Below are positions 1-64,000 of a DNA stretch of 64,000 nt, piece after piece. Source of the DNA: Falsiroseomonas oleicola (GTDB lineage Bacteria > Pseudomonadota > Alphaproteobacteria > Acetobacterales > Acetobacteraceae); contig NZ_JAERQM010000002.1 in the NCBI RefSeq assembly GCF_019029495.1, positions 310,001 to 374,000 of the forward strand. Reading direction: 5' to 3'. The position numbers and the translations under genes are program-made. The notes below the pieces were generated by a model. It had not been told where the DNA came from and did no database searches. It saw only the letters and a list, made by a program, of their open reading frames with translations. The first letter of the stretch is position 1. The number at the start of each line of letters is the position of its first letter.

Positions 1-608
1 ATGCCGCCGAGCACGGCGGGCGGTGAATCGATGGAAGCCATGGTCTTGATGACGCCCAGCACGGCGGCGACGATGCCGAGCGCGGGCAGCGCATCGGCCG
101 TGGTCTGGAAGGTGTGCGCGACATGCATCTCCTCCTCCCGCACCTTCTTCAGCTCCTTGGACATGATGTCCTCGATCTGGTGCGGGTCGTCGGCATTCAT
201 GCCGACCATGCGCAGGTAGTCGCAGATCATCGCCAGCGCGATCTTGTCCGCCATGATCTTGGGGAACTTCTGGAAGGCCGGGCTTTCGGAGGGCTTCTCG
301 ATATGCGCTTCCAGCGCCATCGCGCCCTTGGTCTGCGCCAGACGCACGAACCAGTAGAGCAGCGACAGCAGGTCGACATATTCGTGCTTGTGGAAGCGCT
401 CGCCCTTGATGATCTTCCCGAAGCCGCCGAGCGTGTGCTTCACGCTGTGCATGCTGTTGCCCATGACGAAGGCGCCGATGGCGGCGCCGCCGATCATCAT
501 CATCTCATAGGGCAGCGACTTCAGGATGATGCCGAACTTGCCGCCGGCGATCATGTAGCCACCGAAGACCATCGCCAGCAGGAAGACCAGGCCACCGATT
601 GTCGTCAT
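1..608 (-). CDS. motA: Flagellar motor stator protein MotA (partial, C-terminus outside window)
   Basis: MotA forms, with MotB, the inner-membrane proton channel that powers flagellar rotation. The first 202 residues are visible. They begin MTTIGGLVFLLAMVFGGY, a first membrane helix, followed by a second helix and the cytoplasmic loop. The proline-containing helix LPALGIVAAVLGVIK near residue 175 matches the conserved MotA segment. The family is usually about 290 aa, so roughly 85 residues lie beyond the left edge. The ATG at 608-606 overlaps the motB stop (ATGA), so the two are translationally coupled. MotA follows MotB here, the reverse of the usual order. Confidence 0.95.
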   Translation of the reverse strand, partial: MTTIGGLVFLLAMVFGGYMIAGGKFGIILKSLPYEMMMIGGAAIGAFVMGNSMHSVKHTLGGFGKIIKGERFHKHEYVDLLSLLYWFVRLAQTKGAMALEAHIEKPSESPAFQKFPKIMADKIALAMICDYLRMVGMNADDPHQIEDIMSKELKKVREEEMHVAHTFQTTADALPALGIVAAVLGVIKTMASIDSPPAVLGG

Positions 609-1777
609 CGCACAAGGCTCCGTGGCGTGGAGGGGGTGGGGGCGGCGGCGCGTTGCGCCGGGGGCGTCACGCTGGCCGGGCGCGCGGGAGCAGCGGCCGG
701 CGGTGTCGTGGCCGGAGCTGTCGCCGCGCCGGGTGGCGGGTCGCGCAGCAGGGTGATGGAGACGCGTCGATTGCCCGCCGCATTGGGCGTCTCCGGCAGC
801 AGCAGGTCGCGCGCGGCATGGCCGGTGACGCTGCGGATGCGGCTTTCCGCCAGGCCGGCCTCGGTCAGCAGCCGGCGCGTGACATTGGCGCGTTCCGCCG
901 AGAGGTCCCAGTTGGAGCGATCGCCGCCGCCGCGGAAGGGCGTGGCATCGGTGTGTCCGGCGATGGCGATGGAATTGGGCAGCCGCGCCACCGCCTGGGT
1001 GACGCGGGCCAGCAATTGCCGGGCGCGGTCATTCGGTGCGGCGCCGCCAAGGGCGAACATCGGCTGCTGGTCGGCGTCCAGAAGCTGGATGCGCAGCCCC
1101 TCCGGCACCTGTTCCACCCGCATCTGCTGGGCGAGTTCGGCCAGCAGCGGGTCCTCCGCCACGGCATTGCGCAACTCCTCCGCCGTGCGTTCGAATTCGG
1201 CGCGTTCGCGGCGTTCGTGCTCGGCGCGCAGCGCGGCGTCGCTCAGCGCCCGCGCCTCGGCCTCGCGCCCCTCCTCCTGAAGCTGTGCGATCCGCGCCTG
1301 TTCCACCGGGTCCATGTCGCCCGGCGGGGCGTCGGCGCGGGCCTGCTGGCTGCGGCGCTCCTCGGCCTCCTCATCCTCGCCTTCCGGCGCGTCGCGCATC
1401 GGGATGGGGCGGGCGACGGTGGGCACATCCTCCTCCACCTCCACATCCTCCAGCACCGGCAGGGGGCCGTGCTGCAGGCGGATGGCGCCGGCATTCTGGG
1501 TGAGCTGGGCGGATTCGTTCGGCGTGCGCCCGCCGAAGGGCTGGCCGGAGCCGGTGGTGCTCTGGCCCAGGACATTGGTGGGGGCGAAGTAGTCGGCGAT
1601 GCCGCGGCGCTGTTCCTCCGTGGTCGCGTTCAGCAGCCACATCAGCAGGAAGAAGGCCATCATCGCCGTGACGAAGTCGGCATAGGCGACCTTCCAGGCG
1701 CCGCCATGGTGCCCGCCGCCGCCTTCCTCGATGCGCTTGATGACGATCGTCGCGCCGTTTTTGCCGCCCTTGGCCAT
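605..1777 (-). CDS. motB: Flagellar motor protein MotB
   Basis: MotB anchors the stator to peptidoglycan and carries the proton-binding aspartate. The 390-aa product has a short cytoplasmic N-terminus, one membrane helix starting with YADFVTAMMAFFLLMWLL (Asp34 is the likely proton site), and a long periplasmic linker rich in Glu, Arg and Ala. An OmpA-like peptidoglycan-binding domain follows (GHTDATPF, then NWDLSAERA). After that domain comes an unusual tail of about 40 residues rich in Ala, Pro and Thr. The gene is first in a motB-motA transcription unit on the minus strand. A TTAA-N7-CTAA box lies 67-81 bp upstream. Confidence 0.95.
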   Translation of the reverse strand: MAKGGKNGATIVIKRIEEGGGGHHGGAWKVAYADFVTAMMAFFLLMWLLNATTEEQRRGIADYFAPTNVLGQSTTGSGQPFGGRTPNESAQLTQNAGAIRLQHGPLPVLEDVEVEEDVPTVARPIPMRDAPEGEDEEAEERRSQQARADAPPGDMDPVEQARIAQLQEEGREAEARALSDAALRAEHERRERAEFERTAEELRNAVAEDPLLAELAQQMRVEQVPEGLRIQLLDADQQPMFALGGAAPNDRARQLLARVTQAVARLPNSIAIAGHTDATPFRGGGDRSNWDLSAERANVTRRLLTEAGLAESRIRSVTGHAARDLLLPETPNAAGNRRVSITLLRDPPPGAATAPATTPPAAAPARPASVTPPAQRAAAPTPSTPRSLVR

Positions 1778-1843
1778 GGATCTCCATGAAGTCCCATCCG
1801 CGCCCCTGTTGGGCCGGTCGGGGTAGGAGATAGCGGAGGTCGG

Positions 1844-1858
1844 TTAAGAGGGCGCTAA
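1844..1858. promoter_or_regulatory. CtrA-like binding box upstream of motB
   Basis: The sequence is TTAA, seven bases, then CTAA. The CtrA consensus in alphaproteobacteria is TTAA-N7-TTAA, so there is one mismatch. It sits in the 183-bp divergent region between motB and the M15 peptidase gene. CtrA commonly controls flagellar and motility genes, which makes motB a sensible target. Binding is inferred, and no -10/-35 elements could be placed with confidence. Confidence 0.4.
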
Positions 1859-1960
1859 GGCGGCGCGCGATGCGGTTGCGCCATCAGGCAGCGCCGGATT
1901 CATGTTGCTGGTTCACAACAAAATCCGCCAGGGTTTGCTGGCAGGATGGAGGCGCATGAC

Positions 1961-2470
1961 ATGCCCGTATGGCCGCAGGATACAGATGCCGCACTGGATG
2001 CCTTCTACGGCGATCCGGACAAGGACAACGACGGTGCACCCGATTCGCATTGGGAAGGCGCCAATCTGGTTGCCATTCCCGCGCGCTGGAGAATGGTGGC
2101 GTCCTGGGATCATGGACTCAAGATCAGGTCACTGCGTATCCACTGGCGCTGCGCCGAAAGCCTCGGGCAGGCGCTGGACACCATCATGTCGCATTACGGC
2201 AGCCAGTCCGCGATCGAGGCCGCGCGCATGCACCTCTACGGCGGGGGGTATACGTTCAGGCGACGGACGAGCGGCAGCCGCCTGTCCACCCATGCCTATG
2301 GCGCGGCAGTGGATTTCGACCCGGCTCGCAACGGGTTTGGCGTGCCGTGGCGTGACGGCGCCGGGATGATGCCGGTGCCGGTGATCCAGGCGTTCCAGGC
2401 CCAGGGATGGGTCTGGGGCGGCGATTGGGGCACGCCGGATGCCATGCACTTCCAGGCGGCCATCAGCTGA
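1961..2470 (+). CDS. M15-family peptidase (D-Ala-D-Ala carboxypeptidase / endolysin-like)
   Basis: This 169-aa protein carries the M15 zinc peptidase signature: STHAYGAAVDFD supplies the first His and Asp ligands, and DAMHFQA near the C-terminus supplies the last His. Such enzymes cleave D-Ala-D-Ala or L-Ala-D-Glu bonds in peptidoglycan. No signal peptide is seen, as in phage-type endolysins, but no other phage gene is nearby. I chose the ATG at 1961 because GGAGG at 1948-1952 is 8 nt away; an in-frame ATG at 1946 lacks such a site. The gene is divergent from motB and its end overlaps the convergent dehydratase gene by 8 bp. Confidence 0.75.
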   Translation: MPVWPQDTDAALDAFYGDPDKDNDGAPDSHWEGANLVAIPARWRMVASWDHGLKIRSLRIHWRCAESLGQALDTIMSHYGSQSAIEAARMHLYGGGYTFRRRTSGSRLSTHAYGAAVDFDPARNGFGVPWRDGAGMMPVPVIQAFQAQGWVWGGDWGTPDAMHFQAAIS

Positions 2471-3449
2471 GGGGCGAGGCCAGCGCCTTCGCGAAGGTCG
2501 CCGGGTCCACATTGCCGCCGCTGACCACCACGCCGACGGCGCGCCCCCGGGCTTCCACCTTGCCGGCCAGCACCGCGGCCAGGGCGACGGCGCCGCCCGG
2601 CTCGGCCACGATCTTCAGATGTTCGAAGGCGAAGCGCATCGCCCGGAACACCTCCGCCTGCGTCACCACCACGCCACCGGCCAGGCGGGGCTGGTTGATG
2701 GCGAAGGTCAGCTCGCCGGGCCGCAGCGACAGCAGCGCGTCGCACAGGGTGGCGCCCTGGCCGTCATTGGCGATGCGCTGCCCCGCTTCCAGCGACAGCC
2801 GCGTATCGTCCCAGCCCTCCGGCTCCACCGCCCAGATGGCGGTGGCGGGGGAGGCGTCCTCCGCCGCCAGGGCGCAGCCGGCGATCAACCCGCCGCCGCC
2901 AGTGCAGACGGCCAGCGCATCCAGCGACAGGCCGGCGGCGGCGGCATCCTCGACCAGTTCCAGCGCCAGCGTGCCCTGGCCGGCGATGACGTCCGGATGG
3001 TCGAAGGGCGGCAGCAGCGTGGCGCCCCGCTCCGCCGCCAGCCGTGCGGACAGCGCTTCCCGGTCCGTCGTCCTGCGGTCGAAGAAGGTGATCTCCGCGC
3101 CCCAGCGGCGGGTGCTCTCCACCTTGATGGCGGGCGCGTCCTGCGGCATGGCGATCAGCGCCTTCATGCCGAGCAGCGCCGCCGCGCAGGCCACCGCCTG
3201 GCCGTGATTGCCGGAGGAATGCGTCACCACGCCGCCGGCCCGCGCGGCGTCGGACATCCGCAGGGATGCGTTGGTGGCGCCGCGCAGCTTGAAGCTGCCG
3301 GTGCGCTGCAAGGGCTCCGGCTTCACCAGGATGGTCCCGCCGGTGATCTGGTCCAGCAGCGCGTGGCGCAGCATCGGCGTGCGGATGATATGGGGCGCGA
3401 TGCGCGCGGCGGCGGCGCGCACATCCCCCGCCGTCGGCAAGGCGGTCAT
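2463..3449 (-). CDS. PLP-dependent threonine/serine dehydratase-like protein
   Basis: The 328-aa product belongs to fold-type II PLP enzymes (threonine dehydratase / serine racemase group), which deaminate hydroxy-amino acids to keto acids. The PLP lysine is Lys54 in GSFKLRGA. SSGNHGQAVA and the phosphate-binding glycine loop GGGGLIAG are also visible. There is no C-terminal ACT regulatory domain, so it resembles the catabolic or racemase type rather than biosynthetic IlvA. Its ATG overlaps the stop of the upstream FAD oxidoreductase gene (ATGA), so the pair probably works on one amino-acid substrate. The exact substrate cannot be told from sequence. Confidence 0.85.
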   Translation of the reverse strand: MTALPTAGDVRAAAARIAPHIIRTPMLRHALLDQITGGTILVKPEPLQRTGSFKLRGATNASLRMSDAARAGGVVTHSSGNHGQAVACAAALLGMKALIAMPQDAPAIKVESTRRWGAEITFFDRRTTDREALSARLAAERGATLLPPFDHPDVIAGQGTLALELVEDAAAAGLSLDALAVCTGGGGLIAGCALAAEDASPATAIWAVEPEGWDDTRLSLEAGQRIANDGQGATLCDALLSLRPGELTFAINQPRLAGGVVVTQAEVFRAMRFAFEHLKIVAEPGGAVALAAVLAGKVEARGRAVGVVVSGGNVDPATFAKALASPLS

Positions 3450-4579
3450 GCGGCGGCCCTGAATCGATTGGGATCGACCAGCGGCACCACCGGCCGCAAA
3501 TCCTCCGCCACCGCGCCGGCCACCAGCCCGGCCACCAGCCGCCCCGCCGCCGGCGAGGTCTGGATGCCGTAGCCGCCCTGGCCGATCATCCAGAGGAAGC
3601 CCGGCGCCCCTGCCGCAGAGGCCCGGGCATCGAAGCCGATGGCCAGGCTGCGATCCGGCGTGAAGCTGCGCAGCCCGGCCCAGCGATGCTCCACCCGGTG
3701 CACGGGAATATCGAGCGCCTGCTGCATGCGGTCGATGGCGATGGCGATGTCGATTTCGTCCGGCTGCACGTCATGCGGCGGCATGTCGGTTTCATCGGCC
3801 GGGGAGACCATCAGCTTGCGCCGCGCCTCCGGCCGCACGTACCAGCTATGCGCCGCATCGCCGACCAGGGGCCAGCCGCTGCAATCATGCTGGCCGGGAT
3901 CGATGATGAGCGCGGTGCGCCGCTTCGGTTGCAGCCCGATCGGGGCGATGCCGGCCAGCGCCGCGACCTCATCCCCCCAGGCGCCGGCAGCGTTCACCAG
4001 GACCGGGGCGCGGTAGACGGTGCCGTCATTCGCCGTGGCGTGCCACAGGCCCTTCTCGTGCCAGATGCGCCCGGCCCTTGCGCGCAGCGCCAGCACGCCG
4101 CCCGCCGCCCGCGCGGCCTTCAGGAAGCCGGCATGCAGCGCGGCCACGTCGATGTCGAAGGCATCGCGCTCGATGGCGGCGGAGACGGCATAGCCGGCCT
4201 TCAGCGGCGGCCCCATGGCGGCAACCTCCGCCACCGCGATCGGCTCCAGCCCCTCGCCGGCGTCGAGCATCGCCTGCATCTCGGCCGCCTGCTCGGCGGG
4301 GGCGATGGTGACCACGGGGCGCTGCGCGAAGAGCGGCGCCTCGGCGAAACCCGCGGGCGGCGCGGCGAAGAAGGCGCGGGAGGCGGCGGAGAGGCGCCGG
4401 ACATCCGGCGGGCCGTAGTTCTGGATCCAGATGGCGGCGGACCGCCCGGTGCTGTGATAGCCGGCGGTTTCCTCCGCCTCCATCAGCGCGACGCGGCCGG
4501 TGGCCGCGCAATGGGCGGCCGCGGTGGCGCCGGCGATGCCGGCACCGATCACGACCACGTCGAAATCGAGAATGTCCAT
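3446..4579 (-). CDS. FAD-dependent oxidoreductase (DAO / glycine oxidase family)
   Basis: The 377-aa protein starts with a Rossmann dinucleotide-binding motif (VVVIGAGIAGATAAAH). It shows the DAO-family arrangement, with a C-terminal GQGGYGIQTSPAAGR segment that contacts FAD. These enzymes oxidise D-amino acids, glycine, sarcosine or similar amines. The start is set at the ATG at 4579, just before the Rossmann fold; an upstream in-frame extension to 4666 encodes only low-complexity residues. It is the first gene of a two-gene unit with the PLP dehydratase and is divergent from the sugar ABC operon. Substrate unknown. Confidence 0.8.
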   Translation of the reverse strand: MDILDFDVVVIGAGIAGATAAAHCAATGRVALMEAEETAGYHSTGRSAAIWIQNYGPPDVRRLSAASRAFFAAPPAGFAEAPLFAQRPVVTIAPAEQAAEMQAMLDAGEGLEPIAVAEVAAMGPPLKAGYAVSAAIERDAFDIDVAALHAGFLKAARAAGGVLALRARAGRIWHEKGLWHATANDGTVYRAPVLVNAAGAWGDEVAALAGIAPIGLQPKRRTALIIDPGQHDCSGWPLVGDAAHSWYVRPEARRKLMVSPADETDMPPHDVQPDEIDIAIAIDRMQQALDIPVHRVEHRWAGLRSFTPDRSLAIGFDARASAAGAPGFLWMIGQGGYGIQTSPAAGRLVAGLVAGAVAEDLRPVVPLVDPNRFRAAA

Positions 4580-4660
4580 GGCCGCATCGTCCCGCGCCCC
4601 GGGGGTTCGGGTCAATCCTCCGGCATCCGGCGATTCCTGCGGCAGCGGGCGATTCCTATC

Positions 4661-4714
4661 GCGCAAGCAACGTCATCAGCGGTTGCATGGGCGCGCAAAG
4701 GCTGACTAACCTTT
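4661..4714. promoter_or_regulatory. Inverted repeats in divergent regulatory region
   Basis: Between the FAD oxidoreductase and the sugar-binding protein gene there are two imperfect palindromes: GCAAC (4667-4671) and GTTGC (4682-4686) with a 10-nt spacer, and AAAGG (4697-4701) and CCTTT (4710-4714) with an 8-nt spacer. They could be operators for a LacI- or GntR-type regulator of the sugar operon, but no regulator gene is adjacent. This is inference only. Confidence 0.25.
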
Positions 4715-4764
4715 CCGCGGGAACAAAGCGGACCGGAGAACCGGCCGCGAGGGAGGAGGTTCGG

Positions 4765-6126
4765 ATGGCATTCGACGGGATGAGCCGGCGCGATGTGCTG
4801 CGCGCCAGTGCCTTGGCCACCGTTGCGGGCGGAACGCTCGCCGCGCCTGCGGTTCACGCCCAGGCCACCACCACATTGCGCTGCGGCTTCTGGGACCACT
4901 GGGTTCCGGCGGGCAATGGCGCGATGCGTGAACTCTGCGCCGAATGGGGCGAGAAGAACCGCGTCAATGTGCAGGTCGATTTCATCACCTCGGTCGGCAA
5001 CCAGAACCTGCTGACCATCGCCGCCCAGGCGCAGTCGCGCTCCGGCCACGACATCCTGTCCTTCCCGACCTGGGAGCCGGCGGCGAAGTACGACATGCTG
5101 GAGCCGCTGGACGATGTGATGGGCCGGCTGACGGCGAAATACGGTCCGGTGAACGCGGCGGCGGAATATCTCGGCAAGATCCGCGGCAAATGGGTGGCGA
5201 TCCCGGCGGTGTCGGGCACCCAGATGAAGCCGGCCTGCGTCCGCTTCGACCTGATGGAGCAGCATGCGGGCATCGACATCCGCGCCATGTGGCCCGCGAA
5301 CGACACCCGCGGCCCGGGCGCCGACACCTGGAACTGGGACACCTTCCTGACGGCGGCGGAGAAGTGCCACGCCGCCGGCGTGCCCTTCGGCATGCCCATG
5401 GGCTCCTTCACCGATGCGGTGGATACGGTGGGCGCCATCATGGCCTCCTTCGGCGCCAGCATGATGGACCGCGAGGGCAAGGTCACGGTGCAGGGCAATG
5501 CCAAGCTGAAGACGGCGGTGGAGTACCTGGTGAAGCTCTCCCGCTTCCTGCCGAACGATGTCTGGGCCTGGGATGATGGTGCCAACAACCGGGCGCTGAT
5601 CTCCGGCCGTTCCGCGCTGATCTTCAACCCGCCCTCCGCCTGGGCGGTGGCCAAGCGGGATGCGCCGCAGGTGGCGGAGAAGTGCTGGACCGTGCCGGTG
5701 CCGGCCGGGCCGGAGGGGCGCTTCACCCCCTACCTGCCGTATTTCTGGGGCATCTGGGCGTTCAGCCGCAACAAGGGTCCGGCCAAGCAGCTTCTGGAAT
5801 TCCTGTCCGAGCGGACCTCCGCCGAGAAGCAGACCAACACCAGCAACGGCTACGACATCCCGCCCTTCGTCAGCATGAACAACTTCGAGGTCTGGGCGAA
5901 GGAAGGGCCGCCGGTCGGCACCGTCTACAACTACCCGCTGCGGGCGCACCACAACGCCACCGCCAGCATCGCCATGGCCCCGGCACCGGCGGAATTCGCC
6001 GTGCAGGCCTATCAGCAGGCGCTGAACACCAAGGTGGTGGCGCGCATCGCCCAGGGTGGCGAGACCATCGACCAGTCGCTGGACTGGCTGCATCGCGAAC
6101 TGACCAACATCGTCCGCGGCGGCTGA
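4765..6126 (+). CDS. Sugar ABC transporter substrate-binding protein (family 1)
   Basis: This periplasmic binding protein (453 aa) captures the substrate of the ABC importer encoded downstream. It has a twin-arginine signal peptide (SRRDVLRAS, then a hydrophobic stretch ending in VHAQA), suggesting Tat export. The mature part has the family-1 extracellular solute-binding layout of maltose/glycerol-phosphate binders. The ATG at 4765 has a strong GGAGG at 4753-4757; the in-frame extension to 4687 lacks one. It heads the operon SBP-permease-permease-ATPase-dehydrogenase. Substrate is probably a sugar, polyol or related carbohydrate, by family only. Confidence 0.88.
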   Translation: MAFDGMSRRDVLRASALATVAGGTLAAPAVHAQATTTLRCGFWDHWVPAGNGAMRELCAEWGEKNRVNVQVDFITSVGNQNLLTIAAQAQSRSGHDILSFPTWEPAAKYDMLEPLDDVMGRLTAKYGPVNAAAEYLGKIRGKWVAIPAVSGTQMKPACVRFDLMEQHAGIDIRAMWPANDTRGPGADTWNWDTFLTAAEKCHAAGVPFGMPMGSFTDAVDTVGAIMASFGASMMDREGKVTVQGNAKLKTAVEYLVKLSRFLPNDVWAWDDGANNRALISGRSALIFNPPSAWAVAKRDAPQVAEKCWTVPVPAGPEGRFTPYLPYFWGIWAFSRNKGPAKQLLEFLSERTSAEKQTNTSNGYDIPPFVSMNNFEVWAKEGPPVGTVYNYPLRAHHNATASIAMAPAPAEFAVQAYQQALNTKVVARIAQGGETIDQSLDWLHRELTNIVRGG

Positions 6127-6196
6127 AGCCGGCGCGGCGGGGGCGACGGATGGGCGGCCGCGGCCGCCCATCCGCAAGGATGCAGGGGAGAAGTTC

Positions 6197-7138
6197 ATGG
6201 TAGCCGATGGCAGCCACGCCCTGGGCGGCATGGCGAGCAGGGATCGCGGACGCGCCAACGCCATGCAGCGCTTCGCGCGACGGCGATCGACGATCGCCTT
6301 CCTGATGACCCTGCCGCTGCTGGCGATCATCGTCGGCCTGGTCGCCTATCCGGCGGCCTATGCCATCTATCTCTCGACGCTCAACCGGCGGATGACGGCC
6401 TTCGCCGGCACGCTGAACTTCGAATTGCTGTTCGAGAGCGACACCTTCTGGATGGTGGCGTTCCAGTCCTGCTTCTTCGCCATCACGGCGGTGGTGCTGA
6501 AGGCCTCCATCGGCTTCTGGCTGGCGCATATGCTGCACCACATCCCGGACAAGGGGCAGCGCAAGTGGCGCGGCATGCTGCTGGTGCCCTGGGTGATCCC
6601 GCCGGCGCTGTCGACGCTCGGCTGGTGGTGGATGTTCGACCCCTCCTACTCCTCGATCAACTGGCTGCTGGCCGTGATCTCGGTGCCGGAGGTGCCGTGG
6701 CTGGGCCACCATTGGTGGGCGCGCATCGCCATCATCATGGTGAATGTCTGGATCGGCGCGCCCTTCTTCATGATCATGTATCTGGCCGCGCTGAAATCGG
6801 TGCCGGAGCAGCTGTATGAGGCGGCGATGATCGACGGCGCATCCTCCTTCCAGAGGCTGCGCTACGTGACGCTGCCGATGATGGCCAACATCATCTCCAT
6901 CACCGTGCTGTTCAGCCTGATCGTGACCTTCGCGAATTACGACATCGTCCGCGTGCTGACCAATGGCGGGCCGCGCGACCTGACGCATGTCTTTGCCTCC
7001 TACGCCTTCCAGGTCGGCATCCTGTCCGGCAACATCCCGCGCGGTGCGGCCGTGTCGCTGTTCATGTTCCCGATCCTCGCCCTCTGCGCCTTCTTCGTGC
7101 TGCGCAGCGTCACCCGGCGCAACAAGGAGCAGATGTGA
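6197..7138 (+). CDS. Sugar ABC transporter permease (MalF/UgpA-like)
   Basis: This is an integral membrane permease of 313 aa with about six helices, beginning near residue 33 (IAFLMTLPLLAIIVGLV). The cytoplasmic EAA loop that docks the ATPase is present as EQLYEAAMIDGASSFQRL. AGGGGAGA precedes the ATG by 5 nt. Its stop overlaps the next permease start by one base (TGATG). It forms the channel with the second permease in the four-part importer at 4.7-9.1 kb. Confidence 0.92.
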   Translation: MVADGSHALGGMASRDRGRANAMQRFARRRSTIAFLMTLPLLAIIVGLVAYPAAYAIYLSTLNRRMTAFAGTLNFELLFESDTFWMVAFQSCFFAITAVVLKASIGFWLAHMLHHIPDKGQRKWRGMLLVPWVIPPALSTLGWWWMFDPSYSSINWLLAVISVPEVPWLGHHWWARIAIIMVNVWIGAPFFMIMYLAALKSVPEQLYEAAMIDGASSFQRLRYVTLPMMANIISITVLFSLIVTFANYDIVRVLTNGGPRDLTHVFASYAFQVGILSGNIPRGAAVSLFMFPILALCAFFVLRSVTRRNKEQM

Positions 7139-8034
7139 TGTCGGCCACCACCGCGGGCGAGGCCCCGAAGGGCATCTACCACCTGGCCGGCAGCCTCCGG
7201 AAGGAACGGCGCTGGGCGTTGTTGACGGCCTATATTTCGCTGGTCATCGCCGCCATCATCTTCATGGCGCCGCCCTTCTACATGTTCATCACCAGCCTGA
7301 AGGGCAGCGGCGAGATCGCCAGCCAGATCGGCAGCCCCTGGCTGGTGCGCGACCCGACGCTGGAGAACTACACGGCGATCATCTTCAACCCGCTGTTCCA
7401 GCGCTTCATGTTCAACAGCATCGTCATCACGCTGTTCGTGGTGGCGCTGACCATGGTGATCTCGATCCTCGCCGCCTTCGCGCTGGCGCGGATGCGCTTC
7501 TTCGGCAGCCAGGTGCTGGCGACCGGCGTGTTCCTGACCTACCTGGTGCCGGACACGCTGCTGTTCATTCCGCTGTACCAGATCGTCGGCGGGCTCGGCC
7601 TGCTGAATTCGATCTGGGGGCTGATCCTGGTCTATCCGACGCTGACGGTGCCGTTCTGCACCTGGATCATGATCGGCTACTTCACCTCCATCCCGAAGGA
7701 GCTGGACGAGGCGGCGCTGATCGATGGCGCGTCCTGGTCGCAGATGCTGCTGCGCATCTTCATCCCCGTGGCGCTGCCCGGGATCATCGCGGCCACGATC
7801 TTCGCCTTCACCGTGTCCTGGGCCGCCTTCGTCTATCCGACCGCCTTCGTCACCACGCCGGACCAGATGCCGCTGACCATCGGCGTCGTCTCCCAGCTCG
7901 TGCGGGCGGATACCTTCGCCTGGGGGCAGATCATGGCCGGTGCCCTGGTGGCCGCGCTGCCGCCGGTGGTGATCTACGCCTTCCTGATGGACTACTACAT
8001 TGCCGGCCTGACCGCCGGCGCAACCAAGGGCTAG
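7138..8034 (+). CDS. Sugar ABC transporter permease (MalG/UgpE-like)
   Basis: This is the second channel subunit of the importer, 298 aa, with six predicted helices and the EAA loop [21 protein letters not shown] chose the ATG at 7138 rather than the GTG at 7135 because AAGGAG at 7124-7129 is then 8 nt upstream. It overlaps the previous stop by one base. The C-terminus ends [10 protein letters not shown], typical of this permease class. The ATPase gene follows after 10 bp. Confidence 0.92.
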
Positions 8035-8044
8035 GGAATCCGAC

Positions 8045-9145
8045 ATGGCTGAGGTTTCGGTCCGCAAGGTGGTCAAGGCCTATGAGGGCAATGTCCAGGC
8101 GGTGAAGGGCATTGATCTGGAGATCGCGGACCATGAATTCGTCGTCCTCGTCGGTCCCTCCGGCTGCGGCAAATCCACCACGCTGCGGATGATCGCGGGG
8201 CTGGAGGAAATCACCTCCGGCGAGATCGCCATCGGCGGCACGGTGGTGAACGACATTCCGCCACGCGACCGGGACATCGCGATGGTGTTCCAGAACTACG
8301 CGCTGTATCCGCACATGTCGGTCTACGAGAACATGGCCTTCGGCCTGACGCTGCGGAAGTTTCCGAAGGCGGAGATCGCCAAGCGCGTGAACAATGCGGC
8401 GCGGATCCTGGATATCGAGCCGTTGCTGGAGCGCAAGCCGAAAGCGCTGTCGGGCGGCCAGCGGCAGCGCGTGGCGATGGGCCGCGCGATCGTGCGGGAT
8501 CCGAAGGTGTTCCTGTTCGACGAACCGCTGTCGAACCTCGATGCCAAGCTGCGCGTGCAGATGCGCACCGAGATCAAGAAGGTGCATCAGAAGGTGCGCA
8601 CCACCACCGTCTATGTGACGCACGACCAGGTGGAGGCGATGACGCTGGCGGATCGTGTGGTGGTGATGAACCACGGCATCATCGAACAGGTCGGCCCGCC
8701 GCAGGAATTGTATCACCACCCGAGGACCCGCTTCGTCGCCGGCTTCATCGGCAGCCCGGCGATGAATTTCTTTCCGGCGCGGATGGAGAATGGCTCCGGC
8801 GCGCTGCGGCTGAACCTGCCCAATGGCATCGTGCTGCCGGTGCCGGCGGATCGCACGGCGCGCTACCAGGGCGCGGCGGGGCGGGAGGTGCTGTTCGGCA
8901 TCCGCCCGGAACACCTCACCGAGCCCAAGAACCTGGAGCGCGACAATATCGCGGTGTTCGATGTGACGCCGGAGGTGATCGAGCCGATGGGGATGGAGAC
9001 GCTGGTGCATTTCTGGATGCAGGGCGCCGAGATCTGCGCGCGAATCGACCCGACGACCCCGGCCGAGCCAGGGGTGCCGATGCCGCTGGCGGCGGACCTC
9101 AACCACATGCATGTGATCGATCCGGAAAGCGGCATGGTGCTGTAG
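8045..9145 (+). CDS. ugpC: ABC transporter ATP-binding protein, UgpC/MalK type
   Basis: This ATPase energises the sugar importer at the inner membrane. The 366-aa protein has Walker [10 protein letters not shown] (residues 37-45), a Q-loop ([12 protein letters not shown]), the signature LSGGQRQR (from about 135), Walker B ([13 protein letters not shown]) and the H-loop (VTHDQ). A C-terminal TOBE/regulatory domain follows, as in MalK/UgpC. It is the only such ATPase in the window. It might also serve the ATPase-less importer at 43-46 kb, which is inference based on known sharing of MsmK/UgpC-type ATPases. Confidence 0.92.
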
Positions 9146-9202
9146 GTTCCCGGCGGCGCGGAGCTGTTCTAGGCTGGCGGCACAAGAAAATCCGAGAGAG
9201 CC

Positions 9203-10288
9203 ATGGCCGCCGAATATGTCACCGTGCCCGCGCCTGCCCTGGAAGCGGTCGTCGAGAAGATCTTCGCGGCCGCGGGCTGCGATGGCGGAGAGGCCAATCG
9301 CATCAGCACCCATCTGCTCGGCGCCAATCTGGCCGGGCATGACAGCCATGGCGTGGCGCGGGTGCCGCGCTATGTGGAATGGCTGGAGGCCGGCTATGTG
9401 CTGAAGGGCCAGCAGGCGGAGATCGTCACCGATGGCGGCTGCTTCGCGCTGCTGGATGGCAAGTTCGGCTTCGGTCAGACGGTGGCCCCGCAGGCGGTGG
9501 AACTCGGCATCGCACGCGCCTTGCAGCATGGCATCGCGGTGGTCGGGCTGCGCAATGCCGGGCATATCGGCCGGGTCGGCGAGTATTCCGAAAAGGCGAT
9601 CGAGGCCGGGCTGATCTCCGTGCATTTCGTCAATGTCGCGGGCAGCGTGCTGGTGGCGCCCTTCGGCGGGGTGGAGCGGCGATTCTCGACCGCGCCCTTC
9701 AGCGTCGGCGTGCCGCTGCCGGGTCGGCCGCTGATCCTGGACTTCGCGACCTCGCTGGTGGCGGAGGGCAAGGTGCTGGTGGCGTCCAATGGCGGGAAGG
9801 CGCTGCCGCATGATGCGCTGATCGAGCCGGACGGGCAGCTTTCCGCCGATCCGCACACGCTCTATGGCGACTATCCCCAGATCGGCCCGCGCAACCCCTC
9901 CAACGGCAAGGGGGCGATCCGCGCCTTCGGCGAGCACAAGGGCAGTGGGCTCGCCTTCATGTGCGAGATGCTGGCCGGCGCGCTGACCGGCGGCGGCACG
10001 TCCGGCCCCGTCGATGCGCGGGGGCGCATCGCCAATGGCATGCTGAGCTTCTACGTCTCGCCCAGGCATTTCGGGACCCAGTCGGAATTCGAGGCGACGG
10101 GCCGCGCCTATGTGGATTGGGTGATGGAAACGGCACCGGCCGATCCCGCCAGCCCGGTGCTGGCGCCCGGCGACAAGGAAGCGCAGACCCGTGCCGATCG
10201 GCTGGCGCATGGCGTGCCGCTGCAGCCGGACACCTGGGAGAGCATTCTGCAGGTGGCCCGGCGCCTCGGCGTGCCGACCAACGGCTAG
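9203..10288 (+). CDS. LDH2-family malate/L-lactate dehydrogenase
   Basis: The 361-aa protein belongs to the NAD(P)-dependent LDH2/MDH2 oxidoreductase family, a fold distinct from classical lactate dehydrogenases. Conserved family segments include GHDSHGVARVPRY near the N-terminus, the RNAGHIGRVGEY segment with the likely catalytic His, LDFATS, and GEHKGSGLAFMCEML near the C-terminus. Members reduce or oxidise 2-hydroxy acids such as malate, ureidoglycolate or sugar-derived acids. It lies 57 bp after the ABC ATPase, so it may act on the imported compound. The preferred substrate cannot be read from sequence. Confidence 0.85.
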   Translation: MAAEYVTVPAPALEAVVEKIFAAAGCDGGEANRISTHLLGANLAGHDSHGVARVPRYVEWLEAGYVLKGQQAEIVTDGGCFALLDGKFGFGQTVAPQAVELGIARALQHGIAVVGLRNAGHIGRVGEYSEKAIEAGLISVHFVNVAGSVLVAPFGGVERRFSTAPFSVGVPLPGRPLILDFATSLVAEGKVLVASNGGKALPHDALIEPDGQLSADPHTLYGDYPQIGPRNPSNGKGAIRAFGEHKGSGLAFMCEMLAGALTGGGTSGPVDARGRIANGMLSFYVSPRHFGTQSEFEATGRAYVDWVMETAPADPASPVLAPGDKEAQTRADRLAHGVPLQPDTWESILQVARRLGVPTNG

Positions 10289-10471
10289 GTGGATCCCCTC
10301 ACACGCGCGCTGATCCGGATGGCGCAGTGGCTGCGCCATCCGCCATCCCGCCGCACCGTCCAGATCATCGTCGTGGTGCTCATCGTCGCCACGGCGCTGG
10401 TGCTGGTGGAACGCTTCATCGGCTGGCCGGACTGGGCGACGACCGACCGGGTGCCGATCCGGCGGATGTAG
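10289..10471 (+). CDS. Small single-pass membrane protein, unknown function
   Basis: This 60-aa reading frame opens with GTG directly after the preceding TAG stop, with no spacing, or alternatively at the ATG at 10319. It encodes a basic N-terminus (MAQWLRHPPSRR), one hydrophobic helix (TVQIIVVVLIVATALVLV) and a short tail with FIGWPDW. The basic-helix-tail layout and position make it a plausible real small protein rather than a chance frame. No good ribosome-binding site is seen for the GTG, so it would depend on translational coupling. Function unknown. Confidence 0.6.
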   Translation: MDPLTRALIRMAQWLRHPPSRRTVQIIVVVLIVATALVLVERFIGWPDWATTDRVPIRRM

Positions 10472-10474
10472 ATC

Positions 10475-11623
10475 CTACAAGAGCTCCATCTGCCGCGCCT
10501 CGGCGCGCGGCGCCTGGAACTGGCTGCAATCCAGCGCGCCGAACTGGCCCGGCCGCCCTTCCAGCCCATAGCGGCGCAGGGCGATGCGGAAGCGCTGGGA
10601 CAGCAGCTCGGCATAGGCGCCGCTGCCGGTCTGGCGCTGGCCGAAGCGGGCGTCATACAGCCGGCCGCCGCGCGTCTCCCGCACCAGGGCCAGCACGCGG
10701 GCGGCGCGGTCCGGGTGGTGTTCCTGAAGCCAGGCCTCGAACATGCCCTTGATCTCCAGCGGCAGGCGCAGCAGCACATAGCCGGCATGGGTGGCGCCGG
10801 CATGGGCGCTGGCTTCCAGGATGCGCTCCATCTCCATGTCGTTCAGCCCGGGAATCATCGGCGCCGCCAGCACGCCGGTCGGGATGCCGGCCTTGGTCAG
10901 CGCCGTCACCGCCGCCAGCCGCTTCAGCGGATGGGCCGCGCGCGGTTCCATCACCCGCGCCAGCTTCATGTCGAGCGTGGTGACGGAGAGGCAGACCCGC
11001 ACCTGGTTGCGCGCCGCCATGCGTTGCAGGATGTCGAGGTCGCGCAGCACCAGCGCGCCCTTGGTGACGATGGTGACCGGATGGCCGAAGCGTTCCAGCA
11101 CCTCCAGCACCCGCCGCGTGATGCCCAGCGTGCGTTCCACGGGCTGGTAGGGATCGGTATTCGCCCCCAGCGCCACCGGCTTCGGCCTGTAGCCCGGCTT
11201 GGAAAGTTCCTTCTCCAGCAGTTCGGGCAGGTTCGGCTTGAACATCAGCTTCGATTCGAAATCGAGGCCGGGGGACAGGCCGATATAGGCGTGGCTGGGC
11301 CGGGCGTAGCAATAGACGCAGCCATGCTCGCAGCCGCGATAGGGGTTCAGCGACCGGTCGAAGCCGATATCCGGGCTGTCGTTCCAGGACATCGCGCTGC
11401 GCGCATGGTCGCGCGTCAGCGTCGTCGCCAGCGGCGGCAATTCGGCGAAATCGGTGTCCAGCGTGCCCCAGCCATCGTCATAGAGTTCGGAATGGCTCGA
11501 CTCGTAGCGGACGCCCGGATTGGTGACGGCACCCCGACCCTTGCGGGCCAGGGAGGGCATCGCGGTGGCACCTCCGTCCGGCATGGCTCCGATCCTCTTG
11601 TTTCGCGGTTTGTTCTCAGGCAT
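10475..11623 (-). CDS. PA0069-family radical SAM protein
   Basis: The 382-aa protein contains the radical SAM cluster motif in the PA0069/Rv2578c variant: NPYRGCEHGCVYCYARPSH, Cys-x3-Cys-x2-Cys. This would bind a 4Fe-4S cluster and cleave S-adenosylmethionine. The N-terminal RKGRGAVTNPGVRYE segment is also characteristic of this family, whose reaction is not known to me. A second possible start is the ATG at 11584, which has a better GGAG upstream. The gene converges on the 60-aa protein (3-bp gap) and is divergent from the glycosyltransferase operon, 35 bp away. Confidence 0.88.
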   Translation of the reverse strand: MPENKPRNKRIGAMPDGGATAMPSLARKGRGAVTNPGVRYESSHSELYDDGWGTLDTDFAELPPLATTLTRDHARSAMSWNDSPDIGFDRSLNPYRGCEHGCVYCYARPSHAYIGLSPGLDFESKLMFKPNLPELLEKELSKPGYRPKPVALGANTDPYQPVERTLGITRRVLEVLERFGHPVTIVTKGALVLRDLDILQRMAARNQVRVCLSVTTLDMKLARVMEPRAAHPLKRLAAVTALTKAGIPTGVLAAPMIPGLNDMEMERILEASAHAGATHAGYVLLRLPLEIKGMFEAWLQEHHPDRAARVLALVRETRGGRLYDARFGQRQTGSGAYAELLSQRFRIALRRYGLEGRPGQFGALDCSQFQAPRAEARQMELL

Positions 11624-11658
11624 CAGAAGACATTCCCGCGCAGGGCGTCAAGAACAAA

Positions 11659-12324
11659 ATGAGAATAGAGGGCCTTTCCGTCGTCATCCCCGCGCTGAAC
11701 GCCGCCGCCACCCTGCCGGCGGTGCTGGCGGCGCTGGGCGATGCGCCGGCGGAGGTTCTGGTGGTGGATGGCGGCAGCACGGATGGCACCACGGCCCCGC
11801 GCCTCATCACCGCCCCGCGCGGCCGTGGCACGCAGATCGCAGCCGGCATCGCCGCCGCGCGCGGCCCCTGGCTGCTGCTGCTGCATGCCGATACCCGCCT
11901 GGCGCCCGGTTGGGCGGAGGCCGCCGGCGTCGCCATGGCCAGCCCCGATCGCGCCGCCTATTTCCGCTTCGCCCTGGACGATGCCGCGCCCCAGGCCCGC
12001 CGGCTGGAACGCGCCGTCGCCTGGCGCTGCCGCGTCCTCGGCCTGCCCTATGGCGACCAGGGCCTGCTGATCCATCGCGACCTGCTGGCGCAGGTGGGCG
12101 GGATGCGCCCGCTGCCCTTGATGGAGGATGTGGACCTCGTCCGCCGCCTCGGCCGCGCGCGCCTGGCCGCGCTGCCCGTCGCCGCCGTCACCTCCGCCGC
12201 GCGCTGGCGGCGCGATGGGTGGTGGGCGCGGTCGGCGCGCAACCTCACCTGCCTCGCCCTCTTCTACGCGGGCCTTCCCCCGGGCATGATCGCGCGGATC
12301 TATACGGGCCGAGGGCGCCGATGA
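11659..12324 (+). CDS. GT2 glycosyltransferase, TIGR04283 type
   Basis: This small family-2 glycosyltransferase of 221 aa has the N-terminal nucleotide-sugar fold (LSVVIPALNAAATLPAVL, then VVDGGSTDGT and the metal motif LHADTR). The compact form matches TIGR04283, often labelled arsenosugar biosynthesis glycosyltransferase. It is followed with an ATGA overlap by a TIGR04282 partner, the usual pairing. No membrane segment is seen. The arsenosugar role is not supported here, because the next gene does not look like ArsM. Treat the acceptor as unknown. Confidence 0.85.
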   Translation: MRIEGLSVVIPALNAAATLPAVLAALGDAPAEVLVVDGGSTDGTTAPRLITAPRGRGTQIAAGIAAARGPWLLLLHADTRLAPGWAEAAGVAMASPDRAAYFRFALDDAAPQARRLERAVAWRCRVLGLPYGDQGLLIHRDLLAQVGGMRPLPLMEDVDLVRRLGRARLAALPVAAVTSAARWRRDGWWARSARNLTCLALFYAGLPPGMIARIYTGRGRR

Positions 12325-12992
12325 GGGGTGACACGCTGCTGGTCTTCGCACGCGCGCCGAGGCTGGGCGCGGTGAAGCGGCGCCTGGCGAAGGGCATCGG
12401 CGCCATGGCCGCGCTGCGCTTCTATCGCGGCCAGCTCGCCGCGCTGCTCGCCGCCGTGGGGCGCGACCGGCGCTGGCGGACGGAGCTGGTGGTGACCCCC
12501 GCCCGCGGTGCCGCCCGCTGGCCGGCCCATCTGGCCCGTTCCGCCCAGGCCAAGGGCGATCTCGGCCAGCGCATGCAGCGCGCCATGGCGCCGCATCGGC
12601 GCGTGGTGCTGGTGGGCAGCGACATCCCCGGCATCGCGGCCTCGGACATCGCCGCCGCCTTCGCCGCGCTCGGCCGCGCCCAGGCGGTCTTCGGCCCGGC
12701 GGAGGATGGCGGCTACTGGCTGGTCGGCTTCGGCCCGCGGCGCCCGCCAAAACCCTTCGCGGCGGTGCGCTGGTCCTCCGACCAGGCGCTGGCCGATACC
12801 CTGGCCAATTGCCACGGCCGCCCCGTCGCCCTGCTGCGCACCCTGCGCGATGTGGACACGGCCGAGGACCTCGCCTGGCTCGACGGCGACCGCGCGGTGA
12901 CGCCGCCCGCCGCGCTGGCCCGCCTGACCGCCACCCCCAAGCGCCGCGTGAAGCGCCCCCAGCGCCCCGGCCGGAAGCCCCCCCGCCCATGA
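12321..12992 (+). CDS. TIGR04282-type glycosyltransferase (DUF2064)
   Basis: The 223-aa product starts MRGDTLLVFARAPRLGAVKRRL and contains VGSDIPGI and AEDGGYWLVGF, typical of the DUF2064/TIGR04282 nucleotidyl- or glycosyl-transferase family that accompanies TIGR04283 enzymes. A basic, proline-rich tail (KRRVKRPQRPGRKPP) ends the protein. It overlaps both neighbours by ATGA, indicating a three-gene operon. The start is the ATG at 12321; a longer in-frame extension back to 11520 lies over the upstream gene and is not real. Confidence 0.85.
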   Translation: MRGDTLLVFARAPRLGAVKRRLAKGIGAMAALRFYRGQLAALLAAVGRDRRWRTELVVTPARGAARWPAHLARSAQAKGDLGQRMQRAMAPHRRVVLVGSDIPGIAASDIAAAFAALGRAQAVFGPAEDGGYWLVGFGPRRPPKPFAAVRWSSDQALADTLANCHGRPVALLRTLRDVDTAEDLAWLDGDRAVTPPAALARLTATPKRRVKRPQRPGRKPPRP

Positions 12993-13762
12993 GCAACCCG
13001 AACTGGAGCGCCACCAGCGCCGACTACGCCCGCCACCGCCAGGGTTTTCCGCCCGGCCTCTATGACATGCTGGCGCATGAGGCCTTGCTGCGCCCCGGCA
13101 TCGCCGCGCTCGACCTCGGCACCGGCACCGGCACCCTGGCACGGGGCCTTGCCGCGCGCGGCGCCACCGCGCTGGGCCTCGACCCCGCCGCCGGCCAGGT
13201 CGCCGCCGCGCGCCGGCTGGCGGAGGCCGAGGGCCTGGCCGACCGCGCCCGCTTCGATGAGGGCATCGCCGAGCGCACCGACCAGCCCAATGCCGCCTTC
13301 GACCTGGTCACCGCCGGCCAGGCCTGGCACTGGTTCGACCGGGGGCTGGCGGCGGCGGAGGCGATGCGGGTGCTGAAGCCCGGCGGCGCACTGCTGATCT
13401 GCCACTTCGACTGGATCCCGCTGCCCGGCAATGTCGCCCATGCCACGGAATTCCTGATCGAGGCGCATAACCCGCATTGGCGCATGGGCCGCGGCACCGG
13501 CTTCTACCCGGCCTGGGCCACGGACCTCGCTCTGGCCGGTTTCCAGGATATCGGCTTCGGCGGCTTCGACCACGCCGCGCTCTACAGCCGCGCGGACTGG
13601 ATCGGCCGCATCCGCGCCTCCGCCGGCGTGGGCGGTGCCCTGGGGGGCGAGGCGGTGGCGCGCTTCGAGGCGGAGCTGTCGGCGATGCTCGATGCGCGCT
13701 TCCCGCAGGACCCGCTGGCGGTGCCGCACCGCGTTTTCGCGATCTGGGGCTGGAAACGCTAA
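12989..13762 (+). CDS. Class I SAM-dependent methyltransferase
   Basis: This 257-aa methyltransferase has SAM motif I (ALDLGTGTGTLARGLAARG) and acidic motif II (LGLDPA). It also has the GQAWHWF stretch common in small-molecule methyltransferases of the Methyltransf_11 type. The ATG at 12989 overlaps the upstream stop (ATGA). ArsM enzymes use several conserved cysteines to bind arsenite, and here only one Cys is visible (LLICHFDW). It is therefore unlikely to be an arsenite methyltransferase, despite sitting beside two so-called arsenosugar glycosyltransferases. Confidence 0.82.
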   Translation: MSNPNWSATSADYARHRQGFPPGLYDMLAHEALLRPGIAALDLGTGTGTLARGLAARGATALGLDPAAGQVAAARRLAEAEGLADRARFDEGIAERTDQPNAAFDLVTAGQAWHWFDRGLAAAEAMRVLKPGGALLICHFDWIPLPGNVAHATEFLIEAHNPHWRMGRGTGFYPAWATDLALAGFQDIGFGGFDHAALYSRADWIGRIRASAGVGGALGGEAVARFEAELSAMLDARFPQDPLAVPHRVFAIWGWKR

Positions 13763-13816
13763 CCCAATCGCAACCTCCGCCGGCGCAGCCTTCCGAAAAA
13801 GCCGGAGGCTGCGCCC

Positions 13817-14197
13817 ATGCCCGACAGCGATCCCAACCGCACCGAACTGGCGCGGGAGATGCGGCAATCCATCGCCCGCCACCTGGCGGAGCTCCACCGC
13901 CTGCACATCGCCCTGGCCGCCGACAGCCGCGCGCTCAAGCGCCTGACCATCGAGGGCCATGCGCAGTCGGAGATCGAGATCGCGGCGGAGATGCTGGAGC
14001 AGTACACGGCCGCGAGCGGCGCCTTTCTCGAAAACATGCGTGGCCGCTTCGAGAATCGCCTCGGCCTGCTGCGGCGTGGCGCCCCGGTGGGGCCGGATGC
14101 GGCGCTGGGGCAGGGGCCGGTGGGGCATGGCCCGTACTGGTATGCCTTTTCCCGGCTCTGTGCCGCGCTGCGGCTGGTGGAACGGCGCACCGGCTGA
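13817..14197 (+). CDS. Hypothetical protein, predicted helical
   Basis: I do not recognise this 126-aa protein. It begins MPDSDPNRTELAREMRQS and its first 85 residues look like amphipathic helices with regularly spaced Leu and Glu. A glycine/proline stretch (GAPVGPDAALGQGPVGHGP) and a short C-terminal helix follow. No signal peptide or membrane helix is seen. GGAGG about 8 nt before the ATG supports the start. It sits between the methyltransferase operon and rnhB on the same strand. The structured repeat element follows 30 bp after its stop. Confidence 0.6.
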   Translation: MPDSDPNRTELAREMRQSIARHLAELHRLHIALAADSRALKRLTIEGHAQSEIEIAAEMLEQYTAASGAFLENMRGRFENRLGLLRRGAPVGPDAALGQGPVGHGPYWYAFSRLCAALRLVERRTG

Positions 14198-14227
14198 TGG
14201 CAACCAACGGCCGGATTGAAGGACCAG

Positions 14228-14301
14228 CGGTCCGCATGGCGGGCCGAGCGGCCGAACGGCCGCCGCGCCAAGTGGCGCGCAGCCAAGCCCCCGGAGGGGG
14301 T
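14228..14301 (+). repeat. Four-hairpin intergenic repeat element, copy A
   Basis: Four adjacent stem-loops are visible: 14228-14246 (8 bp, loop ATG), 14248-14263 (GCGGCC/GGCCGC, loop GAAC), 14264-14279 (CGCGCC/GGCGCG, loop AAGT) and 14288-14300 (CCCCC/GGGGG, loop GGA). The same layout occurs at 50222-50299. Differences between the copies fall in loops, in linkers, or as paired changes that keep the stems. Copy A lies in the 200-bp gap between the 126-aa gene and rnhB, in the direction of transcription. It may be a REP-like palindromic cluster or a structured RNA. Confidence 0.75.
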
Positions 14302-14397
14302 GCCGGCGCTTGAGGCAATGGCAAACATGCCGACGAGTCGCCGCAGGCGGCCGTCGCCATGATTTCGCCGGTTGGCAAAATGCCCTATGCCCGGCGC

Positions 14398-15033
14398 ATG
14401 CCGGATTACAGCCACGAATCGCAGGCCGGCGGGCGGGTCGCCGGGGTGGATGAGGTGGGGCGCGGGCCGCTGGCCGGGCCGGTGCTGGCCGCCGCCGTGG
14501 TCTTCACCGCGCCGCCCGCCGCCGCCCTGGCCGCGCTGCTGGATGACAGCAAGAAGCTGAACGCGGCCCGGCGGGATGCCGCCTATGTCGCGTTGCTGGA
14601 AGCCGCGCGGCGCGGCGAGCTGGAATACGGCATCGCCGCCGCCAGCGTGGCGGAGATCGCCCGGCTGAACATCCTGCATGCCAGCCACCTCGCCATGGCC
14701 CGCGCCCTGCGCCGGCTGCGCGCGCCCTGCGACCTGGTGCTGGTCGATGGCAATCGCGCGCCGCCCGTGCCTTGGGCCGTGCGCTGCCTGGTGGGCGGGG
14801 ATTCGATCAGCCTGTCGATCGCCGCCGCCTCCATCCTCGCCAAGGTCACCCGCGACCGGGCCATGGCGCGGCTCGATCCGCGCTTTCCCGGCTGGGGTTT
14901 CGGCCGCCACATGGGCTATCCCACCGCCGAGCACCGCGCCTGCCTGGCTCGCCTCGGCCCCACGCCGCATCACCGCCGAGGCTTCGCCCCGGTCGATCAG
15001 TTCTTCCTGCAACTCACCGCGCCAAGTATCTGA
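14398..15033 (+). CDS. rnhB: Ribonuclease HII
   Basis: RNase HII cuts the RNA strand of RNA/DNA hybrids and removes misincorporated ribonucleotides. The 211-aa product shows the active-site [14 protein letters not shown] (Asp18, Glu19), the DDSKKL segment, a third acidic residue in LVDGN, and the basic ILAKVTRDR and HMGYPTAEH segments. The start is taken at the ATG at 14398 (MPDYSHES); an in-frame ATG at 14359 is possible, and neither has a strong ribosome-binding site. The GANTC cluster and ccrM follow directly. Confidence 0.95.
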
Positions 15034-15044
15034 GTTGACGGCGC

Positions 15045-15078
15045 GACTCGGCGCCGCGCATGTTGCGACTCGCGAATC
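15045..15078. promoter_or_regulatory. Cluster of three GANTC sites upstream of ccrM
   Basis: GACTC occurs at 15045-15049 and 15067-15071, and GAATC at 15074-15078. All three lie within 34 bp in the 66-bp gap before ccrM. GANTC is the recognition site of CcrM, and in Caulobacter the ccrM promoter region carries GANTC sites whose methylation state affects its transcription. The same feedback is inferred here. No clear -35/-10 pair was found between the sites. Confidence 0.55.
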
Positions 15079-15099
15079 GAGGGGGTGCGTGGCGTTACG

Positions 15100-16188
15100 A
15101 TGGGGATGGGGCTCGACCTGCCGCTGGACGAGGTGCTGCGCGGCGACTGCATCTCGGTGCTGAAGCGCCTGCCGCCGGCCTCGGTGCACATGATCTTCGC
15201 CGATCCACCCTACAACCTTCAACTGAAGGGGGAGCTGCGCCGGCCGGATGACAGCCTGGTCGATGCGGTGGACGATGCCTGGGACCAGTTCGCCAGCTTC
15301 GGCGCCTATGATTCCTTCACCCGCGAATGGCTGAGCGAATGCCGCCGGGTGCTGCGCAAGGATGGCACGATCTGGGTGATCGGCAGCTACCACAACGTGT
15401 TCCGGCTCGGCACGTCGCTTCAGGACCTGGGCTTCTGGATCCTGAACGACGTGGTCTGGCGCAAGGCCAACCCGATGCCGAATTTCCGCGGCCGGCGCTT
15501 CACCAATGCGCATGAGACGATGATCTGGGCGGCGCGCGGGCCGGAATCCCGCTACCGCTTCAACTACGCCGCCATGAAGTCGCTGAACGACGACATCCAG
15601 ATGCGCAGCGACTGGTATTTTCCGCTCTGCACCGGGGGGGAGCGCCTGCGCGGCCCGGATGGCGCCAAGCTGCACCCGACCCAGAAGCCGGAAGCGCTGC
15701 TGCACCGCGTGCTGCTGTCCTGCACGTCACCGGGGGAGGTGGTGCTGGACCCCTTCTCCGGCACCGGCACCACCGCCGCTGCCGCCAAGCGGCTCGGCCG
15801 GCGCTATATCGGGATCGAGCAGGACCCGGTCTATGCCGCCGCCTCGGAGGAAAGGCTGCGCGGCATCGTGCCGATGGATGAAAGCGCGGCGCTGGCTTTG
15901 CCGAACAAGCGCGAGCAGCCGCGCATCGCCTTCGGCGTGCTGGTGGAACGCGGGCTGGTGCCCGCCGGCAGCACGCTGGTGGACCGCAACCGCCGCTGGC
16001 GCGCCGTGGTCGGCGCCGATGCGACGCTGCGCTGTGGCGAGGCGGTGGGCTCCATCCACAAGGTCGGCGCGGCCTTGCAGGCGGCACCCTCCTGCAACGG
16101 CTGGACCTTCTGGCATGTCGAGACCCGCGACGGCCGGCTGCGGCTGATCGACGAGCTGCGGCAGGAGATTGCGCGGGATGGCGGCTGA
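15100..16188 (+). CDS. ccrM: Cell-cycle regulated DNA adenine methyltransferase CcrM (GANTC)
   Basis: CcrM methylates adenine in GANTC and times cell-cycle gene expression in alphaproteobacteria. The 362-aa protein is a beta-class methyltransferase: catalytic DPPYNLQL at residues 35-42 comes first, and the SAM-binding FSGTGTT (about 219-225) comes later. It also has NPMPNFRGRRFTNAHE and the C-terminal extension of about 80 residues ending in a conserved GWTFWHVE-like segment, typical of CcrM. The start is the ATG at 15100 or 15106; a GTG at 15085 is also in frame. No type II endonuclease gene is adjacent, consistent with an orphan enzyme. Confidence 0.95.
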   Translation: MGMGLDLPLDEVLRGDCISVLKRLPPASVHMIFADPPYNLQLKGELRRPDDSLVDAVDDAWDQFASFGAYDSFTREWLSECRRVLRKDGTIWVIGSYHNVFRLGTSLQDLGFWILNDVVWRKANPMPNFRGRRFTNAHETMIWAARGPESRYRFNYAAMKSLNDDIQMRSDWYFPLCTGGERLRGPDGAKLHPTQKPEALLHRVLLSCTSPGEVVLDPFSGTGTTAAAAKRLGRRYIGIEQDPVYAAASEERLRGIVPMDESAALALPNKREQPRIAFGVLVERGLVPAGSTLVDRNRRWRAVVGADATLRCGEAVGSIHKVGAALQAAPSCNGWTFWHVETRDGRLRLIDELRQEIARDGG

Positions 16189-16771
16189 CCGGCCGGTCCT
16201 ATGGCTGATCGCCGGCCCGAATGGTGTCGGCAAGACCAGTTATGCCCGACGCTACCTACGGGCCGCGGCCGGCACCGAGCGTTTCGTCAATCTGGATGAG
16301 ATAGCGCGCGGCTTCTCGCCGCTGACGCCGACACCGGATGCCGAGACGGCGACGAAGGCCGCGCGAACGGTGCTTCTGCACATTGCAGACCATATCGCCC
16401 AGCGACGCAGCTTCGCGCTGGAAACAACCCTCGCCGGCCGCACCCATCTGCGCACCATCGCCGCCGCCAAGGCCGCCGGCTTCGCGGCCAACCTCGTCTT
16501 CTGCATCCTGCCGGATGTGGAGATGGCGCTGGCCCGTATCGCCGCCCGTGTCACTGCCGGCGGGCATTCGGTGCCCGAGGCCGATGCGCGGCGCCGGTTC
16601 CCCCGCGCTTGCGCCAATTTCGCGGCCTATGCTGGCGCCTGCGACCTGTGGCGTATCCTCGACACGCAGCAGGCGGAACCCCGGCTGGTTGCCGCCGGCC
16701 CGCCGACCGCGATCGCCGACCCGTTCCTGCTCGCGGGACTTCCGGCTTCGTTGCGCGAGGCCTTGATTTAG
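16178..16771 (+). CDS. Zeta-toxin-like P-loop ATPase (COG4185 type)
   Basis: This 197-aa protein has an N-terminal P-loop (IAGPNGVGKTSYARRYL), NLDEIARGFSP, and FALETTLAGRTHLR, the pattern of COG4185/zeta-toxin-like small-molecule kinases. Zeta toxins phosphorylate UDP-N-acetylglucosamine, but many COG4185 members are uncharacterised. The ATG at 16178 overlaps the end of ccrM by 11 bp, so it is probably co-transcribed and coupled. No small antitoxin gene is seen on either side. Whether it is a toxin is uncertain; a housekeeping kinase role is equally possible. Confidence 0.7.
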   Translation: MAADRPVLWLIAGPNGVGKTSYARRYLRAAAGTERFVNLDEIARGFSPLTPTPDAETATKAARTVLLHIADHIAQRRSFALETTLAGRTHLRTIAAAKAAGFAANLVFCILPDVEMALARIAARVTAGGHSVPEADARRRFPRACANFAAYAGACDLWRILDTQQAEPRLVAAGPPTAIADPFLLAGLPASLREALI

Positions 16772-17289
16772 CGCCGGCTCAGCGCCCGCAGCAGCGCCCA
16801 GGCCAGAGCGGTCTTCACCGCCGTGCCGGGCACGAACAGCAGGAAGCCGACCTCGAAGGCCCTTGCCCAGCCGGTGAAGCCGGCCAGCCAGGCCACGCCC
16901 GGCACGAAGATCAGCAGATGCGCGGCCAGCAGCACCGCGCCCTGGCGCCACATGTCCAGCCCGCGGGCGAAGCCGGCCAGCCAGCCGGCGAGCAGGAAGC
17001 CCAGCAGATAGCCCGCCGTCGGCCCCATCATCACCGCGAGCCCGCCGGTGCCATGGGCGAAGACCGGCAGCCCCATCGCGCCCTGCGCCAGATAGGCCAT
17101 GACGGCGGCAAGACCCGCCGCCGGCCCGCCCAGCGCGCCCAGCAGCAGCACGGCCAGCGTCTGCAGGGTGGCGGGCACCGGCCACATCGGCAGGCTGATC
17201 TGGGCGGAGGCCGCCAGCAGCCAGGAGCCGAGCAGGGCAATACCGGCGAAGCGCAGCGCCGGGCGGGTGGATGTCAGGGCGATGGCCAT
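16768..17289 (-). CDS. bioY: Biotin transporter BioY
   Basis: BioY is the substrate-binding membrane component (S component) for biotin uptake. It works with ECF energising subunits or, in some bacteria, alone. The 173-aa protein has about six hydrophobic helices and the BioY-typical segments ISLPMWPVPATLQTLAVLL and PTAGYLLGFLLAGWLAG. The start is placed at the ATG at 17289, preceded by TTGGAG; a TTG at 17304 is also in frame. No bioM or bioN ATPase/transmembrane genes are next to it. Its stop overlaps the convergent zeta-like gene by 4 bp. Confidence 0.92.
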   Translation of the reverse strand: MAIALTSTRPALRFAGIALLGSWLLAASAQISLPMWPVPATLQTLAVLLLGALGGPAAGLAAVMAYLAQGAMGLPVFAHGTGGLAVMMGPTAGYLLGFLLAGWLAGFARGLDMWRQGAVLLAAHLLIFVPGVAWLAGFTGWARAFEVGFLLFVPGTAVKTALAWALLRALSRR

Positions 17290-17348
17290 GGGCAGGGTCT
17301 CCAAAGCGTTTCCGCCCCGGTGTGACGCTGGCCGCGCCGGCTGTCCAG

Positions 17349-18161
17349 TCAGCCCGGCCGCACCGGGATGCGCCCCTGCGTCGCGCGCAGCTGGGCCACG
17401 GTCTGGTCGAAGGCCGCGATCCGCTCCGGCCCGGCGGGGTGGCTATCGAACATTCCGCTCTCCTGCCGGTCCGACAGCCGCGCCATGGTCAGCAGGAAGC
17501 TGCGCGCCTTATCCAGGTCGTAGCCGGCGCGGAACAGGATCAGGGCGCCCAGGTGGTCGGCCTCCCGCTCCTGATCCCGGCTGAAGCTCAGCCGGCCGAG
17601 ACGTCCGCCGAGGCGTCCCGCCCCCTCGATATCGCGGCGGTTGCTGGCGGCGGAGTTGCGCCCGCCCGCCAGCGCCCCGGCGATGACCAGCGCGCCCATC
17701 AGCGTGCCACCGATCGCCGCGCCGACCTGCTGGTTGGCGCGGCCCTGGCGCACATGGTCGGCGGCGTGGTGCGCCAGTTCATGCGCCATCACCAGCGCCA
17801 CCTCGTCGTCGTTGCGAGCATATTCCAGCACGCCGCGATTGATCTCGACCCGGCCATCGCTGCCCGCGGCGGCGTTCAGCGTGGTGCTGCGGGAGGTACG
17901 GAAGAACCAGTCGCAGCGGTTCAGCCCGATCTCCCGGCAGATCTCCAGCGCCGGCGGATTCAGCCGGCCGGCGATGCGCCGGACGGTGGCGCTGGCCTCG
18001 CCACTGGCCAGCATGCGGCGCGGCGTCACCCGGTCCTGCGCCGCCTCCGCCGCGGCGAGGCGCACGGACTCCGTGGGCGGCAGCGGCGGCGGCCGCACCG
18101 CGCCGCCGCAACCGCAGAGCATGGCGCCGAGGCCCATACAGAAGACGCGGCGTCCTGCCAT
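17349..18161 (-). CDS. M48-family metallopeptidase, lipoprotein
   Basis: The 270-aa protein begins with a lipoprotein signal (LGAMLCGC, lipid-modified Cys at about 18). It contains the zinc motif HELAH at 127-131 and a third ligand region in SRDQEREADHLGA, as in M48 peptidases such as LoiP/BepA-type periplasmic proteases. These degrade misfolded outer-membrane proteins. A glycine/alanine hydrophobic stretch (IGGTLMGALVIAGALAGG) follows the catalytic helix. It is monocistronic on the minus strand between bioY and the chemoreceptor gene. Confidence 0.88.
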   Translation of the reverse strand: MAGRRVFCMGLGAMLCGCGGAVRPPPLPPTESVRLAAAEAAQDRVTPRRMLASGEASATVRRIAGRLNPPALEICREIGLNRCDWFFRTSRSTTLNAAAGSDGRVEINRGVLEYARNDDEVALVMAHELAHHAADHVRQGRANQQVGAAIGGTLMGALVIAGALAGGRNSAASNRRDIEGAGRLGGRLGRLSFSRDQEREADHLGALILFRAGYDLDKARSFLLTMARLSDRQESGMFDSHPAGPERIAAFDQTVAQLRATQGRIPVRPG

Positions 18162-18242
18162 CGCGCACCCATTGCCTTTCCGTATCGGCAGGCTGGCATG
18201 CGCGCGCTGGTTGATTCAAGACGTTGCTGTAACGCCCTGTGG

Positions 18243-20324
18243 TCAGGCCGCCCGGATCGCCGTCAGGAAGCCCGTCACCTGGCCGCGCAGCGCATCCGCC
18301 TGGCGCGACAGCCCGGCGGAGGCGTCGCGCAGCCCGCCGGTCGCGGCGGCGGTGGCCTCCGCGCCCTGCATGACCTCGGCCGTCCGGCGCGTCACCTGAT
18401 CGGTGCCGGTCGCGGCCTGGGCCACGGCACGGCCGATTTCCTGCGTGGCGGAGGACTGTTCCTCGGCCGCCGCCGCCACCTGGGTTGCGATCTGCGCCAG
18501 ATCCTCGATGGTGCGGCCGATGCCGCGAATCGCCTCCACCGCGCGGCCCGTCTCCGCCTGCATGGCGCTGATCTGGGCGCCGATCTGCTCGGTGGCCTTG
18601 GCGGTCTGCGCCGCCAGGGCCTTCACCTCCCCGGCCACCACGGCGAAGCCCTTGCCGGCATCGCCGGCCCGCGCCGCCTCGATGGTGGCGTTCAGGGCCA
18701 GGAGGTTGGTCTGGCCGGCGATCGACTGGATCAGCCCCACCACATCGCCGATCCGCGATGCCACCTCCGCCAGCCCGCCCATGGCGGCATCGGTGGTGCG
18801 GGCATCGACGGCGGCGCGCTGGGCGATGCGGGCGCTGTCGGCGATCTGGCGCGCCACCTCGGCGATGCTGCTGGCCAGCTCCTCGGCCGAGGCCGCGACG
18901 GTCTGCACATTCTCGGACGCCGCGCCGGCGGCCATGGCCATGCCCTCGGCCTGTTCCCGCGCCTCGCCGGCGGCGCGGCCCAGCCGGTCTGCCGTCGCGT
19001 CCAGCGGTGCGGCAGCACCGGCCACGGCTTCCAGCACGGTGGTCACCTCGGTCTCGAAGCGTTCCACCAGGGCCTGGGTGGCCTCGGCGCGGCGCATCTT
19101 GGACTCCTGCTCCGCCACGGCCGCGGCGGCGGCCTGGCGGGCCGCCTCGGCGTTCTGGCGCAGCACTTCCACCGCCTCCGCCATATGGCCCACCTCATCG
19201 GCGCGGCCCCGGCAGGGCACGGTCACGGCATTGTCGCCCTGTGCCAGGGCCTGCACCGTGCTGGTCAGCTGCACCATCGGCACCACCACACGGCGCACCA
19301 GCAGCAGGCTGAGCCCCGCGAGCAGCAGGCCGACCAGCCCGATCACGACCAGTTCCAGGGCCAGCGTCGCATTCGCGGCCTGCTGCTTCGCCGCGGCCAG
19401 GCCGGCCGCTTCCGCCAGCGCCGCGTCACGCACTTCCAGCAGGATCTGGAGGGAGGGGGTGGCGAAGGCGGTGAAGGCGTCGCCATCCATCGGATAGGTG
19501 CCGCCCACACGGCCGGCCGCGACCAGTTCGCGGACCTTGCCGGCCGCCTCTCCGAAGAAGCGTCGCTCGACCGACTCGATCGCGCTGGCGAGGCCAGGCG
19601 GGTTGCCGACCAGCCCGGCCAATTGCCGAACCTGGCGCCAGCCGGTCTCCAGCACCCGGCCGGCACCGGCGATGGTTTCCAGCTCGGCCGGCGTCAGGGC
19701 GCGGGCATTGCCGCGGGCGGTGGCGATGGCGACGATCTGGCGGCTGCCGGCATCGCGCAGGTCCCACACCATGCGCGCCGCCTGCACCAGCGTCTCCAGC
19801 CCCTCGCCGAGGCCGGCGATGCCGCGATGGCTGGCATCCAGCGCCGCGGTGATCTCGGTCAGCAGGCCGTCATAGACCTGCTGCGGCCGGGCGCGGGCCG
19901 CTGCCGTGCGCTCGGCCATCGGCAGCAGGGCGGCGCTGCGGGTGGCGGCGCGCAATGTCGTCAGGGTGGCGGGCATCGCCTCGATGCGCCGCATATGCGC
20001 CTCCAGCGCGGCATCGCCGGCGTGGTGCAGGCCGGTCAGGGCGGCGGCCAGCGCCTCATCGGTGCTGGCCTCGATGGCGCTCAGCCGTGTCAGCAGGGCG
20101 GCATCGGCCGGGGCGGCGGAGTGCATGCGGATCACCCAGTTGCCACGCTCGATGACCAGCTTCTCGGTCAGGCGCAGCAGGCCGGCGGCGGCCTCCGTCA
20201 GCCCGCTGGCCTGCGCCGCGCCGCGGCTGCGCTGCCACTGGTCATGGGCCATGAAGCCGCCGACCGCTGCGCCGACCGAGGCGATTCCCAGCATGGCGAG
20301 GGTGAAGAGGGTCTTGATTCGCAT
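18243..20324 (-). CDS. Methyl-accepting chemotaxis protein
   Basis: This is a 693-aa transmembrane chemoreceptor. Helix 1 is at residues 6-27, followed by a long, mostly helical periplasmic ligand domain of about 290 residues. Helix 2 is near 318-338, then a HAMP domain, and a cytoplasmic signalling domain whose conserved tip [18 protein letters not shown] lies near 545. No C-terminal methyltransferase-binding pentapeptide is visible. No che genes are nearby. With motAB in the window, it supports a flagellated, chemotactic cell. The ligand is unknown. Confidence 0.93.
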
Positions 20325-20388
20325 TGCGGCTCCGGCCTGACTGTCAAGCTGGATTTACCACACGGAGTATTGAGAGGACTTGAATCGT

Positions 20389-20412
20389 CCCGACTATCCG
20401 CCCGACTATCCG
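20389..20412. repeat. 12-bp perfect tandem duplication spanning the mutY stop codon
   Basis: CCCGACTATCCG occurs twice without a gap. On the mutY strand this places the TAG stop in the first-read copy and a second in-frame TAG four codons later. The duplication leaves the protein unchanged. Three other gene ends in this window show the same arrangement. Confidence 0.85.
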
Positions 20413-21461
20413 ATCGCTTCCAGCGCCAGCAGCCGGTGCATGGCGCTCGGCATGGCGGCGCGGGCGGCCTGGGGGTCCATCCAGGCGAAGCCGGGCGCCT
20501 CGGTCGGGCCGGGCAGGCGGGCGGTGAGCAGCGTCATGCGCAGCTCGAAATGGGTGAAGCCATGCCGGGCTTCCCCGGGCGAAGGCAGCCAGGCGAGCCC
20601 GGGCAGCGGGGCGTGGTCCAGCGCCTCCGCCGCCGCCCAGGCCGTGGCGCGCCAGGGCGTGCCGGGGATTTCGAGCATGCCGCCCAGCAGCCCCTTCGGC
20701 GGCCGGCGGCGCACCAGGATGGCGCCGGCATCGTCGAACAGCAGAAAGTGCACGCCATGCCGGGTTGGCCGTGCCCGCTTCGGCGTCTTGCGCGGCAGCT
20801 CCGCCTGCACCCCGGCCGCCCGGGCGGAGCAGCCGTCGCGGAAGGGGCACAGCGCGCAGGCGGGGTTGCGCGGGGTGCAGATGGTGGCGCCCAGGTCGAA
20901 CAGGGCCTGGGCGAAGTCACTCGGCCGGGCGCGCGCCGCCGCATGCGCCATGAAGCCCTGGGCCAGCGCCGTCAGGCGCGGCTTGGCGGCGGGCAGGGGC
21001 GTTTCCTCCCGCATCAGCCGCGCCACCACCCGCTCCACATTGCCATCCGCCGGCACCACCGGCTGGCCGAAGGCAATGGCGGCGACGGCGGAGGCGGTAT
21101 AGGGGCCGATGCCCGGAATCGCCCGCAGCCCCTCCACCGTGCGGGGAAAACCCTGCGCCGCCAGGGCCTTGGCCCCGGCATGCAGGTTGCGGGCGCGGGC
21201 GTAGTAGCCGAGGCCGGCCCATTCCTCCGCCACCTCCTCCCACCCCGCAGCGGCCAGCGCCTGGACATCGGGGAAGCGGGCGAGGAATCGTGTATAACGC
21301 GGGCCGACGGCGGCCACGGTGGTCTGCTGCAGCATCACCTCCGACAGCCAGACCCGGTAGGGGTCGGGCCGGCTGGCATCGTCGCCGCGCCAGGGCAGCA
21401 CCCGGCGATGACGGTCATACCAGGCCAGCAGCAGGGCGGGATCGGGGAGGGAAGGGGTCAC
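20406..21461 (-). CDS. mutY: A/G-specific adenine DNA glycosylase MutY
   Basis: MutY removes adenine mispaired with 8-oxoguanine. The 351-aa protein has the helix-hairpin-helix region (IPGIGPYTASAVAAIAFG), a catalytic Asp in VPADGNVERV, and the 4Fe-4S loop with Cys spacing x6-x2-x5 (ICTPRNPACALCPFRDGC). A C-terminal NUDIX-like domain that recognises 8-oxoG follows. The start is a GTG at 21461, only 2 bp from the divergent DUF721 start, and no convincing ribosome-binding site precedes it. The mutY-DUF721-dsbA-smc neighbourhood is familiar from other alphaproteobacteria. Confidence 0.95.
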   Translation of the reverse strand: MTPSLPDPALLLAWYDRHRRVLPWRGDDASRPDPYRVWLSEVMLQQTTVAAVGPRYTRFLARFPDVQALAAAGWEEVAEEWAGLGYYARARNLHAGAKALAAQGFPRTVEGLRAIPGIGPYTASAVAAIAFGQPVVPADGNVERVVARLMREETPLPAAKPRLTALAQGFMAHAAARARPSDFAQALFDLGATICTPRNPACALCPFRDGCSARAAGVQAELPRKTPKRARPTRHGVHFLLFDDAGAILVRRRPPKGLLGGMLEIPGTPWRATAWAAAEALDHAPLPGLAWLPSPGEARHGFTHFELRMTLLTARLPGPTEAPGFAWMDPQAARAAMPSAMHRLLALEAIG

Positions 21462-21463
21462 GC

Positions 21464-21925
21464 ATGGCGGAAGATGGCGACCGGCGGCGATTCCCGACAG
21501 CCCCCCTGCCGCTGTCCTCCCTGATTCCGCGGCTGACCCGCCCGGCCTTCCGCAAGCGCAGCCCGGCCGGGGCGCAGTTGATGGCCGATTGGCCGGATGT
21601 GGTCGGCCCCGCTTTGGCGGCCTCGACCCAGCCGCTGCGCCTGACCTCCGGCACCCTGACCCTGGCCTGCGCCGGGCCGGTGGCGATGGAATTGCAGCAT
21701 CTGGCGCCGGAGCTGATCGGCCGGATCAACGCCCATCTCGGTCGCACCACGGTGGAGCGGCTGCGCTTCGTGCAGCAGGCCCCGGCCGGCGCCCCACCCC
21801 CCCGGCCGCGGCCGAAGCCGGTGACGCTGCCGGAGGGGGTGGAGGCGCGGCTGGCGGAGATGCCGCCGGGCGAATTGCGCGATGCTCTGGCAAAGCTGGC
21901 CCTCGGCGTCTATCGAAAGCGCTGA
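21464..21925 (+). CDS. DUF721 (DciA-like) protein
   Basis: The 153-aa protein carries a DUF721 domain: LIPRLTRPAFRKRSPAGAQLMADWPDVVG, then a core with LTLACAGPVAMELQHLAPELIGRIN. The DUF721 family includes DciA, which helps load the replicative helicase, but the link is by family only. The ATG at 21464 follows a purine-rich GGAGGGAAGGGG that lies inside the mutY coding region on the other strand. A proline-rich linker and a C-terminal helix complete the protein. dsbA follows 26 bp later. Confidence 0.85.
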   Translation: MAEDGDRRRFPTAPLPLSSLIPRLTRPAFRKRSPAGAQLMADWPDVVGPALAASTQPLRLTSGTLTLACAGPVAMELQHLAPELIGRINAHLGRTTVERLRFVQQAPAGAPPPRPRPKPVTLPEGVEARLAEMPPGELRDALAKLALGVYRKR

Positions 21926-21951
21926 CCGACCCTTTTCGGAGGCTGCCTTCC

Positions 21952-22596
21952 ATGCCCGACCGCCGTTCACTGCTGACGCTCGCCGCCGGTGCCCTGGCCT
22001 TCGCCCCCGGCGCGGTGCTGGCGCAGGGCGCCGCCCCGGCCACGCCGCCCCCGCCGGCGCTCGCCGCCGATGACCCGCGCATGACGGAGCGCAGCCTGGG
22101 CCGCGCCGACGCGCCGGTGACCGTGATCGAGTATTTCTCGCTCACCTGCGGCCATTGCGCGGCCTTCCACCGGGAGACCTGGCCCAAGGTGAAGTCGGAC
22201 CTGGTGCAGGCCGGCCGCATGCGCATGGTGTTCCGCGACTTCCCGCTGGATGGCCTGGCCCTGGCCGCCGCCGCCGTCGCCCGCAGCCTGCCGGCGGAAC
22301 GCTACGAGCCCTTCATCTCCACCCTGCTGTCCAGCCAGGACCGCTGGGCCTTCGCGCGCGGCGGCGACCCGCGGGAGGAGCTGTTCAAGGTCGCCGCCTT
22401 GGCTGGCATGCCGCGCGCCAAGTACGACGAGGTGCTCGCCGACCAGGCGCTGGCCCGCGCCATCCTGGCCGCCCGCGTCGCCGGGCAGCAGGAACACAAC
22501 GTCTCCTCCACCCCCACCTTCGTCTTCGGCAGCCGCGCCGTGCCGGGCAACATGACCTTCACCCGCTTCGCGCAGCTTGTGGGCGAGACCCGCTGA
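21952..22596 (+). CDS. DsbA-family thiol:disulfide oxidoreductase
   Basis: This is a periplasmic thioredoxin-fold protein of 214 aa with a signal peptide (RRSLLTLAAGALAFAPGAVLA). The redox-active CGHC sits at 66-69 in EYFSLTCGHCAAFH, and the cis-proline region is SSTPTFVFGSRAVPG. It probably catalyses disulfide formation or isomerisation in exported proteins. TTCGGAGG precedes the ATG at 21952. A longer in-frame extension back to 21589 overlaps DUF721 and is not real. smc follows after 3 bp. Confidence 0.9.
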   Translation: MPDRRSLLTLAAGALAFAPGAVLAQGAAPATPPPPALAADDPRMTERSLGRADAPVTVIEYFSLTCGHCAAFHRETWPKVKSDLVQAGRMRMVFRDFPLDGLALAAAAVARSLPAERYEPFISTLLSSQDRWAFARGGDPREELFKVAALAGMPRAKYDEVLADQALARAILAARVAGQQEHNVSSTPTFVFGSRAVPGNMTFTRFAQLVGETR

Positions 22597-22599
22597 TCC

Positions 22600-25500
22600 A
22601 TGGAGTCCGTGCCGGCAGAGCAGCCGGGTGAAACCCCCGACGAGCCGGCACGGACCGAAGAGCAAGTCGAGGCCGCGCGCCGCGCGCGGCTGACCAAGCT
22701 GCGCATCGCGGGCTTCAAGTCCTTTGCCGAGGCCACGGTGGTGGAGGTGCTGCCCGGCCTGACCGGCATCGTCGGCCCGAATGGCTGCGGCAAGTCCAAT
22801 GTCGTCGAGGCCCTGCGCTGGGCGATGGGCGAGACCAATGCCCGCGCCATGCGCGGCGGCGAGATGGACGACATCATCTTTGCCGGCACCTCCACCCGGC
22901 CCGGTCGCAACCTGGCCGAGGTGACGCTGACATTGGAGGAAGCCGGCGGCCTCGCCCCGCCCCCCAATGCCGAAGCCCAGGATCTGGAGATTTCGAGAAA
23001 AATCGCGCGGGGGGAGGGCAGCTCCTTCCGGGTGAATGGCCGCGAGCTGCGCGCCCGCGATGTGCAGACGATGTTCGCCGATATCGGCTCCGGCGCCCGG
23101 TCCTCCGCCATGGTCAGCCAGGGCCGCGTCGCCGCGCTGATCTCCGCCCGGCCGGAGGAACGCCGCGCGGTGCTGGAGGAAGCGGCGGGCATCGCCGGGC
23201 TGCGCGCCCGCAAGCATGAGGCCGAACTCAAGCTGCGCCAGGCGGAGACCAATCTCGGCCGGGCGGAGGATCTGCTCGGCCAGATGGAATCCGGCCGCCA
23301 GAACCTGCAACGCCAGGCCCGCCAGGCCGCGCGCTACCGCAACCTGTCGGGGCTGGTGCGGGAGGCGGAGGTGGAGTGGCTCGCCATTCTGCGGGCTCGC
23401 GCCCAGGCCGCCCTGACCCAGGCGCGCGACGCCTTTGCCCATGCCCGCCATGCGACCAGTCAGGCAGAGGCCGCTGCCGAGGCCGCGGTGCGCCGGGCCT
23501 TCGCCGCCGAACAGGGCCTGCCGGCGCCGCGCGCGGCGGAAGGCAATGCCCGCACCGCGCTGGAACGCCGGCGCGTGGAGGCGGAGACGCTGGGCGCCGA
23601 GGAAGCCCGCGCGCGGGAAGCGCTGGCCGGCGCCGTGCAACGTCATGCCGCATTGGCAAAAGACCTGGACCACGCCGCGCGGGTGGAGGCGGATGCCGAC
23701 ACCGCCGAGGCACGCCTGACGGCGGAGGGCGAGGAACTTGCCCGGATCGCCGCCGAACTGCCCGGCCGCAGCGCCGATGCCGAGGCCGCTGAACAGGCCG
23801 CCATCGCCGCCGTCGCTGCTGCCGTGGAAGCCGCCGACCGCGCCACCCAGATCGCCGCCGAGGCCGCCGCCCAGGCCAATGCTTTGGCAGTTGCCGAGGC
23901 CGAGGCGGCGACGCGCGCCGAGCGCCTCTCCCAACAGCACCGCAGGATCACGGCCGATCATGCGGCGGCCCAGCAGGCGCAAATCCCGGAGGAAGCCCGC
24001 GCGGCGGCGGCAACGCGGGTGACGGAGGCCGAATCGGCGCTCGCCGAGGCCGAAGCGGCGCTCTCCGCCGCCGAGACCGCCCGCGCCACCGCCCAGGCGG
24101 CGCATGAGGCGGCCCGCCGCCTGGCCTCCGAGGCGGAGGCCACCGAATCCCGCGCCACGGCCGAACTCCAGGCCGCCGAAACCGCCGCAAGGCGCGGCGC
24201 CGAACAGCAGGCGCGCCTCACCGCCGAACGCGACGCCGCCCGCGCCGGGGCCGTGCCGGAGGCCGAGATGGCCGCCGGCCGCGCCGAGGCGCAGGCGGCC
24301 ACCGCCGCTTTGGCCGAGGTCCGCGCCGCGCTCGACGCCGCCGAAAAGACCCGCGCCGCCGCCCAGACCCGGCATGAGGCCGCCCGCACCGCCGCCAGCG
24401 AGGCCGGCGCCGCCCGCGCCCGCGCCGCCGCGGAGGCCACGGCCCTCGCCGATGTGCTGCGCGCCCGCGAAGTGGGCGGGGGCGCCGAGACGGTGCTCGA
24501 CCGCATCGGCGTGCCGCCCGGCCTGGAAGCCGCGCTGGGCGCGGCGATGGGGGAGGGGCTGGACGCGGCGCTGGACACCGACGCGCCGCGCCATTGGCGG
24601 GTGCTGCCGCCGCTCGACCCGATGCCGGCCCTGCCGGCCGGCGCCACGCCGCTGGCCCGGCTGGTGGAAGCGCCGGATGCGCTGGCCCGTGCGCTGTCCC
24701 AGGTCGGGCTGCTGCCCAAGGGCGCCGATGGCGCGTCACTTCAGTCGTTGCTGAAGCCCGGCCAGTCCCTGGTGACGGAGGATGGCGCCGTCTGGCGCTG
24801 GGACGGCCAGGGGCTGTTGCCCGGCATTCCCACCCCCGGCGCCGTCCGCCTCGCCCAGCGCAATGCGCTCCGCGCCGCCACCGCCCGGCTCGACAAGGCC
24901 GAGGCCGCCGCCGGCGCCGCCGGCCAGGCCCGCGCCGAGGCCGCCGCGGCCGAGCAGGAATCGCGCGGCGCCGAGGCAAGGCAGCGGGAGGCGCGCGCCA
25001 CCGCCGAACGCCGCGCCAACCTCGCCGCCACGGCGCTGGACCGGCTGACCGCGCGCGACCAGCAGGCGCAGCAGCGCCTCGCCGCCATCGCCCCCCAATT
25101 GGCGCGCCTTGAACAGGAGGTGCAGGCTGCGACCGCGGCGCTGGAGGCCGCGCGCATCGCCCGCGCCGCCGCCCCCGACGCCGCCGCCGCCCGCCAGTCC
25201 CGCAGCGCCGCCGCCGCCGAGGAATTGTCGGCAACCCGCGCCGAGACCGCCGCGCGCGAGGCCCGGCGCGGCGCCGAATCCCGGCTGACATCGGCGCGCG
25301 ACGCGGCGCGCGGCCTCGCCGCGCGGGCGGCGGAGGCGGAAGCGCGGCTGGCCGCGCTGACCCCGGAACTCGCCCGCATCACCGCCGAGCATGAGGCCGC
25401 CGCGAAGGCTTTGGCGGAGGCCCAGGCCGCCCGCGCCGCCGCCCCCGACCTCGCCGCGCTGCGCGCGCAGGTGGAGGCGGCGCGCCTCGCCCTCTCCCAG

Positions 25501-26700
25501 GCCCGCGACACGGAGGCCGGCTGCCGCGACAGCCGCGCGACGCTGGCGGCGGAGGCCACCCGCATCGCCCAGCGCCAGGCGGCGATCGGGCCGGAGCGGG
25601 CGGAATGGGCGCGCCGCAGGACGGAGGCCGCCGGCCGCCGCCAGGAACTCGCCCAGCGCGCCGCCGCCGCCGCCGCCGAGCGCGATGCCCTGGCCGAGGC
25701 GCCGGAGACCGCCGCCGCCCAGCGCGCCGCCGCCGGCCGCGCCCTGGCCGAGGCCGAGGCCGCCCACAAGGCAGCCGCCGCCGCGCTGACCGCCGCCGAG
25801 ACCGAGGACCGGGAGGCCGCGATCGCCCGGCGCGGCGCCGATGCCGCCTTCGCCCAGGCGCGCGAGGCACAGCTCCGCATGGAGGGCGCCGCCGGCCAGG
25901 CGGAGGCCGCCGCCCTGGCGGTGGAGGAGCGCATCGTCGAACGCCTCGGCGAGGGTCACCCGCCTCTGCCGCGGGAGGTCCCCGAGCTGACCGACCAGGC
26001 CGAGGACAAGGCCCGCCGCAAGATGGAGCGGCTGACCAAGGAGCGGGAGGAGATGGGCCCGGTCAATCTCCGCGCCGAGGCCGAGCTGAACGACCTGGAC
26101 GCCACCCGCGCCCGGATCGAGGCGGAGCGCCAGGAAGTGGCCACCGCCATCGCCAAGCTGCGCGGCGTGATCGGGCATCTGAACCGGGAAGGCCGCGAAA
26201 GGCTGCGGGTGGTCTTCGACAAGGTCGATACCGAATTCCGCGCGCTGTTCACCCGCCTGTTCGGCGGCGGCAAGGCGCATCTGGCCCTGGTCGGCTCCGA
26301 CGACCCGCTGGAGGCCGGCTTGGAAATCTTCGCGGAACCGCCGGGCAAGAAGCTGTCCTCGCTGAACCTGCTCTCGGGCGGGGAACAGGCGCTGACGGCG
26401 CTGTCGCTCGTCTTCGCCGTGTTCCGCTGCAATCCCGCGCCGGTCTGCGTGCTGGACGAGGTCGATGCGCCGCTGGACGACGCCAATGTGGAGCGCCTGT
26501 GTGACCTGCTGGAGGTGATGGCGGCCGGCGACGACCAGGGGCGCGGCGGCACCCGCTTCCTGATCGTCACCCATCACCCGCTGACCATGGGGCGGATGCA
26601 CCGGCTGTACGGCGTGACCATGCAGGAACGCGGCGTCTCCCGCCTGCTGAGCGTTGATCTCCAAAGGGCGGTGGAGATGGTGGAGGGCGCGCCGGGCTGA
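22600..26700 (+). CDS. smc: Chromosome segregation protein SMC
   Basis: SMC dimers with ScpAB organise and separate the nucleoid. The 1366-aa product has an N-terminal head with Walker A GPNGCGKSN (59-67), long coiled coils, a hinge around 630-750, and a C-terminal head with signature LLSGGEQALTAL (about 1258) and Walker B VCVLDEVDAPLDD. It is about 150-200 residues longer than most bacterial SMCs. The coiled coils are extraordinarily rich in Ala, Glu and Arg, which explains the very long open antisense frames here. An N-terminal acidic extension of about 30 residues precedes the head. Confidence 0.96.
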   Translation: MESVPAEQPGETPDEPARTEEQVEAARRARLTKLRIAGFKSFAEATVVEVLPGLTGIVGPNGCGKSNVVEALRWAMGETNARAMRGGEMDDIIFAGTSTRPGRNLAEVTLTLEEAGGLAPPPNAEAQDLEISRKIARGEGSSFRVNGRELRARDVQTMFADIGSGARSSAMVSQGRVAALISARPEERRAVLEEAAGIAGLRARKHEAELKLRQAETNLGRAEDLLGQMESGRQNLQRQARQAARYRNLSGLVREAEVEWLAILRARAQAALTQARDAFAHARHATSQAEAAAEAAVRRAFAAEQGLPAPRAAEGNARTALERRRVEAETLGAEEARAREALAGAVQRHAALAKDLDHAARVEADADTAEARLTAEGEELARIAAELPGRSADAEAAEQAAIAAVAAAVEAADRATQIAAEAAAQANALAVAEAEAATRAERLSQQHRRITADHAAAQQAQIPEEARAAAATRVTEAESALAEAEAALSAAETARATAQAAHEAARRLASEAEATESRATAELQAAETAARRGAEQQARLTAERDAARAGAVPEAEMAAGRAEAQAATAALAEVRAALDAAEKTRAAAQTRHEAARTAASEAGAARARAAAEATALADVLRAREVGGGAETVLDRIGVPPGLEAALGAAMGEGLDAALDTDAPRHWRVLPPLDPMPALPAGATPLARLVEAPDALARALSQVGLLPKGADGASLQSLLKPGQSLVTEDGAVWRWDGQGLLPGIPTPGAVRLAQRNALRAATARLDKAEAAAGAAGQARAEAAAAEQESRGAEARQREARATAERRANLAATALDRLTARDQQAQQRLAAIAPQLARLEQEVQAATAALEAARIARAAAPDAAAARQSRSAAAAEELSATRAETAAREARRGAESRLTSARDAARGLAARAAEAEARLAALTPELARITAEHEAAAKALAEAQAARAAAPDLAALRAQVEAARLALSQARDTEAGCRDSRATLAAEATRIAQRQAAIGPERAEWARRRTEAAGRRQELAQRAAAAAAERDALAEAPETAAAQRAAAGRALAEAEAAHKAAAAALTAAETEDREAAIARRGADAAFAQAREAQLRMEGAAGQAEAAALAVEERIVERLGEGHPPLPREVPELTDQAEDKARRKMERLTKEREEMGPVNLRAEAELNDLDATRARIEAERQEVATAIAKLRGVIGHLNREGRERLRVVFDKVDTEFRALFTRLFGGGKAHLALVGSDDPLEAGLEIFAEPPGKKLSSLNLLSGGEQALTALSLVFAVFRCNPAPVCVLDEVDAPLDDANVERLCDLLEVMAAGDDQGRGGTRFLIVTHHPLTMGRMHRLYGVTMQERGVSRLLSVDLQRAVEMVEGAPG

Positions 26701-26823
26701 TTCCCTGGCCAGGCCCATCACGGCGATTTCCTTCGTCGCGTTAACTATTTTCATCGAATTGTGAGCGAGACTGGGCGACCGCGCAAAAAATGCGACGTGA
26801 TCTCTCCGATCTGGAATTCCGCC

Positions 26824-27303
26824 ATGCGGCGCCGCAGCCTCGTGCTTATTCCGCTTCTCGCCGCCTTGCCGGTGCAGGCCCAGCCGCAGCGCGGCCGCGT
26901 CATCCTGCGTGTCACCGGACGCATCACCGGGGCGGAACGCAGCTTCGACCTTGCGGAGCTGGAGGCGCTGGGCCTGGAGGCGCTGCGCACCCGCACGACC
27001 TGGACGGGTGCCGATACGCTGCATTTCAGCGGTGTCCCCCTCGCCCGGCTGCTGCGGGCCGTGGGCGCGCAGGGTGACCAGCTGCGCGCCACGGCCCTGA
27101 ACGACTATGCGGTGAACCTGCCGCGCGAGGATGCCGACCGTCACGGCGCCTTCCTCGCCACGCGCCAGGATGGGGTGCCGCTGCGGGTGCGCGATCGCGG
27201 CCCCATCTGGCTGATCTACCCCTGGTCGGCCCGGCCGGATCTCGACCGATCCGTCTATCGAGACCGGGCCATCTGGCAGCTTCGCCACATTGATGTGAGC
27301 TGA
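26824..27303 (+). CDS. SUOX-fold (molybdopterin oxidoreductase-like) secreted protein without cysteine
   Basis: The 159-aa protein has a signal peptide (RRRSLVLIPLLAALPVQAQ). The rest resembles the oxidoreductase molybdopterin-binding (SUOX) fold: LRVTGRI at the start, TTWTGADTLHFSGVPLARLLRAVG, and a WLIYPW segment near the end. The protein contains no cysteine, so the Mo-ligating Cys of true SUOX enzymes is absent. It may bind a cofactor or ligand rather than catalyse. The start at 26824 is chosen for the signal peptide. The GGDEF-EAL gene follows after 6 bp, suggesting a periplasmic partner for that receptor. Confidence 0.65.
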   Translation: MRRRSLVLIPLLAALPVQAQPQRGRVILRVTGRITGAERSFDLAELEALGLEALRTRTTWTGADTLHFSGVPLARLLRAVGAQGDQLRATALNDYAVNLPREDADRHGAFLATRQDGVPLRVRDRGPIWLIYPWSARPDLDRSVYRDRAIWQLRHIDVS

Positions 27304-27309
27304 GGCCGG

Positions 27310-29640
27310 ATGCCGCGCCGGGGGCGCCTGAGGTTCCACGGCACCGGCTGGCGCAGTGCCACGCTGCTTCTGGCGGCCGTTGTCCTGCTCGTCATCTCGG
27401 TCGGCGCGGCCTTGCAGCGGGCGCGCGAGCAGTTCCGGCTGGAGGCTGGCAGCCAGCGCGTCTCCATCTGGTTCAGCACCCAGGCGCTGGTGGAGCTGCA
27501 CCGCTTCGGCCTGGCCCTGCAGCGTCACCATCGGGGCGAGCCGGGCTGGGACCAGGACCGGCTGCTGGAGCGCTACGAGATCCTGCTGAGCCGCCTGCCG
27601 CTGCTGGAGGGGGCGGAGGAGGCGACGACACGCACGCTCCAGGACAGCAGCGACGTCGTCGCCGGCATGCAGGCTGCGATGGAGCAGATCGAGCCGGATA
27701 TCCTGCTGCTTCGGGCGGGCGACGCGGCCACCTTCGCCCGCATCGACGCCGTGGTCGGCGAAGTCGACCTGCTGCTGACCCGGCTGAACCTCGATCTGCA
27801 TACCGAACGGCGCAGGGCGGTGGAGGTGGCGCGCGTCAACTCCCGCCAACTGGGCGTGATCTTCGTGGCCAGCCTGTGCGGGCTGCTGCTCTCGGTGCTG
27901 CTGCTGCTGCTGCTGATCGCCCGCGGCGGCCAGCGGGCGGCGGAGGCCGAGCGCACCCTGCGCGTCCTGGTCGACGCGCTGCCCGTCGGCATCGCCGCCT
28001 TCGACCCCGACGGGCGGATCGTGCTGATGAACGAGGCCGGCCTCAATCTCGCGCGGCTGGAGGATGAGGCGGCGGCGCTGGGCCGCCGCGCCACCGAGAT
28101 CGGCGCCTCGTCGCGGGTGGAGGAGGATATCGAGCGCGTGCTGGCGACCGGCGTGGCGCTGCCGACCCAGGAACAGCACGTCCGCCGGCCGAATGGCGAG
28201 GATCTGACCCTGATGGTCAGCACCGCCCCGGTCTTCGCCGGCACCGACCTGGTGCGGGTGGTGCGGGTGGCGCTGGATGTGACGGAACAGCGCAGCGCCG
28301 ACCGCCGCATCCGCCACCTGGCGGAGCATGACACGCTGACCGACCTGCCCAACCGGCTGCTGTTCGGCACCCGGCTTCAGGCGCTGCTGGGTCGCGCCGC
28401 ACCGGATCGCATGCTGGCGGTGCACTGCATCGACCTCGACCACTTCAAGGAGGTGAATGACAGCCTGGGCCATCCGGTGGGCGACCAGTTGCTGCTGGCC
28501 GCCACGGCCCGGATGCGCGCCGCGATGCGCCCCGAGGACATGCTGGCGCGACTGGGCGGCGACGAATTCGCCGTGATCCAGCCCGGGCTGCGCAACGAGG
28601 CAGAGGCCACGGTCTTCGCGGAGCGGCTGATCCATGTGCTGGCCCAGCCCTATCGCCTGCAGGGCTATACGCTCCGCTCCGGCGCCAGCATCGGCACCGC
28701 CGTGGCGCCGCAGCATGGCACCACGGTCGAGATGATGCTGAGCCGCGCCGACATCGCGCTGTACCGCGCCAAGGCGGGCGGCCGTGGCCAGGCGGTGATG
28801 TTCACGCAGGAACAGGAGGAGGTGCTGCGGCTGCGCCGGCAGATGGAGGAGGATTTGCGCCAGGCACTGGATCTCGGCCAGCTTTTCCTTGTCTTCCAGC
28901 CGAAGTTCAGCATCGCCACGGGCCGGCTGAAGGGCTGCGAGGCGCTGCTGCGCTGGCAGCATCCGCAACGCGGCCTGGTGTCCCCGGGCACGTTCATCCC
29001 GGTGGCGGAGGAGACCGGGCTGATCCACCCGATCACCCAGCGGGTGCTGGATCTCGCCTGCCGCCAGGCGATGGCCTGGCGCCTGCAGGGGCTGGAAGTG
29101 CCGGTCGCGGTCAATCTCTCCGCGGGGCATTTCGGCGCCGACCAGGGCCTGCGGCTGGTGGAGACGGCGCTGGCCGAGACCGGCTGCGACCCGGCGCTGC
29201 TGGAGGTGGAGGTGACGGAGGGTCTGTTCCTGCGCTGCGCCGAGACGGCCCGGCGGAACCTGGAGGCGCTGCGTGGGCTGGGCGTGCGCATCGCCCTCGA
29301 CGACTTCGGCACCGGTTATTCCTCGCTCGGCTATCTCCAGCACCTGTCCTTCGACGTCATCAAGCTGGACCGCAGCTTCATCCTCGGCCTGGGCGAACCG
29401 GCGACAGCGGATTCCGTGCCGGGCCGGCGGATCGCCGATGCCATCATGCGGCTGGCGCATGGGCTGGGGGCGGAGGTGGTGGCGGAAGGGGTGGAGACGG
29501 AGGCGCAGCTCAACGTGCTGCGCCAGCTTGGTTGCGACCATGCGCAGGGCTTCCTGCTGGGCCGGCCGATGCCGGCCGAGGCGCTGTCCGAGGTCGCGCG
29601 CGGGCAGGCGGAGGGCGCGGGTAGCCGCAGCGTGGCTTGA
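27310..29640 (+). CDS. Membrane-bound PAS-GGDEF-EAL cyclic-di-GMP protein
   Basis: The 776-aa protein has a helix near 17-36, a periplasmic helical domain of about 140 residues, a second helix near 181-205, and a PAS domain from about 216. The GGDEF domain follows, with an intact GGDEF motif near 416-420, then an EAL domain with EALLRW near 544 and DDFGTGYSS. Both active-site motifs look complete, so it could make and break cyclic di-GMP. The periplasmic domain suggests sensing of an external signal, perhaps via the SUOX-like protein encoded 6 bp upstream. Confidence 0.93.
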
Positions 29641-29764
29641 CCGCCGAGGCTGCGGCCCCCAACAATGCATGCGTTAGCCCATTCGCTGGCGCGCGCCTTG
29701 ATGGCGCGCTTTGGCGTCGGGAAAGCAGGCGGGACAACCGCCGGTGCATGGGGGAGACCATCCG

Positions 29765-30739
29765 ATGACCACACGCCGCGCTTTGCTTGGCGCCACCCTG
29801 GCCTTGCCGGCCCTGGCCAGCGCCCGGGCCCAGGGGAACTGGCCGGAACGGCCGGTGCGCATGATCGTGCCCTTTCCGCCGGGCCAGGCCGCCGACATCT
29901 TCGCGCGCGTCATGGCCGATGAATTGTCGAAGCGCTGGCCGCAGCGGGTGGTGGTGGAAAACCGCGCCGGCGGGGCCGGGGCCATCGGCATGGATGCGGT
30001 GGCCCGCGCCACGGCGGATGGCTATACGCTGGGCATCGGCACCTCCGGCACGCTGGGCGTGAACCCCTCCGTCATGTCGCGGCTGCCCTATGACGCGGAG
30101 AAGGATTTCGCCGCGGTCACCAATATCTTCACTCTGCCGCTGATCTTCGTCGCCCATCCGAGCTTCGAGGCGAATGACATCGCCGGCTTCGTGGCGCTGG
30201 CCAAGGCGCAGCCCGGGCAGGTGCAATATGCCTCCGCCGGGCCGGGCACGGCGCAGCACATGACGGCGGAGATGCTGTCGCACAGGCTCGGCCTGCAGAT
30301 GCAGCACGTGCCCTATCGCGGCAGCGGGCCGGCCATGGCGGATCTGCTGGGTGGCAATGTGAAGGTGATGGTGGACAGCCTGGCTTCCGCCCTGCCGCAT
30401 ATCCAGGGCGGCCGCATCAAGGCGCTGGCCGTCACCGGCCGGGCACGCACGCCGCAATTGCCGAATGTGCCGACGGTGGCGGAGACGGTGTCGCCCGGCT
30501 TCGAGGCGCTGGGCTGGTCCGGCATCGTCGCCCCCGCCGGCACGCCCGCCGATATCATCCGCAAGGTGAATGCCGATGCCGTGGCGATCCTGCGCGATCC
30601 CGCGGTTTCGGCCCGCATGCTCCAGCTCGGCGGTTTCCCCGACCCCGGCACGCCCGAGGAATATGGCGCCTTCATCAAGGCCGAGATCGCCAAGTGGCGG
30701 GAAGTCGCAAGGGCCGCGAACGTCCGCTTGGATGGCTAA
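29765..30739 (+). CDS. Bug-family (TctC-like) periplasmic solute-binding protein
   Basis: The 324-aa protein has an Arg-Arg signal peptide (TTRRALLGATLALPALASARAQ), then WPERPVRMIVPFPPGQAADIFAR and VVVENRAGGAGAIGMDAVA, hallmarks of Bug/TctC binding proteins for carboxylates. These feed tripartite tricarboxylate transporters, but no tctA or tctB lies nearby, the usual situation for this expanded family. The start is the ATG at 29765 with GGGGGAG upstream. Two strong hairpins follow the gene. The ligand is unknown. Confidence 0.9.
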   Translation: MTTRRALLGATLALPALASARAQGNWPERPVRMIVPFPPGQAADIFARVMADELSKRWPQRVVVENRAGGAGAIGMDAVARATADGYTLGIGTSGTLGVNPSVMSRLPYDAEKDFAAVTNIFTLPLIFVAHPSFEANDIAGFVALAKAQPGQVQYASAGPGTAQHMTAEMLSHRLGLQMQHVPYRGSGPAMADLLGGNVKVMVDSLASALPHIQGGRIKALAVTGRARTPQLPNVPTVAETVSPGFEALGWSGIVAPAGTPADIIRKVNADAVAILRDPAVSARMLQLGGFPDPGTPEEYGAFIKAEIAKWREVARAANVRLDG

Positions 30740-30750
30740 AGTCGAGGGTC

Positions 30751-30804
30751 CCAAGGGGCCACTGCCCCTTGGTGGGGGAGCTTGAGGGGGCAACGCCCCC
30801 TCAA
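30751..30804 (+). terminator. Tandem terminator-like hairpins
   Basis: The first hairpin is CCAAGGGGC / GCCCCTTGG with loop CACT (30751-30772). The second is TTGAGGGGGC / GCCCCCTCAA with loop AAC (30782-30804), followed by TTTG. Both stems are perfect. They close the Bug-protein gene before the ABC exporter gene on the same strand. Confidence 0.7.
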
Positions 30805-30860
30805 TTTGTCATCCGCGCCCCCCGTTGACGCCGCCCCGATGACGGCGCGTTGTGCCGTCG

Positions 30861-32753
30861 ATGTTCCTGTTCCGTCTCTTCGAGCGCGCCGTCGATCCGG
30901 TGGCGCCACCCGGGGCCCGCGCCGCGCGCTGGTTCGGGGTTCCCGTGCCCGAAGCCCCGCCCCCGGCGCGGCTGACCGGCTTCTACTGGCATTTCGCGCG
31001 CCAGGCGCGGGCGCTGTTCGGGCTGCTGTTCGCCACCGGGCTGACGGTGGCGCTGCTCGACCTGCTGATCCCGGTCTTCATCGGCCGCGTCGTCGGCCTG
31101 CTGGAACAGCATGGGCCGCAGCGGATCTGGGCGGAGGCCGGCGGCACGCTGGCCGGCATGGCGGCTGTGCTGCTGCTGGCCCGGCCGACCGCCATACTCT
31201 GCCAGAACCTGGTGACGCAGCAGGCGATCATTCCCGCCGTCACCTCCATGATCCGCTGGCAGAGCCATTGGCAGGTGGTGCGCCAGGGCTGGACCTTCTT
31301 CCAGGAGGATTTCGCGGGGCGAATCGCCAACCGGGTGATGCAGTCCGGCCCGGCGTTGCGCGAATCGGTCGTGCAGTCGGTGAATGCCGTCTGGTACATC
31401 CTGGTCTATGGCACCGGGGCGGTGCTGGTGCTGGCGTCGACCGAATGGCGGCTGGCGATTCCGATCCTGGTCTGGTTCGCGCTTTACGCCACGCTGCTGC
31501 GGCTGATCGTGCCGCGCATGCGCGACCGCGCGCGGAAAGCCAGCGAGGCGCGCAGCCTGCTGACCGGGCGGGTGGTGGACAGCTACACCAATATCGTCAC
31601 CGTCAAGCTGTTTGCCCGCGCCGAACAGGAAGACGCCTGGGTGCGGGAGGGGGTGGAGCAGCTCAATCGCGATTTCGCCCGGCAGACCCGGCTGGTGACG
31701 CTGAACGGCTTCCTGCTGTCCACGCTGAATGCCTCCATGCTGACCTCCACCGCGGGGCTGGCCATCTGGCTGTGGTCGCGGGGGGAGATTCCCTTGGCGG
31801 TGGTGGCCTCGGCTTTGCCGATGGCCTGGCAGATCGCCAATATCTCCGGCTGGGTCGCCTTCAACGTGGCCGGCATCTTCGAGAATATCGGCGTGGTGCA
31901 GGAGGCGATGGGCAGCATCGCCGTGCCGCAGACCGCGCCTGATCCGCCGGGGGCGAAGCCGCTGGCGGTGCGCCAGGGCGCGATTCGCTTCGAGCAGGTC
32001 CGATTCGGCTATGGCCGGGCGAGTGCCATCGGCGCGCCGCCGCGCGGCGCCGTGCTGCATGACTTCGACCTGGACATCGCACCGGGGGAGCGGGTCGGGC
32101 TGGTCGGCCATTCCGGGGCGGGCAAGACCACCGCCATCAACCTGCTGCTGCGCTTCTTCACGCCGGAGGGCGGGCGCATCCTGATCGACGGCCAGGACAT
32201 CGCCGGGGTCACCCAGGAAAGCCTGCGGACCTCGATCGGCGTGGTGACGCAGGACACGGCCCTGCTGCACCGCTCGATCCTGGAGAACATCCGCTACGGC
32301 CGGCCGGAGGCCAGCGTGGCGGAGGTGGTGGCGGCGGCGGAACGCGCGGAGGCGCATGACTTCATCATGGCCCTGTCCGACTGGCGCGGCCGCACCGGCT
32401 ATGACGCCCATGTGGGGGAGCGTGGGGTGAAGCTCTCGGGTGGCCAGCGCCAGCGCGTGGCGATCGCCCGGGTGCTGCTGAAGGACGCGCCCATCCTGCT
32501 GCTGGACGAGGCCACCAGCGCCCTCGACTCGGAGGTGGAGGCGGCGATCCAGGCCAGCCTGGAACGGCTGATGGCGGGTAAGACGGTGATCGCGGTGGCG
32601 CATCGCCTGTCCACCCTGGCGCGGATGGACCGGCTGGTGGTGCTGTCGCAGGGGCGGGTGGCGGAGCAGGGAAGCCACGCGGAATTGCTGGCGCAGCGCG
32701 GCGTCTATGCCAATCTGTGGCAGCGGCAGTCGGGCGGGTTCATCGGGGAGTAG
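30861..32753 (+). CDS. ABC exporter (fused membrane and ATPase domains, ABCB type)
   Basis: The 630-aa half-transporter carries six membrane helices (about 50-340) and a C-terminal ATPase with Walker A GHSGAGKTT (about 416-424), signature LSGGQRQR (about 524) and Walker B ILLLDEATSALDS. It would act as a homodimer exporting lipids, drugs or peptides. The N-terminal 40 residues (LFERAVDPVAPP) resemble a subgroup of alphaproteobacterial ABCB exporters of unknown substrate. The ATG at 30861 has no good ribosome-binding site; a GTG at 30852 is also in frame. It precedes the ATP synthase operon. Confidence 0.9.
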   Translation: MFLFRLFERAVDPVAPPGARAARWFGVPVPEAPPPARLTGFYWHFARQARALFGLLFATGLTVALLDLLIPVFIGRVVGLLEQHGPQRIWAEAGGTLAGMAAVLLLARPTAILCQNLVTQQAIIPAVTSMIRWQSHWQVVRQGWTFFQEDFAGRIANRVMQSGPALRESVVQSVNAVWYILVYGTGAVLVLASTEWRLAIPILVWFALYATLLRLIVPRMRDRARKASEARSLLTGRVVDSYTNIVTVKLFARAEQEDAWVREGVEQLNRDFARQTRLVTLNGFLLSTLNASMLTSTAGLAIWLWSRGEIPLAVVASALPMAWQIANISGWVAFNVAGIFENIGVVQEAMGSIAVPQTAPDPPGAKPLAVRQGAIRFEQVRFGYGRASAIGAPPRGAVLHDFDLDIAPGERVGLVGHSGAGKTTAINLLLRFFTPEGGRILIDGQDIAGVTQESLRTSIGVVTQDTALLHRSILENIRYGRPEASVAEVVAAAERAEAHDFIMALSDWRGRTGYDAHVGERGVKLSGGQRQRVAIARVLLKDAPILLLDEATSALDSEVEAAIQASLERLMAGKTVIAVAHRLSTLARMDRLVVLSQGRVAEQGSHAELLAQRGVYANLWQRQSGGFIGE

Positions 32754-32797
32754 GGGCGCTTACGGCGGCGAAGCCATGTTGCAGCGCGTTCATCACC

Positions 32798-32826
32798 TTG
32801 ACACCCCGGCCCCTACACCGTAGGAG
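32798..32826 (+). promoter_or_regulatory. Putative sigma-70 promoter of the ATP synthase F0 operon
   Basis: A perfect TTGACA (-35) at 32798-32803 is followed by a 17-nt spacer and TAGGAG (32821-32826, weak -10). It lies 43 bp before the atpI start in the 115-bp gap after the ABC exporter gene. The ideal -35 and spacing support it; the -10 matches only in part. Confidence 0.45.
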
Positions 32827-32868
32827 CGGGCCGCCTTCCGGGCGGGGCGCCGCAGGGGAGAGCGACGG

Positions 32869-33168
32869 GTGGCGGAAGACGACGGCTTCGAGCAAAGGCT
32901 CCGGCAGGCCCGGGCACGGCAGGGGATGGATCCCAAGCCGCGCCTCAACGGTCCTCTGTCGGGGAGCAGCGCGAGTGTTGGTTTCCGCGCCGGTGTCGAG
33001 GTGGTTTCGGCGCTGGTCGTGGGCATTGCCCTTGGCTGGTACCTGGATCGCTGGCTCGGTACCTGGCCGTGGCTTTTCCTGCTGTTCTTCGTTATCGGCA
33101 GCGTCGCAGGGGTGATGAACGTCTATCGTTTGTTCGACCCTCGGCGCAGTTCCGGGAAGCAGGATTAG
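32869..33168 (+). CDS. atpI: ATP synthase accessory protein AtpI/AtpZ
   Basis: The 99-aa protein has a charged N-terminus and two membrane helices (GVEVVSALVVGIALGWYLDRWL and WLFLLFFVIGSVAGVMNVY), as in AtpI/AtpZ proteins that assist c-ring assembly or ion uptake. It opens with GTG at 32869, preceded by AGGGGAG. It is the first gene of the F0 operon. Confidence 0.88.
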   Translation: MAEDDGFEQRLRQARARQGMDPKPRLNGPLSGSSASVGFRAGVEVVSALVVGIALGWYLDRWLGTWPWLFLLFFVIGSVAGVMNVYRLFDPRRSSGKQD

Positions 33169-33226
33169 AGGCTGCCGCAGCGCGGCAAGTATGCTCCCCC
33201 GTTCGCGGGGGGACGGGAGATTGCGA

Positions 33227-33982
33227 GTGGCCGCCGAATCCGGATCGATCGACGCCCTGAGCCAGTTTGAGCTTGCCCCCGTTTTCGGGCCGGTCGGCGC
33301 CGCCGTCGGCTTCACCCAGTCCAATGCGCATATGCTGCTGGCGGCCGGGCTGATCACCGCGCTCCTGATGTTCGGCATGGCCGCCCGCGCCGTGGTGCCG
33401 GGGCGCCTGCAATCCTTGGCCGAATCATCCTACGAATTCGTTCACGGCATCGTCGACAGCCAGGTGGGGCATGGCGGCAAGCGCTTCTTCCCCTTCGTCT
33501 TCACGCTGTTCATGTTCGTGCTGTTCGGCAACATGCTGGGCCTGTTCCCCTACGCCTTCACCTATACCAGCCATCTGGCGGTGACCTTCGGCCTGGCGCT
33601 GATCGTCTTCGTGGTGATCACCGCGGTCGCGCTGGCGCTGCATGGCCGGAAGTTCTTCGGCTACTTCTTCCCCGAGGGTGCGCCGCTGTGGCTGGCGCCG
33701 ATCATCGTGCCGGTCGAGGTGGTGTCCTACCTCTCGCGCCCGGTGAGCCTCTCGGTGCGTCTGTTTGCCAACATGGTCGCCGGCCACGTGCTGCTGAAGG
33801 TGTTCGCCACCTTCGTGGTCATGCTCGGGGCGCTCGGCGCGGTGGGGCCCCTCGTGGCCACGCTGCCGCTGGCGGTGAACGTGCTGCTGATCGGGTTCGA
33901 GATCCTGGTGGCCTTCCTCCAGGCCTATGTCTTCGCGATCCTGACCAGCATCTACCTCCACGACGCGGTGCACCTGCACTAG
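33227..33982 (+). CDS. atpB: F0F1 ATP synthase subunit a
   Basis: Subunit a forms the proton half-channels next to the c-ring. The 251-aa protein has several long helices and the essential arginine in SLSVRLFANMVAGHVLLK. The GTG at 33227 is chosen because GGGAGA precedes it by a few bases and the resulting length is normal for the family; a longer frame from 33191 adds only MLPRSRGDGRLR. atpE follows after 75 bp. Confidence 0.95.
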   Translation: MAAESGSIDALSQFELAPVFGPVGAAVGFTQSNAHMLLAAGLITALLMFGMAARAVVPGRLQSLAESSYEFVHGIVDSQVGHGGKRFFPFVFTLFMFVLFGNMLGLFPYAFTYTSHLAVTFGLALIVFVVITAVALALHGRKFFGYFFPEGAPLWLAPIIVPVEVVSYLSRPVSLSVRLFANMVAGHVLLKVFATFVVMLGALGAVGPLVATLPLAVNVLLIGFEILVAFLQAYVFAILTSIYLHDAVHLH

Positions 33983-34057
33983 GCCGCTCCGGCTCAGGCA
34001 GGCGCCCCGCGCGCCGGACCAAGATCCACCCTCTCGACGTCGAAAAGGATTACTTTC

Positions 34058-34285
34058 ATGGAAATCGTGCTTGCTGCGAAGGCGATCGGTGCCGGCATCG
34101 CGGTCCTCGCCCTGTTCGGCGTCGGCCTGGCCCTTGGCAACATCTTCTCCACGCTGATCGCCTCCGTGGCCCGCAACCCGGCGTCCCGCGATGCCGTGTT
34201 CCCGATCGGCATCCTGGGCTTCGCGCTGACGGAAGCCGTGGCGCTGTTCGCCCTGCTGATCGCCTTCCTGATCCTGTTCGCCTGA
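34058..34285 (+). CDS. atpE: F0F1 ATP synthase subunit c
   Basis: This is the 75-aa c-ring subunit: two helices joined by the polar loop ARNPASRD, with the proton-carrying Glu59 in [11 protein letters not shown]. It lacks the sodium-binding residue pattern I would expect for a Na+ ring, so proton coupling is likely. Upstream GTCGAAAAGGATTACTTTC is unusually AT-rich and supplies a strong AAAGGA ribosome-binding site, as expected for the subunit needed in most copies. Confidence 0.97.
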
Positions 34286-34376
34286 TTTTCGCGGCCGGCA
34301 CGTGCCGGCCGCGACGTGCGAGTGGCGCGCCGGCCAAGGGGGTTGGCGCGCATCAGGGACGTTGACGGGGAACATC

Positions 34377-34877
34377 ATGCCGCAGCTCGATTTCGGCAAC
34401 CCGCTGATGATCGCCCAGATCGTCTGGTTGCTGATCATCTTCGGAGTCCTCTACTTCGTGCTCGCCACCTACGCGCTGCCGCGCGTGGAGGCGGTGCTGG
34501 AGGATCGCCGGCGCCGGATCGAGGGTGACCTCGAGGCCGCCCAGGCGGCGAAGGCCGAAGCCGATGCGGCCATGGCGACGCATCGCGAGGCGACCGCCAA
34601 GGCCCGTGCCGAGGCACAGGCCGCCATCGCCGCTGCCCTTCAGGCGGCGCAGGCCGAATCCGCCCAGCGGTCGGAAGCCCTGGCCGCGAGGCTGGCGCAG
34701 CAGATCGAGGCGGCCGAGGGCCGCATCGTCGCGGCGCGGGATTCCGCCATGCGGTCGCTGCGCCAGGTCTCCACCGAGACCACGGTCGCCGTGCTGCAGC
34801 GCCTGACCGGTGAGGCCGACCAAGCCGCGGTGGGTGCCGCGGTGGACCGTGCGCTCGTCGCGCGCGGCCAAGCGTAA
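34377..34877 (+). CDS. atpG: F0F1 ATP synthase subunit b' (first b-type subunit)
   Basis: The peripheral stalk subunit of 166 aa has one N-terminal helix (MIAQIVWLLIIFGVLYFVL) and a long charged coiled coil (VEAVLEDRRRRIEGDLEAAQ). Alphaproteobacteria encode two b-type subunits, b' and b, after subunit c, as here. The ATG at 34377 has GACGGGG upstream; a longer in-frame extension to 34302 is not needed. atpF follows after 12 bp. Confidence 0.92.
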   Translation: MPQLDFGNPLMIAQIVWLLIIFGVLYFVLATYALPRVEAVLEDRRRRIEGDLEAAQAAKAEADAAMATHREATAKARAEAQAAIAAALQAAQAESAQRSEALAARLAQQIEAAEGRIVAARDSAMRSLRQVSTETTVAVLQRLTGEADQAAVGAAVDRALVARGQA

Positions 34878-34889
34878 GGACCCGCCGCC

Positions 34890-35399
34890 ATGGCCCATCA
34901 CTACGCGCATTTCTGGCTCGACCCGAAGTTCTGGGTCGCCATGTCCTTCGTGCTGTTCGTGCTGCTGGTCGGCAAGATGGCCTGGAGCCGGATCACCGGC
35001 ATGCTGGACGCCCGCGGCGCCCGCATCCAGTCGGAGCTTTCCGAGGCGTCCCGCCTGCGGGTCGAGGCCGAGGCGATGCGCCGGCAGGCCGAGGCCGACC
35101 GCGCCGCCGCCCTGGCGGAGGCGGAGCAGATGATCGCCCGCGCCCGCGTCGAGGCCGGCCGCGTGGCCGAGGCCGCGGCGCTGGAGGCGGAGCAATCCGC
35201 CAAGCGGCGTGAGCGCATGGCGATGGACCGCATCGCCGCCGCGGAGGCCTCCGCGGTCGCCGAGGTGCGCAACGCCGCCGCCGAGATCGCCGGCCAGGCG
35301 GCGCGCGACGTGCTGGCGCAGACCATGGATGCCGAGAAGGACGCCGTGCTGATCGACCGCGCGGTGGCCGATCTGCCTCGCGCGCTTCGTGCGGCCTGA
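34890..35399 (+). CDS. atpF: F0F1 ATP synthase subunit b
   Basis: This is the second stalk subunit, 169 aa: a short N-terminus, one helix (FWVAMSFVLFVLLVGKMAW) and an Ala/Glu/Arg-rich coiled coil. It is the last gene of the F0 operon. F1 genes are absent from the window, in line with the split F0/F1 organisation of alphaproteobacteria. The coding end (RALRAA-stop) is tandemly duplicated in the following DNA, then a strong terminator ends the operon. Confidence 0.93.
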   Translation: MAHHYAHFWLDPKFWVAMSFVLFVLLVGKMAWSRITGMLDARGARIQSELSEASRLRVEAEAMRRQAEADRAAALAEAEQMIARARVEAGRVAEAAALEAEQSAKRRERMAMDRIAAAEASAVAEVRNAAAEIAGQAARDVLAQTMDAEKDAVLIDRAVADLPRALRAA

Positions 35400-35455
35400 G
35401 ACAGTGGTCGCGCTTCGCGCGGCCTGAGACAGTGGTCGCGTTGCGCGCGGCCTGA
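35382..35455. repeat. 28-bp tandem repeat covering the atpF 3' end and stop codon
   Basis: Two 28-bp units (35382-35409 and 35410-35437, one mismatch) are followed by an 18-bp partial third (35438-35455). Each contains GCGGCCTGA, the atpF end with its stop. The extra copies lie outside the gene, so the protein is unaffected. Confidence 0.9.
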
Positions 35456-35480
35456 TCTTTCCTGAATGTCGTGCCTGCCG

Positions 35481-35508
35481 AACGGGGACCCCTTGGGGTC
35501 CCCGTTTT
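35481..35508 (+). terminator. Rho-independent terminator after atpF
   Basis: A perfect 12-bp inverted repeat (AACGGGGACCCC / GGGGTCCCCGTT, with TT between) is followed by TT. It sits 82 bp after the atpF stop and before the peptide-binding protein gene, so it most likely ends the F0 transcript. Confidence 0.85.
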
Positions 35509-35577
35509 GCGTTGATGCGGGTTTCCTTCCCGGCGGATGCCGGTAGTCTTCGCGGGATCGAAGAATCAGGAGACTCC

Positions 35578-37161
35578 ATGCGTCGCCACCTTCTCGCTGC
35601 CGCGCTCTTGGCCGGCACCGCCTGCGCCGTGCCGATGGCCGCCCAGGCCAACCTGTTCCGATGGGCCAATGACGGCGACGTCAATTCCATGGACCCCTAT
35701 GCGCGGCAGGAAACCTTCCTGCTGATGTTCAACGGCAATATCTATGAGCCGCTGGTGCGCCGGAACCGCCAGCTCCAGGTCGAGGCCGCGCTGGCCGAGA
35801 GCTGGACGCAGCCCAGCCCGACCGTCTGGCGCTTCCAGCTGCGCCGCGGCGTCACCTTCCAGGACGGCACGCCCTTCACCGCGCAGGACGTCGTCTTCTC
35901 CTACACCCGCGCCAAGGCCCAGGGCAGCAATGTCGGCGGCAGCCTGGCCAGCGTGAAGGAAGCGCGCGCGATCGACGACCACACGCTGGAAATCGAGACC
36001 ACGGCGCCGAACCCGATCTTCCTGGAGGAGATCACCGGCATCGGCATCATGTCGCAGCGCTGGGCCGAGGCGAACAACGCCACCCGCAGCGCCGACCTGA
36101 CCTCGGGCGCCGAGAATTTCGCGACGCGCAACGCCATGGGCACGGGGCCGTTCCGCCTGGTGAGCCGGGAGCCGGACCGCCGCACGGTGCTGGCGCCGAA
36201 CCCCGGCTGGTGGGACCGCGCGGAGCACAACCTGACCCGCGTCGAGTTCAACGTCATCGCCAATGACGCGACGCGCGTGGCCGCCCTGCTCTCGGGCGAG
36301 GTGGACATGGTCTACACCGTGCCGCCGCAGGACACGCAGCGCCTGTCCCGCACCAATGGCATCACCATCCACCAGCAGGCGGAACTGCGGACGATCTATT
36401 TCGGCTTCGACCAGCTTCGGCCGGAACTGCTGAAGTCCGATGTGCGCGGCCGCAATCCCTTCCAGGATGTGCGGGTGCGCCAGGCCTTCAACCATGCGCT
36501 GGATCGCGCCGCGATCGTCCGCACCGTCATGCGCGGCCAGGCCCGTGCCACCGGGTTGATGATCGGCCCGGGGGTGAACGGCCATACCGAGGCGCGGGAC
36601 CAGATCCCGGCCTACAACCCCGACCTGGCGCGCCGCCTGCTGACCGAGGCCGGCTATCCCAACGGCTTCGGCGTGACTCTGGACTGCCCGAACGACCGCT
36701 ACGTGAATGACGAGGCGATCTGCACGGCGGCGGTTTCCATGCTGGCGCGCGTCGGCATCCGGGTGACGCTGAACGCCCAGACCCGCGCCCGCTACTTCGC
36801 CGAGATCCTGGGCCCGCGCTACAACACCAGCTTCTACATGCTGGGTTGGACCCCCAACACCTACGACGCCCACAACGCCTTCTTCAACCTGATGGCGTCG
36901 CGGGAAGGCAATCGCGGCATGTTCAATGTCGGCGGCTTCAGCAACGCCCGCTTCGACGAGCTGGTGGGCCTGATGGCGGTGGAAACCGACGTCGCGAAGC
37001 GCAACGCCATGGTGGAGGAGGCGATGCGCATCCACACCGAACAGGCCGGCCACGCCCCGCTGCACCAGCAGACGGTGATCTGGGCGGCGCGCAGCAACGT
37101 CCAGCTCCAGCAGCTGGCCGACAACTGGTTCCCGCTGCGCTTCGTGCGCATGGGCAATTAG
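35578..37161 (+). CDS. ABC transporter substrate-binding protein, family 5 (peptide/opine type)
   Basis: This is a periplasmic binding protein of 527 aa with a signal peptide (RRHLLAAALLAGTACAVPMAAQA). It has the family-5 layout: NDGDVNSMDPYA, ALAESWTQPSPTVWRFQLRRGVTFQDG, and QAFNHALDRAAIV. AGGAG precedes the ATG at 35578. No permease or ATPase genes adjoin it, so it is an orphan binder in this window. The ligand may be a di/oligopeptide or related compound and cannot be specified. Confidence 0.9.
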   Translation: MRRHLLAAALLAGTACAVPMAAQANLFRWANDGDVNSMDPYARQETFLLMFNGNIYEPLVRRNRQLQVEAALAESWTQPSPTVWRFQLRRGVTFQDGTPFTAQDVVFSYTRAKAQGSNVGGSLASVKEARAIDDHTLEIETTAPNPIFLEEITGIGIMSQRWAEANNATRSADLTSGAENFATRNAMGTGPFRLVSREPDRRTVLAPNPGWWDRAEHNLTRVEFNVIANDATRVAALLSGEVDMVYTVPPQDTQRLSRTNGITIHQQAELRTIYFGFDQLRPELLKSDVRGRNPFQDVRVRQAFNHALDRAAIVRTVMRGQARATGLMIGPGVNGHTEARDQIPAYNPDLARRLLTEAGYPNGFGVTLDCPNDRYVNDEAICTAAVSMLARVGIRVTLNAQTRARYFAEILGPRYNTSFYMLGWTPNTYDAHNAFFNLMASREGNRGMFNVGGFSNARFDELVGLMAVETDVAKRNAMVEEAMRIHTEQAGHAPLHQQTVIWAARSNVQLQQLADNWFPLRFVRMGN

Positions 37162-37168
37162 TCTCATG

Positions 37169-37192
37169 GGGGCGCCAGGCGACTGGCGTCCC
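37169..37192 (+). terminator. Hairpin with GCGA tetraloop after the binding-protein gene
   Basis: The stem is 10 bp (37169-37178 with 37183-37192, one G-T pair), closed by GCGA, a GNRA-type tetraloop. It begins 8 bp after the stop codon. No T-run follows, so it may protect the mRNA 3' end or act as a weak terminator. Confidence 0.45.
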
Positions 37193-37273
37193 ACTACGGC
37201 AGTGTAGCTGACCTATTATGCCTCCGGCGCATGGGTGCATTGTTAGCTTCGGTGGCTCCCTTACGCATGGGTG

Positions 37274-37303
37274 TTGCGATAGCATCGGGTCACACGCAAT
37301 AAA
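37274..37303 (+). promoter_or_regulatory. Putative promoter of ilvE
   Basis: TTGCGA (37274-37279), an 18-nt spacer and AATAAA (37298-37303) each match the sigma-70 consensus at four of six positions. They lie 20 bp upstream of the ilvE ATG in an AT-richer part of the 162-bp intergenic region. Confidence 0.35.
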
Positions 37304-37323
37304 AACCGAGAGCGACAGACGCC

Positions 37324-38415
37324 ATGACCCAGTCCGCCCGCTTCCCCACCACCCTCACGCGCAACTCGAAGCCGCGGCAGCCGGACTCCGCCCTGGCCTT
37401 CGGCAAGAGCTTCACCGACCACATGTTCCTGATGGACTATGTCGAGGGGAAGGGCTGGCACGATCCGCGCATCGTCCCCTACGGCCCGCTCAGCATGGAC
37501 CCGGCGACCACCGTGCTGCACTACGCCCAGGCGGTGTTCGACGGGCTGAAGGCCTATCGCGGCGCCGATGGCACCATCCGCCTGTTCCGCGCCCAGCGCC
37601 ATGCGGAGCGCCTCGGCAAGTCCTGCGCCGGCCTCTGCATCCCGCCGATCCCGGCCGACCTCGTGCGCCAGAGCTTCGAGGCGATCGTCGGCGTGGACCA
37701 TGACTGGGTGCCGCGGACCGAGGGCACCAGCCTCTATATCCGCCCGACCGTGATCGCGACCGATGTGATGCTCGGCGTGCATCCGTCGCACAGCTACACC
37801 TATTTCGTCATCTGCTCGCCGGTCGGCGCCTATTACAAGGAAGGCGTGAAGCCGGTCCGCATCCTGGCGACCGACACGCATGTGCGCGCGGTGCAGGGCG
37901 GCCTCGGCGAGTCCAAGGCCGCCGCCAACTACGCGGCCTCCCTCTCGGCGCAGCAGGAGGCGGAGCGCCAGGGCTTCACCCAGGTGCTGTGGCTGGATGG
38001 CGTGGAGCGGCGCTGGATCGACGAGGTCGGCACCATGAACATCATGATGAAGATCGGCGACGAGGTGGTGACCCCGCCCTTGGCCGGCACCATCCTGGAT
38101 GGCGTCACCCGCAACTCCATCCTGACCCTGCTGCGCGACTGGGGCCACACCGTCTCCGAACGCCCGGTGAGCATCCAGGAAGTGATGCAGGCCGGGCGCG
38201 AGGGCAGGCTGACCGAGATGTGGGGCACCGGCACCGCCGCCGTTGTCTCCCCGGTGGGCGAGCTGGGCTACAAGGGCGACCGCATCAGCATCGGCAATGG
38301 CCAGACCGGCGCGCTGACCCAGAAGTTGTATGACAGCATCATCGGCATCCAATACGGCCGACTGCCGGATGCGCATGGCTGGATGAGCACGGTGCCGGTG
38401 CCCGTGGAGGCGTAA
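37324..38415 (+). CDS. ilvE: Branched-chain amino acid aminotransferase
   Basis: This PLP enzyme of 363 aa interconverts Leu, Ile and Val with their 2-keto acids. It is of the class II (eukaryote-like) BCAT length. Lys near 198 in GLGESKAAANYAASL forms the Schiff base, and VFDGLKAYRG, EVGTMNIMM and the late GTGTAAVVSPVGE bind substrate and phosphate. It is monocistronic. A palindromic hairpin separates it from the convergent zincin gene. Confidence 0.95.
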   Translation: MTQSARFPTTLTRNSKPRQPDSALAFGKSFTDHMFLMDYVEGKGWHDPRIVPYGPLSMDPATTVLHYAQAVFDGLKAYRGADGTIRLFRAQRHAERLGKSCAGLCIPPIPADLVRQSFEAIVGVDHDWVPRTEGTSLYIRPTVIATDVMLGVHPSHSYTYFVICSPVGAYYKEGVKPVRILATDTHVRAVQGGLGESKAAANYAASLSAQQEAERQGFTQVLWLDGVERRWIDEVGTMNIMMKIGDEVVTPPLAGTILDGVTRNSILTLLRDWGHTVSERPVSIQEVMQAGREGRLTEMWGTGTAAVVSPVGELGYKGDRISIGNGQTGALTQKLYDSIIGIQYGRLPDAHGWMSTVPVPVEA

Positions 38416-38421
38416 CCGCAA

Positions 38422-38451
38422 GGCCCTCTCCCCCTGTCAGGGGGAGAGGCC
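38422..38451. terminator. Palindromic CCTCTCCCCC hairpin between convergent genes
   Basis: GGCCCTCTCCCCC pairs with GGGGGAGAGGCC around a TGTCA loop, with one bulged C. It lies between ilvE and the convergent metallopeptidase gene and could terminate both. A very similar hairpin occurs at 52848-52872. Confidence 0.6.
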
Positions 38452-38465
38452 ACGCGGCGGCCTCG

Positions 38466-38858
38466 CTACTCGCTCTCCAGCCGGTCGATATCATCGTCCG
38501 AAAAGCCGAAATGATGCGCGATCTCATGGATCAGCACATTTCGGACAAGCCGGAACAGATCCTCTCCGGTCTCCACCCATTCCAGCAGGATCGGTTCCCG
38601 GTACAGGGTGATGCTGTCGGGCTCGCCCGGGGCGTCGAAGACGCTCTTCTGGGTCATCGGCACGCCGCGATACAGGCCGGTCAGCGCCCAGGGGCTCTCG
38701 AAGCCGAGTTCGGCGGCGGTTTCGTCATCCGCCACCTCCTCCACCACGATGGCCGCGCCGCGGACCAGGTCGCGCAGCTCCTTGGGAATGGCGGAGAAGG
38801 CCTGCTCGGCCATCTCCACGATGTCCTCAAGCGTGGGGGGGTGGTGGAATCGGGTCAT
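38466..38858 (-). CDS. Small zincin-type metallopeptidase family protein
   Basis: The 130-aa protein carries HEIAHHFG at 111-118 near the C-terminus, the zinc-protease signature of the small MMP-like (TTHA0227/DUF1025) family. No signal peptide is seen, so it is cytoplasmic. Family members are conserved but poorly characterised. The ATG at 38858 has AGGAAG 7 nt upstream; a longer in-frame extension overlaps the divergent phhB and is not real. Head-to-head with phhB, 61 bp apart. Confidence 0.85.
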
Positions 38859-38919
38859 CGGGTGCTTCCTTCCCGCAGCCGCCGCCGGCGTCAAGTCCGA
38901 TGAGGGAGAACACCCCGCC

Positions 38920-39222
38920 ATGATCCGTCCGCTGGATGCCGCGACCCGCGCCGAACTGCCCCATACCCTGCCGCTGTGGCAGCTGGCGGAGGGGCGGGAT
39001 GCCATCACCCGCCGCTTCCGCTTCGCCGATTTCTCCACCGCCTGGGCCTTCATGTCCCGTGTGGCCTTGCTGGCGGAGAAGCTGGATCACCATCCGGAAT
39101 GGTCCAATGTGTGGAACCGGGTGGAGATCCTGCTGACCACCCATGATGCCGGCGGCCTCTCGGAGCGGGACATCGCCATGGCGCAGGCGATCGACGCGAT
39201 CGAGCCCCCGCGCATTCTCTGA
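38920..39222 (+). CDS. phhB: Pterin-4a-carbinolamine dehydratase
   Basis: This 100-aa enzyme dehydrates the carbinolamine formed by aromatic amino-acid hydroxylases, regenerating tetrahydrobiopterin. The active-site cluster is visible as [15 protein letters not shown] (His57, His58) with a third His75 in [20 protein letters not shown] precedes the ATG. No phenylalanine hydroxylase gene is nearby. It could also have the moonlighting role reported for stand-alone copies. Confidence 0.93.
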
Positions 39223-39299
39223 CGCTGGTCAGGCGCCCCGACACTCGCTTACCCTTGCGTCACCGGGCCAATGGCGCCCTGAAACAGGGAGTGGGTGGG

Positions 39300-40421
39300 A
39301 TGATGAAGCGCAGGACGATGCTTGGCGGCAGCTTGGCCGCACCGATGCTGCTGGCGGGCGGACGTGGTGCCTTCGCCCAGGGTTCCGGCCCGATCCGGGT
39401 GGCGACCGCGGGGCCGATGACCGGGCAGTATGCGGCTTTCGGTGGCCAGATGCGCGCGGGTGCCGAACAGGCGATCACCGACCTCAACGCCGCCGGCGGC
39501 GTGCTCGGCCGGCAGCTTGCGCTGGAAGTGGGCGACGATGCCTGCGACCCGCGCCAGGCGGTCTCCGTCGCCAACCAGCTCGCCTCCCGCCGCGTGGCGC
39601 TGGTGGCGGGGCATTTCTGCTCCGGCAGCTCCATCCCAGCCAGCAAGGTCTATGGCGAGGAAGGCGTGCTGCAGATCAGCCCGGCCTCGACCAACCCGGC
39701 CTATACGGATAGTGGCGACTGGAACACCTTCCGCGTCTGCGGTCGCGACGACCAGCAGGGCCTGGTGGCCGGGCGCTACATCGCCCAGAACATGCGCGAC
39801 CGCCGCATCGCCATCCTGCACGACAACACCGCCTATGGCCGTGGCCTGGCGGAGGAGACCAAGAAGTCGCTGAACGCGGCGGGTGTGACGGAGACGCTGT
39901 ATTCCGCCTATACCCCCGGCGAGCGCGACTATTCGGCCATCGTCTCCCGCCTCCAGCAGGCGGAGATCGGCGTGGTCTATGTCGGCGGCTACCACACCGA
40001 ATCCGGGCTGATCCTGCGCCAGGCCAAGGAAGTCGGGATGAACCTGACCCTGATCGGCGGCGACGCGCTGGTGACCAACGAGTTCTGGCAGATCACCGGC
40101 GCGGCCGGTGAGGGCACGCTGATGACCTTCAGCAGCGACCCCCGCAAGCGCCCGACCGCGGCGCAGGTGGTGCAGCGCTTCCGCGCCCGCAATGTCGATC
40201 CGGAGGGCTATGTCCTCTACACCTACGCCGCCATGCAGATCTGGGCGGCGGCCGCGACCCGCGCGGGCGGCACCGATCCGCGCCGCATCGCCGCCCTGCT
40301 GAAGTCCGGCGGCCCCTGGGCCAGCGTGCTGGGCGACATCAACTTCGACCAGAAGGGCGATGTCACCGTGCCGGATTATGTCTTCTACGTCTGGCGCAAC
40401 GGCACCTACGCCGAGATGTAG
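39300..40421 (+). CDS. Branched-chain amino acid-type ABC substrate-binding protein (LivK-like)
   Basis: This periplasmic binding protein of 373 aa has a signal peptide (MKRRTMLGGSLAAPMLLAGG) and a Peripla_BP_6 fold (IRVATAGPMTGQYAAFGGQMRAG, then GHFCSGSSIPASKVY). It resembles LivK/amide-binding proteins. The start is ATG at 39300 or the adjacent ATG at 39303, after a G-rich Shine-Dalgarno stretch. No livHMGF genes follow, so it is an orphan here. The convergent Bug protein gene ends 31 bp later. Confidence 0.9.
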   Translation: MMKRRTMLGGSLAAPMLLAGGRGAFAQGSGPIRVATAGPMTGQYAAFGGQMRAGAEQAITDLNAAGGVLGRQLALEVGDDACDPRQAVSVANQLASRRVALVAGHFCSGSSIPASKVYGEEGVLQISPASTNPAYTDSGDWNTFRVCGRDDQQGLVAGRYIAQNMRDRRIAILHDNTAYGRGLAEETKKSLNAAGVTETLYSAYTPGERDYSAIVSRLQQAEIGVVYVGGYHTESGLILRQAKEVGMNLTLIGGDALVTNEFWQITGAAGEGTLMTFSSDPRKRPTAAQVVQRFRARNVDPEGYVLYTYAAMQIWAAAATRAGGTDPRRIAALLKSGGPWASVLGDINFDQKGDVTVPDYVFYVWRNGTYAEM

Positions 40422-40452
40422 CCTGCCGGGAGGGGGCGGCGCGGTGCCGCCC

Positions 40453-41415
40453 CTATTCCACCCGCATCCCCGTCGCCTGCACCACCTCCCGCCACCTGCC
40501 GGAAGCTCGCGCCACCCAGGCCTCCGCCGCCGCGCCGTCCCCGGCCTCCGGCGTCACGGCCCAATTGGCCAGCCGCGCCTGCGCCGCCGGGTCGGCGAAG
40601 ACCGTGGCGACCAGCCGGGCCGCCGCCGCCCGCGCGGCCTCCGGCACGTCGCGCGGCGCCATCAGCAGATAGGCGAAGCGGATGTCGAAGCCGGCATGGC
40701 CCTGCTCCGCCACGGTCGGCACATCGGGCAGCATCGGCAGCCTTGCCGGGCCGGAAATGGCCAGTGCCCGCAGCCTTCCATCCTTCACGATTTCCGCCCC
40801 GCCGGAGATAGCGATGAAGCCGGCCTGCACCCGCCCGGCCAGCAGCTCCGTCACCGCCTGGGCATTGCCGCGGAAGGGGATGTGCTCCAACTGCCCGGGC
40901 CGTAGGCCAAGCGAATGGCTGAGATGTTCCATCGCCAGATGCCCCGGGGAGCCATAGCCGGCCGAGGCATATTGCACCGGCTGCCGCCGCGCCCGGTCGA
41001 GGAATTCCGCCAGCGTCCCGATCCCGGCGGAGGGATGCACCAGAAGCACCACCGGATAGGTTCCGGCCACCGCCACGGGCCGCAGCGCGGCCGGGTCGAA
41101 TCCCAGATTGCCATAGACATGCGGGTTGACCGTGAAGCTGCTGTCGATCGCCAGCAGCAGGGTGCGGCCATCCGGCGCGGCGCGGGCGGTCAGCGCCGCG
41201 GCGATATTGCCATTGGCGCCGGGGCGGTTGTCCACCATGGCAGTGCCCAGGCCGAGCCTTGGCGCGGCCTCCGCCAGCAGCCGGGCGATGCCGTCCAGCG
41301 CCGCGCCGGGCGGGAAGGCGGCGATGATGCGCAGCGGGTCGCCACCCTGGGCCAAAGCCGGCCTGCCGGCCAAGGTCAGCGCCGCGGCCAGGGCCGCGCG
41401 TCGGGACAGTCTCAT
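40453..41415 (-). CDS. Bug-family (TctC-like) solute-binding protein
   Basis: The 320-aa protein has the signal peptide RLSRRAALAAALTLAGRPALAQ and Bug-family features: LRIIAAFPPGAALDGIARLLAE, MVDNRPGANGNIAAAL, and YGSPGHLAMEHL. It is one of three such proteins in the window, none with tctAB. The start at 41415 is preceded by GGGGAGAAG; the in-frame extension to 41475 is discarded. It is divergent from the sulfatase-like gene with only 65 bp between, so it may bind that enzyme's substrate or product. Confidence 0.88.
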   Translation of the reverse strand: MRLSRRAALAAALTLAGRPALAQGGDPLRIIAAFPPGAALDGIARLLAEAAPRLGLGTAMVDNRPGANGNIAAALTARAAPDGRTLLLAIDSSFTVNPHVYGNLGFDPAALRPVAVAGTYPVVLLVHPSAGIGTLAEFLDRARRQPVQYASAGYGSPGHLAMEHLSHSLGLRPGQLEHIPFRGNAQAVTELLAGRVQAGFIAISGGAEIVKDGRLRALAISGPARLPMLPDVPTVAEQGHAGFDIRFAYLLMAPRDVPEAARAAAARLVATVFADPAAQARLANWAVTPEAGDGAAAEAWVARASGRWREVVQATGMRVE

Positions 41416-41480
41416 CCGCTTCTCCCCAGGCGTGTTGTTGGCCCCTATGCTGCGGGACGGAACCTGGGGGGACAAGGCCG

Positions 41481-43043
41481 ATGGCCACGCGCAATGTGCT
41501 GTTCATCATGTGCGACCAGCTGCGCTGGGACCACATGGCCTGCGCCGGCCATCCCTTCCTGAAGACGCCGAACCTGGATGCGCTGGCCGCCCGCGGCGTG
41601 CGTTTTTCTCAGTCCTATGTGCAGTCAGGTATCTGCGGCCCCTCCCGCATGTCCTACTACACCGGCCGCTATGTCTCCTCGCATGGGGCCACCCACAACC
41701 GCGTGCCGCTTTCTGTCGGAGAGGTGACGCTCGGCTGGCATTTGCGGGAGGCGGGGCGGACCCTGGCCCTGGCCGGCAAGACCCATGTCCTGCCGGACGC
41801 GCATGGCATGAAGCGCCTGCGGCTCGATGGCCAGCACGACCTGGCCGCGCTGTTGCGGGAGGGCTGGTTCACGCTGGTGGATCGCCATGATGGCCACCAT
41901 GCCGAGCCCGACAGCGCCTATGCCCATTGGCTGCGCGGCAAGGGCTACGACAGCGCCGATCCCTGGACCGACTACGTCATCGCCGTGCAGGACGCGCAAG
42001 GCCAGGTCCATAACGGCTGGAAGATGCGCAATGCCCGCCTGCCCGCGCGCGTGGCGGAGGAACACAGCGAAACGGCCTATACGGCGGACCAGGGCATCGC
42101 CTTCATGGAGCAGCAGGGCGAAACGCCCTGGGTTCTGCACCTGTCATTCGTGAAACCGCACTGGCCCTATATCGCCCCCGCGCCCTACCACGCGATGTAT
42201 TCCGCCAATCAATGCCTGCCCGTCGCGCGCCACCCGGCGGAGCGGGGGGCGGAGGCACATCCGCTGCTGCGCGAATGGCAGAGGGAGGAAGTGTCGGAAA
42301 GCTTCCAGCAGGATGACTGCATCAGCACCGTCCGCCCGGCCTATCAGGGCCTCATCACCCAGCTCGACGACCATCTCGGCCGGGTGTGGGACACACTGAC
42401 CCGGCTGGGGCGCTGGCAGGACACGCTGGTGGTCTTCTGCTCCGACCATGGCGACTACCTCGGCGACCATTGGATGGGGGAGAAGGAGCTGTTCCACGAC
42501 TGCGTGCAGCGCGTGCCCATGCTGGTCTACGACCCCTCGCCGGAAGCCAATGCCACGCGCGGCACCGTCGATGACCGCTTCGTGGAGGCGATCGACCTGG
42601 TGCCGACCTTTCTGGACGCGCTCGGCCTCGATCCCGCACCGCATCTGCTGGAGGGAAGGTCGCTGCTGCCGCTGACGCGCGGCCAAGGCGTGCCCTGGCG
42701 TGATTCGGTGGTCTCCGAGCTGGATTGGACCTTTCGTGGTGCGCGGCGGCGGCTGGGCGAGAAGGTGGGGCAGCACCACGCCTGGATGCTGCGCGATGCG
42801 CGCTGGAAATACGTGCACTGGACCAGCGGCTACCGCCCCCAATTGTTCGACCTGCAGGCCGACCCGCAGGAGTTTTTCGATCTTGGCGCCGATCCGGCGT
42901 TCGAGCCGGTGCGGGCCGCCATGCGCGAAAGGCTGCTGACCTGGTTCACCGGGCTGAAGCGCCGCACGACCCTGACCTGGGCGGAGGCCGAATTGCGCAC
43001 CGACCGGCACAAGGCGGCGGGCGTCTTCTACGGGGAGTGGTAG
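41481..43043 (+). CDS. Sulfatase / phosphonate monoester hydrolase-like enzyme
   Basis: The 520-aa protein belongs to the alkaline-phosphatase superfamily. Asp12 in FIMCDQLRWDH and SDHGDYLGDH (about 320) are metal-binding elements. Cys52 in ICGPSRMSYYTGRY is the CxPSR site that formylglycine-generating enzyme converts to formylglycine. This fits type I sulfatases and phosphonate monoester hydrolases; sequence alone does not separate them. No signal peptide is seen, so it is probably cytoplasmic, more like the hydrolases. A divergent Bug binding protein and a downstream ABC importer suggest uptake and cleavage of an ester substrate. Confidence 0.85.
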   Translation: MATRNVLFIMCDQLRWDHMACAGHPFLKTPNLDALAARGVRFSQSYVQSGICGPSRMSYYTGRYVSSHGATHNRVPLSVGEVTLGWHLREAGRTLALAGKTHVLPDAHGMKRLRLDGQHDLAALLREGWFTLVDRHDGHHAEPDSAYAHWLRGKGYDSADPWTDYVIAVQDAQGQVHNGWKMRNARLPARVAEEHSETAYTADQGIAFMEQQGETPWVLHLSFVKPHWPYIAPAPYHAMYSANQCLPVARHPAERGAEAHPLLREWQREEVSESFQQDDCISTVRPAYQGLITQLDDHLGRVWDTLTRLGRWQDTLVVFCSDHGDYLGDHWMGEKELFHDCVQRVPMLVYDPSPEANATRGTVDDRFVEAIDLVPTFLDALGLDPAPHLLEGRSLLPLTRGQGVPWRDSVVSELDWTFRGARRRLGEKVGQHHAWMLRDARWKYVHWTSGYRPQLFDLQADPQEFFDLGADPAFEPVRAAMRERLLTWFTGLKRRTTLTWAEAELRTDRHKAAGVFYGEW

Positions 43044-43136
43044 CGCCGGCTTCACGAAGCCGCGACCGGCGGTTGCGCCGACCTTCCGTTCGCGTTGTCC
43101 TGCCCGGAACGGAAACGCCGGGGGGAGGGAATGCGC

Positions 43137-44459
43137 ATGGCATGGCGCGCGGCCATCGGCTTCGCCGTGGCCCTGGCGATCGCACCGGCGGCGGCCCAGG
43201 TGAGCGCGCCTCCGGCGCGGGCCCAGGTCACGCTGGCGATATCCTGCGGCGCCGTGGGCATGGAGCTGGAGCTGTGCCGTGAAGGCGCCGAGGCCTGGGC
43301 GCGGCAGACCGGCAACCGCATCACCATGGTCTCCACCCCCAGCGGCAGCACCGAACGGCTGGCGCTGTACCAGCAGCTTCTGGCGGCGCGATCGGCGGAT
43401 ATCGACGTGCTGCAGCTCGACGTCGTCTGGCCCGGCATCCTGGCGCGCCACCTGATGGACCTCAGCCCGCATGTGGATGCGGCGGAGCGTGTCCGCCATT
43501 TCCCCGCGCTGGTCCGCAACAACACGGTGGAGGGCCGCTTCCTCGCCATGCCCTGGCTGACCAATGCGGGCCTTCTCTACTACCGCCGCGATCTTCTGGA
43601 ACGCCACGGCCGCACGGTGCCGGAGAGCTGGCAGGAGCTGGCGGAGACCGCCGGCCTCATCATGCGCGCCGAACGCGCCGCCGGGGAGGACCGCCTCTGG
43701 GGCCTGGTCTTCCAGGGCCGCGCCTATGAGGGGCTGACGGTGAATGCGCTGGAATGGCTGCACAGCCATGGCGGCGGCAGCATCGTGGAGGCCGATGGCC
43801 GCGTTTCCGTCAATACGCCGGACGCCCGCGTCGCCATCGCCCAGGCCGCGTCCTGGATCGGCACCATCACCCCGCGCGGCGTGCTGAACTATGCGGAGGA
43901 GGAGGCGCGCGGCGTCTTCCAGACCGGCAATGCCGTCTTCATGCGCAACTGGCCCTATGCCTGGCCGCTCCTCAACGCGGAGGACAGCGTGGTGCGCGGC
44001 CGCGTTGGCGTGGCGCTGCTGCCGCGCGGCGGGCCAGGGGGCACGCATAGCGCGACACCGCAGGGCGCGCATAGCGCGACGCTGGGCGGCGAACAGCTCG
44101 CCGTCTCACGCTATTCGCGCCATCCCGAACAGGCGCTGTCCCTGGTGCTGTATCTGACGGGTCGGGAGGAACAGAAGCGCCGTGCCATCACCGGCGGCTT
44201 CAACCCCAGCCGGCTCGACCTGTATGAGGATGCGGAGGTGCTGGGCGCGAACCCGTTCTTCGGCGAGTTGTTCGAGGTGTTCGTCAACGCCGTGCCGCGC
44301 CCCTCCGCCGTCACCGGCAGCCGCTACAACCAGGTCTCGGCGGAATTCTGGAACGCGGTGCATGTGGTGCTGGCCGGGCAGGTGGCGCCGGGGCCGGCGC
44401 TGGACCGGCTGGAACGCAACCTGACCCGGATCGGTCGCGGCGGGCGGTGGGACCGATGA
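43137..44459 (+). CDS. Sugar ABC transporter substrate-binding protein (family 1, ThuE-like)
   Basis: This periplasmic protein of 440 aa has a signal peptide (MAWRAAIGFAVALAIAPAAAQ) and a family-1 solute-binding fold: DVLQLDVVWPGILARHLMDL, FLAMPWLTNAGLLYYRRDLL and VFMRNWPYAWPLL resemble trehalose/maltose binders. The ATG at 43137 is 8 nt from GGAGG; the ATG at 43131 is the alternative. An internal 24-bp duplication encodes GTHSATPQ/GAHSATLG. The stop overlaps the permease start (ATGA). No ATPase gene follows the two permeases. Confidence 0.9.
   Translation: MAWRAAIGFAVALAIAPAAAQVSAPPARAQVTLAISCGAVGMELELCREGAEAWARQTGNRITMVSTPSGSTERLALYQQLLAARSADIDVLQLDVVWPGILARHLMDLSPHVDAAERVRHFPALVRNNTVEGRFLAMPWLTNAGLLYYRRDLLERHGRTVPESWQELAETAGLIMRAERAAGEDRLWGLVFQGRAYEGLTVNALEWLHSHGGGSIVEADGRVSVNTPDARVAIAQAASWIGTITPRGVLNYAEEEARGVFQTGNAVFMRNWPYAWPLLNAEDSVVRGRVGVALLPRGGPGGTHSATPQGAHSATLGGEQLAVSRYSRHPEQALSLVLYLTGREEQKRRAITGGFNPSRLDLYEDAEVLGANPFFGELFEVFVNAVPRPSAVTGSRYNQVSAEFWNAVHVVLAGQVAPGPALDRLERNLTRIGRGGRWDR
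44040..44087. repeat. In-frame 24-bp tandem duplication inside the binding-protein gene
   Basis: Two 24-bp units (44040-44063 and 44064-44087) share the core GCATAGCGCGAC and encode GTHSATPQ and GAHSATLG. The insertion lies in a region of family-1 binders that is normally a loop, so it may be tolerated. Confidence 0.7.
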
Positions 44460-45355
44460 GCGTCTCGCCGATGCAGCGGGCGCGGCGGCGCGGGGCCTGG
44501 CTGTTCCTGGCGCCGATGCTGCTGGTGCTGGCGGGCATCGCCGGCTGGCCGCTGGGGCGAACGATCTTCTTCTCCCTGACCGATGCGCGACTCGACCTGC
44601 TGGGCGATTATGGCTTCATCGGGCTGGAGAACTACCTCTGGCTGGCGCGCGACCCGGAATGGTGGGCGGCGGTGCGCAACACGCTGGTCTTCGCCAGCAT
44701 CTCCGTCAGCCTGGAAACGCTGCTGGGCATCGTCATCGCCCTGGTCCTGAACGCCAGGATGCGCGGGCGCGGGCTGTTGCGGGCGGCGATGCTGATCCCC
44801 TGGGCGATCCCGACCGTGGTCTCGGCGCAGATGTGGGGCTGGATGCTGCATGACCAGTATGGCGTCATCAACGAGATGTTCTTGGCTGTCGGCCTGATCG
44901 CGGAACCACGTGCCTGGACGGCGGATTACGGCACGGCGCTGGCCGCCATCATCGCCGTGGATGTCTGGAAGACAACGCCCTTCATGGCGCTGCTGGTGCT
45001 GGCGGCGCTGCAATTGCTGCCGGAGGAATTGTACGAGGCGGCGGAGATCGACGGCCTCGGCCCGGTCGGCCGCTTCTTCCGCATCACCCTGCCGCTGATC
45101 TGGCCGGCGCTGATGGTCGCGATCATCTTCCGCACCCTGGACGCGCTGCGGGTCTTCGACCTGATGTATGTGCTGACCGGCAACAGCCGCGCCACGGCGT
45201 CGATGTCGGTCTATGCGCGGCAGCAGCTCGTGGACTTCCAGGATGTTGGCTATGGCTCGGCGGCGGCCACCGGGCTGTTCCTGGTGATCGCCATCGTCAC
45301 CGCGCTGTTCCTGACCTTCGGGCGGCTGCGGCTGGGCGCGGAGCCGGGGCGATGA
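44456..45355 (+). CDS. Sugar ABC transporter permease (MalF/ThuF-like)
   Basis: This permease of 299 aa has six predicted helices, starting with [19 protein letters not shown], and the ATPase-docking EAA loop [18 protein letters not shown]. It overlaps both the binding-protein gene and the second permease gene by ATGA. The operon ends after the second permease without an ATPase, so the complex must borrow one encoded elsewhere, for example the UgpC-like protein at 8.0 kb. Confidence 0.92.
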
Positions 45356-46188
45356 GGAGGCCGGGACGCATGCTGGGCCGCGCGGCCTTCTTCCTGTTGG
45401 TGCTGGTGATCGTCGCCTACACCGTCTTTCCCTTCTACTGGGCCATCGTCGCCTCCCTGAAGGAGGGCAGCGCGCTGTTCACGGTGGAGGCCTGGCCGTC
45501 CCGCCCCGCCTGGGACAACTATTTGGCCGTTTTTCGCGAACAGCCTTTTGGGCGGAACATCCTGAATTCCGTGATCGTGGCGGGTGGCGTCGTTGCCCTG
45601 TCCCTGGCGCTCGGCCTGTCTGCCGCCTTCGCCCTCGGCCGGGTGCAGTTCCGCGGGCGCAAAATGCTGCTGCTGGTGATCCTGGGCGTGTCGATGTTTC
45701 CGCAGGTGGCGGTGCTGTCGGGCCTGTTCGAGCTGATCCGCGCGCTGGGCCTCTACAACAACCTGCTCGGCCTGACGCTGAGCTACCTGATCTTCACCCT
45801 GCCCTTCACCGTCTGGGTGCTGACCACCTTCCTGCGGGAGATGCCCGTGGAGTTGGAGGAAGCGGCGATGATGGACGGCGCCGGCCCCTTCACCGTGCTG
45901 ACCCGCATCTTCCTGCCGCTGATGGGTCCGGCCATGGCGACCACCGGCCTGCTGGCCTTCATAGCCGCCTGGAACGAGTTCCTGTTCGCCCTGACCTTCA
46001 CCCTGACCGATGAGATGCGGACGGTGCCGGTGGCCATCGCGCTCATCACCGGCGCCAGCAGTTTTGAGCTGCCCTGGGGTCGCATCATGGCCGCCAGCGT
46101 CATCGTCACCGTGCCGCTGATCCTGCTGGTGCTCGTCTTCCAGCGCCGCATCGTGGCCGGGCTGACCGCGGGGGCGGTGAAGGGGTAG
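45352..46188 (+). CDS. Sugar ABC transporter permease (MalG/ThuG-like)
   Basis: The second channel subunit is 278 aa with six helices and the EAA loop [18 protein letters not shown]; its C-terminus [11 protein letters not shown] is typical of MalG-like permeases. It starts in an ATGA overlap with the first permease and ends directly against the convergent flavin reductase gene (stops adjacent at 46188/46189). It completes a three-gene importer lacking its own ATPase. Confidence 0.92.
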
Positions 46189-46692
46189 TCACGCTGCCGC
46201 TTCGTCGTGCCCCACCGGGTGGTAGCCGCGCCCGTACCAGATCAGCGCCCGCCCCGGCAGGCCCTGGCGGATCGCCGCGACCTCGGCGAACAGCACGCTA
46301 TGGGTGCCCTTCTCGATGACATCGACGATGTGGCAGTCGAAGGACACGGCCGCGGCCTCCAGCACCGGGGCGCCCGTGGCCAAGGTGGACCAGGCGCCGA
46401 AGGCGAAGCGCCCTTCGCCCTTCAGCCCGCCAATGCCGGCAAAGGCATCCGAGATATCCCGCTGGCCGGCCGCCAGCGCATTCACACACAGCACGCCATT
46501 CGCCTTGACCAGCGCATTGCCGGAGGAGGAGCGGTTCAGGCAGACCAGCAGAGTCGGCGGATCATCCGTCACGGAACACACGGCGCTGGCCGTGAAGCCG
46601 CCCCGCCCGGCGCTGCCGGCGCTGGTCACCACATTCACCGCGGCGCCGAGCCGGGCCATGGCATCACGGAATTCGTCTCGGCTGACTGTCAT
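46189..46692 (-). CDS. Flavin reductase family protein (RutF-like)
   Basis: The 167-aa protein has the flavin reductase domain: FTASAVCSVTDDPPTLLVCLNRSS and GVLCVNALAAGQRDIS near the flavin site, and GTHSVLFAEVAAI. It resembles RutF-type NADH:FMN reductases that supply reduced flavin to a monooxygenase. No rut operon or monooxygenase gene is in the window, so its partner is unknown. It is a single gene, convergent with the sugar permease. Confidence 0.88.
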   Translation of the reverse strand: MTVSRDEFRDAMARLGAAVNVVTSAGSAGRGGFTASAVCSVTDDPPTLLVCLNRSSSGNALVKANGVLCVNALAAGQRDISDAFAGIGGLKGEGRFAFGAWSTLATGAPVLEAAAVSFDCHIVDVIEKGTHSVLFAEVAAIRQGLPGRALIWYGRGYHPVGHDEAAA

Positions 46693-46761
46693 GGCCCTCG
46701 GTCTTGTCTGGTCACGCTGCCCTGCAACATGGGTCGCGACAGCCGACTTGGGAAGCCGCCT

Positions 46762-47472
46762 TCAGCCGCAGGGGACCAGCCGGATGTTCTCCACCTGGGC
46801 GTCGATCGGGCTGTTGGTGTCGTCCACATCCGTGCCGATCGCCACTTCCAGCAGCCCGGGCACGGCCTGGCCGCCGAAGGCCACGCGCCAATCTGTGCCG
46901 AGATCCACCTTCTCCTCCACCCATTGCCCGCGCCGGGCCTCGGCGGGGTGCATGATGCGGACGCGGGAGATGGCGGTGCTCCAGGGGCTGGCGAAGAAAC
47001 CGCGCGGCGCGCCCGCCGCCTCCTGCCCCGTGCCACCCCAGACATAGGACAGCGCGCTGCGCGGCAGGCGGTGGTCGCCGGCCACGGCCTGGGCCATCGC
47101 CATCTGGGCGCGGGCGCCAAGGCCTGCATTCGGCCCGTAATCCGTGAAACCCACGGTCAGCGCCAGCGCCCGGTCATCGCCGCCCTTGCGGCGCAGGTCG
47201 GTGGGCGGCGGCCCGGCATCGACGCGCCAGCGCCAGGCGAGGCAGGTGGCCTGGCCGGGCAGGGGGCGATGCACGAAGGCTGCCTGCCCACGCCCCTGCA
47301 CCCGGACGCCGCCGGAGGGTGTTGCCTGGAACTGGGCGGGCTCGATGCCCTGCCAGCGCACCTTGCGCCAGCCCAGCCGTTCGAGGTCCGGCGGCGTGAT
47401 GCCGGGTGCGATGGCGGCGATGAGCAACGGGGCGGCGCAGGCCACGGCCAGCGCAAGGGCGGGTCGTTTCAT
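46762..47472 (-). CDS. DUF3047 domain-containing exported protein
   Basis: The 236-aa protein has a signal peptide (MKRPALALAVACAAPLLIAAIA) and a predicted beta-sandwich-like body: CLAWRWRVDAGPPPTDLRRKGGDDRALALTV-type features in the middle match my memory of DUF3047. It is probably periplasmic. Function unknown. It sits between the flavin reductase (69 bp) and a GNAT gene (58 bp) on the same strand; gaps this large do not prove an operon. Confidence 0.7.
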   Translation of the reverse strand: MKRPALALAVACAAPLLIAAIAPGITPPDLERLGWRKVRWQGIEPAQFQATPSGGVRVQGRGQAAFVHRPLPGQATCLAWRWRVDAGPPPTDLRRKGGDDRALALTVGFTDYGPNAGLGARAQMAMAQAVAGDHRLPRSALSYVWGGTGQEAAGAPRGFFASPWSTAISRVRIMHPAEARRGQWVEEKVDLGTDWRVAFGGQAVPGLLEVAIGTDVDDTNSPIDAQVENIRLVPCG

Positions 47473-47530
47473 GCGGATAGAGTTGCGGCTGGCGGTCCGT
47501 GAAACAAGTGTTACTTCGCGGCGCGGCGAT

Positions 47531-48085
47531 TCATTCCTCCAGATCGCGCGCCGCCATCCACCCCGCCCGGTCCAGCGCGTACCAGAAATGCCGGCTGAGC
47601 CGATGCCCCGCCGGCAGCCGCGGATGCAGGAAGTCCCCCTGCCGCCGCATCCCCAGCCGCTCCATCAACCGCCAGGAGGCTTCGTTTGCCGGCGGGGTGA
47701 AGGCGATGATGCGGTCCAGCCGCAGCCGGCCAAAACCGTAGGCCAGCGCCAGCCGCGCCGCTTCCTCGGCCAGGCCCTGGCGCTGATGCGCGCGGGTGAT
47801 GCGCCAGCCGATCTCGATGGCGGGGGTGAAGGGCGCCTGCCAGGGCACCTCCAGCAGCCCGACCACGCCGACGCAGCCGGCGCCCGGCAGGTCCACCGCG
47901 CCGAAGGAAAAGCCGTGTGCCGCCTGATGCGCCATCATCCGCGCCACCCAGGCATCGCTCTCCGCCCGGTCCATCGGCGCGGCGAAATGGCGCATCACCT
48001 CCGGGTCGCTGTTCATCGCGAAGACCGCATCGCGGTCCCCGGGCGCCAGGGGGCGGAGGGTCAGGCGGGGGCCGTGCAGCAGCAT
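47531..48085 (-). CDS. GNAT N-acetyltransferase (RimJ/RimL-like)
   Basis: The 184-aa protein has the GNAT fold: TLRPLAPGDRDAVFAMN at the start, EIGWRITRAHQRQGLAEEAARLAL as the acetyl-CoA motif A, and FTPPANEASWRLMERLGM as motif B. It resembles enzymes that acetylate ribosomal-protein N-termini, amino acids or antibiotics. The substrate is unknown. The Tle1-like gene lies 21 bp upstream on the same strand, so they might be co-transcribed. Confidence 0.88.
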   Translation of the reverse strand: MLLHGPRLTLRPLAPGDRDAVFAMNSDPEVMRHFAAPMDRAESDAWVARMMAHQAAHGFSFGAVDLPGAGCVGVVGLLEVPWQAPFTPAIEIGWRITRAHQRQGLAEEAARLALAYGFGRLRLDRIIAFTPPANEASWRLMERLGMRRQGDFLHPRLPAGHRLSRHFWYALDRAGWMAARDLEE

Positions 48086-48106
48086 GGGGCGTCCGTGAGG
48101 GTGGTG

Positions 48107-49249
48107 TCAGAGCCGCGCAGGGTAGGCCTGGCCCAGGGCTTGTGCCATCCACCGCCTGGCGAAGCGGCTCGCGGTCTCATTTTCCTGCCGGTACTGGGCA
48201 ATCTTGTCGGTGCATTTTTGGAAGTCCGAGAAGAGGATGTCGATTCCTTTGAATTTCCCGAGGGCCGTGCTGAGCTGATCGCTCACAAGCCCGCCCAGGG
48301 CGCCCCCCTCTGACGCATAACTTGTCAGCAGGGTGCGAACGCGCCATCCGCCTGCCGGCGAGAGCTTCGGCTTCACCACGCCCAACAGCTTCACGGCCGC
48401 GAAGGCCCCGGGGCCGAGCAGGCCAGCATTGACCGGATGGACAAAGAGACCCACGCCCCCGAGGGCGCCGCGAACGATCGGATGGCGGGCGACATTCTGG
48501 TCGAAGCGCGCATCCACCAGCCGCCACTCCTCGATATGTTTCAGCATCTTGAGCAACTCGCGGGCCAATGGCTTGGGAATGTCGCCTTCTCGGGGCATGC
48601 CGCCGAGGGCCGCGTGGGTGCCGTCCAGCACCAGTCGCGGGCGCGGCGTCCGGGTCCCTGGCTCACCTTCGTCGCCGACATTGGTCCAGCCGACGCGGCT
48701 GCCCCAGTGGCGGGACCGGCGGACGACCGCGCTCGGACCCACGTCGCGCGCGATCCAGGTGTCGTCGATGTCGCTCGACATATCCACCGGATCGAATAGG
48801 GCCAGGCTGGCAATGCGCAGCCGCCCGGCATGGCGGTCGCGCAGTCGTTGGAGCTGCTGAACCACGGGCTTGGACTTGCCGAAGGTCAAAAGGCGCGCGG
48901 TGTTGGACGCCCAGCCCTGGGGCGGTTGCGACAGCGCATTGGCGATATCGAGCGCCATGGCGGCACCCCGGCTGTAGCCGGCGAGGTGGATGCCCAGCAT
49001 CCCATCCGCCGTCTTCGCGTGCCGCTCGATATGATCCAGCGCTTCCTTGAAGGACCTGTTGACATAGCGGCCGAGGGCGTTGGGACCGCGGACATAGTGG
49101 CTGTGCGAAGCAGGGAGGCGGGAATTGACAATGATGCGGCGCACATGGCTGTCCGCGAATTTCTCATCGTAGACGTCCGGCGCCATGTCCCCGAACAGAT
49201 TGGCGTGGCTCCCATCGATTCCCACGAGGACCTCAGCGTCCTTGGCCAT
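48107..49249 (-). CDS. DUF2235/Tle1-like alpha/beta-hydrolase (putative lipase or effector)
   Basis: The 380-aa protein contains a serine-hydrolase nucleophile elbow, LAGYSRGAAMAL (Ser93), an acidic candidate in ALFDPVD, and DGTHAALGG. The last matches the His-x3-Gly-Gly pattern of DUF2235/Tle1 phospholipases. No signal peptide is seen. Base composition is visibly less GC-rich than the neighbours, for example around 48180-48260, which suggests horizontal acquisition. Tle1 proteins are type VI secretion effectors, but no VgrG, PAAR or immunity gene is nearby, so the role is open. The start at 49249 (MAKDAEVLV) is preferred over 49309. Confidence 0.65.
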   Translation of the reverse strand: MAKDAEVLVGIDGSHANLFGDMAPDVYDEKFADSHVRRIIVNSRLPASHSHYVRGPNALGRYVNRSFKEALDHIERHAKTADGMLGIHLAGYSRGAAMALDIANALSQPPQGWASNTARLLTFGKSKPVVQQLQRLRDRHAGRLRIASLALFDPVDMSSDIDDTWIARDVGPSAVVRRSRHWGSRVGWTNVGDEGEPGTRTPRPRLVLDGTHAALGGMPREGDIPKPLARELLKMLKHIEEWRLVDARFDQNVARHPIVRGALGGVGLFVHPVNAGLLGPGAFAAVKLLGVVKPKLSPAGGWRVRTLLTSYASEGGALGGLVSDQLSTALGKFKGIDILFSDFQKCTDKIAQYRQENETASRFARRWMAQALGQAYPARL

Positions 49250-49367
49250 GGCCCCACCCCGTTTCCGAATCGAAGTCGCAACGTGCGGCTTCCGGGGAGG
49301 CTTGTCCACCCAAACCCCTTCGCGCGCGGGGCAAGCCGGCGTAGTTAGGGTGCATGAGGACCGTCAC

Positions 49368-50195
49368 ATGACCCCAAACTCGCCCGATAGCCTCGCCGCG
49401 ACCGTGCCGGATGGCGCGCTGCTGGCCCTTCCCCCCGACAATTCGCTGCCTTCCGTGGCCCTGGCCCGGGCGCTGGTGCGGCGTGGCGCGAAGCGGCTGC
49501 GGCTGCTGGGCGTGCCGGTCTCCGGCTTTGCCACGGATCTGCTGATCGGCGCCGGCTGCGTCGCGGAGATCCAGACCAGCGCCGCCTCGCTCGGCGAGGC
49601 CGGTTTCGCGCCGCGCTTTTCCGCCGCGCTGAAGGCCGGCAGCATCACGCTGCGCGACGCCACCTGCCCGGCGATCCATTCCATGCTCCAGGCGGCCGAG
49701 AAGGGCATTCCCTTCATGGCGCTGCGCGGCATCATCGGCAGCGACATTTTGGCCAATCGCCCCGACTGGAAGGTGGTGCCGAACCCGATGGGCGACGGCG
49801 TCTCCGACCCCATCGTGCTGCTGCCCGCTCTGTCGCCCGATGTGGCGCTGATCCATGGCGTGATGGCGGATGAGGCCGGCAATATCTGGGTCGGCCGCCG
49901 GCGGGAACTGGCGACGGTCGCCCATGCCTCGAAGCGCGTGCTCGCCACCGTCGAGCGGATGGTGAAGGGCGACATGCTGGAGGATGAGAAGCTCGCCCCC
50001 GGCTGCATCAGCGGCACCTATATCGAGGCGGTGGCCGTGGCCGAGCGCGGCGCCTGGCCGGTGGCGCTGCTGGACGAATACGGCTTCGACGCGGCGCATG
50101 TCGCGGAATATGCCCGCATGGCCAAGACCGAAGCCGGCTTTGCCGAATATCTCGACCGCTACGTTCTGACCCAGCAGGCGCAGGCCGCGGAATGA
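49368..50195 (+). CDS. CoA-transferase subunit A (glutaconate CoA-transferase family)
   Basis: The 275-aa protein matches class I CoA-transferase alpha subunits: an N-terminal glycine-rich fold, VALIHGVMADEAGNIWVGRRRELAT and APGCISGTYIEAVAVAE resemble the GctA/IpdA segment (HAxxAD-xGN). It would move CoA between carboxylic acids, or act as a hydrolase in the IpdAB style. AGGA precedes the ATG at 49368. The partner subunit gene lies 124 bp downstream, separated by the four-hairpin element copy B. Confidence 0.82.
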   Translation: MTPNSPDSLAATVPDGALLALPPDNSLPSVALARALVRRGAKRLRLLGVPVSGFATDLLIGAGCVAEIQTSAASLGEAGFAPRFSAALKAGSITLRDATCPAIHSMLQAAEKGIPFMALRGIIGSDILANRPDWKVVPNPMGDGVSDPIVLLPALSPDVALIHGVMADEAGNIWVGRRRELATVAHASKRVLATVERMVKGDMLEDEKLAPGCISGTYIEAVAVAERGAWPVALLDEYGFDAAHVAEYARMAKTEAGFAEYLDRYVLTQQAQAAE

Positions 50196-50221
50196 GACCT
50201 TTTAAGCAAACGACCGACCTG

Positions 50222-50299
50222 CGGCCGGCATCCTTCGCCGGCCGAGCGGCCGAACGGCCGCCGCGCCCAGTGGCGCGTAGCCAAGCGGCCGGAGGCCGC
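50222..50299 (+). repeat. Four-hairpin intergenic repeat element, copy B
   Basis: Stem-loops are at 50222-50244 (8 bp, loop ATCCTTC), 50246-50261 (GCGGCC/GGCCGC, loop GAAC), 50262-50277 (CGCGCC/GGCGCG, loop CAGT) and 50285-50299 (GCGGCC/GGCCGC, loop GGA). The layout is identical to copy A at 14228-14301, with two base pairs flipped in the last stem and one in the first. It ends 20 bp before the CoA-transferase subunit B start and so is probably part of the subunit A-B mRNA. Confidence 0.8.
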
Positions 50300-50319
50300 G
50301 CCCGGCGACTGAGGGCCAC

Positions 50320-51075
50320 ATGGATATGACGATTAAATTGGAAGAACGCCTCGCCGCCACCCTGGCACGGCTGATCCTGGACCCGGCGGCGCCGCCGGCG
50401 CGCCATATCGCGGTGGGCGCGGCCAGCCCGATTCCGGCCGCGGCCTGCTGGCTGGTGAAGAAGCAGGGCCATCCCGTGCGGCTCTCCCTGCTGCACAAGC
50501 GCACCGGCAATCCCTTCAGCGAGGGATCGCGGGAGCTGTTCGACCTGACCGGGCAGGGGCGGATCGACCTGTTCTTCCTCGGCGGCGGGCAGATCGACGG
50601 CCAGGCGAACCTCAACCTGGTCGGCACCGGCGAATGGCCCGGCAAGTCCGTGCGCTTCCCCGGCAGCTTCGGCAGCGCCTACATGTATTTCATGACGCCG
50701 CGCACCATCCTGTTCCGCGAGGAACACTCCGCCCGCGTGCTGGTGCAGAAGGTGGACAATATCTCGGCGCCCGGCGTGTCGGAGCCCGGCGTCTTCCGCC
50801 GCGGCACGGCGCAGGCCCTGGTCACCGGCAAATGCGTTTTTGCCTTCCATCCGGACCGCGCGCGCTTCTCGCTGGCCAGCATCCATCCCGGCGAGACCGT
50901 CGACAGCATCCGCGCCGCGACCGGCTTCGACTTCGACGTGGCGGATGACGTGCCGCAGACCCCCGATCCGACCGAGGCCGAGCTCGCTTTGCTGCGCGGG
51001 CCGATCTGCGACGAGATGCTGGAAACCTATCCGGAGTTCTGTGCCCGCGTGTTCGACAGGAAACTTGCCGCATGA
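50320..51075 (+). CDS. CoA-transferase subunit B (glutaconate CoA-transferase family)
   Basis: The 251-aa beta subunit has the family segment LFFLGGGQIDGQANLNLV and FPGSFGSAYMYFMTPRTI. I do not see the catalytic Glu-Asn-Gly motif of true CoA-transferases; IpdB-type relatives also lack it and act in ring cleavage. The reaction is therefore uncertain. The start is ATG at 50320 or 50326, in a locally AT-rich stretch. The stop overlaps the next gene by ATGA. Confidence 0.8.
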   Translation: MDMTIKLEERLAATLARLILDPAAPPARHIAVGAASPIPAAACWLVKKQGHPVRLSLLHKRTGNPFSEGSRELFDLTGQGRIDLFFLGGGQIDGQANLNLVGTGEWPGKSVRFPGSFGSAYMYFMTPRTILFREEHSARVLVQKVDNISAPGVSEPGVFRRGTAQALVTGKCVFAFHPDRARFSLASIHPGETVDSIRAATGFDFDVADDVPQTPDPTEAELALLRGPICDEMLETYPEFCARVFDRKLAA

Positions 51076-52307
51076 CCGACGCGGTTCCCATGGCGCAGGG
51101 CAAGGGCCTGGCCCTGTCACCCGGCGCGCTCGCCGGCCTCAAGGTCATCGACCTCACCCGCGTTCTCGGCGGCCCCTATTGCACCATGATCCTCTCCGAC
51201 CACGGGGCGGAGGTGGTGAAGATCGAGCCGCCGCAGGGCGACGAGGTGCGCGACTGGGGCCCGCCCTTCGTCGATGACTCCGCCAGCTATTTCATCGGTG
51301 TGAACCGCAACAAGCGGTCGCTCGCGCTCGATCTCGGCAAGCCGGAGGGGCGGGAGGTGCTGATGCGCCTGCTCGACGGCGCCGATGTGCTGATCGAGAA
51401 CTACAAGCCCGGCGCCATGGAGAAATGGGGCATGGGCTATGCCGATGTCCTGTCCAAGCGTTTCCCGAAGCTGGTGCACTGCCGCGTTTCCGGCTTCGGG
51501 CCGGATGGGCCGCTGGGTGCGCTGCCGGGCTATGACGCGGTGATCCAGGCCATGGTCGGGCTGATGTCGATCAATGGCAACGACACCACCGGCCCACTGC
51601 GCATGGGCACGCCGATCGTCGACCTCGCCACCGGCCTCTACTCCGCCATCGCCATCCTGATGGCGCTGCAGGAGCGGACGAAAAGCGGCCAAGGCCAGTT
51701 CCTGGATATGAGCCTGCATGATTGCGGCATGGCGCTGCTGCACCCTCAGGCGGCGAATTTCTTCCTTAACGACAAGCGCCCGAAGGCCACGGGCAACCCG
51801 CACCCGAATATCTCGCCCTATTCCAAGTACCGGACGAAGACCTGCGAGATCTTCCTGGCGGTCGGCAACGACCCGACCTTCCGGAAAGTCTGCAAGTTCC
51901 TGTCGCTGGATGGCCTGCCGGATGATGCGCGCTTCCGCAGCAATGGCGACCGCCTGACCAACCGGGACACGCTGACCGAAATCCTCGAAGCGCGCCTGGC
52001 GGCGGAGGATGGGCACGAGCTGTGCGACCGCCTGCTGCGCGCCGGCGTGCCGGCCGGGCCGGTGCTGCATGTGGACGAGGCGATGGCCGCGCCCCATACA
52101 GCGCATCGGCAGATGGTCACGGAGCTCGGCAGCTACCGGGGCCTCGGCACGCCGATCAAGATGAGCCGGACGCCGGGCGGCACACGCGCCGCCCCGCCGC
52201 GCTTCAACGAACATGGCGATGACATCCTCGCCCGCCACGGTTTTTCGGCGGAGGAAGTCACGGCCTTGAAGGAAAAGGGAATTGTGGTGGCGGTACGCCG
52301 GACATGA
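51072..52307 (+). CDS. CaiB/BaiF family (class III) CoA-transferase
   Basis: The 411-aa protein shows the class III fold: LKVIDLTRVLGGPYCTMILSDHGAEVVKIEP at the N-terminus, VNRNKRSLALDL, GYDAVIQAMVGLM and the catalytic Asp in PIVDLATGLYSA (near 184). These enzymes transfer CoA between carboxylates such as formate, oxalate, carnitine or bile acids. It overlaps the class I subunit B gene (ATGA) and is followed by a coupled gene of unknown function. Having both CoA-transferase classes in one operon suggests a carboxylic-acid catabolic pathway. Confidence 0.92.
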   Translation: MTDAVPMAQGKGLALSPGALAGLKVIDLTRVLGGPYCTMILSDHGAEVVKIEPPQGDEVRDWGPPFVDDSASYFIGVNRNKRSLALDLGKPEGREVLMRLLDGADVLIENYKPGAMEKWGMGYADVLSKRFPKLVHCRVSGFGPDGPLGALPGYDAVIQAMVGLMSINGNDTTGPLRMGTPIVDLATGLYSAIAILMALQERTKSGQGQFLDMSLHDCGMALLHPQAANFFLNDKRPKATGNPHPNISPYSKYRTKTCEIFLAVGNDPTFRKVCKFLSLDGLPDDARFRSNGDRLTNRDTLTEILEARLAAEDGHELCDRLLRAGVPAGPVLHVDEAMAAPHTAHRQMVTELGSYRGLGTPIKMSRTPGGTRAAPPRFNEHGDDILARHGFSAEEVTALKEKGIVVAVRRT

Positions 52308-52840
52308 GCATGAGCAAGGAACCGCCGCGCAGCCTACGCGCGATCGAGCAACCGGCCGAGATTGAAAGGCTGCTGGCCCTCTGGGCAGCCGCCTTCGATG
52401 AAAAATCCATCCCCGCCCGCGCCAAGCCCCGGCTGCGCCCCGCGGCCACCGGCCGCAAGGCCGGATGCACCCTGTGGCAGGCCAAGGTGGCCGGCCTCGA
52501 CATGAACATCTGCCTGGAGGAGGTCACCTCCAACCGCTGGCGGCTGGACCATGGCAATCAGGGCGCGCTGGCCCTGATGGACGGCACCCCGGTGCTGCTG
52601 CGGCAATGGTATGTGAAGCGGGCGCCCACCGACGCCTCGCTCTCCGCCGCCGAGATCGCGCAGGTGACGGAGGAGGCGCCCTTCTACGTCACCCCCGGCG
52701 TGCATCGCGGCGCGCCGTCGGAGCGCCGGCTGTACCAGGTGGTGGCCGACCTGACCCAGCCGCCCGAGGCCATCCGCGAACAGACCGCGGCCGCCATCGC
52801 CCGCCAGACCGCGGCCAACGAGAAGTTCGGCTTCGTCTGA
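52304..52840 (+). CDS. Hypothetical protein coupled to the CoA-transferase operon
   Basis: I do not recognise this 178-aa protein. It starts in an ATGA overlap with the CaiB gene, or at the next ATG at 52310. It has an N-terminal helical part, a central basic patch (KPRLRPAATGRKAGC) with one of its two Cys, a segment GLDMNICLEEVTSNRW, and a helical C-terminus. No signal peptide, membrane helix or nucleotide motif is seen. Its position as the last gene of a four-gene CoA-transferase operon suggests a pathway-specific accessory role. Confidence 0.6.
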   Translation: MSMSKEPPRSLRAIEQPAEIERLLALWAAAFDEKSIPARAKPRLRPAATGRKAGCTLWQAKVAGLDMNICLEEVTSNRWRLDHGNQGALALMDGTPVLLRQWYVKRAPTDASLSAAEIAQVTEEAPFYVTPGVHRGAPSERRLYQVVADLTQPPEAIREQTAAAIARQTAANEKFGFV

Positions 52841-52847
52841 CCCGAAG

Positions 52848-52872
52848 CCCTCTCCCCCAGTGGGGGAGAGGG
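52848..52872. terminator. CCCTCTCCCCC hairpin terminating the CoA-transferase operon
   Basis: A perfect 11-bp stem (CCCTCTCCCCC / GGGGGAGAGGG) with loop AGT begins 7 bp after the stop of the 178-aa gene. There is no T-run. It nearly repeats the hairpin at 38422-38451, so it may be a recurring terminator-type palindrome of this genome. Confidence 0.6.
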
Positions 52873-52939
52873 TTGCGCGGATCAGTCCCGCGCAACGACC
52901 GGATGGCGCCGCGCCGCCGCCGCGTCCTATCCACCCGCC

Positions 52940-53854
52940 ATGACCACCCCCATGAATGCCCGTCTCTGGACCCTGCTGCTGGCGCTGGCCGTCATCTGGG
53001 GCGGGTCCTTCTTCTTCATGGCCGTCGCGCTGCGGGGCTTTCCGCCCTTCACCATCGTGCTGGCGCGCGTGGCCCTGGCCGCCGGCGCGCTCGCTCTGGC
53101 CTGCCGCATCCTGGGCCTGGCGCTGCCGGCGACGCGCGCCGCCTGGCTCGCCTGCGCCGGGATGGGGCTGCTGAACAATGCCATCCCCTTCACCCTGATC
53201 GTGGTCGGCCAGCAATACATCCCCTCCGGCCTCGCCGCCGTGGTGAATGCGGCGACGCCGGTCTTCGCCGTGCTGGCGGCGCATGGGCTGACCACGGACG
53301 AGAAACTCACGCCCAACCGCCTGGCCGGCACGCTGCTGGGCCTGCTGGGGGTCGCCATCCTCGCCGGCCCCGCCGCCTTCGGCCGTGGCGCGGCGGATGA
53401 GGCCTTGGGCATCGCGCTGTGCCTGGGCGCCTGCCTCTCCTATGGCCTGTCGGGTGTCTGGTCGCGCCGGGTGCGCCGGGCCGGGCTGGCGCCGCTGCCG
53501 GCGGCGACGGGGCAGTGCATCGCCTCCAGCCTGATGATGCTGCCGCTGGTGCTGGCCTTCGACCGGCCCTGGGCGCTGCCCACCCCCTCGCTGGAGGCGG
53601 TGGCGGCGCTGCTGGCGCTGGGGCTGCTGGCAACCGCGCTGGCCTATGCGCTGTTCTACGCCATCCTGGCCGGGGCGGGGGCCACCAACACCATGCTGGT
53701 GACCCTGCTGGTGCCGGTCACCGCTTTGCTGCTCGGCGCGCTGGCGCTGGGGGAGGTGCTGGCGCCGCGCCACTTCGGCGGCATGGCGGTGATCGGGCTG
53801 GGCCTGCTGGCGATCGACGGGCGAATTCTGCGCGCCGCCCGGGCTCGCCTTTAG
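52940..53854 (+). CDS. EamA/DMT-family transporter
   Basis: This inner-membrane permease of 304 aa has about ten helices in two EamA repeats: LALAVIWGGSFFFMAVAL opens the first, and CLGACLSYGLSGVWSRR the second. Family members export amino acids, nucleotides or other metabolites. GLNN-like NNAIPFTLIVVGQQYIPSGLAA is conserved. It stands alone, followed by the convergent tRNA-Leu gene. Substrate unknown. Confidence 0.9.
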   Translation: MTTPMNARLWTLLLALAVIWGGSFFFMAVALRGFPPFTIVLARVALAAGALALACRILGLALPATRAAWLACAGMGLLNNAIPFTLIVVGQQYIPSGLAAVVNAATPVFAVLAAHGLTTDEKLTPNRLAGTLLGLLGVAILAGPAAFGRGAADEALGIALCLGACLSYGLSGVWSRRVRRAGLAPLPAATGQCIASSLMMLPLVLAFDRPWALPTPSLEAVAALLALGLLATALAYALFYAILAGAGATNTMLVTLLVPVTALLLGALALGEVLAPRHFGGMAVIGLGLLAIDGRILRAARARL

Positions 53855-53887
53855 GCCTGCCCGTGGGCGGCATCGCGCCACGAAAAG

Positions 53888-53972
53888 TGGTGCGGGCGGT
53901 CGGAATCGAACCGACACTCCTCTCGGAACCGGATTTTGAGTCCGGCGCGTCTACCAGTTCCACCACGCCCGC
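53888..53972 (-). tRNA. tRNA-Leu (anticodon CAA)
   Basis: The minus strand gives an 85-nt class II tRNA with a 7-bp acceptor stem GCGGGCG/CGCCCGC, discriminator A and encoded CCA. The anticodon loop is CTCAAAA (anticodon CAA at 53936-53938), with a long variable arm (TTCCGAGAGGAGT) and T-loop TTCGATT. It reads UUG codons, rare in this GC-rich genome. Confidence 0.96.
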
Positions 53973-54000
53973 GCGGCGCACAGCCTAGCGGAAAAACCGC

Positions 54001-54399
54001 TCAGGGGAAACTGTCCGGAGGTGTCTCCCGTTGCGTGGCGAAGTCGGCGGGGCTGGTGATCTCCAGCAGCTCCAGATCCTCGGAATGCGCCACCTCCACA
54101 TGGCGGATGCCGGGCGGCTGCAGCACTGAATCGCCGGGATGGAAGGTGACCGTGCCGATATCCTCATAGGTGAAGGTCACCCAGCCGCGCAGCACATAGA
54201 CAAGCTGGAAGCCCAGCGCGTGGCTGTGCCATTCCGGCGCCGCCCCCTGGCCGGGCACGGCGCGGATCACATGCGCGCCGAAGGCGCCGCCGCTCGCCTG
54301 GCGGACGCCCAGGTCGCGATAGGCGAAGAAGCTGCGCAGCCCGGTCTCGAAAACCGCCTCCGCGGCATGGCTGACCGTCGTGCGGGGTGATGGGGACAT
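54001..54399 (-). CDS. Cupin-domain protein
   Basis: The 132-aa protein has a single cupin barrel: EWHSHALGFQLVYVLRGWVTF (motif 1, His ligands) and PGDSVLQPPGIRHVE (motif 2, final His). These bind a metal in small enzymes or in ligand sensors. GGAGG precedes the ATG at 54399 by 6 nt; the frame from 54444 is longer but unsupported. Divergent from otsB. The function cannot be specified. Confidence 0.82.
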   Translation of the reverse strand: MSPSPRTTVSHAAEAVFETGLRSFFAYRDLGVRQASGGAFGAHVIRAVPGQGAAPEWHSHALGFQLVYVLRGWVTFTYEDIGTVTFHPGDSVLQPPGIRHVEVAHSEDLELLEITSPADFATQRETPPDSFP

Positions 54400-54519
54400 G
54401 CGGTTCCTCCTGCGTCTTTGGCCTGAAGTTAACACGCTCTCCACGGGCCGCGGCAGATTGTCCTCACGATCGCGTGACCGCGAGGGAACCGAAACGCCTG
54501 CAATGTGCTAGGCTGGGGC

Positions 54520-55248
54520 ATGCAAGACTTTCCCACCGCGCCCGCCCAGGCGGCGCTTTTCCTCGACTTCGATGGAACCCTGGTGGAGATCGCCGAACGG
54601 CCCGACGCCGTCGTGGTCCCGCCTGACCTGCCGAGCCTGCTGGAACGGCTCTCCGCGCATCTGGGCGGGGCGCTGGCCATCGTCTCCGGCCGCCCGCTTC
54701 TGGAACTCGACCATTTCCTGCCGGTGGCCATCGCCAAGGCCGGCAATCACGGCGCGGTGCTGCGCCCGCTGCCGGATGGTCCGGTGGAACAGCCGGCCCT
54801 GGCATCCCCCCCTGCGGCCTGGCGCGCCAAGGCGGGGGCCTTCGCGGAAGCCTTCCCCGGGGCCTTCATCGAGGACAAGGCGCATGGCTTCGTCCTGCAT
54901 TTCCGTCAGGCGCCCGAGGCGGGTCCGGAGGCCGGGATGCTGCTGACCTCCCTGGTTTCGGAAGCGCCGGATGATTTCGCCCTGATGCCCGCGCATATGG
55001 CCTGGGAGGTGACGCCGCGCAGCGTCTCCAAGGGCACCGCCGTGGCCTATCTGATGTCCCGCAGCCCCTTCGCCGGGCGTGTGCCGGTGTTCATCGGGGA
55101 CGATGTCACGGATGAGGCCGGAATGGCGGTGGCGCGGGAAGCCGGCGGGCTCGGCCTGCGGCTCCAGGACAGTTTCGGCACGCCGGGTCGCTTCCGCGAC
55201 TGGCTGGCCGTGCTGGAAGGGCAGCTCGCGCGCGGGGTGGCGGCATGA
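54520..55248 (+). CDS. otsB: Trehalose-6-phosphate phosphatase
   Basis: OtsB removes phosphate from trehalose-6-phosphate, the last step of OtsAB trehalose synthesis, giving an osmo- and stress protectant. The 242-aa HAD enzyme shows DFDGTL (Asp16, Asp18), IVSGRP, the lysine segment SVSKGTAVAYL and the metal-binding FIGDDVTDE. The ATG at 54520 has only a weak GGCTGGGG upstream; GTG at 54505 is the in-frame alternative. Its stop overlaps otsA (ATGA). Confidence 0.94.
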   Translation: MQDFPTAPAQAALFLDFDGTLVEIAERPDAVVVPPDLPSLLERLSAHLGGALAIVSGRPLLELDHFLPVAIAKAGNHGAVLRPLPDGPVEQPALASPPAAWRAKAGAFAEAFPGAFIEDKAHGFVLHFRQAPEAGPEAGMLLTSLVSEAPDDFALMPAHMAWEVTPRSVSKGTAVAYLMSRSPFAGRVPVFIGDDVTDEAGMAVAREAGGLGLRLQDSFGTPGRFRDWLAVLEGQLARGVAA

Positions 55249-56657
55249 GCCGGCTTGTCATCGTCGCCAATCGCGTCCCCGACCCGAAGGAGGCCGGCGC
55301 GACGGCGGGCGGTCTTGCGGTCGCCATGCACGACGCGCTGGCGAAGCGGGAAGCGGTGTGGTTCGGCTGGTCGGGCAAGACCGCGGACCAGACCGGCACC
55401 GAGGCGAAGCTGGTGCCGCATGGCAACACCACCTATGCAACGATCGATCTGGGCCATGACGACTACAAGCACTACTACCAGGGCTTCTCGAATGCCGCGC
55501 TCTGGCCCGTGCTGCATTACCGCCTCGGCATCGCGCGCTTCGACCGGCGCGATTTCGCCGGCTACCAGCGCACCAATGCCGCTTTCGCCGCGGCCCTGGC
55601 ACCGCTGCTGAAGCCGGACGACACGGTCTGGATCCACGACTTCCACCTGTTCCCGATGGCGGCGGATTTGCGCGCGCTGGGCTGCAAGCAGCGCATCGGC
55701 TTCTTCCTGCATGTCCCCTTTCCGCCGCGCTCCGTCTTCAACGGCCTGCCGCATGCGGAGGCGCTGCTGGCGACGCTGGAGGCGGTGGACTGCATCGGCA
55801 CCCAGACCGAGGACGATGCGGAAAACCTGCGCGCCGCGCTGATCGCCATCGGCAAGGGGGATGTGGCGCTGCGGGTCGGCGCCTTCGCCATCGGCATCGA
55901 CGCCACCGGCTTCGCCAAGCTCGCCGCCCAGCGCGCGCGGGTGAAGGAGGTTCAGCGCCTGCGCGATTCGCTCGGCGGGCGCTCGCTGGCCATCGGCATC
56001 GACCGGCTGGATTATACCAAGGGCCTGCCGCAGCGCATTGCCGGCTTCGGCGCCATGCTGGAACGCTTCCCCCGGCATCGCGGCAAGATCACCTTCCTCC
56101 AGGTCGCCCCGGTCAGCCGTGGCGACGTGGCCATGTATCGCGCGCTGCGGCGTGAACTGGATGAGGGTGTGGGCCGCATCAACGGCCAGATGGCGGAGCC
56201 CGACTGGGCGCCGATCCGCTACATCACCCGCGCGGTGGCGCGGCCGACACTCGCAGGCTTCATGCGCATGGCCCGCATCGGCCTGGTGACGCCGCTGCGG
56301 GACGGGATGAACCTGGTGGCGAAGGAGTATGTCGCGGCGCAGGACCCGGCCGACCCCGGCGTGCTGGTGCTGTCGCGCTTTGCTGGCGCGGCGGTGGAAC
56401 TGGATGGCGCGCTGATCGTCAATCCGCTCGACCCGGACGACATCGCGGAAGCGCTGGATGCGGCGATGGACATGCCGGCGGATGAACGCCTGGACCGCTG
56501 GAATCGCAACTGGGCCAGCGTGAAGGCAGGCTCCGCCAATATCTGGTGCCGCCGTTTCCTCTCGGCGCTGGAGGGGACGGAGGCGGTGGCCGATGCGGGC
56601 CAGGCGGAAGCCCAGCCGGCCCCGACCCGCAAGCCGAGGCGCAAGCGCGCGGCGTGA
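55245..56657 (+). CDS. otsA: Trehalose-6-phosphate synthase
   Basis: This GT20 enzyme of 470 aa joins UDP-glucose and glucose-6-phosphate. It has the N-terminal AGGLAVAMHDAL loop, WFGWSG, VWIHDFHLFPMA, FFLHVPFPP, the donor-site IDRLDYTKGLPQR and the late PLRDGMNLVAKEYV. A basic tail (PTRKPRRKRAA) is an addition. It forms a two-gene operon with otsB, order otsB-otsA as in E. coli. Confidence 0.95.
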   Translation: MSRLVIVANRVPDPKEAGATAGGLAVAMHDALAKREAVWFGWSGKTADQTGTEAKLVPHGNTTYATIDLGHDDYKHYYQGFSNAALWPVLHYRLGIARFDRRDFAGYQRTNAAFAAALAPLLKPDDTVWIHDFHLFPMAADLRALGCKQRIGFFLHVPFPPRSVFNGLPHAEALLATLEAVDCIGTQTEDDAENLRAALIAIGKGDVALRVGAFAIGIDATGFAKLAAQRARVKEVQRLRDSLGGRSLAIGIDRLDYTKGLPQRIAGFGAMLERFPRHRGKITFLQVAPVSRGDVAMYRALRRELDEGVGRINGQMAEPDWAPIRYITRAVARPTLAGFMRMARIGLVTPLRDGMNLVAKEYVAAQDPADPGVLVLSRFAGAAVELDGALIVNPLDPDDIAEALDAAMDMPADERLDRWNRNWASVKAGSANIWCRRFLSALEGTEAVADAGQAEAQPAPTRKPRRKRAA

Positions 56658-56698
56658 TGATTGCTGGCGGCGCGCCGGCGTCGGTGCTGGCACGTCGT

Positions 56699-56713
56699 CT
56701 AAAGAACGATTAA
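56699..56713. promoter_or_regulatory. CtrA-like box upstream of the acyltransferase gene
   Basis: CTAA, seven bases, then TTAA followed by CC. This is one mismatch from TTAA-N7-TTAA and ends with the TTAACC extension seen in CtrA half-sites. It lies 61-75 bp before the chosen start at 56774, in the 116-bp gap after otsA. Inference only. Confidence 0.4.
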
Positions 56714-56773
56714 CCTTCCCAGGTGGGAAGCAGCCTGGCGGTTGTTGACCGGAGCAACCGTTGGACCCGCACC

Positions 56774-57826
56774 ATGCCCGCGCATCTCAATAGCGTTCAG
56801 TATCTGCGGGCGATCGCGGCCATGATGGTCGTGCTGTTCCACATGGGTGTGCCGCTGCAGCGCCTTGGCTATGAGGGGTCCTGGCCGGATTGGCCGGCGC
56901 GCGGGATCGACATCTTCTTCGTCATCAGCGGCCTCATCATGTGGGTGGTGACGGCCGACCGGAATGTTCGGCTGCGGGACTTCTTCTACCGAAGGGTCGT
57001 GCGCATCGTCCCGATCTATTGGCTGCTCACCAGCTTCATCGTCGGCCTGCTGCTTCTCGCGCCGGCCCTGGTGCAGAGTGGGCGCTTCGAGGTCTGGCAT
57101 GTGGTGGCCTCCTACCTCTTCCTGCCCGCATCCCACCCGGTCATCGACATGGTCGCGCCAGCGCTCATCCCCGGCTGGACGCTGAACTACGAGATGTTCT
57201 TCTACGCCATCTTCGGATTGTCGCTGCTGCTGCCGCCAGGGCAGCGGTTGCCGGCGATCTGCGGCGTTCTGGCCCTGCTCGTCGCGCTGGGCGAGATCAT
57301 GCGGCCGGGAGGCGTGATGCTTGCCTTCTACACCTCACCCATCATCCTGGAATTCGGCTTCGGCGTGGCGCTTGGCGCCGCATTGGGGCGCGGCTGGGCG
57401 ATGCCCCCCTGGCTCGCCTGGCCGACGATCGGGCTCGGCTTCGTGGCGCTGGCGATGGGCGACGAGGCCTGGGCACACCGGGTCATCGTTGCCGGGCTGC
57501 CATCACTGGCCATCGTCGCCGGCGTCGTCTCGCTGGAGGTGGCCGGAAAGGTGCCCAGCCTGCGCGTCCCGAACCTGCTGGGCGACGCCTCCTACGCGCT
57601 CTATCTCACACATACCATCGTGCTGTCGGCCATGGGCCAGGTCGCCTACCGCCTCGGCCTCGGTGGGCTGCCGGGCGGGCTGGTGATCTTTGTCCTGCTG
57701 GCCTGCGTCGCCACGCAACTGGCCTCCCTCGCGATCCATATGGCGTTCGAGAGGCCGCTCAACCGGCGGCTGCTTCGTCTGGGCCGTGACATGGGGTCGG
57801 CCAGGACCTTGCGGGTCGCGGCCTGA
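56774..57826 (+). CDS. Acyltransferase 3 family membrane protein
   Basis: The 350-aa integral membrane protein has about ten helices and the family features LRAIAAMMVVLFHM (catalytic His), GIDIFFVISGLIMW, RRVVRIVPIYWLLT and LNYEMFFYAIFG. Members O-acetylate or acylate exopolysaccharides, lipids or Nod factors at the inner membrane. The start is placed at the ATG at 56774 (MPAHLNSVQYLRAI); a GTG-initiated extension to 56723 is possible. Its stop codon lies in a 9-bp tandem duplication, and a strong hairpin follows. Confidence 0.9.
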   Translation: MPAHLNSVQYLRAIAAMMVVLFHMGVPLQRLGYEGSWPDWPARGIDIFFVISGLIMWVVTADRNVRLRDFFYRRVVRIVPIYWLLTSFIVGLLLLAPALVQSGRFEVWHVVASYLFLPASHPVIDMVAPALIPGWTLNYEMFFYAIFGLSLLLPPGQRLPAICGVLALLVALGEIMRPGGVMLAFYTSPIILEFGFGVALGAALGRGWAMPPWLAWPTIGLGFVALAMGDEAWAHRVIVAGLPSLAIVAGVVSLEVAGKVPSLRVPNLLGDASYALYLTHTIVLSAMGQVAYRLGLGGLPGGLVIFVLLACVATQLASLAIHMAFERPLNRRLLRLGRDMGSARTLRVAA

Positions 57827-57835
57827 GCGGCCTGA
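57818..57835. repeat. 9-bp tandem duplication spanning the acyltransferase stop codon
   Basis: GCGGCCTGA occurs twice in a row, giving two in-frame TGA stops three codons apart. The coding sequence is unchanged. Confidence 0.7.
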
Positions 57836-57859
57836 TGCCGCGGCGCCCATCCGGGTGCT

Positions 57860-57883
57860 CGGGCCGGTCAAGAGACCGGCCCG
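57860..57883. terminator. Bidirectional hairpin between acyltransferase and btuB
   Basis: A perfect 10-bp stem CGGGCCGGTC / GACCGGCCCG with loop AAGA lies between the convergent acyltransferase and TonB-receptor genes. There is no T-run; it may still act as a terminator for both. Confidence 0.6.
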
Positions 57884-57889
57884 CGGGGA

Positions 57890-59842
57890 TCAGAACACGA
57901 AGCGCGTGCCGACCAGCAGGCTGCGCCCCGGCGTGACGAAGCCGTTCGCCGGCTCCCACCGGCTGTTGCCCAGGTTGCGGCCCTCCGCATAGGCGGTGAT
58001 GGCCGGCGTCACGCGGTAGGACGCCGTCAGGTTCAGCACGGTGCCGGACTTGTTGTAGCGCACGCCCGACAGGAAGTTGCCGCTGTCGTCATAGGAGGCG
58101 GTGTCCGGAGACGGCCCGGTGAACAGCACCTCCGGCGCGATCACCAGCCGGTCGGTGGGCGACAGCCGCGCCCCGGCGGAAACCACGTTGCGCGGCCGGC
58201 GGGCCAGCGGCGCGTCGGTGACCTCGTCCCGCGCATCCGTGATGGTCCAGGCCAGCCTTGTCTCCAGCCAGCGCGCCGGGCGCAGTCGCAGCTCCATCTC
58301 CACGCCCTGGCTGCTCGCCTTCTCGATGTTCTCCAGGCTGGAGAAGGCCCGGTTGAAGTTGATCAGGTCGTTGGTGCGGGTGTTGAAGTAGGTGACGCCC
58401 ACGGTCGCGCCGTCGCGCCGGCCGAAGATCGGCAGGTCGGTGTCGAAGCCGGCCTCCCAGGCGAAGGAGGTCTCGGCCTCCAGATCCGGATTGCCGCGGA
58501 AGAAGCTGCCGATGCGGCCGAAGCGCTGGTACAGCGACGGCGCCTTGAAGGCCGTGCCCGCCGAGACGCGGAGGCGGGAGGCCACCTCCGGCACCGCCAG
58601 CACCGCACCGGCGCGCCAGGACAGGAAGCCGTCATAATCCTCCGCCAGGTCCTGCCGCAGCCCGGCGGACAGGTCGAGCCGGTCGCCCAGCCGTGCCTGC
58701 ACGCCCGCATGCAGCGCGGTGCTGCTGGCCCGCGCATCCGTCACGGTCCGGAAACCCGGGGAGCCGGAGGTGGCGTCCACGCTCTCCCGCTCATGCGTCA
58801 CGCCGAAGGCGAGGCCGGCCATGGAGAAGGGGCCGACATCGCCCAGCCGCACCCGGTTGCCCCAGTCCAGCGTCTGGCGCTGGCCGCGATAAAGGTCGTC
58901 CGTGCTGGCGCTGCTGCGCGCATCGGGCAGGTTGATGTAGCGGCGGCGATCCTCGGTCACCGCGGCGCGCAGCCCGGTGGTCCAGACGCCGTCGAACAGG
59001 CGGGTCTCGGTCCGCAGCTGGCCGAACCAGCGGCGGTCATTGCCCTCGTAATTCGGGTCGTCATTCGGGATGTTGTCGAGGTCGAGCTGGTTCTCGCGCC
59101 AGCGCAGCAGGCCCTCCACCATGCTGGTGCCATCGGCCCAGCCGAAGCGGGCGGTGCCGGCGCCGGCGCGCAGCGCCTCCGTCTCCTTGGTATCGGCGCG
59201 GAAGCGACTCGGCGTGGCATCGCTGCCCTGGGTGGTCAGGCCCTGGCCCATGACCATGTAGTTCCAGTTGCCGAGCGAACCCGCCGCGCCCAGCGCACCG
59301 CGCGCCGTGCCCTGGCTGCCGCCGGCGACGTCGCCGAAGACCTGCACCGGCACGCCGGCCGGCGCGCGCCGGGTCACCAGGTTGATGACGCCGCCGATGG
59401 CGCCGGAGCCATAGAGGGCGGAGCCCGGGCCGCGCACGATCTCGATGCGCTCGATATCGCCCAGCAGCTCATTGCCGAAGTTGAAGGCGCCATTGGCCTC
59501 CGACGGGTCGTTCACCGGCACGCCGTCCAGCAGGACGAGAACGTGGCGGGAAGCGGTGCCGCGGATGAAGACGCTGGCCTGCTGGCCGAGGCCGCCGCCC
59601 TGGACCAGGTTCATGCCGGGCACGGTGGCCATGGCCTCGGCCAGGGTCTGGTAGCCGCGCTCCTCGATATCCGCGCGGGTCAGCACGGTGATGGCGGCGG
59701 GCACACGCTCCGCCTCGGTCGGGATGCGGGTGGCGGTGACGATGGTCTCGGGGATGGCCTGCTGGGCCAGGCCTGGGGCGGACAGCAGCAAGGGCAGGGC
59801 GAGCGCGAGGGGCGCGGCCCGGTTCATGGACTTCATTCGCAT
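57890..59842 (-). CDS. btuB: TonB-dependent outer-membrane receptor, BtuB-like (cobalamin uptake)
   Basis: This 650-aa receptor has a signal peptide (APLALALPLLLSAPGLAQ) and a TonB box/plug start (ETIVTATRIP). The plug domain includes VFIRGTASRHVLVLLDGVPVNDP and RGPGSALYGSGAIGGVINLVTR, followed by a 22-strand-type barrel ending in aromatic VGTRFVF. The cobalamin riboswitch upstream identifies vitamin B12 or a related corrinoid as the likely ligand. The start at 59842 follows GGAGG by 5 nt. An in-frame extension to 60097 runs through the riboswitch and is not real. No btuCDF genes are adjacent. Confidence 0.93.
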   Translation of the reverse strand: MRMKSMNRAAPLALALPLLLSAPGLAQQAIPETIVTATRIPTEAERVPAAITVLTRADIEERGYQTLAEAMATVPGMNLVQGGGLGQQASVFIRGTASRHVLVLLDGVPVNDPSEANGAFNFGNELLGDIERIEIVRGPGSALYGSGAIGGVINLVTRRAPAGVPVQVFGDVAGGSQGTARGALGAAGSLGNWNYMVMGQGLTTQGSDATPSRFRADTKETEALRAGAGTARFGWADGTSMVEGLLRWRENQLDLDNIPNDDPNYEGNDRRWFGQLRTETRLFDGVWTTGLRAAVTEDRRRYINLPDARSSASTDDLYRGQRQTLDWGNRVRLGDVGPFSMAGLAFGVTHERESVDATSGSPGFRTVTDARASSTALHAGVQARLGDRLDLSAGLRQDLAEDYDGFLSWRAGAVLAVPEVASRLRVSAGTAFKAPSLYQRFGRIGSFFRGNPDLEAETSFAWEAGFDTDLPIFGRRDGATVGVTYFNTRTNDLINFNRAFSSLENIEKASSQGVEMELRLRPARWLETRLAWTITDARDEVTDAPLARRPRNVVSAGARLSPTDRLVIAPEVLFTGPSPDTASYDDSGNFLSGVRYNKSGTVLNLTASYRVTPAITAYAEGRNLGNSRWEPANGFVTPGRSLLVGTRFVF

Positions 59843-60007
59843 CGGTTCCTCCGTGCGATCAGACGACATGCCCGGCGACCCTTCCGGGCCATCAGGCGGC
59901 TGGCGTCGTCGCCGCCGGCGGAGACGAGCGGACAGCGGCGATCCTTCGCCACTGGCCTGTCGTTCCGTTGCGCCGGTGCACCCCGCCCGGCACGCGCGTG
60001 ACGTCTC

Positions 60008-60228
60008 TGCGCCGGCCGGTCTCCTGGCTCGCGGAGCACCGGGTGGCACACCACCCGGATCCTGTCCCCGCCTTCTCGGACCCGGATCAGGGTCCAATGG
60101 CGTCAGGGAGACAGGGTCTCCGCCTACAGTTGCGGGGGCAGCCGCGGACGTGGCCCGGCGGGTTGCCCCGGCTGGCCTTCGCGCGTTCCCGTTTCAGCCC
60201 TTGCGGGCCACCGTCGCATGGCGGCCTG
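60008..60228 (-). ncRNA. Cobalamin riboswitch (leader of btuB)
   Basis: On the btuB strand the conserved B12-box GAGCCAGGAGACCGGC is at about 60015-60030. The core GCTGCCCCCGCAACTGTAGG is near 60125-60145, and an upstream GGGAACGCG lies near 60195. The G-rich stem GGGTGGTGTGCCACCC is also visible. These are the hallmarks of a cobalamin riboswitch, which lowers receptor expression when B12 is plentiful. About 165 nt separate it from the start; a GCCCGG/CCGGGC hairpin at 59870-59889 in this stretch may belong to the expression platform. Exact ends are approximate. Confidence 0.93.
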
Positions 60229-60261
60229 TTACCATTGCGTCGCGGCGCCGCCAACCAGGCT

Positions 60262-60882
60262 TCAGAACATCCAGCCCAGCGCCTGCAGACCCAGCCAGCC
60301 CAGCATCCCGAGCACCACGGTGGCGAAGACGCAGCCGGCGATGGTCAGCGCCACGCCCCAGCCGGTGACCTTGCTGTCATGTTCGATCAGGCCGAGGGCC
60401 ATGACGATATTGCCGAAGGCCGGCGGGCCGTTGGTACCGGGACCCGGCAGGATCAGCATGATGGCGACATAGGCGGTCAGCCAGCCGATGATCCGTTCCC
60501 CGAGCGGGGAGGTGAAGAAGCCCGGCCGTGGCTTCACGTATTTCTCGATCCGCCCGAGACCCTTGGAGGAGGCGGAGGCGAGCCGCAGCAGGTCGGCCCG
60601 CTTGATGGTCTGCCGCGCCAGGATGCCCGGCAGTTTCGGCACCCGCAGGCCCAGCCCCATCTGCACGCCGAGGATCAGCAGCGGCGTGCCGAAGACGCTG
60701 GCCATGCCGGGCAGCAGGCCCGGCAGCAGCAACAGCAGCAGCAGCATGCCGAAGGCGCGGTCGCCGAAGGCCTCCGCCATCTCGCCCAGGCTGATACGCT
60801 CCCCGGGGAAGGCGGCCGCGACCTCCGCGACGATGCGGGAGATCGGGGCGGACTCGGCGGACGGCCCTGTCTCCGGGCTCAT
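60262..60882 (-). CDS. exoD: ExoD-family exopolysaccharide synthesis protein (copy 1)
   Basis: The 206-aa membrane protein has an N-terminal cytoplasmic helix pair (RISLGEMAEAFGDRAFGM) and hydrophobic segments LLLLLLLPGLLPGM, PLLILGVQMGLGL, IIGWLTAYVAIMLILPGPGTNGPPA and a C-terminal helix. This is the ExoD layout. ExoD affects exopolysaccharide production and alkaline tolerance in Rhizobium; its biochemical role is unclear. A paralogue lies 19 bp upstream on the same strand, so the two are co-transcribed. Confidence 0.87.
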   Translation of the reverse strand: MSPETGPSAESAPISRIVAEVAAAFPGERISLGEMAEAFGDRAFGMLLLLLLLPGLLPGMASVFGTPLLILGVQMGLGLRVPKLPGILARQTIKRADLLRLASASSKGLGRIEKYVKPRPGFFTSPLGERIIGWLTAYVAIMLILPGPGTNGPPAFGNIVMALGLIEHDSKVTGWGVALTIAGCVFATVVLGMLGWLGLQALGWMF

Positions 60883-60901
60883 GCGCCACCTTCTGCGCGG
60901 G

Positions 60902-61609
60902 TCAGTTGAGCCCGAACAGCCAGGTGAAACCCGCCATCAGCATCCAGCCGACGCTGCCGATGATCGACAGCGCCAGCAGCGTGCCGCAGATGCCAAAGAC
61001 CGCGCCGGCCAGGATGGTGCGCGTATCCTCCTCCATCAGCCCGATCGCCATGATGAGGCAGGCGAGCGAGGGCGGACCATTGGTGAAGGGCAGCGGGATG
61101 CAGACGATCGCGGCCAGGAAGACGCCGTAATAGCCGATCAGCCTTTCGCCCATCCGGGTGGTGAGCCAGGAGGGGCGCGGCTTCACGAAGCGTTCCACCC
61201 GGCGCAGCCAGGGCAGCGCCTTGTCCGCGATCATCCGCAGATCGGCGCGGCGCATCGACCGGCGGGTGAGCATCACGGGCAGCTTCGGTGTCGGCAGCCC
61301 ATAGGCCAGTTGCGCGCAGATGATGAGCAGCGGCACGCCGAAGATGGGGCTGAGGCCAGGGATATAGACCGGCAGCAGGTTGGGCAGGGCGAAGAGAACG
61401 ATCAGCACGCCATAGCCGCGCGCGCCAAGCGCCTGCATCAGATCGCCCAGGGTTACCCGTTCGGATGGCCAGTCCCGCGCCAGGGCGGTGACCAGTTCGG
61501 AGACGGGGACGGGGTGGGCATGCGAATCCGTCGCATGCTGCGTGTCGTGAAGCCCGTCGATGGCGCTTCCACTCCTGTCCCAGCCCGGACATTTCGGTCC
61601 GGCAGCCAT
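60902..61609 (-). CDS. exoD: ExoD-family exopolysaccharide synthesis protein (copy 2)
   Basis: The 235-aa paralogue of the next gene shares VTLGDLMQALGARGYGVLIVL, LLPVYIPGLSPIFGVPLLI, RRADLR and the LPFTNGPPSLACLIMAIGLMEED segment. It has an N-terminal extension of about 35 residues rich in His, Asp and Ser. The ATG at 61609 has CCAGGGA upstream. It is probably the first gene of a two-gene transcription unit; its promoter would lie in the 230-bp gap before the Bug protein gene. Confidence 0.85.
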   Translation of the reverse strand: MAAGPKCPGWDRSGSAIDGLHDTQHATDSHAHPVPVSELVTALARDWPSERVTLGDLMQALGARGYGVLIVLFALPNLLPVYIPGLSPIFGVPLLIICAQLAYGLPTPKLPVMLTRRSMRRADLRMIADKALPWLRRVERFVKPRPSWLTTRMGERLIGYYGVFLAAIVCIPLPFTNGPPSLACLIMAIGLMEEDTRTILAGAVFGICGTLLALSIIGSVGWMLMAGFTWLFGLN

Positions 61610-61757
61610 TCCCTGGACCGCTGGATAGCACGGCTTCCCGGGGCTTCACAGGGGCATGCTCACGCCCGCGTGACTTGTATCTGGGCATCGGGGCTTTGCT
61701 TGCGCCGGGGCAGGGGACGATCCTAGCTTTCTTTGCCCAGGCTGTAGCGCATCGGCC

Positions 61758-61778
61758 GCCGGGGCGAAACGCCCCGGC
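61758..61778 (-). terminator. GC hairpin downstream of a Bug-protein gene
   Basis: A 9-bp stem GCCGGGGCG / CGCCCCGGC with loop AAA lies 62 bp beyond the stop of the minus-strand Bug gene. It may terminate that transcript before exoD. No T-run follows. Apart from this I see nothing clear in 61610-61839. Confidence 0.5.
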
Positions 61779-61839
61779 CTGTCGTCCACATGAAAAACGG
61801 TTGAAGATCAATCCACAAGGCGGCCAGCGCCGCCGCGGG

Positions 61840-62817
61840 CTATTGCGGCTGGAAATTCGCGATCCGCAGCAGCTCCGCATTTCGCGCGACATCGGCGACG
61901 ATGAAGCGCTCCGCCTCCTCCACCGTCTCGGCCACCGGTTCGAAGCCCAGGCCGGTCAGGCGCTGCACCACCTCCGGCTCCCGCAGCCCGGCGACGAGGG
62001 CGGCATTGATCCGATCCGCGATCTCCCGCGGCATGGCGCGGGGGCCCCAGACGCCGTACCAGGAATAGAATTCGAAGCCGGCCAGCCCGCCTTCGACTGC
62101 CGTCGGCAGTTCCGGCGCCAGGGGTGTGCGGGTGGGGGTGGCGATGGCGAGCCCGCGCAACTGCCCGCCGCGCACCAGCGGCAGCGTGGACAGCACGGGG
62201 TCGAACATCAACTGGGTATTGCCCGCCGCCACATCGGTCAGCGCCGGCGAACTGCCGCGATAGCCGACGATCTCGATATTGGCGCCGGTGACGCGGTTGA
62301 ACTCGATGCTGGCCAGGTGCCCGGCGGCGCCGAGGCTGCTGGTGGCGAAGGTCCAGCGCGCCGGATCGCGCTTCGCCGCCTCCACCACCGCCGCGATCGT
62401 GGTCTGCGGCAGGCGGGGGTTGGAGACCAGCACCAGCGGGCCGCGCGCGGTGCGGGCCAGGGGGATGAAATCCGCCACCGGGTCATAGGGCGCCGCCTTC
62501 ATCACATGACGCGCCATCGGGTGGATCGAGGCGGAGGCCAGGATGGTATAGCCATCGGGCGCGGCCTGGAGCACCGCCTGGCTGCCGATAGCGCCATTGG
62601 CCCCGGCGCGGTTTTCCACCACCACCGGGACGCCGAGCTTTTCCTGAAGTTTCTGGGCGGACAGCCGGGCCATGGCATCGGTCGCGGCGCCGGGTGTGTA
62701 GGGGACGATCATGCGGATCGGACGCGCCGGCCAGGCCTGGGCCAGGACCCGGGGGGCCGCGAGGGAGGATGCCAGCAGACCACCGCCTGCCGCCAGAATG
62801 CCACGCCTGTCGATCAT
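61840..62817 (-). CDS. Bug-family (TctC-like) solute-binding protein
   Basis: The 325-aa protein has the signal peptide DRRGILAAGGGLLASSLAAPRVLAQ, then WPARPIRMIVPYTPGAATDAMAR, VVVENRAGANGAIGSQAVL and GAAGHLASIEFNR, typical of Bug/TctC binders. It is the third such orphan in the window. The start is the ATG at 62817; a longer in-frame frame covers the divergent DUF1194 gene and is false. Ligand unknown. Confidence 0.9.
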   Translation of the reverse strand: MIDRRGILAAGGGLLASSLAAPRVLAQAWPARPIRMIVPYTPGAATDAMARLSAQKLQEKLGVPVVVENRAGANGAIGSQAVLQAAPDGYTILASASIHPMARHVMKAAPYDPVADFIPLARTARGPLVLVSNPRLPQTTIAAVVEAAKRDPARWTFATSSLGAAGHLASIEFNRVTGANIEIVGYRGSSPALTDVAAGNTQLMFDPVLSTLPLVRGGQLRGLAIATPTRTPLAPELPTAVEGGLAGFEFYSWYGVWGPRAMPREIADRINAALVAGLREPEVVQRLTGLGFEPVAETVEEAERFIVADVARNAELLRIANFQPQ

Positions 62818-62905
62818 CCTGCGCTCACCTGTCTTGTTCGTGAGGCATGCTGGCATCGGCCAGGCGGGGATGCAAACAGCTTCGTGGAACAGGATGGTTA
62901 TACCG

Positions 62906-63529
62906 ATGGATGACGTGGATATCGCCCTCTGCCTCGCCATGGATGTCTCCGCGAGCGTCGATTTCGCCGAGTTCAACCTGATGGCCGGCGGTACCGCTGC
63001 CGCCTTCCGCGACCCCGATGTGCTGGCCGCCGCCACCGCCGGGCCGCGCGGCGCGGCGGCGGTGGCGCTGCTGCTGTGGTCCGGACCCGGGGCGCAGGAC
63101 CTGGCGGTGGGCTGGACCCGCATCGCCGATGCGGCGGGGGCGGAGGCTTTGGCCGTCGCCATCGAGAACTGCCCGCGCCTGCCCCGCCCCGGCGCCACCG
63201 CGCTGGGGGAGGGGATGGCCGCCGGCCTCGCCGTGCTGGCCCGCGCGCCGGGCGACCCCACGCGACTGGTGCTCGATGTCTCGGGCGACGGCCGCCACAA
63301 TGCCGGGCGGGCGCCCGGGCCGGTGCGGGACCTGGCGGTGGCAGCGGGGCTGACGGTGAACGGCCTCGCCATCCTGAACGAGGAGCCGGACCTGCTGGAC
63401 CATTATGTGGCGGAGGTGATCGGCGGCCCCGGCAGCTTCGCCATGCCCTGCGCCGACACCATCGATTTCGCGGACGCCATCCTGCGCAAGCTGCGCCGGG
63501 AATTGCTGGGTGGCACCTTGGTCGTATAG
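62906..63529 (+). CDS. DUF1194 / von Willebrand A-like protein
   Basis: The 207-aa protein is DUF1194-like: ALCLAMDVSASVDFAEFNLM contains an Asp-x-Ser-x-Ser metal-adhesion-type site, and LVLDVSGDGRHNAG is a second hallmark. Most DUF1194 proteins I know start with a secretion signal; the start at 62906, or at 62894, has none, suggesting a cytoplasmic form. AGGATGG precedes the ATG. Function unknown. Its stop lies in a 15-bp tandem duplication. Confidence 0.75.
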   Translation: MDDVDIALCLAMDVSASVDFAEFNLMAGGTAAAFRDPDVLAAATAGPRGAAAVALLLWSGPGAQDLAVGWTRIADAAGAEALAVAIENCPRLPRPGATALGEGMAAGLAVLARAPGDPTRLVLDVSGDGRHNAGRAPGPVRDLAVAAGLTVNGLAILNEEPDLLDHYVAEVIGGPGSFAMPCADTIDFADAILRKLRRELLGGTLVV

Positions 63530-63553
63530 CCGGGGGTGGTATAGCCGGGGGGC
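63524..63553. repeat. 15-bp tandem duplication spanning the DUF1194 gene stop
   Basis: GTATAGCCGGGGG occurs at 63524-63536 and again at 63539-63551, a 15-bp period. The first copy contains the TAG stop; the second gives another in-frame TAG five codons later. Confidence 0.8.
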
Positions 63554-63577
63554 AATGCCTCAGACGGTGAAATCCCC

Positions 63578-64000
63578 ATGCTGCTGCTGATCCCCGGCCC
63601 CGTGCAGACCCGCCCCGAAGTCCGCGCCTGCATGGCCGAGGATATCGCCCCCTGGGACGAGGATTTCCGCGACGAATACGCCGCCATGCGGCCGCGCATC
63701 GTGCAGATCGCCGGTGGGGTGGAAGGGGTGCATGCCTCCATGCCGCTGCCGGGCTGCGGCCATATGATCATCGAGGCGGCGATCCGCACCTTCGTGCCCG
63801 CCGGCCGGAAGCTGCTGGTGGTGCGCAATGGCGGCTATGCCGAGCGTCTGGCACGGCTGGCGGAGACGGCGGGCCGGGTGGTGGTGGCGCTCGACGGGCC
63901 GGACGACGTGCCGATGTCGCCGGAGCGACTTGCCCAGGCATTGGCGGAGAACCCCGATTGCGGCCATGTCGCGCTGGTGGTCAGCGAGACCGGCACCGGC
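63578..64000 (+). CDS. PhnW-like 2-aminoethylphosphonate-pyruvate/class V aminotransferase (partial)
   Basis: The visible 141 residues begin MLLLIPGPVQTRPEVRACM and include APWDEDFRDEYAAMRPRI, the glycine-rich PLPGCGHMIIEAAIRTFVP and LLVVRNGGYAERL, then HVALVVSETGTG. This is the N-terminal half of a fold-type I, class V aminotransferase and most resembles PhnW; alanine-glyoxylate transaminases are close relatives. The PLP lysine is beyond the right edge. GGTGA precedes the ATG by 8 nt. A link to the CxPSR hydrolase at 41 kb in phosphonate use is only suggestive. Confidence 0.75.
   Translation, partial: MLLLIPGPVQTRPEVRACMAEDIAPWDEDFRDEYAAMRPRIVQIAGGVEGVHASMPLPGCGHMIIEAAIRTFVPAGRKLLVVRNGGYAERLARLAETAGRVVVALDGPDDVPMSPERLAQALAENPDCGHVALVVSETGTG

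Follow-up and report, generated by a model that had tools for sequence, protein, structure and literature searches.

The window, a 64,000-nt stretch of the Falsiroseomonas oleicola genome with a GC content of 70 %, carries two copies, A and B, of a hairpin-rich element (Table 1). Copy A sits between a short ORF that matches nothing in Pfam and a downstream gene for RNase HII, while copy B has a CoA-transferase gene on either side. The first-pass annotation of this DNA had described a pair of four-hairpin elements whose stems differ by compensatory changes, and direct reading bore out every stem difference from A to B: one flipped pair and a T-G to C-G change in H1, an identical H2, a changed loop in H3, and two flipped pairs plus a G-T to G-C change in H4 (the linkers differ too). 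The four stems stand; the count was short, as a fifth hairpin, H5, lies directly 3′ of H4 in both copies, with the general form GCC(C)-GGCGNNTGA-(G)GGC, and a probable pseudoknot was also overlooked. Likewise, both copies are real, but they are not merely a pair: many further copies occur in the same genome, and the repeat is class-wide. The repeat unit comprises a core of ~95 nt (H1–H5), to which a short tail and, on the 5′ side, a weakly conserved leader of ~22 nt are often added.

Table 1. Positions of the repeat copies and other features in the window
Feature	Position	Strand	Remarks
Copy A, approximate insertion	14198-14376	+	intergenic, ahead of RNase HII; borders uncertain
Copy A, whole core	14228-14316	+	base-by-base reading
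Copy A, H1	14228-14246	+	arms 14228-14235/14239-14246; 8 bp, variable, one T-G pair
Copy A, H2	14248-14263	+	arms 14248-14253/14258-14263; GCGGCC GAAC GGCCGC
Copy A, H3	14264-14279	+	arms 14264-14269/14274-14279; CGCGCC AAGT GGCGCG
Copy A, conserved linker nAGCCAA(G)	14280-14286	+	GCC 14282-14284, proposed pseudoknot 5′ strand
Copy A, H4	14287-14301	+	arms 14287-14292/14296-14301; GCCCCC GGA GGGGGT
Copy A, H5	14302-14316	+	GCC GGCGCTTGA GGC; GGC 14305-14307, proposed pseudoknot 3′ strand
Copy B, inferred inserted segment	50196-50325	+	130 bp; ATGA at 50192-50195 and 50326-50329
Copy B, whole core	50222-50316	+	base-by-base reading
Copy B, H1	50222-50244	+	arms 50222-50229/50237-50244
Copy B, H2	50246-50261	+	arms 50246-50251/50256-50261
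Copy B, H3	50262-50277	+	arms 50262-50267/50272-50277
Copy B, linker TAGCCAA(G)	50278-50284	+	GCC 50280-50282, proposed pseudoknot 5′ strand
Copy B, H4	50285-50299	+	arms 50285-50290/50294-50299
Copy B, H5	50300-50316	+	GCCC GGCGACTGA GGGC; GGC 50304-50306, proposed pseudoknot 3′ strand
tRNA	53891-53972	-	ordinary
Cobalamin riboswitch	59997-60230	-	ordinary

The folding energies of the single sequences are no more than moderately low (z −2.2 and −2.8). Energy folding of copy A returned the four hairpins H1–H4, while the minimum-energy fold of copy B kept H1 and H3 but let the arms of H2 and H4 pair with each other instead of forming separate hairpins; the evidence for the layout is therefore comparative.

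Covariation and a probable pseudoknot

Copies whose 3′ end was unrecognisable (L014, L028, L034, L040, L042 and L044) were omitted from the alignment; 25 of the copies formed alignment A1, on which we built covariance model R1. Pairing was found in 94.9 % of the 820 cells of A1, against 34–52 % when partners were slid by one to three columns, and 13/33 pairs change on both sides (87 such cells; 3–15 with slid partners). These values lie far above the slid controls, placing the hairpin layout beyond chance.

The linker between H3 and H4 is mostly AGCCAAG and the H5 loop mostly GGCGNNTGA, so that the linker GCC can face a GGC in the loop. In a regex collection from all fetched loci, restricted to copies with one of nine given linkers and the loop G[GC]C[GA], this combination was present in 257/267 distinct copies. 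A compensated swap to GGC/GCC was found in 6/267, carried by two copies from the F. oleicola genome (L023, L235), Roseomonas ponticola (L132), an Acetobacteraceae MAG (L150) and two IMG/VR contigs (L283, L301). The exceptions among the 267 are a clear GCC/GCC mismatch (L087) and a partly broken ACC/GGC (L019); two apparent GGC/GGC rows are regex artefacts and really GCC/GGC, the H3 arm ending in AGGC before the true AGCCAAG. Outside the collection, L078 represents a seventh swap (its H4 is too short for the regex) and L159, a degenerate match, has a change in the loop only.

In a broad alignment of 56 sequences (A6), drawn from copies of the regex type and containing neither L087 nor L019, the middle pair of the proposed pseudoknot reads C-G in 53 sequences and G-C in the other 3. 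A Fisher test of the linker/loop pairing, in which the two artefact rows were counted as normal and L019 was grouped with C-G (the tested position is intact and the first pair broken), returned 1e-11; as this value ignores relatedness, and some copies were fetched by a pattern that fixes the normal form, it shows only that mismatched states are rare. Covariation in A6 was further assessed by five measures against 500 shuffles, two of which were not clear of the shuffles (pairs changed on both sides, 85/500; further pair types, 10/500). Taken with the compensated swaps, the pairing suggests that the linker GCC and the H5-loop GGC probably form a pseudoknot. Judged from the pairing, it would be of the H-type together with the H5 stem, with H4 inside the first loop.

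Strand specificity of the fold

If both DNA strands were equally relevant, one would expect as many isolated G-T as A-C mispairs. The R1 alignment of 198 distinct copies has 69 G-T, 13 A-C and 67 other pairs among its single non-Watson–Crick pairs, counts that ignore relatedness. With distinct stems counted and the outermost H5 pair dropped, G-T exceeds A-C by 28 to 8 (P=0.001). Under symmetric scoring, the figures are 12 vs 2 for H3 and H4 and 14 vs 3 for H1, summing to 26 vs 5 (H1, H3 and H4, with H2 left out; P=2e-4), where stems are treated as independent, which is true only in part. The excess makes the listed strand the better candidate for the one that folds as a single strand.

A mechanism acting on lagging-strand ssDNA would be expected to leave a bias in replication strand. 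We assessed this by GC skew in 92 of the 113 R1 matches described below. Copies on contigs with clear skew (69/92) gave 46:23 (P=0.008); after removal of tandem neighbours, the contig skew gave 40:23 (63/86 copies, P=0.04) and the nearest 20-kb skew 42:39. In the same 92-copy sample, 18 of the 23 copies on contig C12 are on the plus strand, and 10 of the 14 on contig C1 beyond 1.0 Mb are on the minus strand.

Copy number and gene context

BLASTn with copy A found 44 places in its own genome, and R1 returned 113 matches at E values up to 1e-3 (150 candidates scored), the weakest of which may be partial; a looser regex scan gave 1348 hits, was far too loose and was not used. Tandem pairs at 104–105 bp and mosaic or chimeric copies are also present.

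Gene context was determined with a home-made gene caller (simple codon model) for 87 copies in 77 sources, the better-scoring part of the 113 matches with tandem copies counted singly. All but one (86/87) are intergenic. The copies comprise 34 convergent, 25 antisense-tandem, 24 sense-tandem plus the one that overlaps a predicted gene, and 3 divergent. The background, 232 other gene pairs of the same loci, comprises 171 tandem, 36 divergent and 25 convergent pairs. Convergent gaps are thus enriched (34/86 copies vs 25/232, Fisher P=3e-8) and divergent gaps avoided (3/86 vs 36/232, Fisher P=0.003). Between tandem gene pairs, sense and antisense copies are equally frequent (25 : 25), which speaks against a purely cis-acting role in mRNA. 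The repeat is therefore REP-like in the wide sense, being intergenic, high in copy number, located at gene 3′ ends and scarce in divergent gaps.

Core starts peak at 22 nt (8/58 copies) and 2 nt (9/58) behind the stop codon. Most of the 22-nt leaders have unrelated sequences; some leaders, judged by eye, resemble decayed forms of one ancestral leader. Conserved ends of the element were seen in one subfamily only (L205, L206, L210, L214, L221 and others), which is bounded by an inverted repeat, TACCARCGG...CCGTTGGTA.

Distribution across genomes, plasmids and phage

A covariance-model search of Acetobacteraceae, as proposed in the first-pass annotation, matched R1 in 34/200 genomes of the family (19/102 genera). 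The H2 and H3 pattern was present in at least 92 stretches of named genomes. Among the matches listed (80 titled), Roseomonas-like genera (Roseicella, Falsiroseomonas, Paracraurococcus, Roseococcus and others) are accompanied by one Elioraea, Acetobacteraceae MAGs and two uncultured Rhodospirillales. In a sample of the class, R1 matched 23/385 genomes and R2, a model of the 3′ module, 38/385 in 22 families, a few of these via weak matches only. In a phylum sample of unspecified class composition, 15/398 genomes matched, all from the same class. This class is Alphaproteobacteria, as indicated by the titled matches and by the taxonomy of the plasmids below.

Large plasmids of Azospirillum, Niveispirillum and Tistrella carry partial matches. 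The 3′ module pattern was also found in 64 stretches of IMG/VR contigs, which possibly include host DNA. One of these contigs, IMGVR_UViG_2708742415_000004 (47.9 kb; L263, L303 and L305), belongs to a tailed phage: the eight proteins scanned include portal, tape measure, tail terminator, DNA polymerase, helicase and primase. Its 21 pattern matches lie mostly in arrays with a spacing of 108–116 bp, between genes and in both orientations.

Empty sites and insertion borders

The site of copy B is empty in 7/7 relatives, in which the two CoA-transferase genes overlap at ATGA. For copy A, the counterparts in relatives show an unaligned gap of ~40 bp without the element (G095), 582 bp of other DNA (G195) or ~1.8 kb (G152). 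Five of six further loci (L022, L031, L216, L225 and L029) are element-free in one or more of three genomes of the same genus; at the sixth, L045, only one flank was matched in those genomes. The presence of the element at sites that are empty in relatives supports the view that it is mobile.

Duplications at the borders are short, and overlapping stop and start codons confound them. ATGA stands on both sides at copy B and at L225, the latter with a single GTGA in G195; the other sites share just TGA; relatives hold other short intergenic DNA at L022, which is therefore silent on duplication. As insertion at an overlapping stop/start would be tolerated only with duplication, such duplications may be over-represented.

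Comparison with known repeats and mobilising enzymes

Rfam, searched with the whole window at gathering scores, returned no family matching the element, and a search of seven loci at E values up to 1 gave nothing but two mir-84 hits below threshold, both on a hairpin that flanks the core (L002). We found no description of the repeat in open-access PubMed Central papers. These results agree with the first-pass annotation, whose author knew of no named family with this layout, and no link to REP/RAYT systems emerged either. By eye, no GTAG or CGTC tag was seen at unit ends in the alignments; CGTC appears where copies enter another repeat.

Two classes of mobilising enzyme were considered in 34 of the 56 carriers found. 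Y1_Tnp was absent from 32/34 and present in 2, with no match in the F. oleicola genome, and a control search was positive in 5/14 known genomes; mobilisation by RAYT is thus unsupported. RVT_1 was found in 11/34 carriers, including F. oleicola with one, and not in the other 23/34; with the domain in a minority of carriers, mobilisation by reverse transcriptase as a general rule is also unsupported.

Lichenicola cladoniae belongs to the family Acetobacteraceae. For its genome, PMC12306157 reports 1,369 REPs, and the text consulted does not show the layout of the five-hairpin repeat among them. According to PMC3733652, REPs measure 20–40 bp, CGTC repeats are missing in Acetobacteraceae and the spread of CGTC repeats without RAYT genes is an open question. 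Our repeat resembles the REP/BIME of that account (GTAG and CGTC super-families) in being short, palindromic, intergenic and high in copy number, located downstream of genes between convergent or unidirectional ORFs, and it shares with CGTC repeats the lack of a dedicated transposase (PMC3733652). Unlike REP/BIME, it is a composite unit of ~95–130 nt with five hairpins, a probable pseudoknot and conserved AGCCAAG and GGCGNNTGAGGG. With REPIN/RAYT systems (PMC2817692, PMC3116915), it has in common non-autonomous hairpin units that are multiplied across the genome; the missing Y1_Tnp in nearly all carriers searched sets it apart.

Rfam structured RNAs likewise have a covarying fold selected on one strand, whereas this element behaves as a mobile repeat and is neutral in orientation to host genes. 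MITEs are small, non-coding elements with empty sites and an apparent short duplication. The repeat is reminiscent of them in being small and non-coding and in its empty sites, and perhaps in the duplication, but terminal inverted repeats were seen in one subfamily only, and it has covarying internal stems and a probable pseudoknot.

A mobile repeat proposed to be recognised as a folded single strand

With moderate confidence, we interpret copies A and B as members of a non-autonomous, REP/MITE-like mobile repeat of Alphaproteobacteria, whose folded single strand would be recognised by a separate enzyme. Encoded elsewhere, this enzyme would act on the folded strand as ssDNA or transcript and let the element spread, with recognition potentially occurring via the conserved AGCCAAG and GGCGNNTGAGGG, brought together by the pseudoknot. 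Such recognition, whether of ssDNA or of RNA transcribed from the element itself, would account for a fold that is strand-specific yet neutral to gene orientation. Copies would persist mainly near stop codons since insertion there spares genes and promoters.

The first-pass annotation had proposed selection on structure, acting either on an RNA or on a palindromic mobile unit. Selection on structure is supported across many copies by the covarying stems, the compensated linker/H5-loop pair and the G-T excess, and stem changes in the further copies are mostly compensated. The mobile unit agrees with the empty orthologous sites, but the choice between the two falls away, as the element is apparently mobile and strand-specific in its fold. 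More tentatively, we offer as a possible but doubtful extension that this is a class-wide mobile element whose replicating or recognised form is the pseudoknotted single strand, that its enzyme is unrelated to RAYT and not reliant on a resident reverse transcriptase, and that the element is able to colonise tailed-phage genomes in arrays.

A cis-acting mRNA element, in which pseudoknotted 3′-end hairpins block exonucleases, terminate transcription or separate the expression of operon genes and mobility is secondary, appears unlikely. It would fit the position of copies close behind stop codons, that of copy B between two CoA-transferase genes, and a one-strand fold that tolerates G-T, and roles of this kind are hypothesised for REPs (PMC3733652). 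However, tandem pairs display no sense bias, the examined orthologous sites lack the element and no T-tract is evident behind H5 (flanks viewed by eye).

We consider it quite improbable that the copies are dispersed genes for a trans-acting RNA, e.g. a guide-like molecule with a variable 5′ leader and a conserved scaffold for a nuclease or recombinase. Conserved unpaired segments and the probable pseudoknot throughout the class, a strand-specific fold regardless of host genes, and leaders that are mostly unrelated yet often equal in length all point that way, whereas array units of ~100–116 bp leave little room for promoters, and some leaders look by eye like decay of one ancestral sequence.

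In REP/REPIN systems, the hairpins are recognised as one strand. An ordinary family of this type, moved by a RAYT (Y1 HUH) transposase, would share the habitat and high copy number but is very unlikely given the distribution of Y1_Tnp, a unit far above the REP length given in PMC3733652 and the absence, by eye, of a GTAG tag. Chance hairpins, although common at this GC content and in keeping with the modest z-scores, are refuted by covariation, copy number and class-wide conservation.

The preferred reading, a mobile repeat recognised as a folded single strand, concerns non-coding DNA that has about a hundred matches in a single genome, corresponds to no Rfam family, and occurs both in phage DNA and in 22 families, for a few of which the matches are weak. 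The repeat can serve as a clear test case for the spread of REP-like repeats that lack RAYT genes, and models R1 and R2 can be used to annotate otherwise blank intergenic DNA.

Junctions with other repeats

Several copies adjoin other repetitive DNA. A lone palindrome of ~36 bp, with the same ends as the TACCARCGG subfamily, follows the copies in L208 and L215. In chimeric copies (L014, L028, L040, L042, L224 and L228), the 3′ end enters a different repeat, CGTCACGCC...GGCGTGCC..GGCACG or similar, which resembles the CGTC-tagged REPs reported missing in Acetobacteraceae.

REPs are reported targets of IS elements (PMC1525189). At L096:4483, L142:7153 and L158:7783, H4 is cut at the same spot (AGCCAAGCAA|CTGTCTTTTGT...) by an identical sequence, probably an IS targeting the repeat. 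Each stretch ends ~90 bp into the inserted DNA, and two of the three are in Roseicella frigidaeris.
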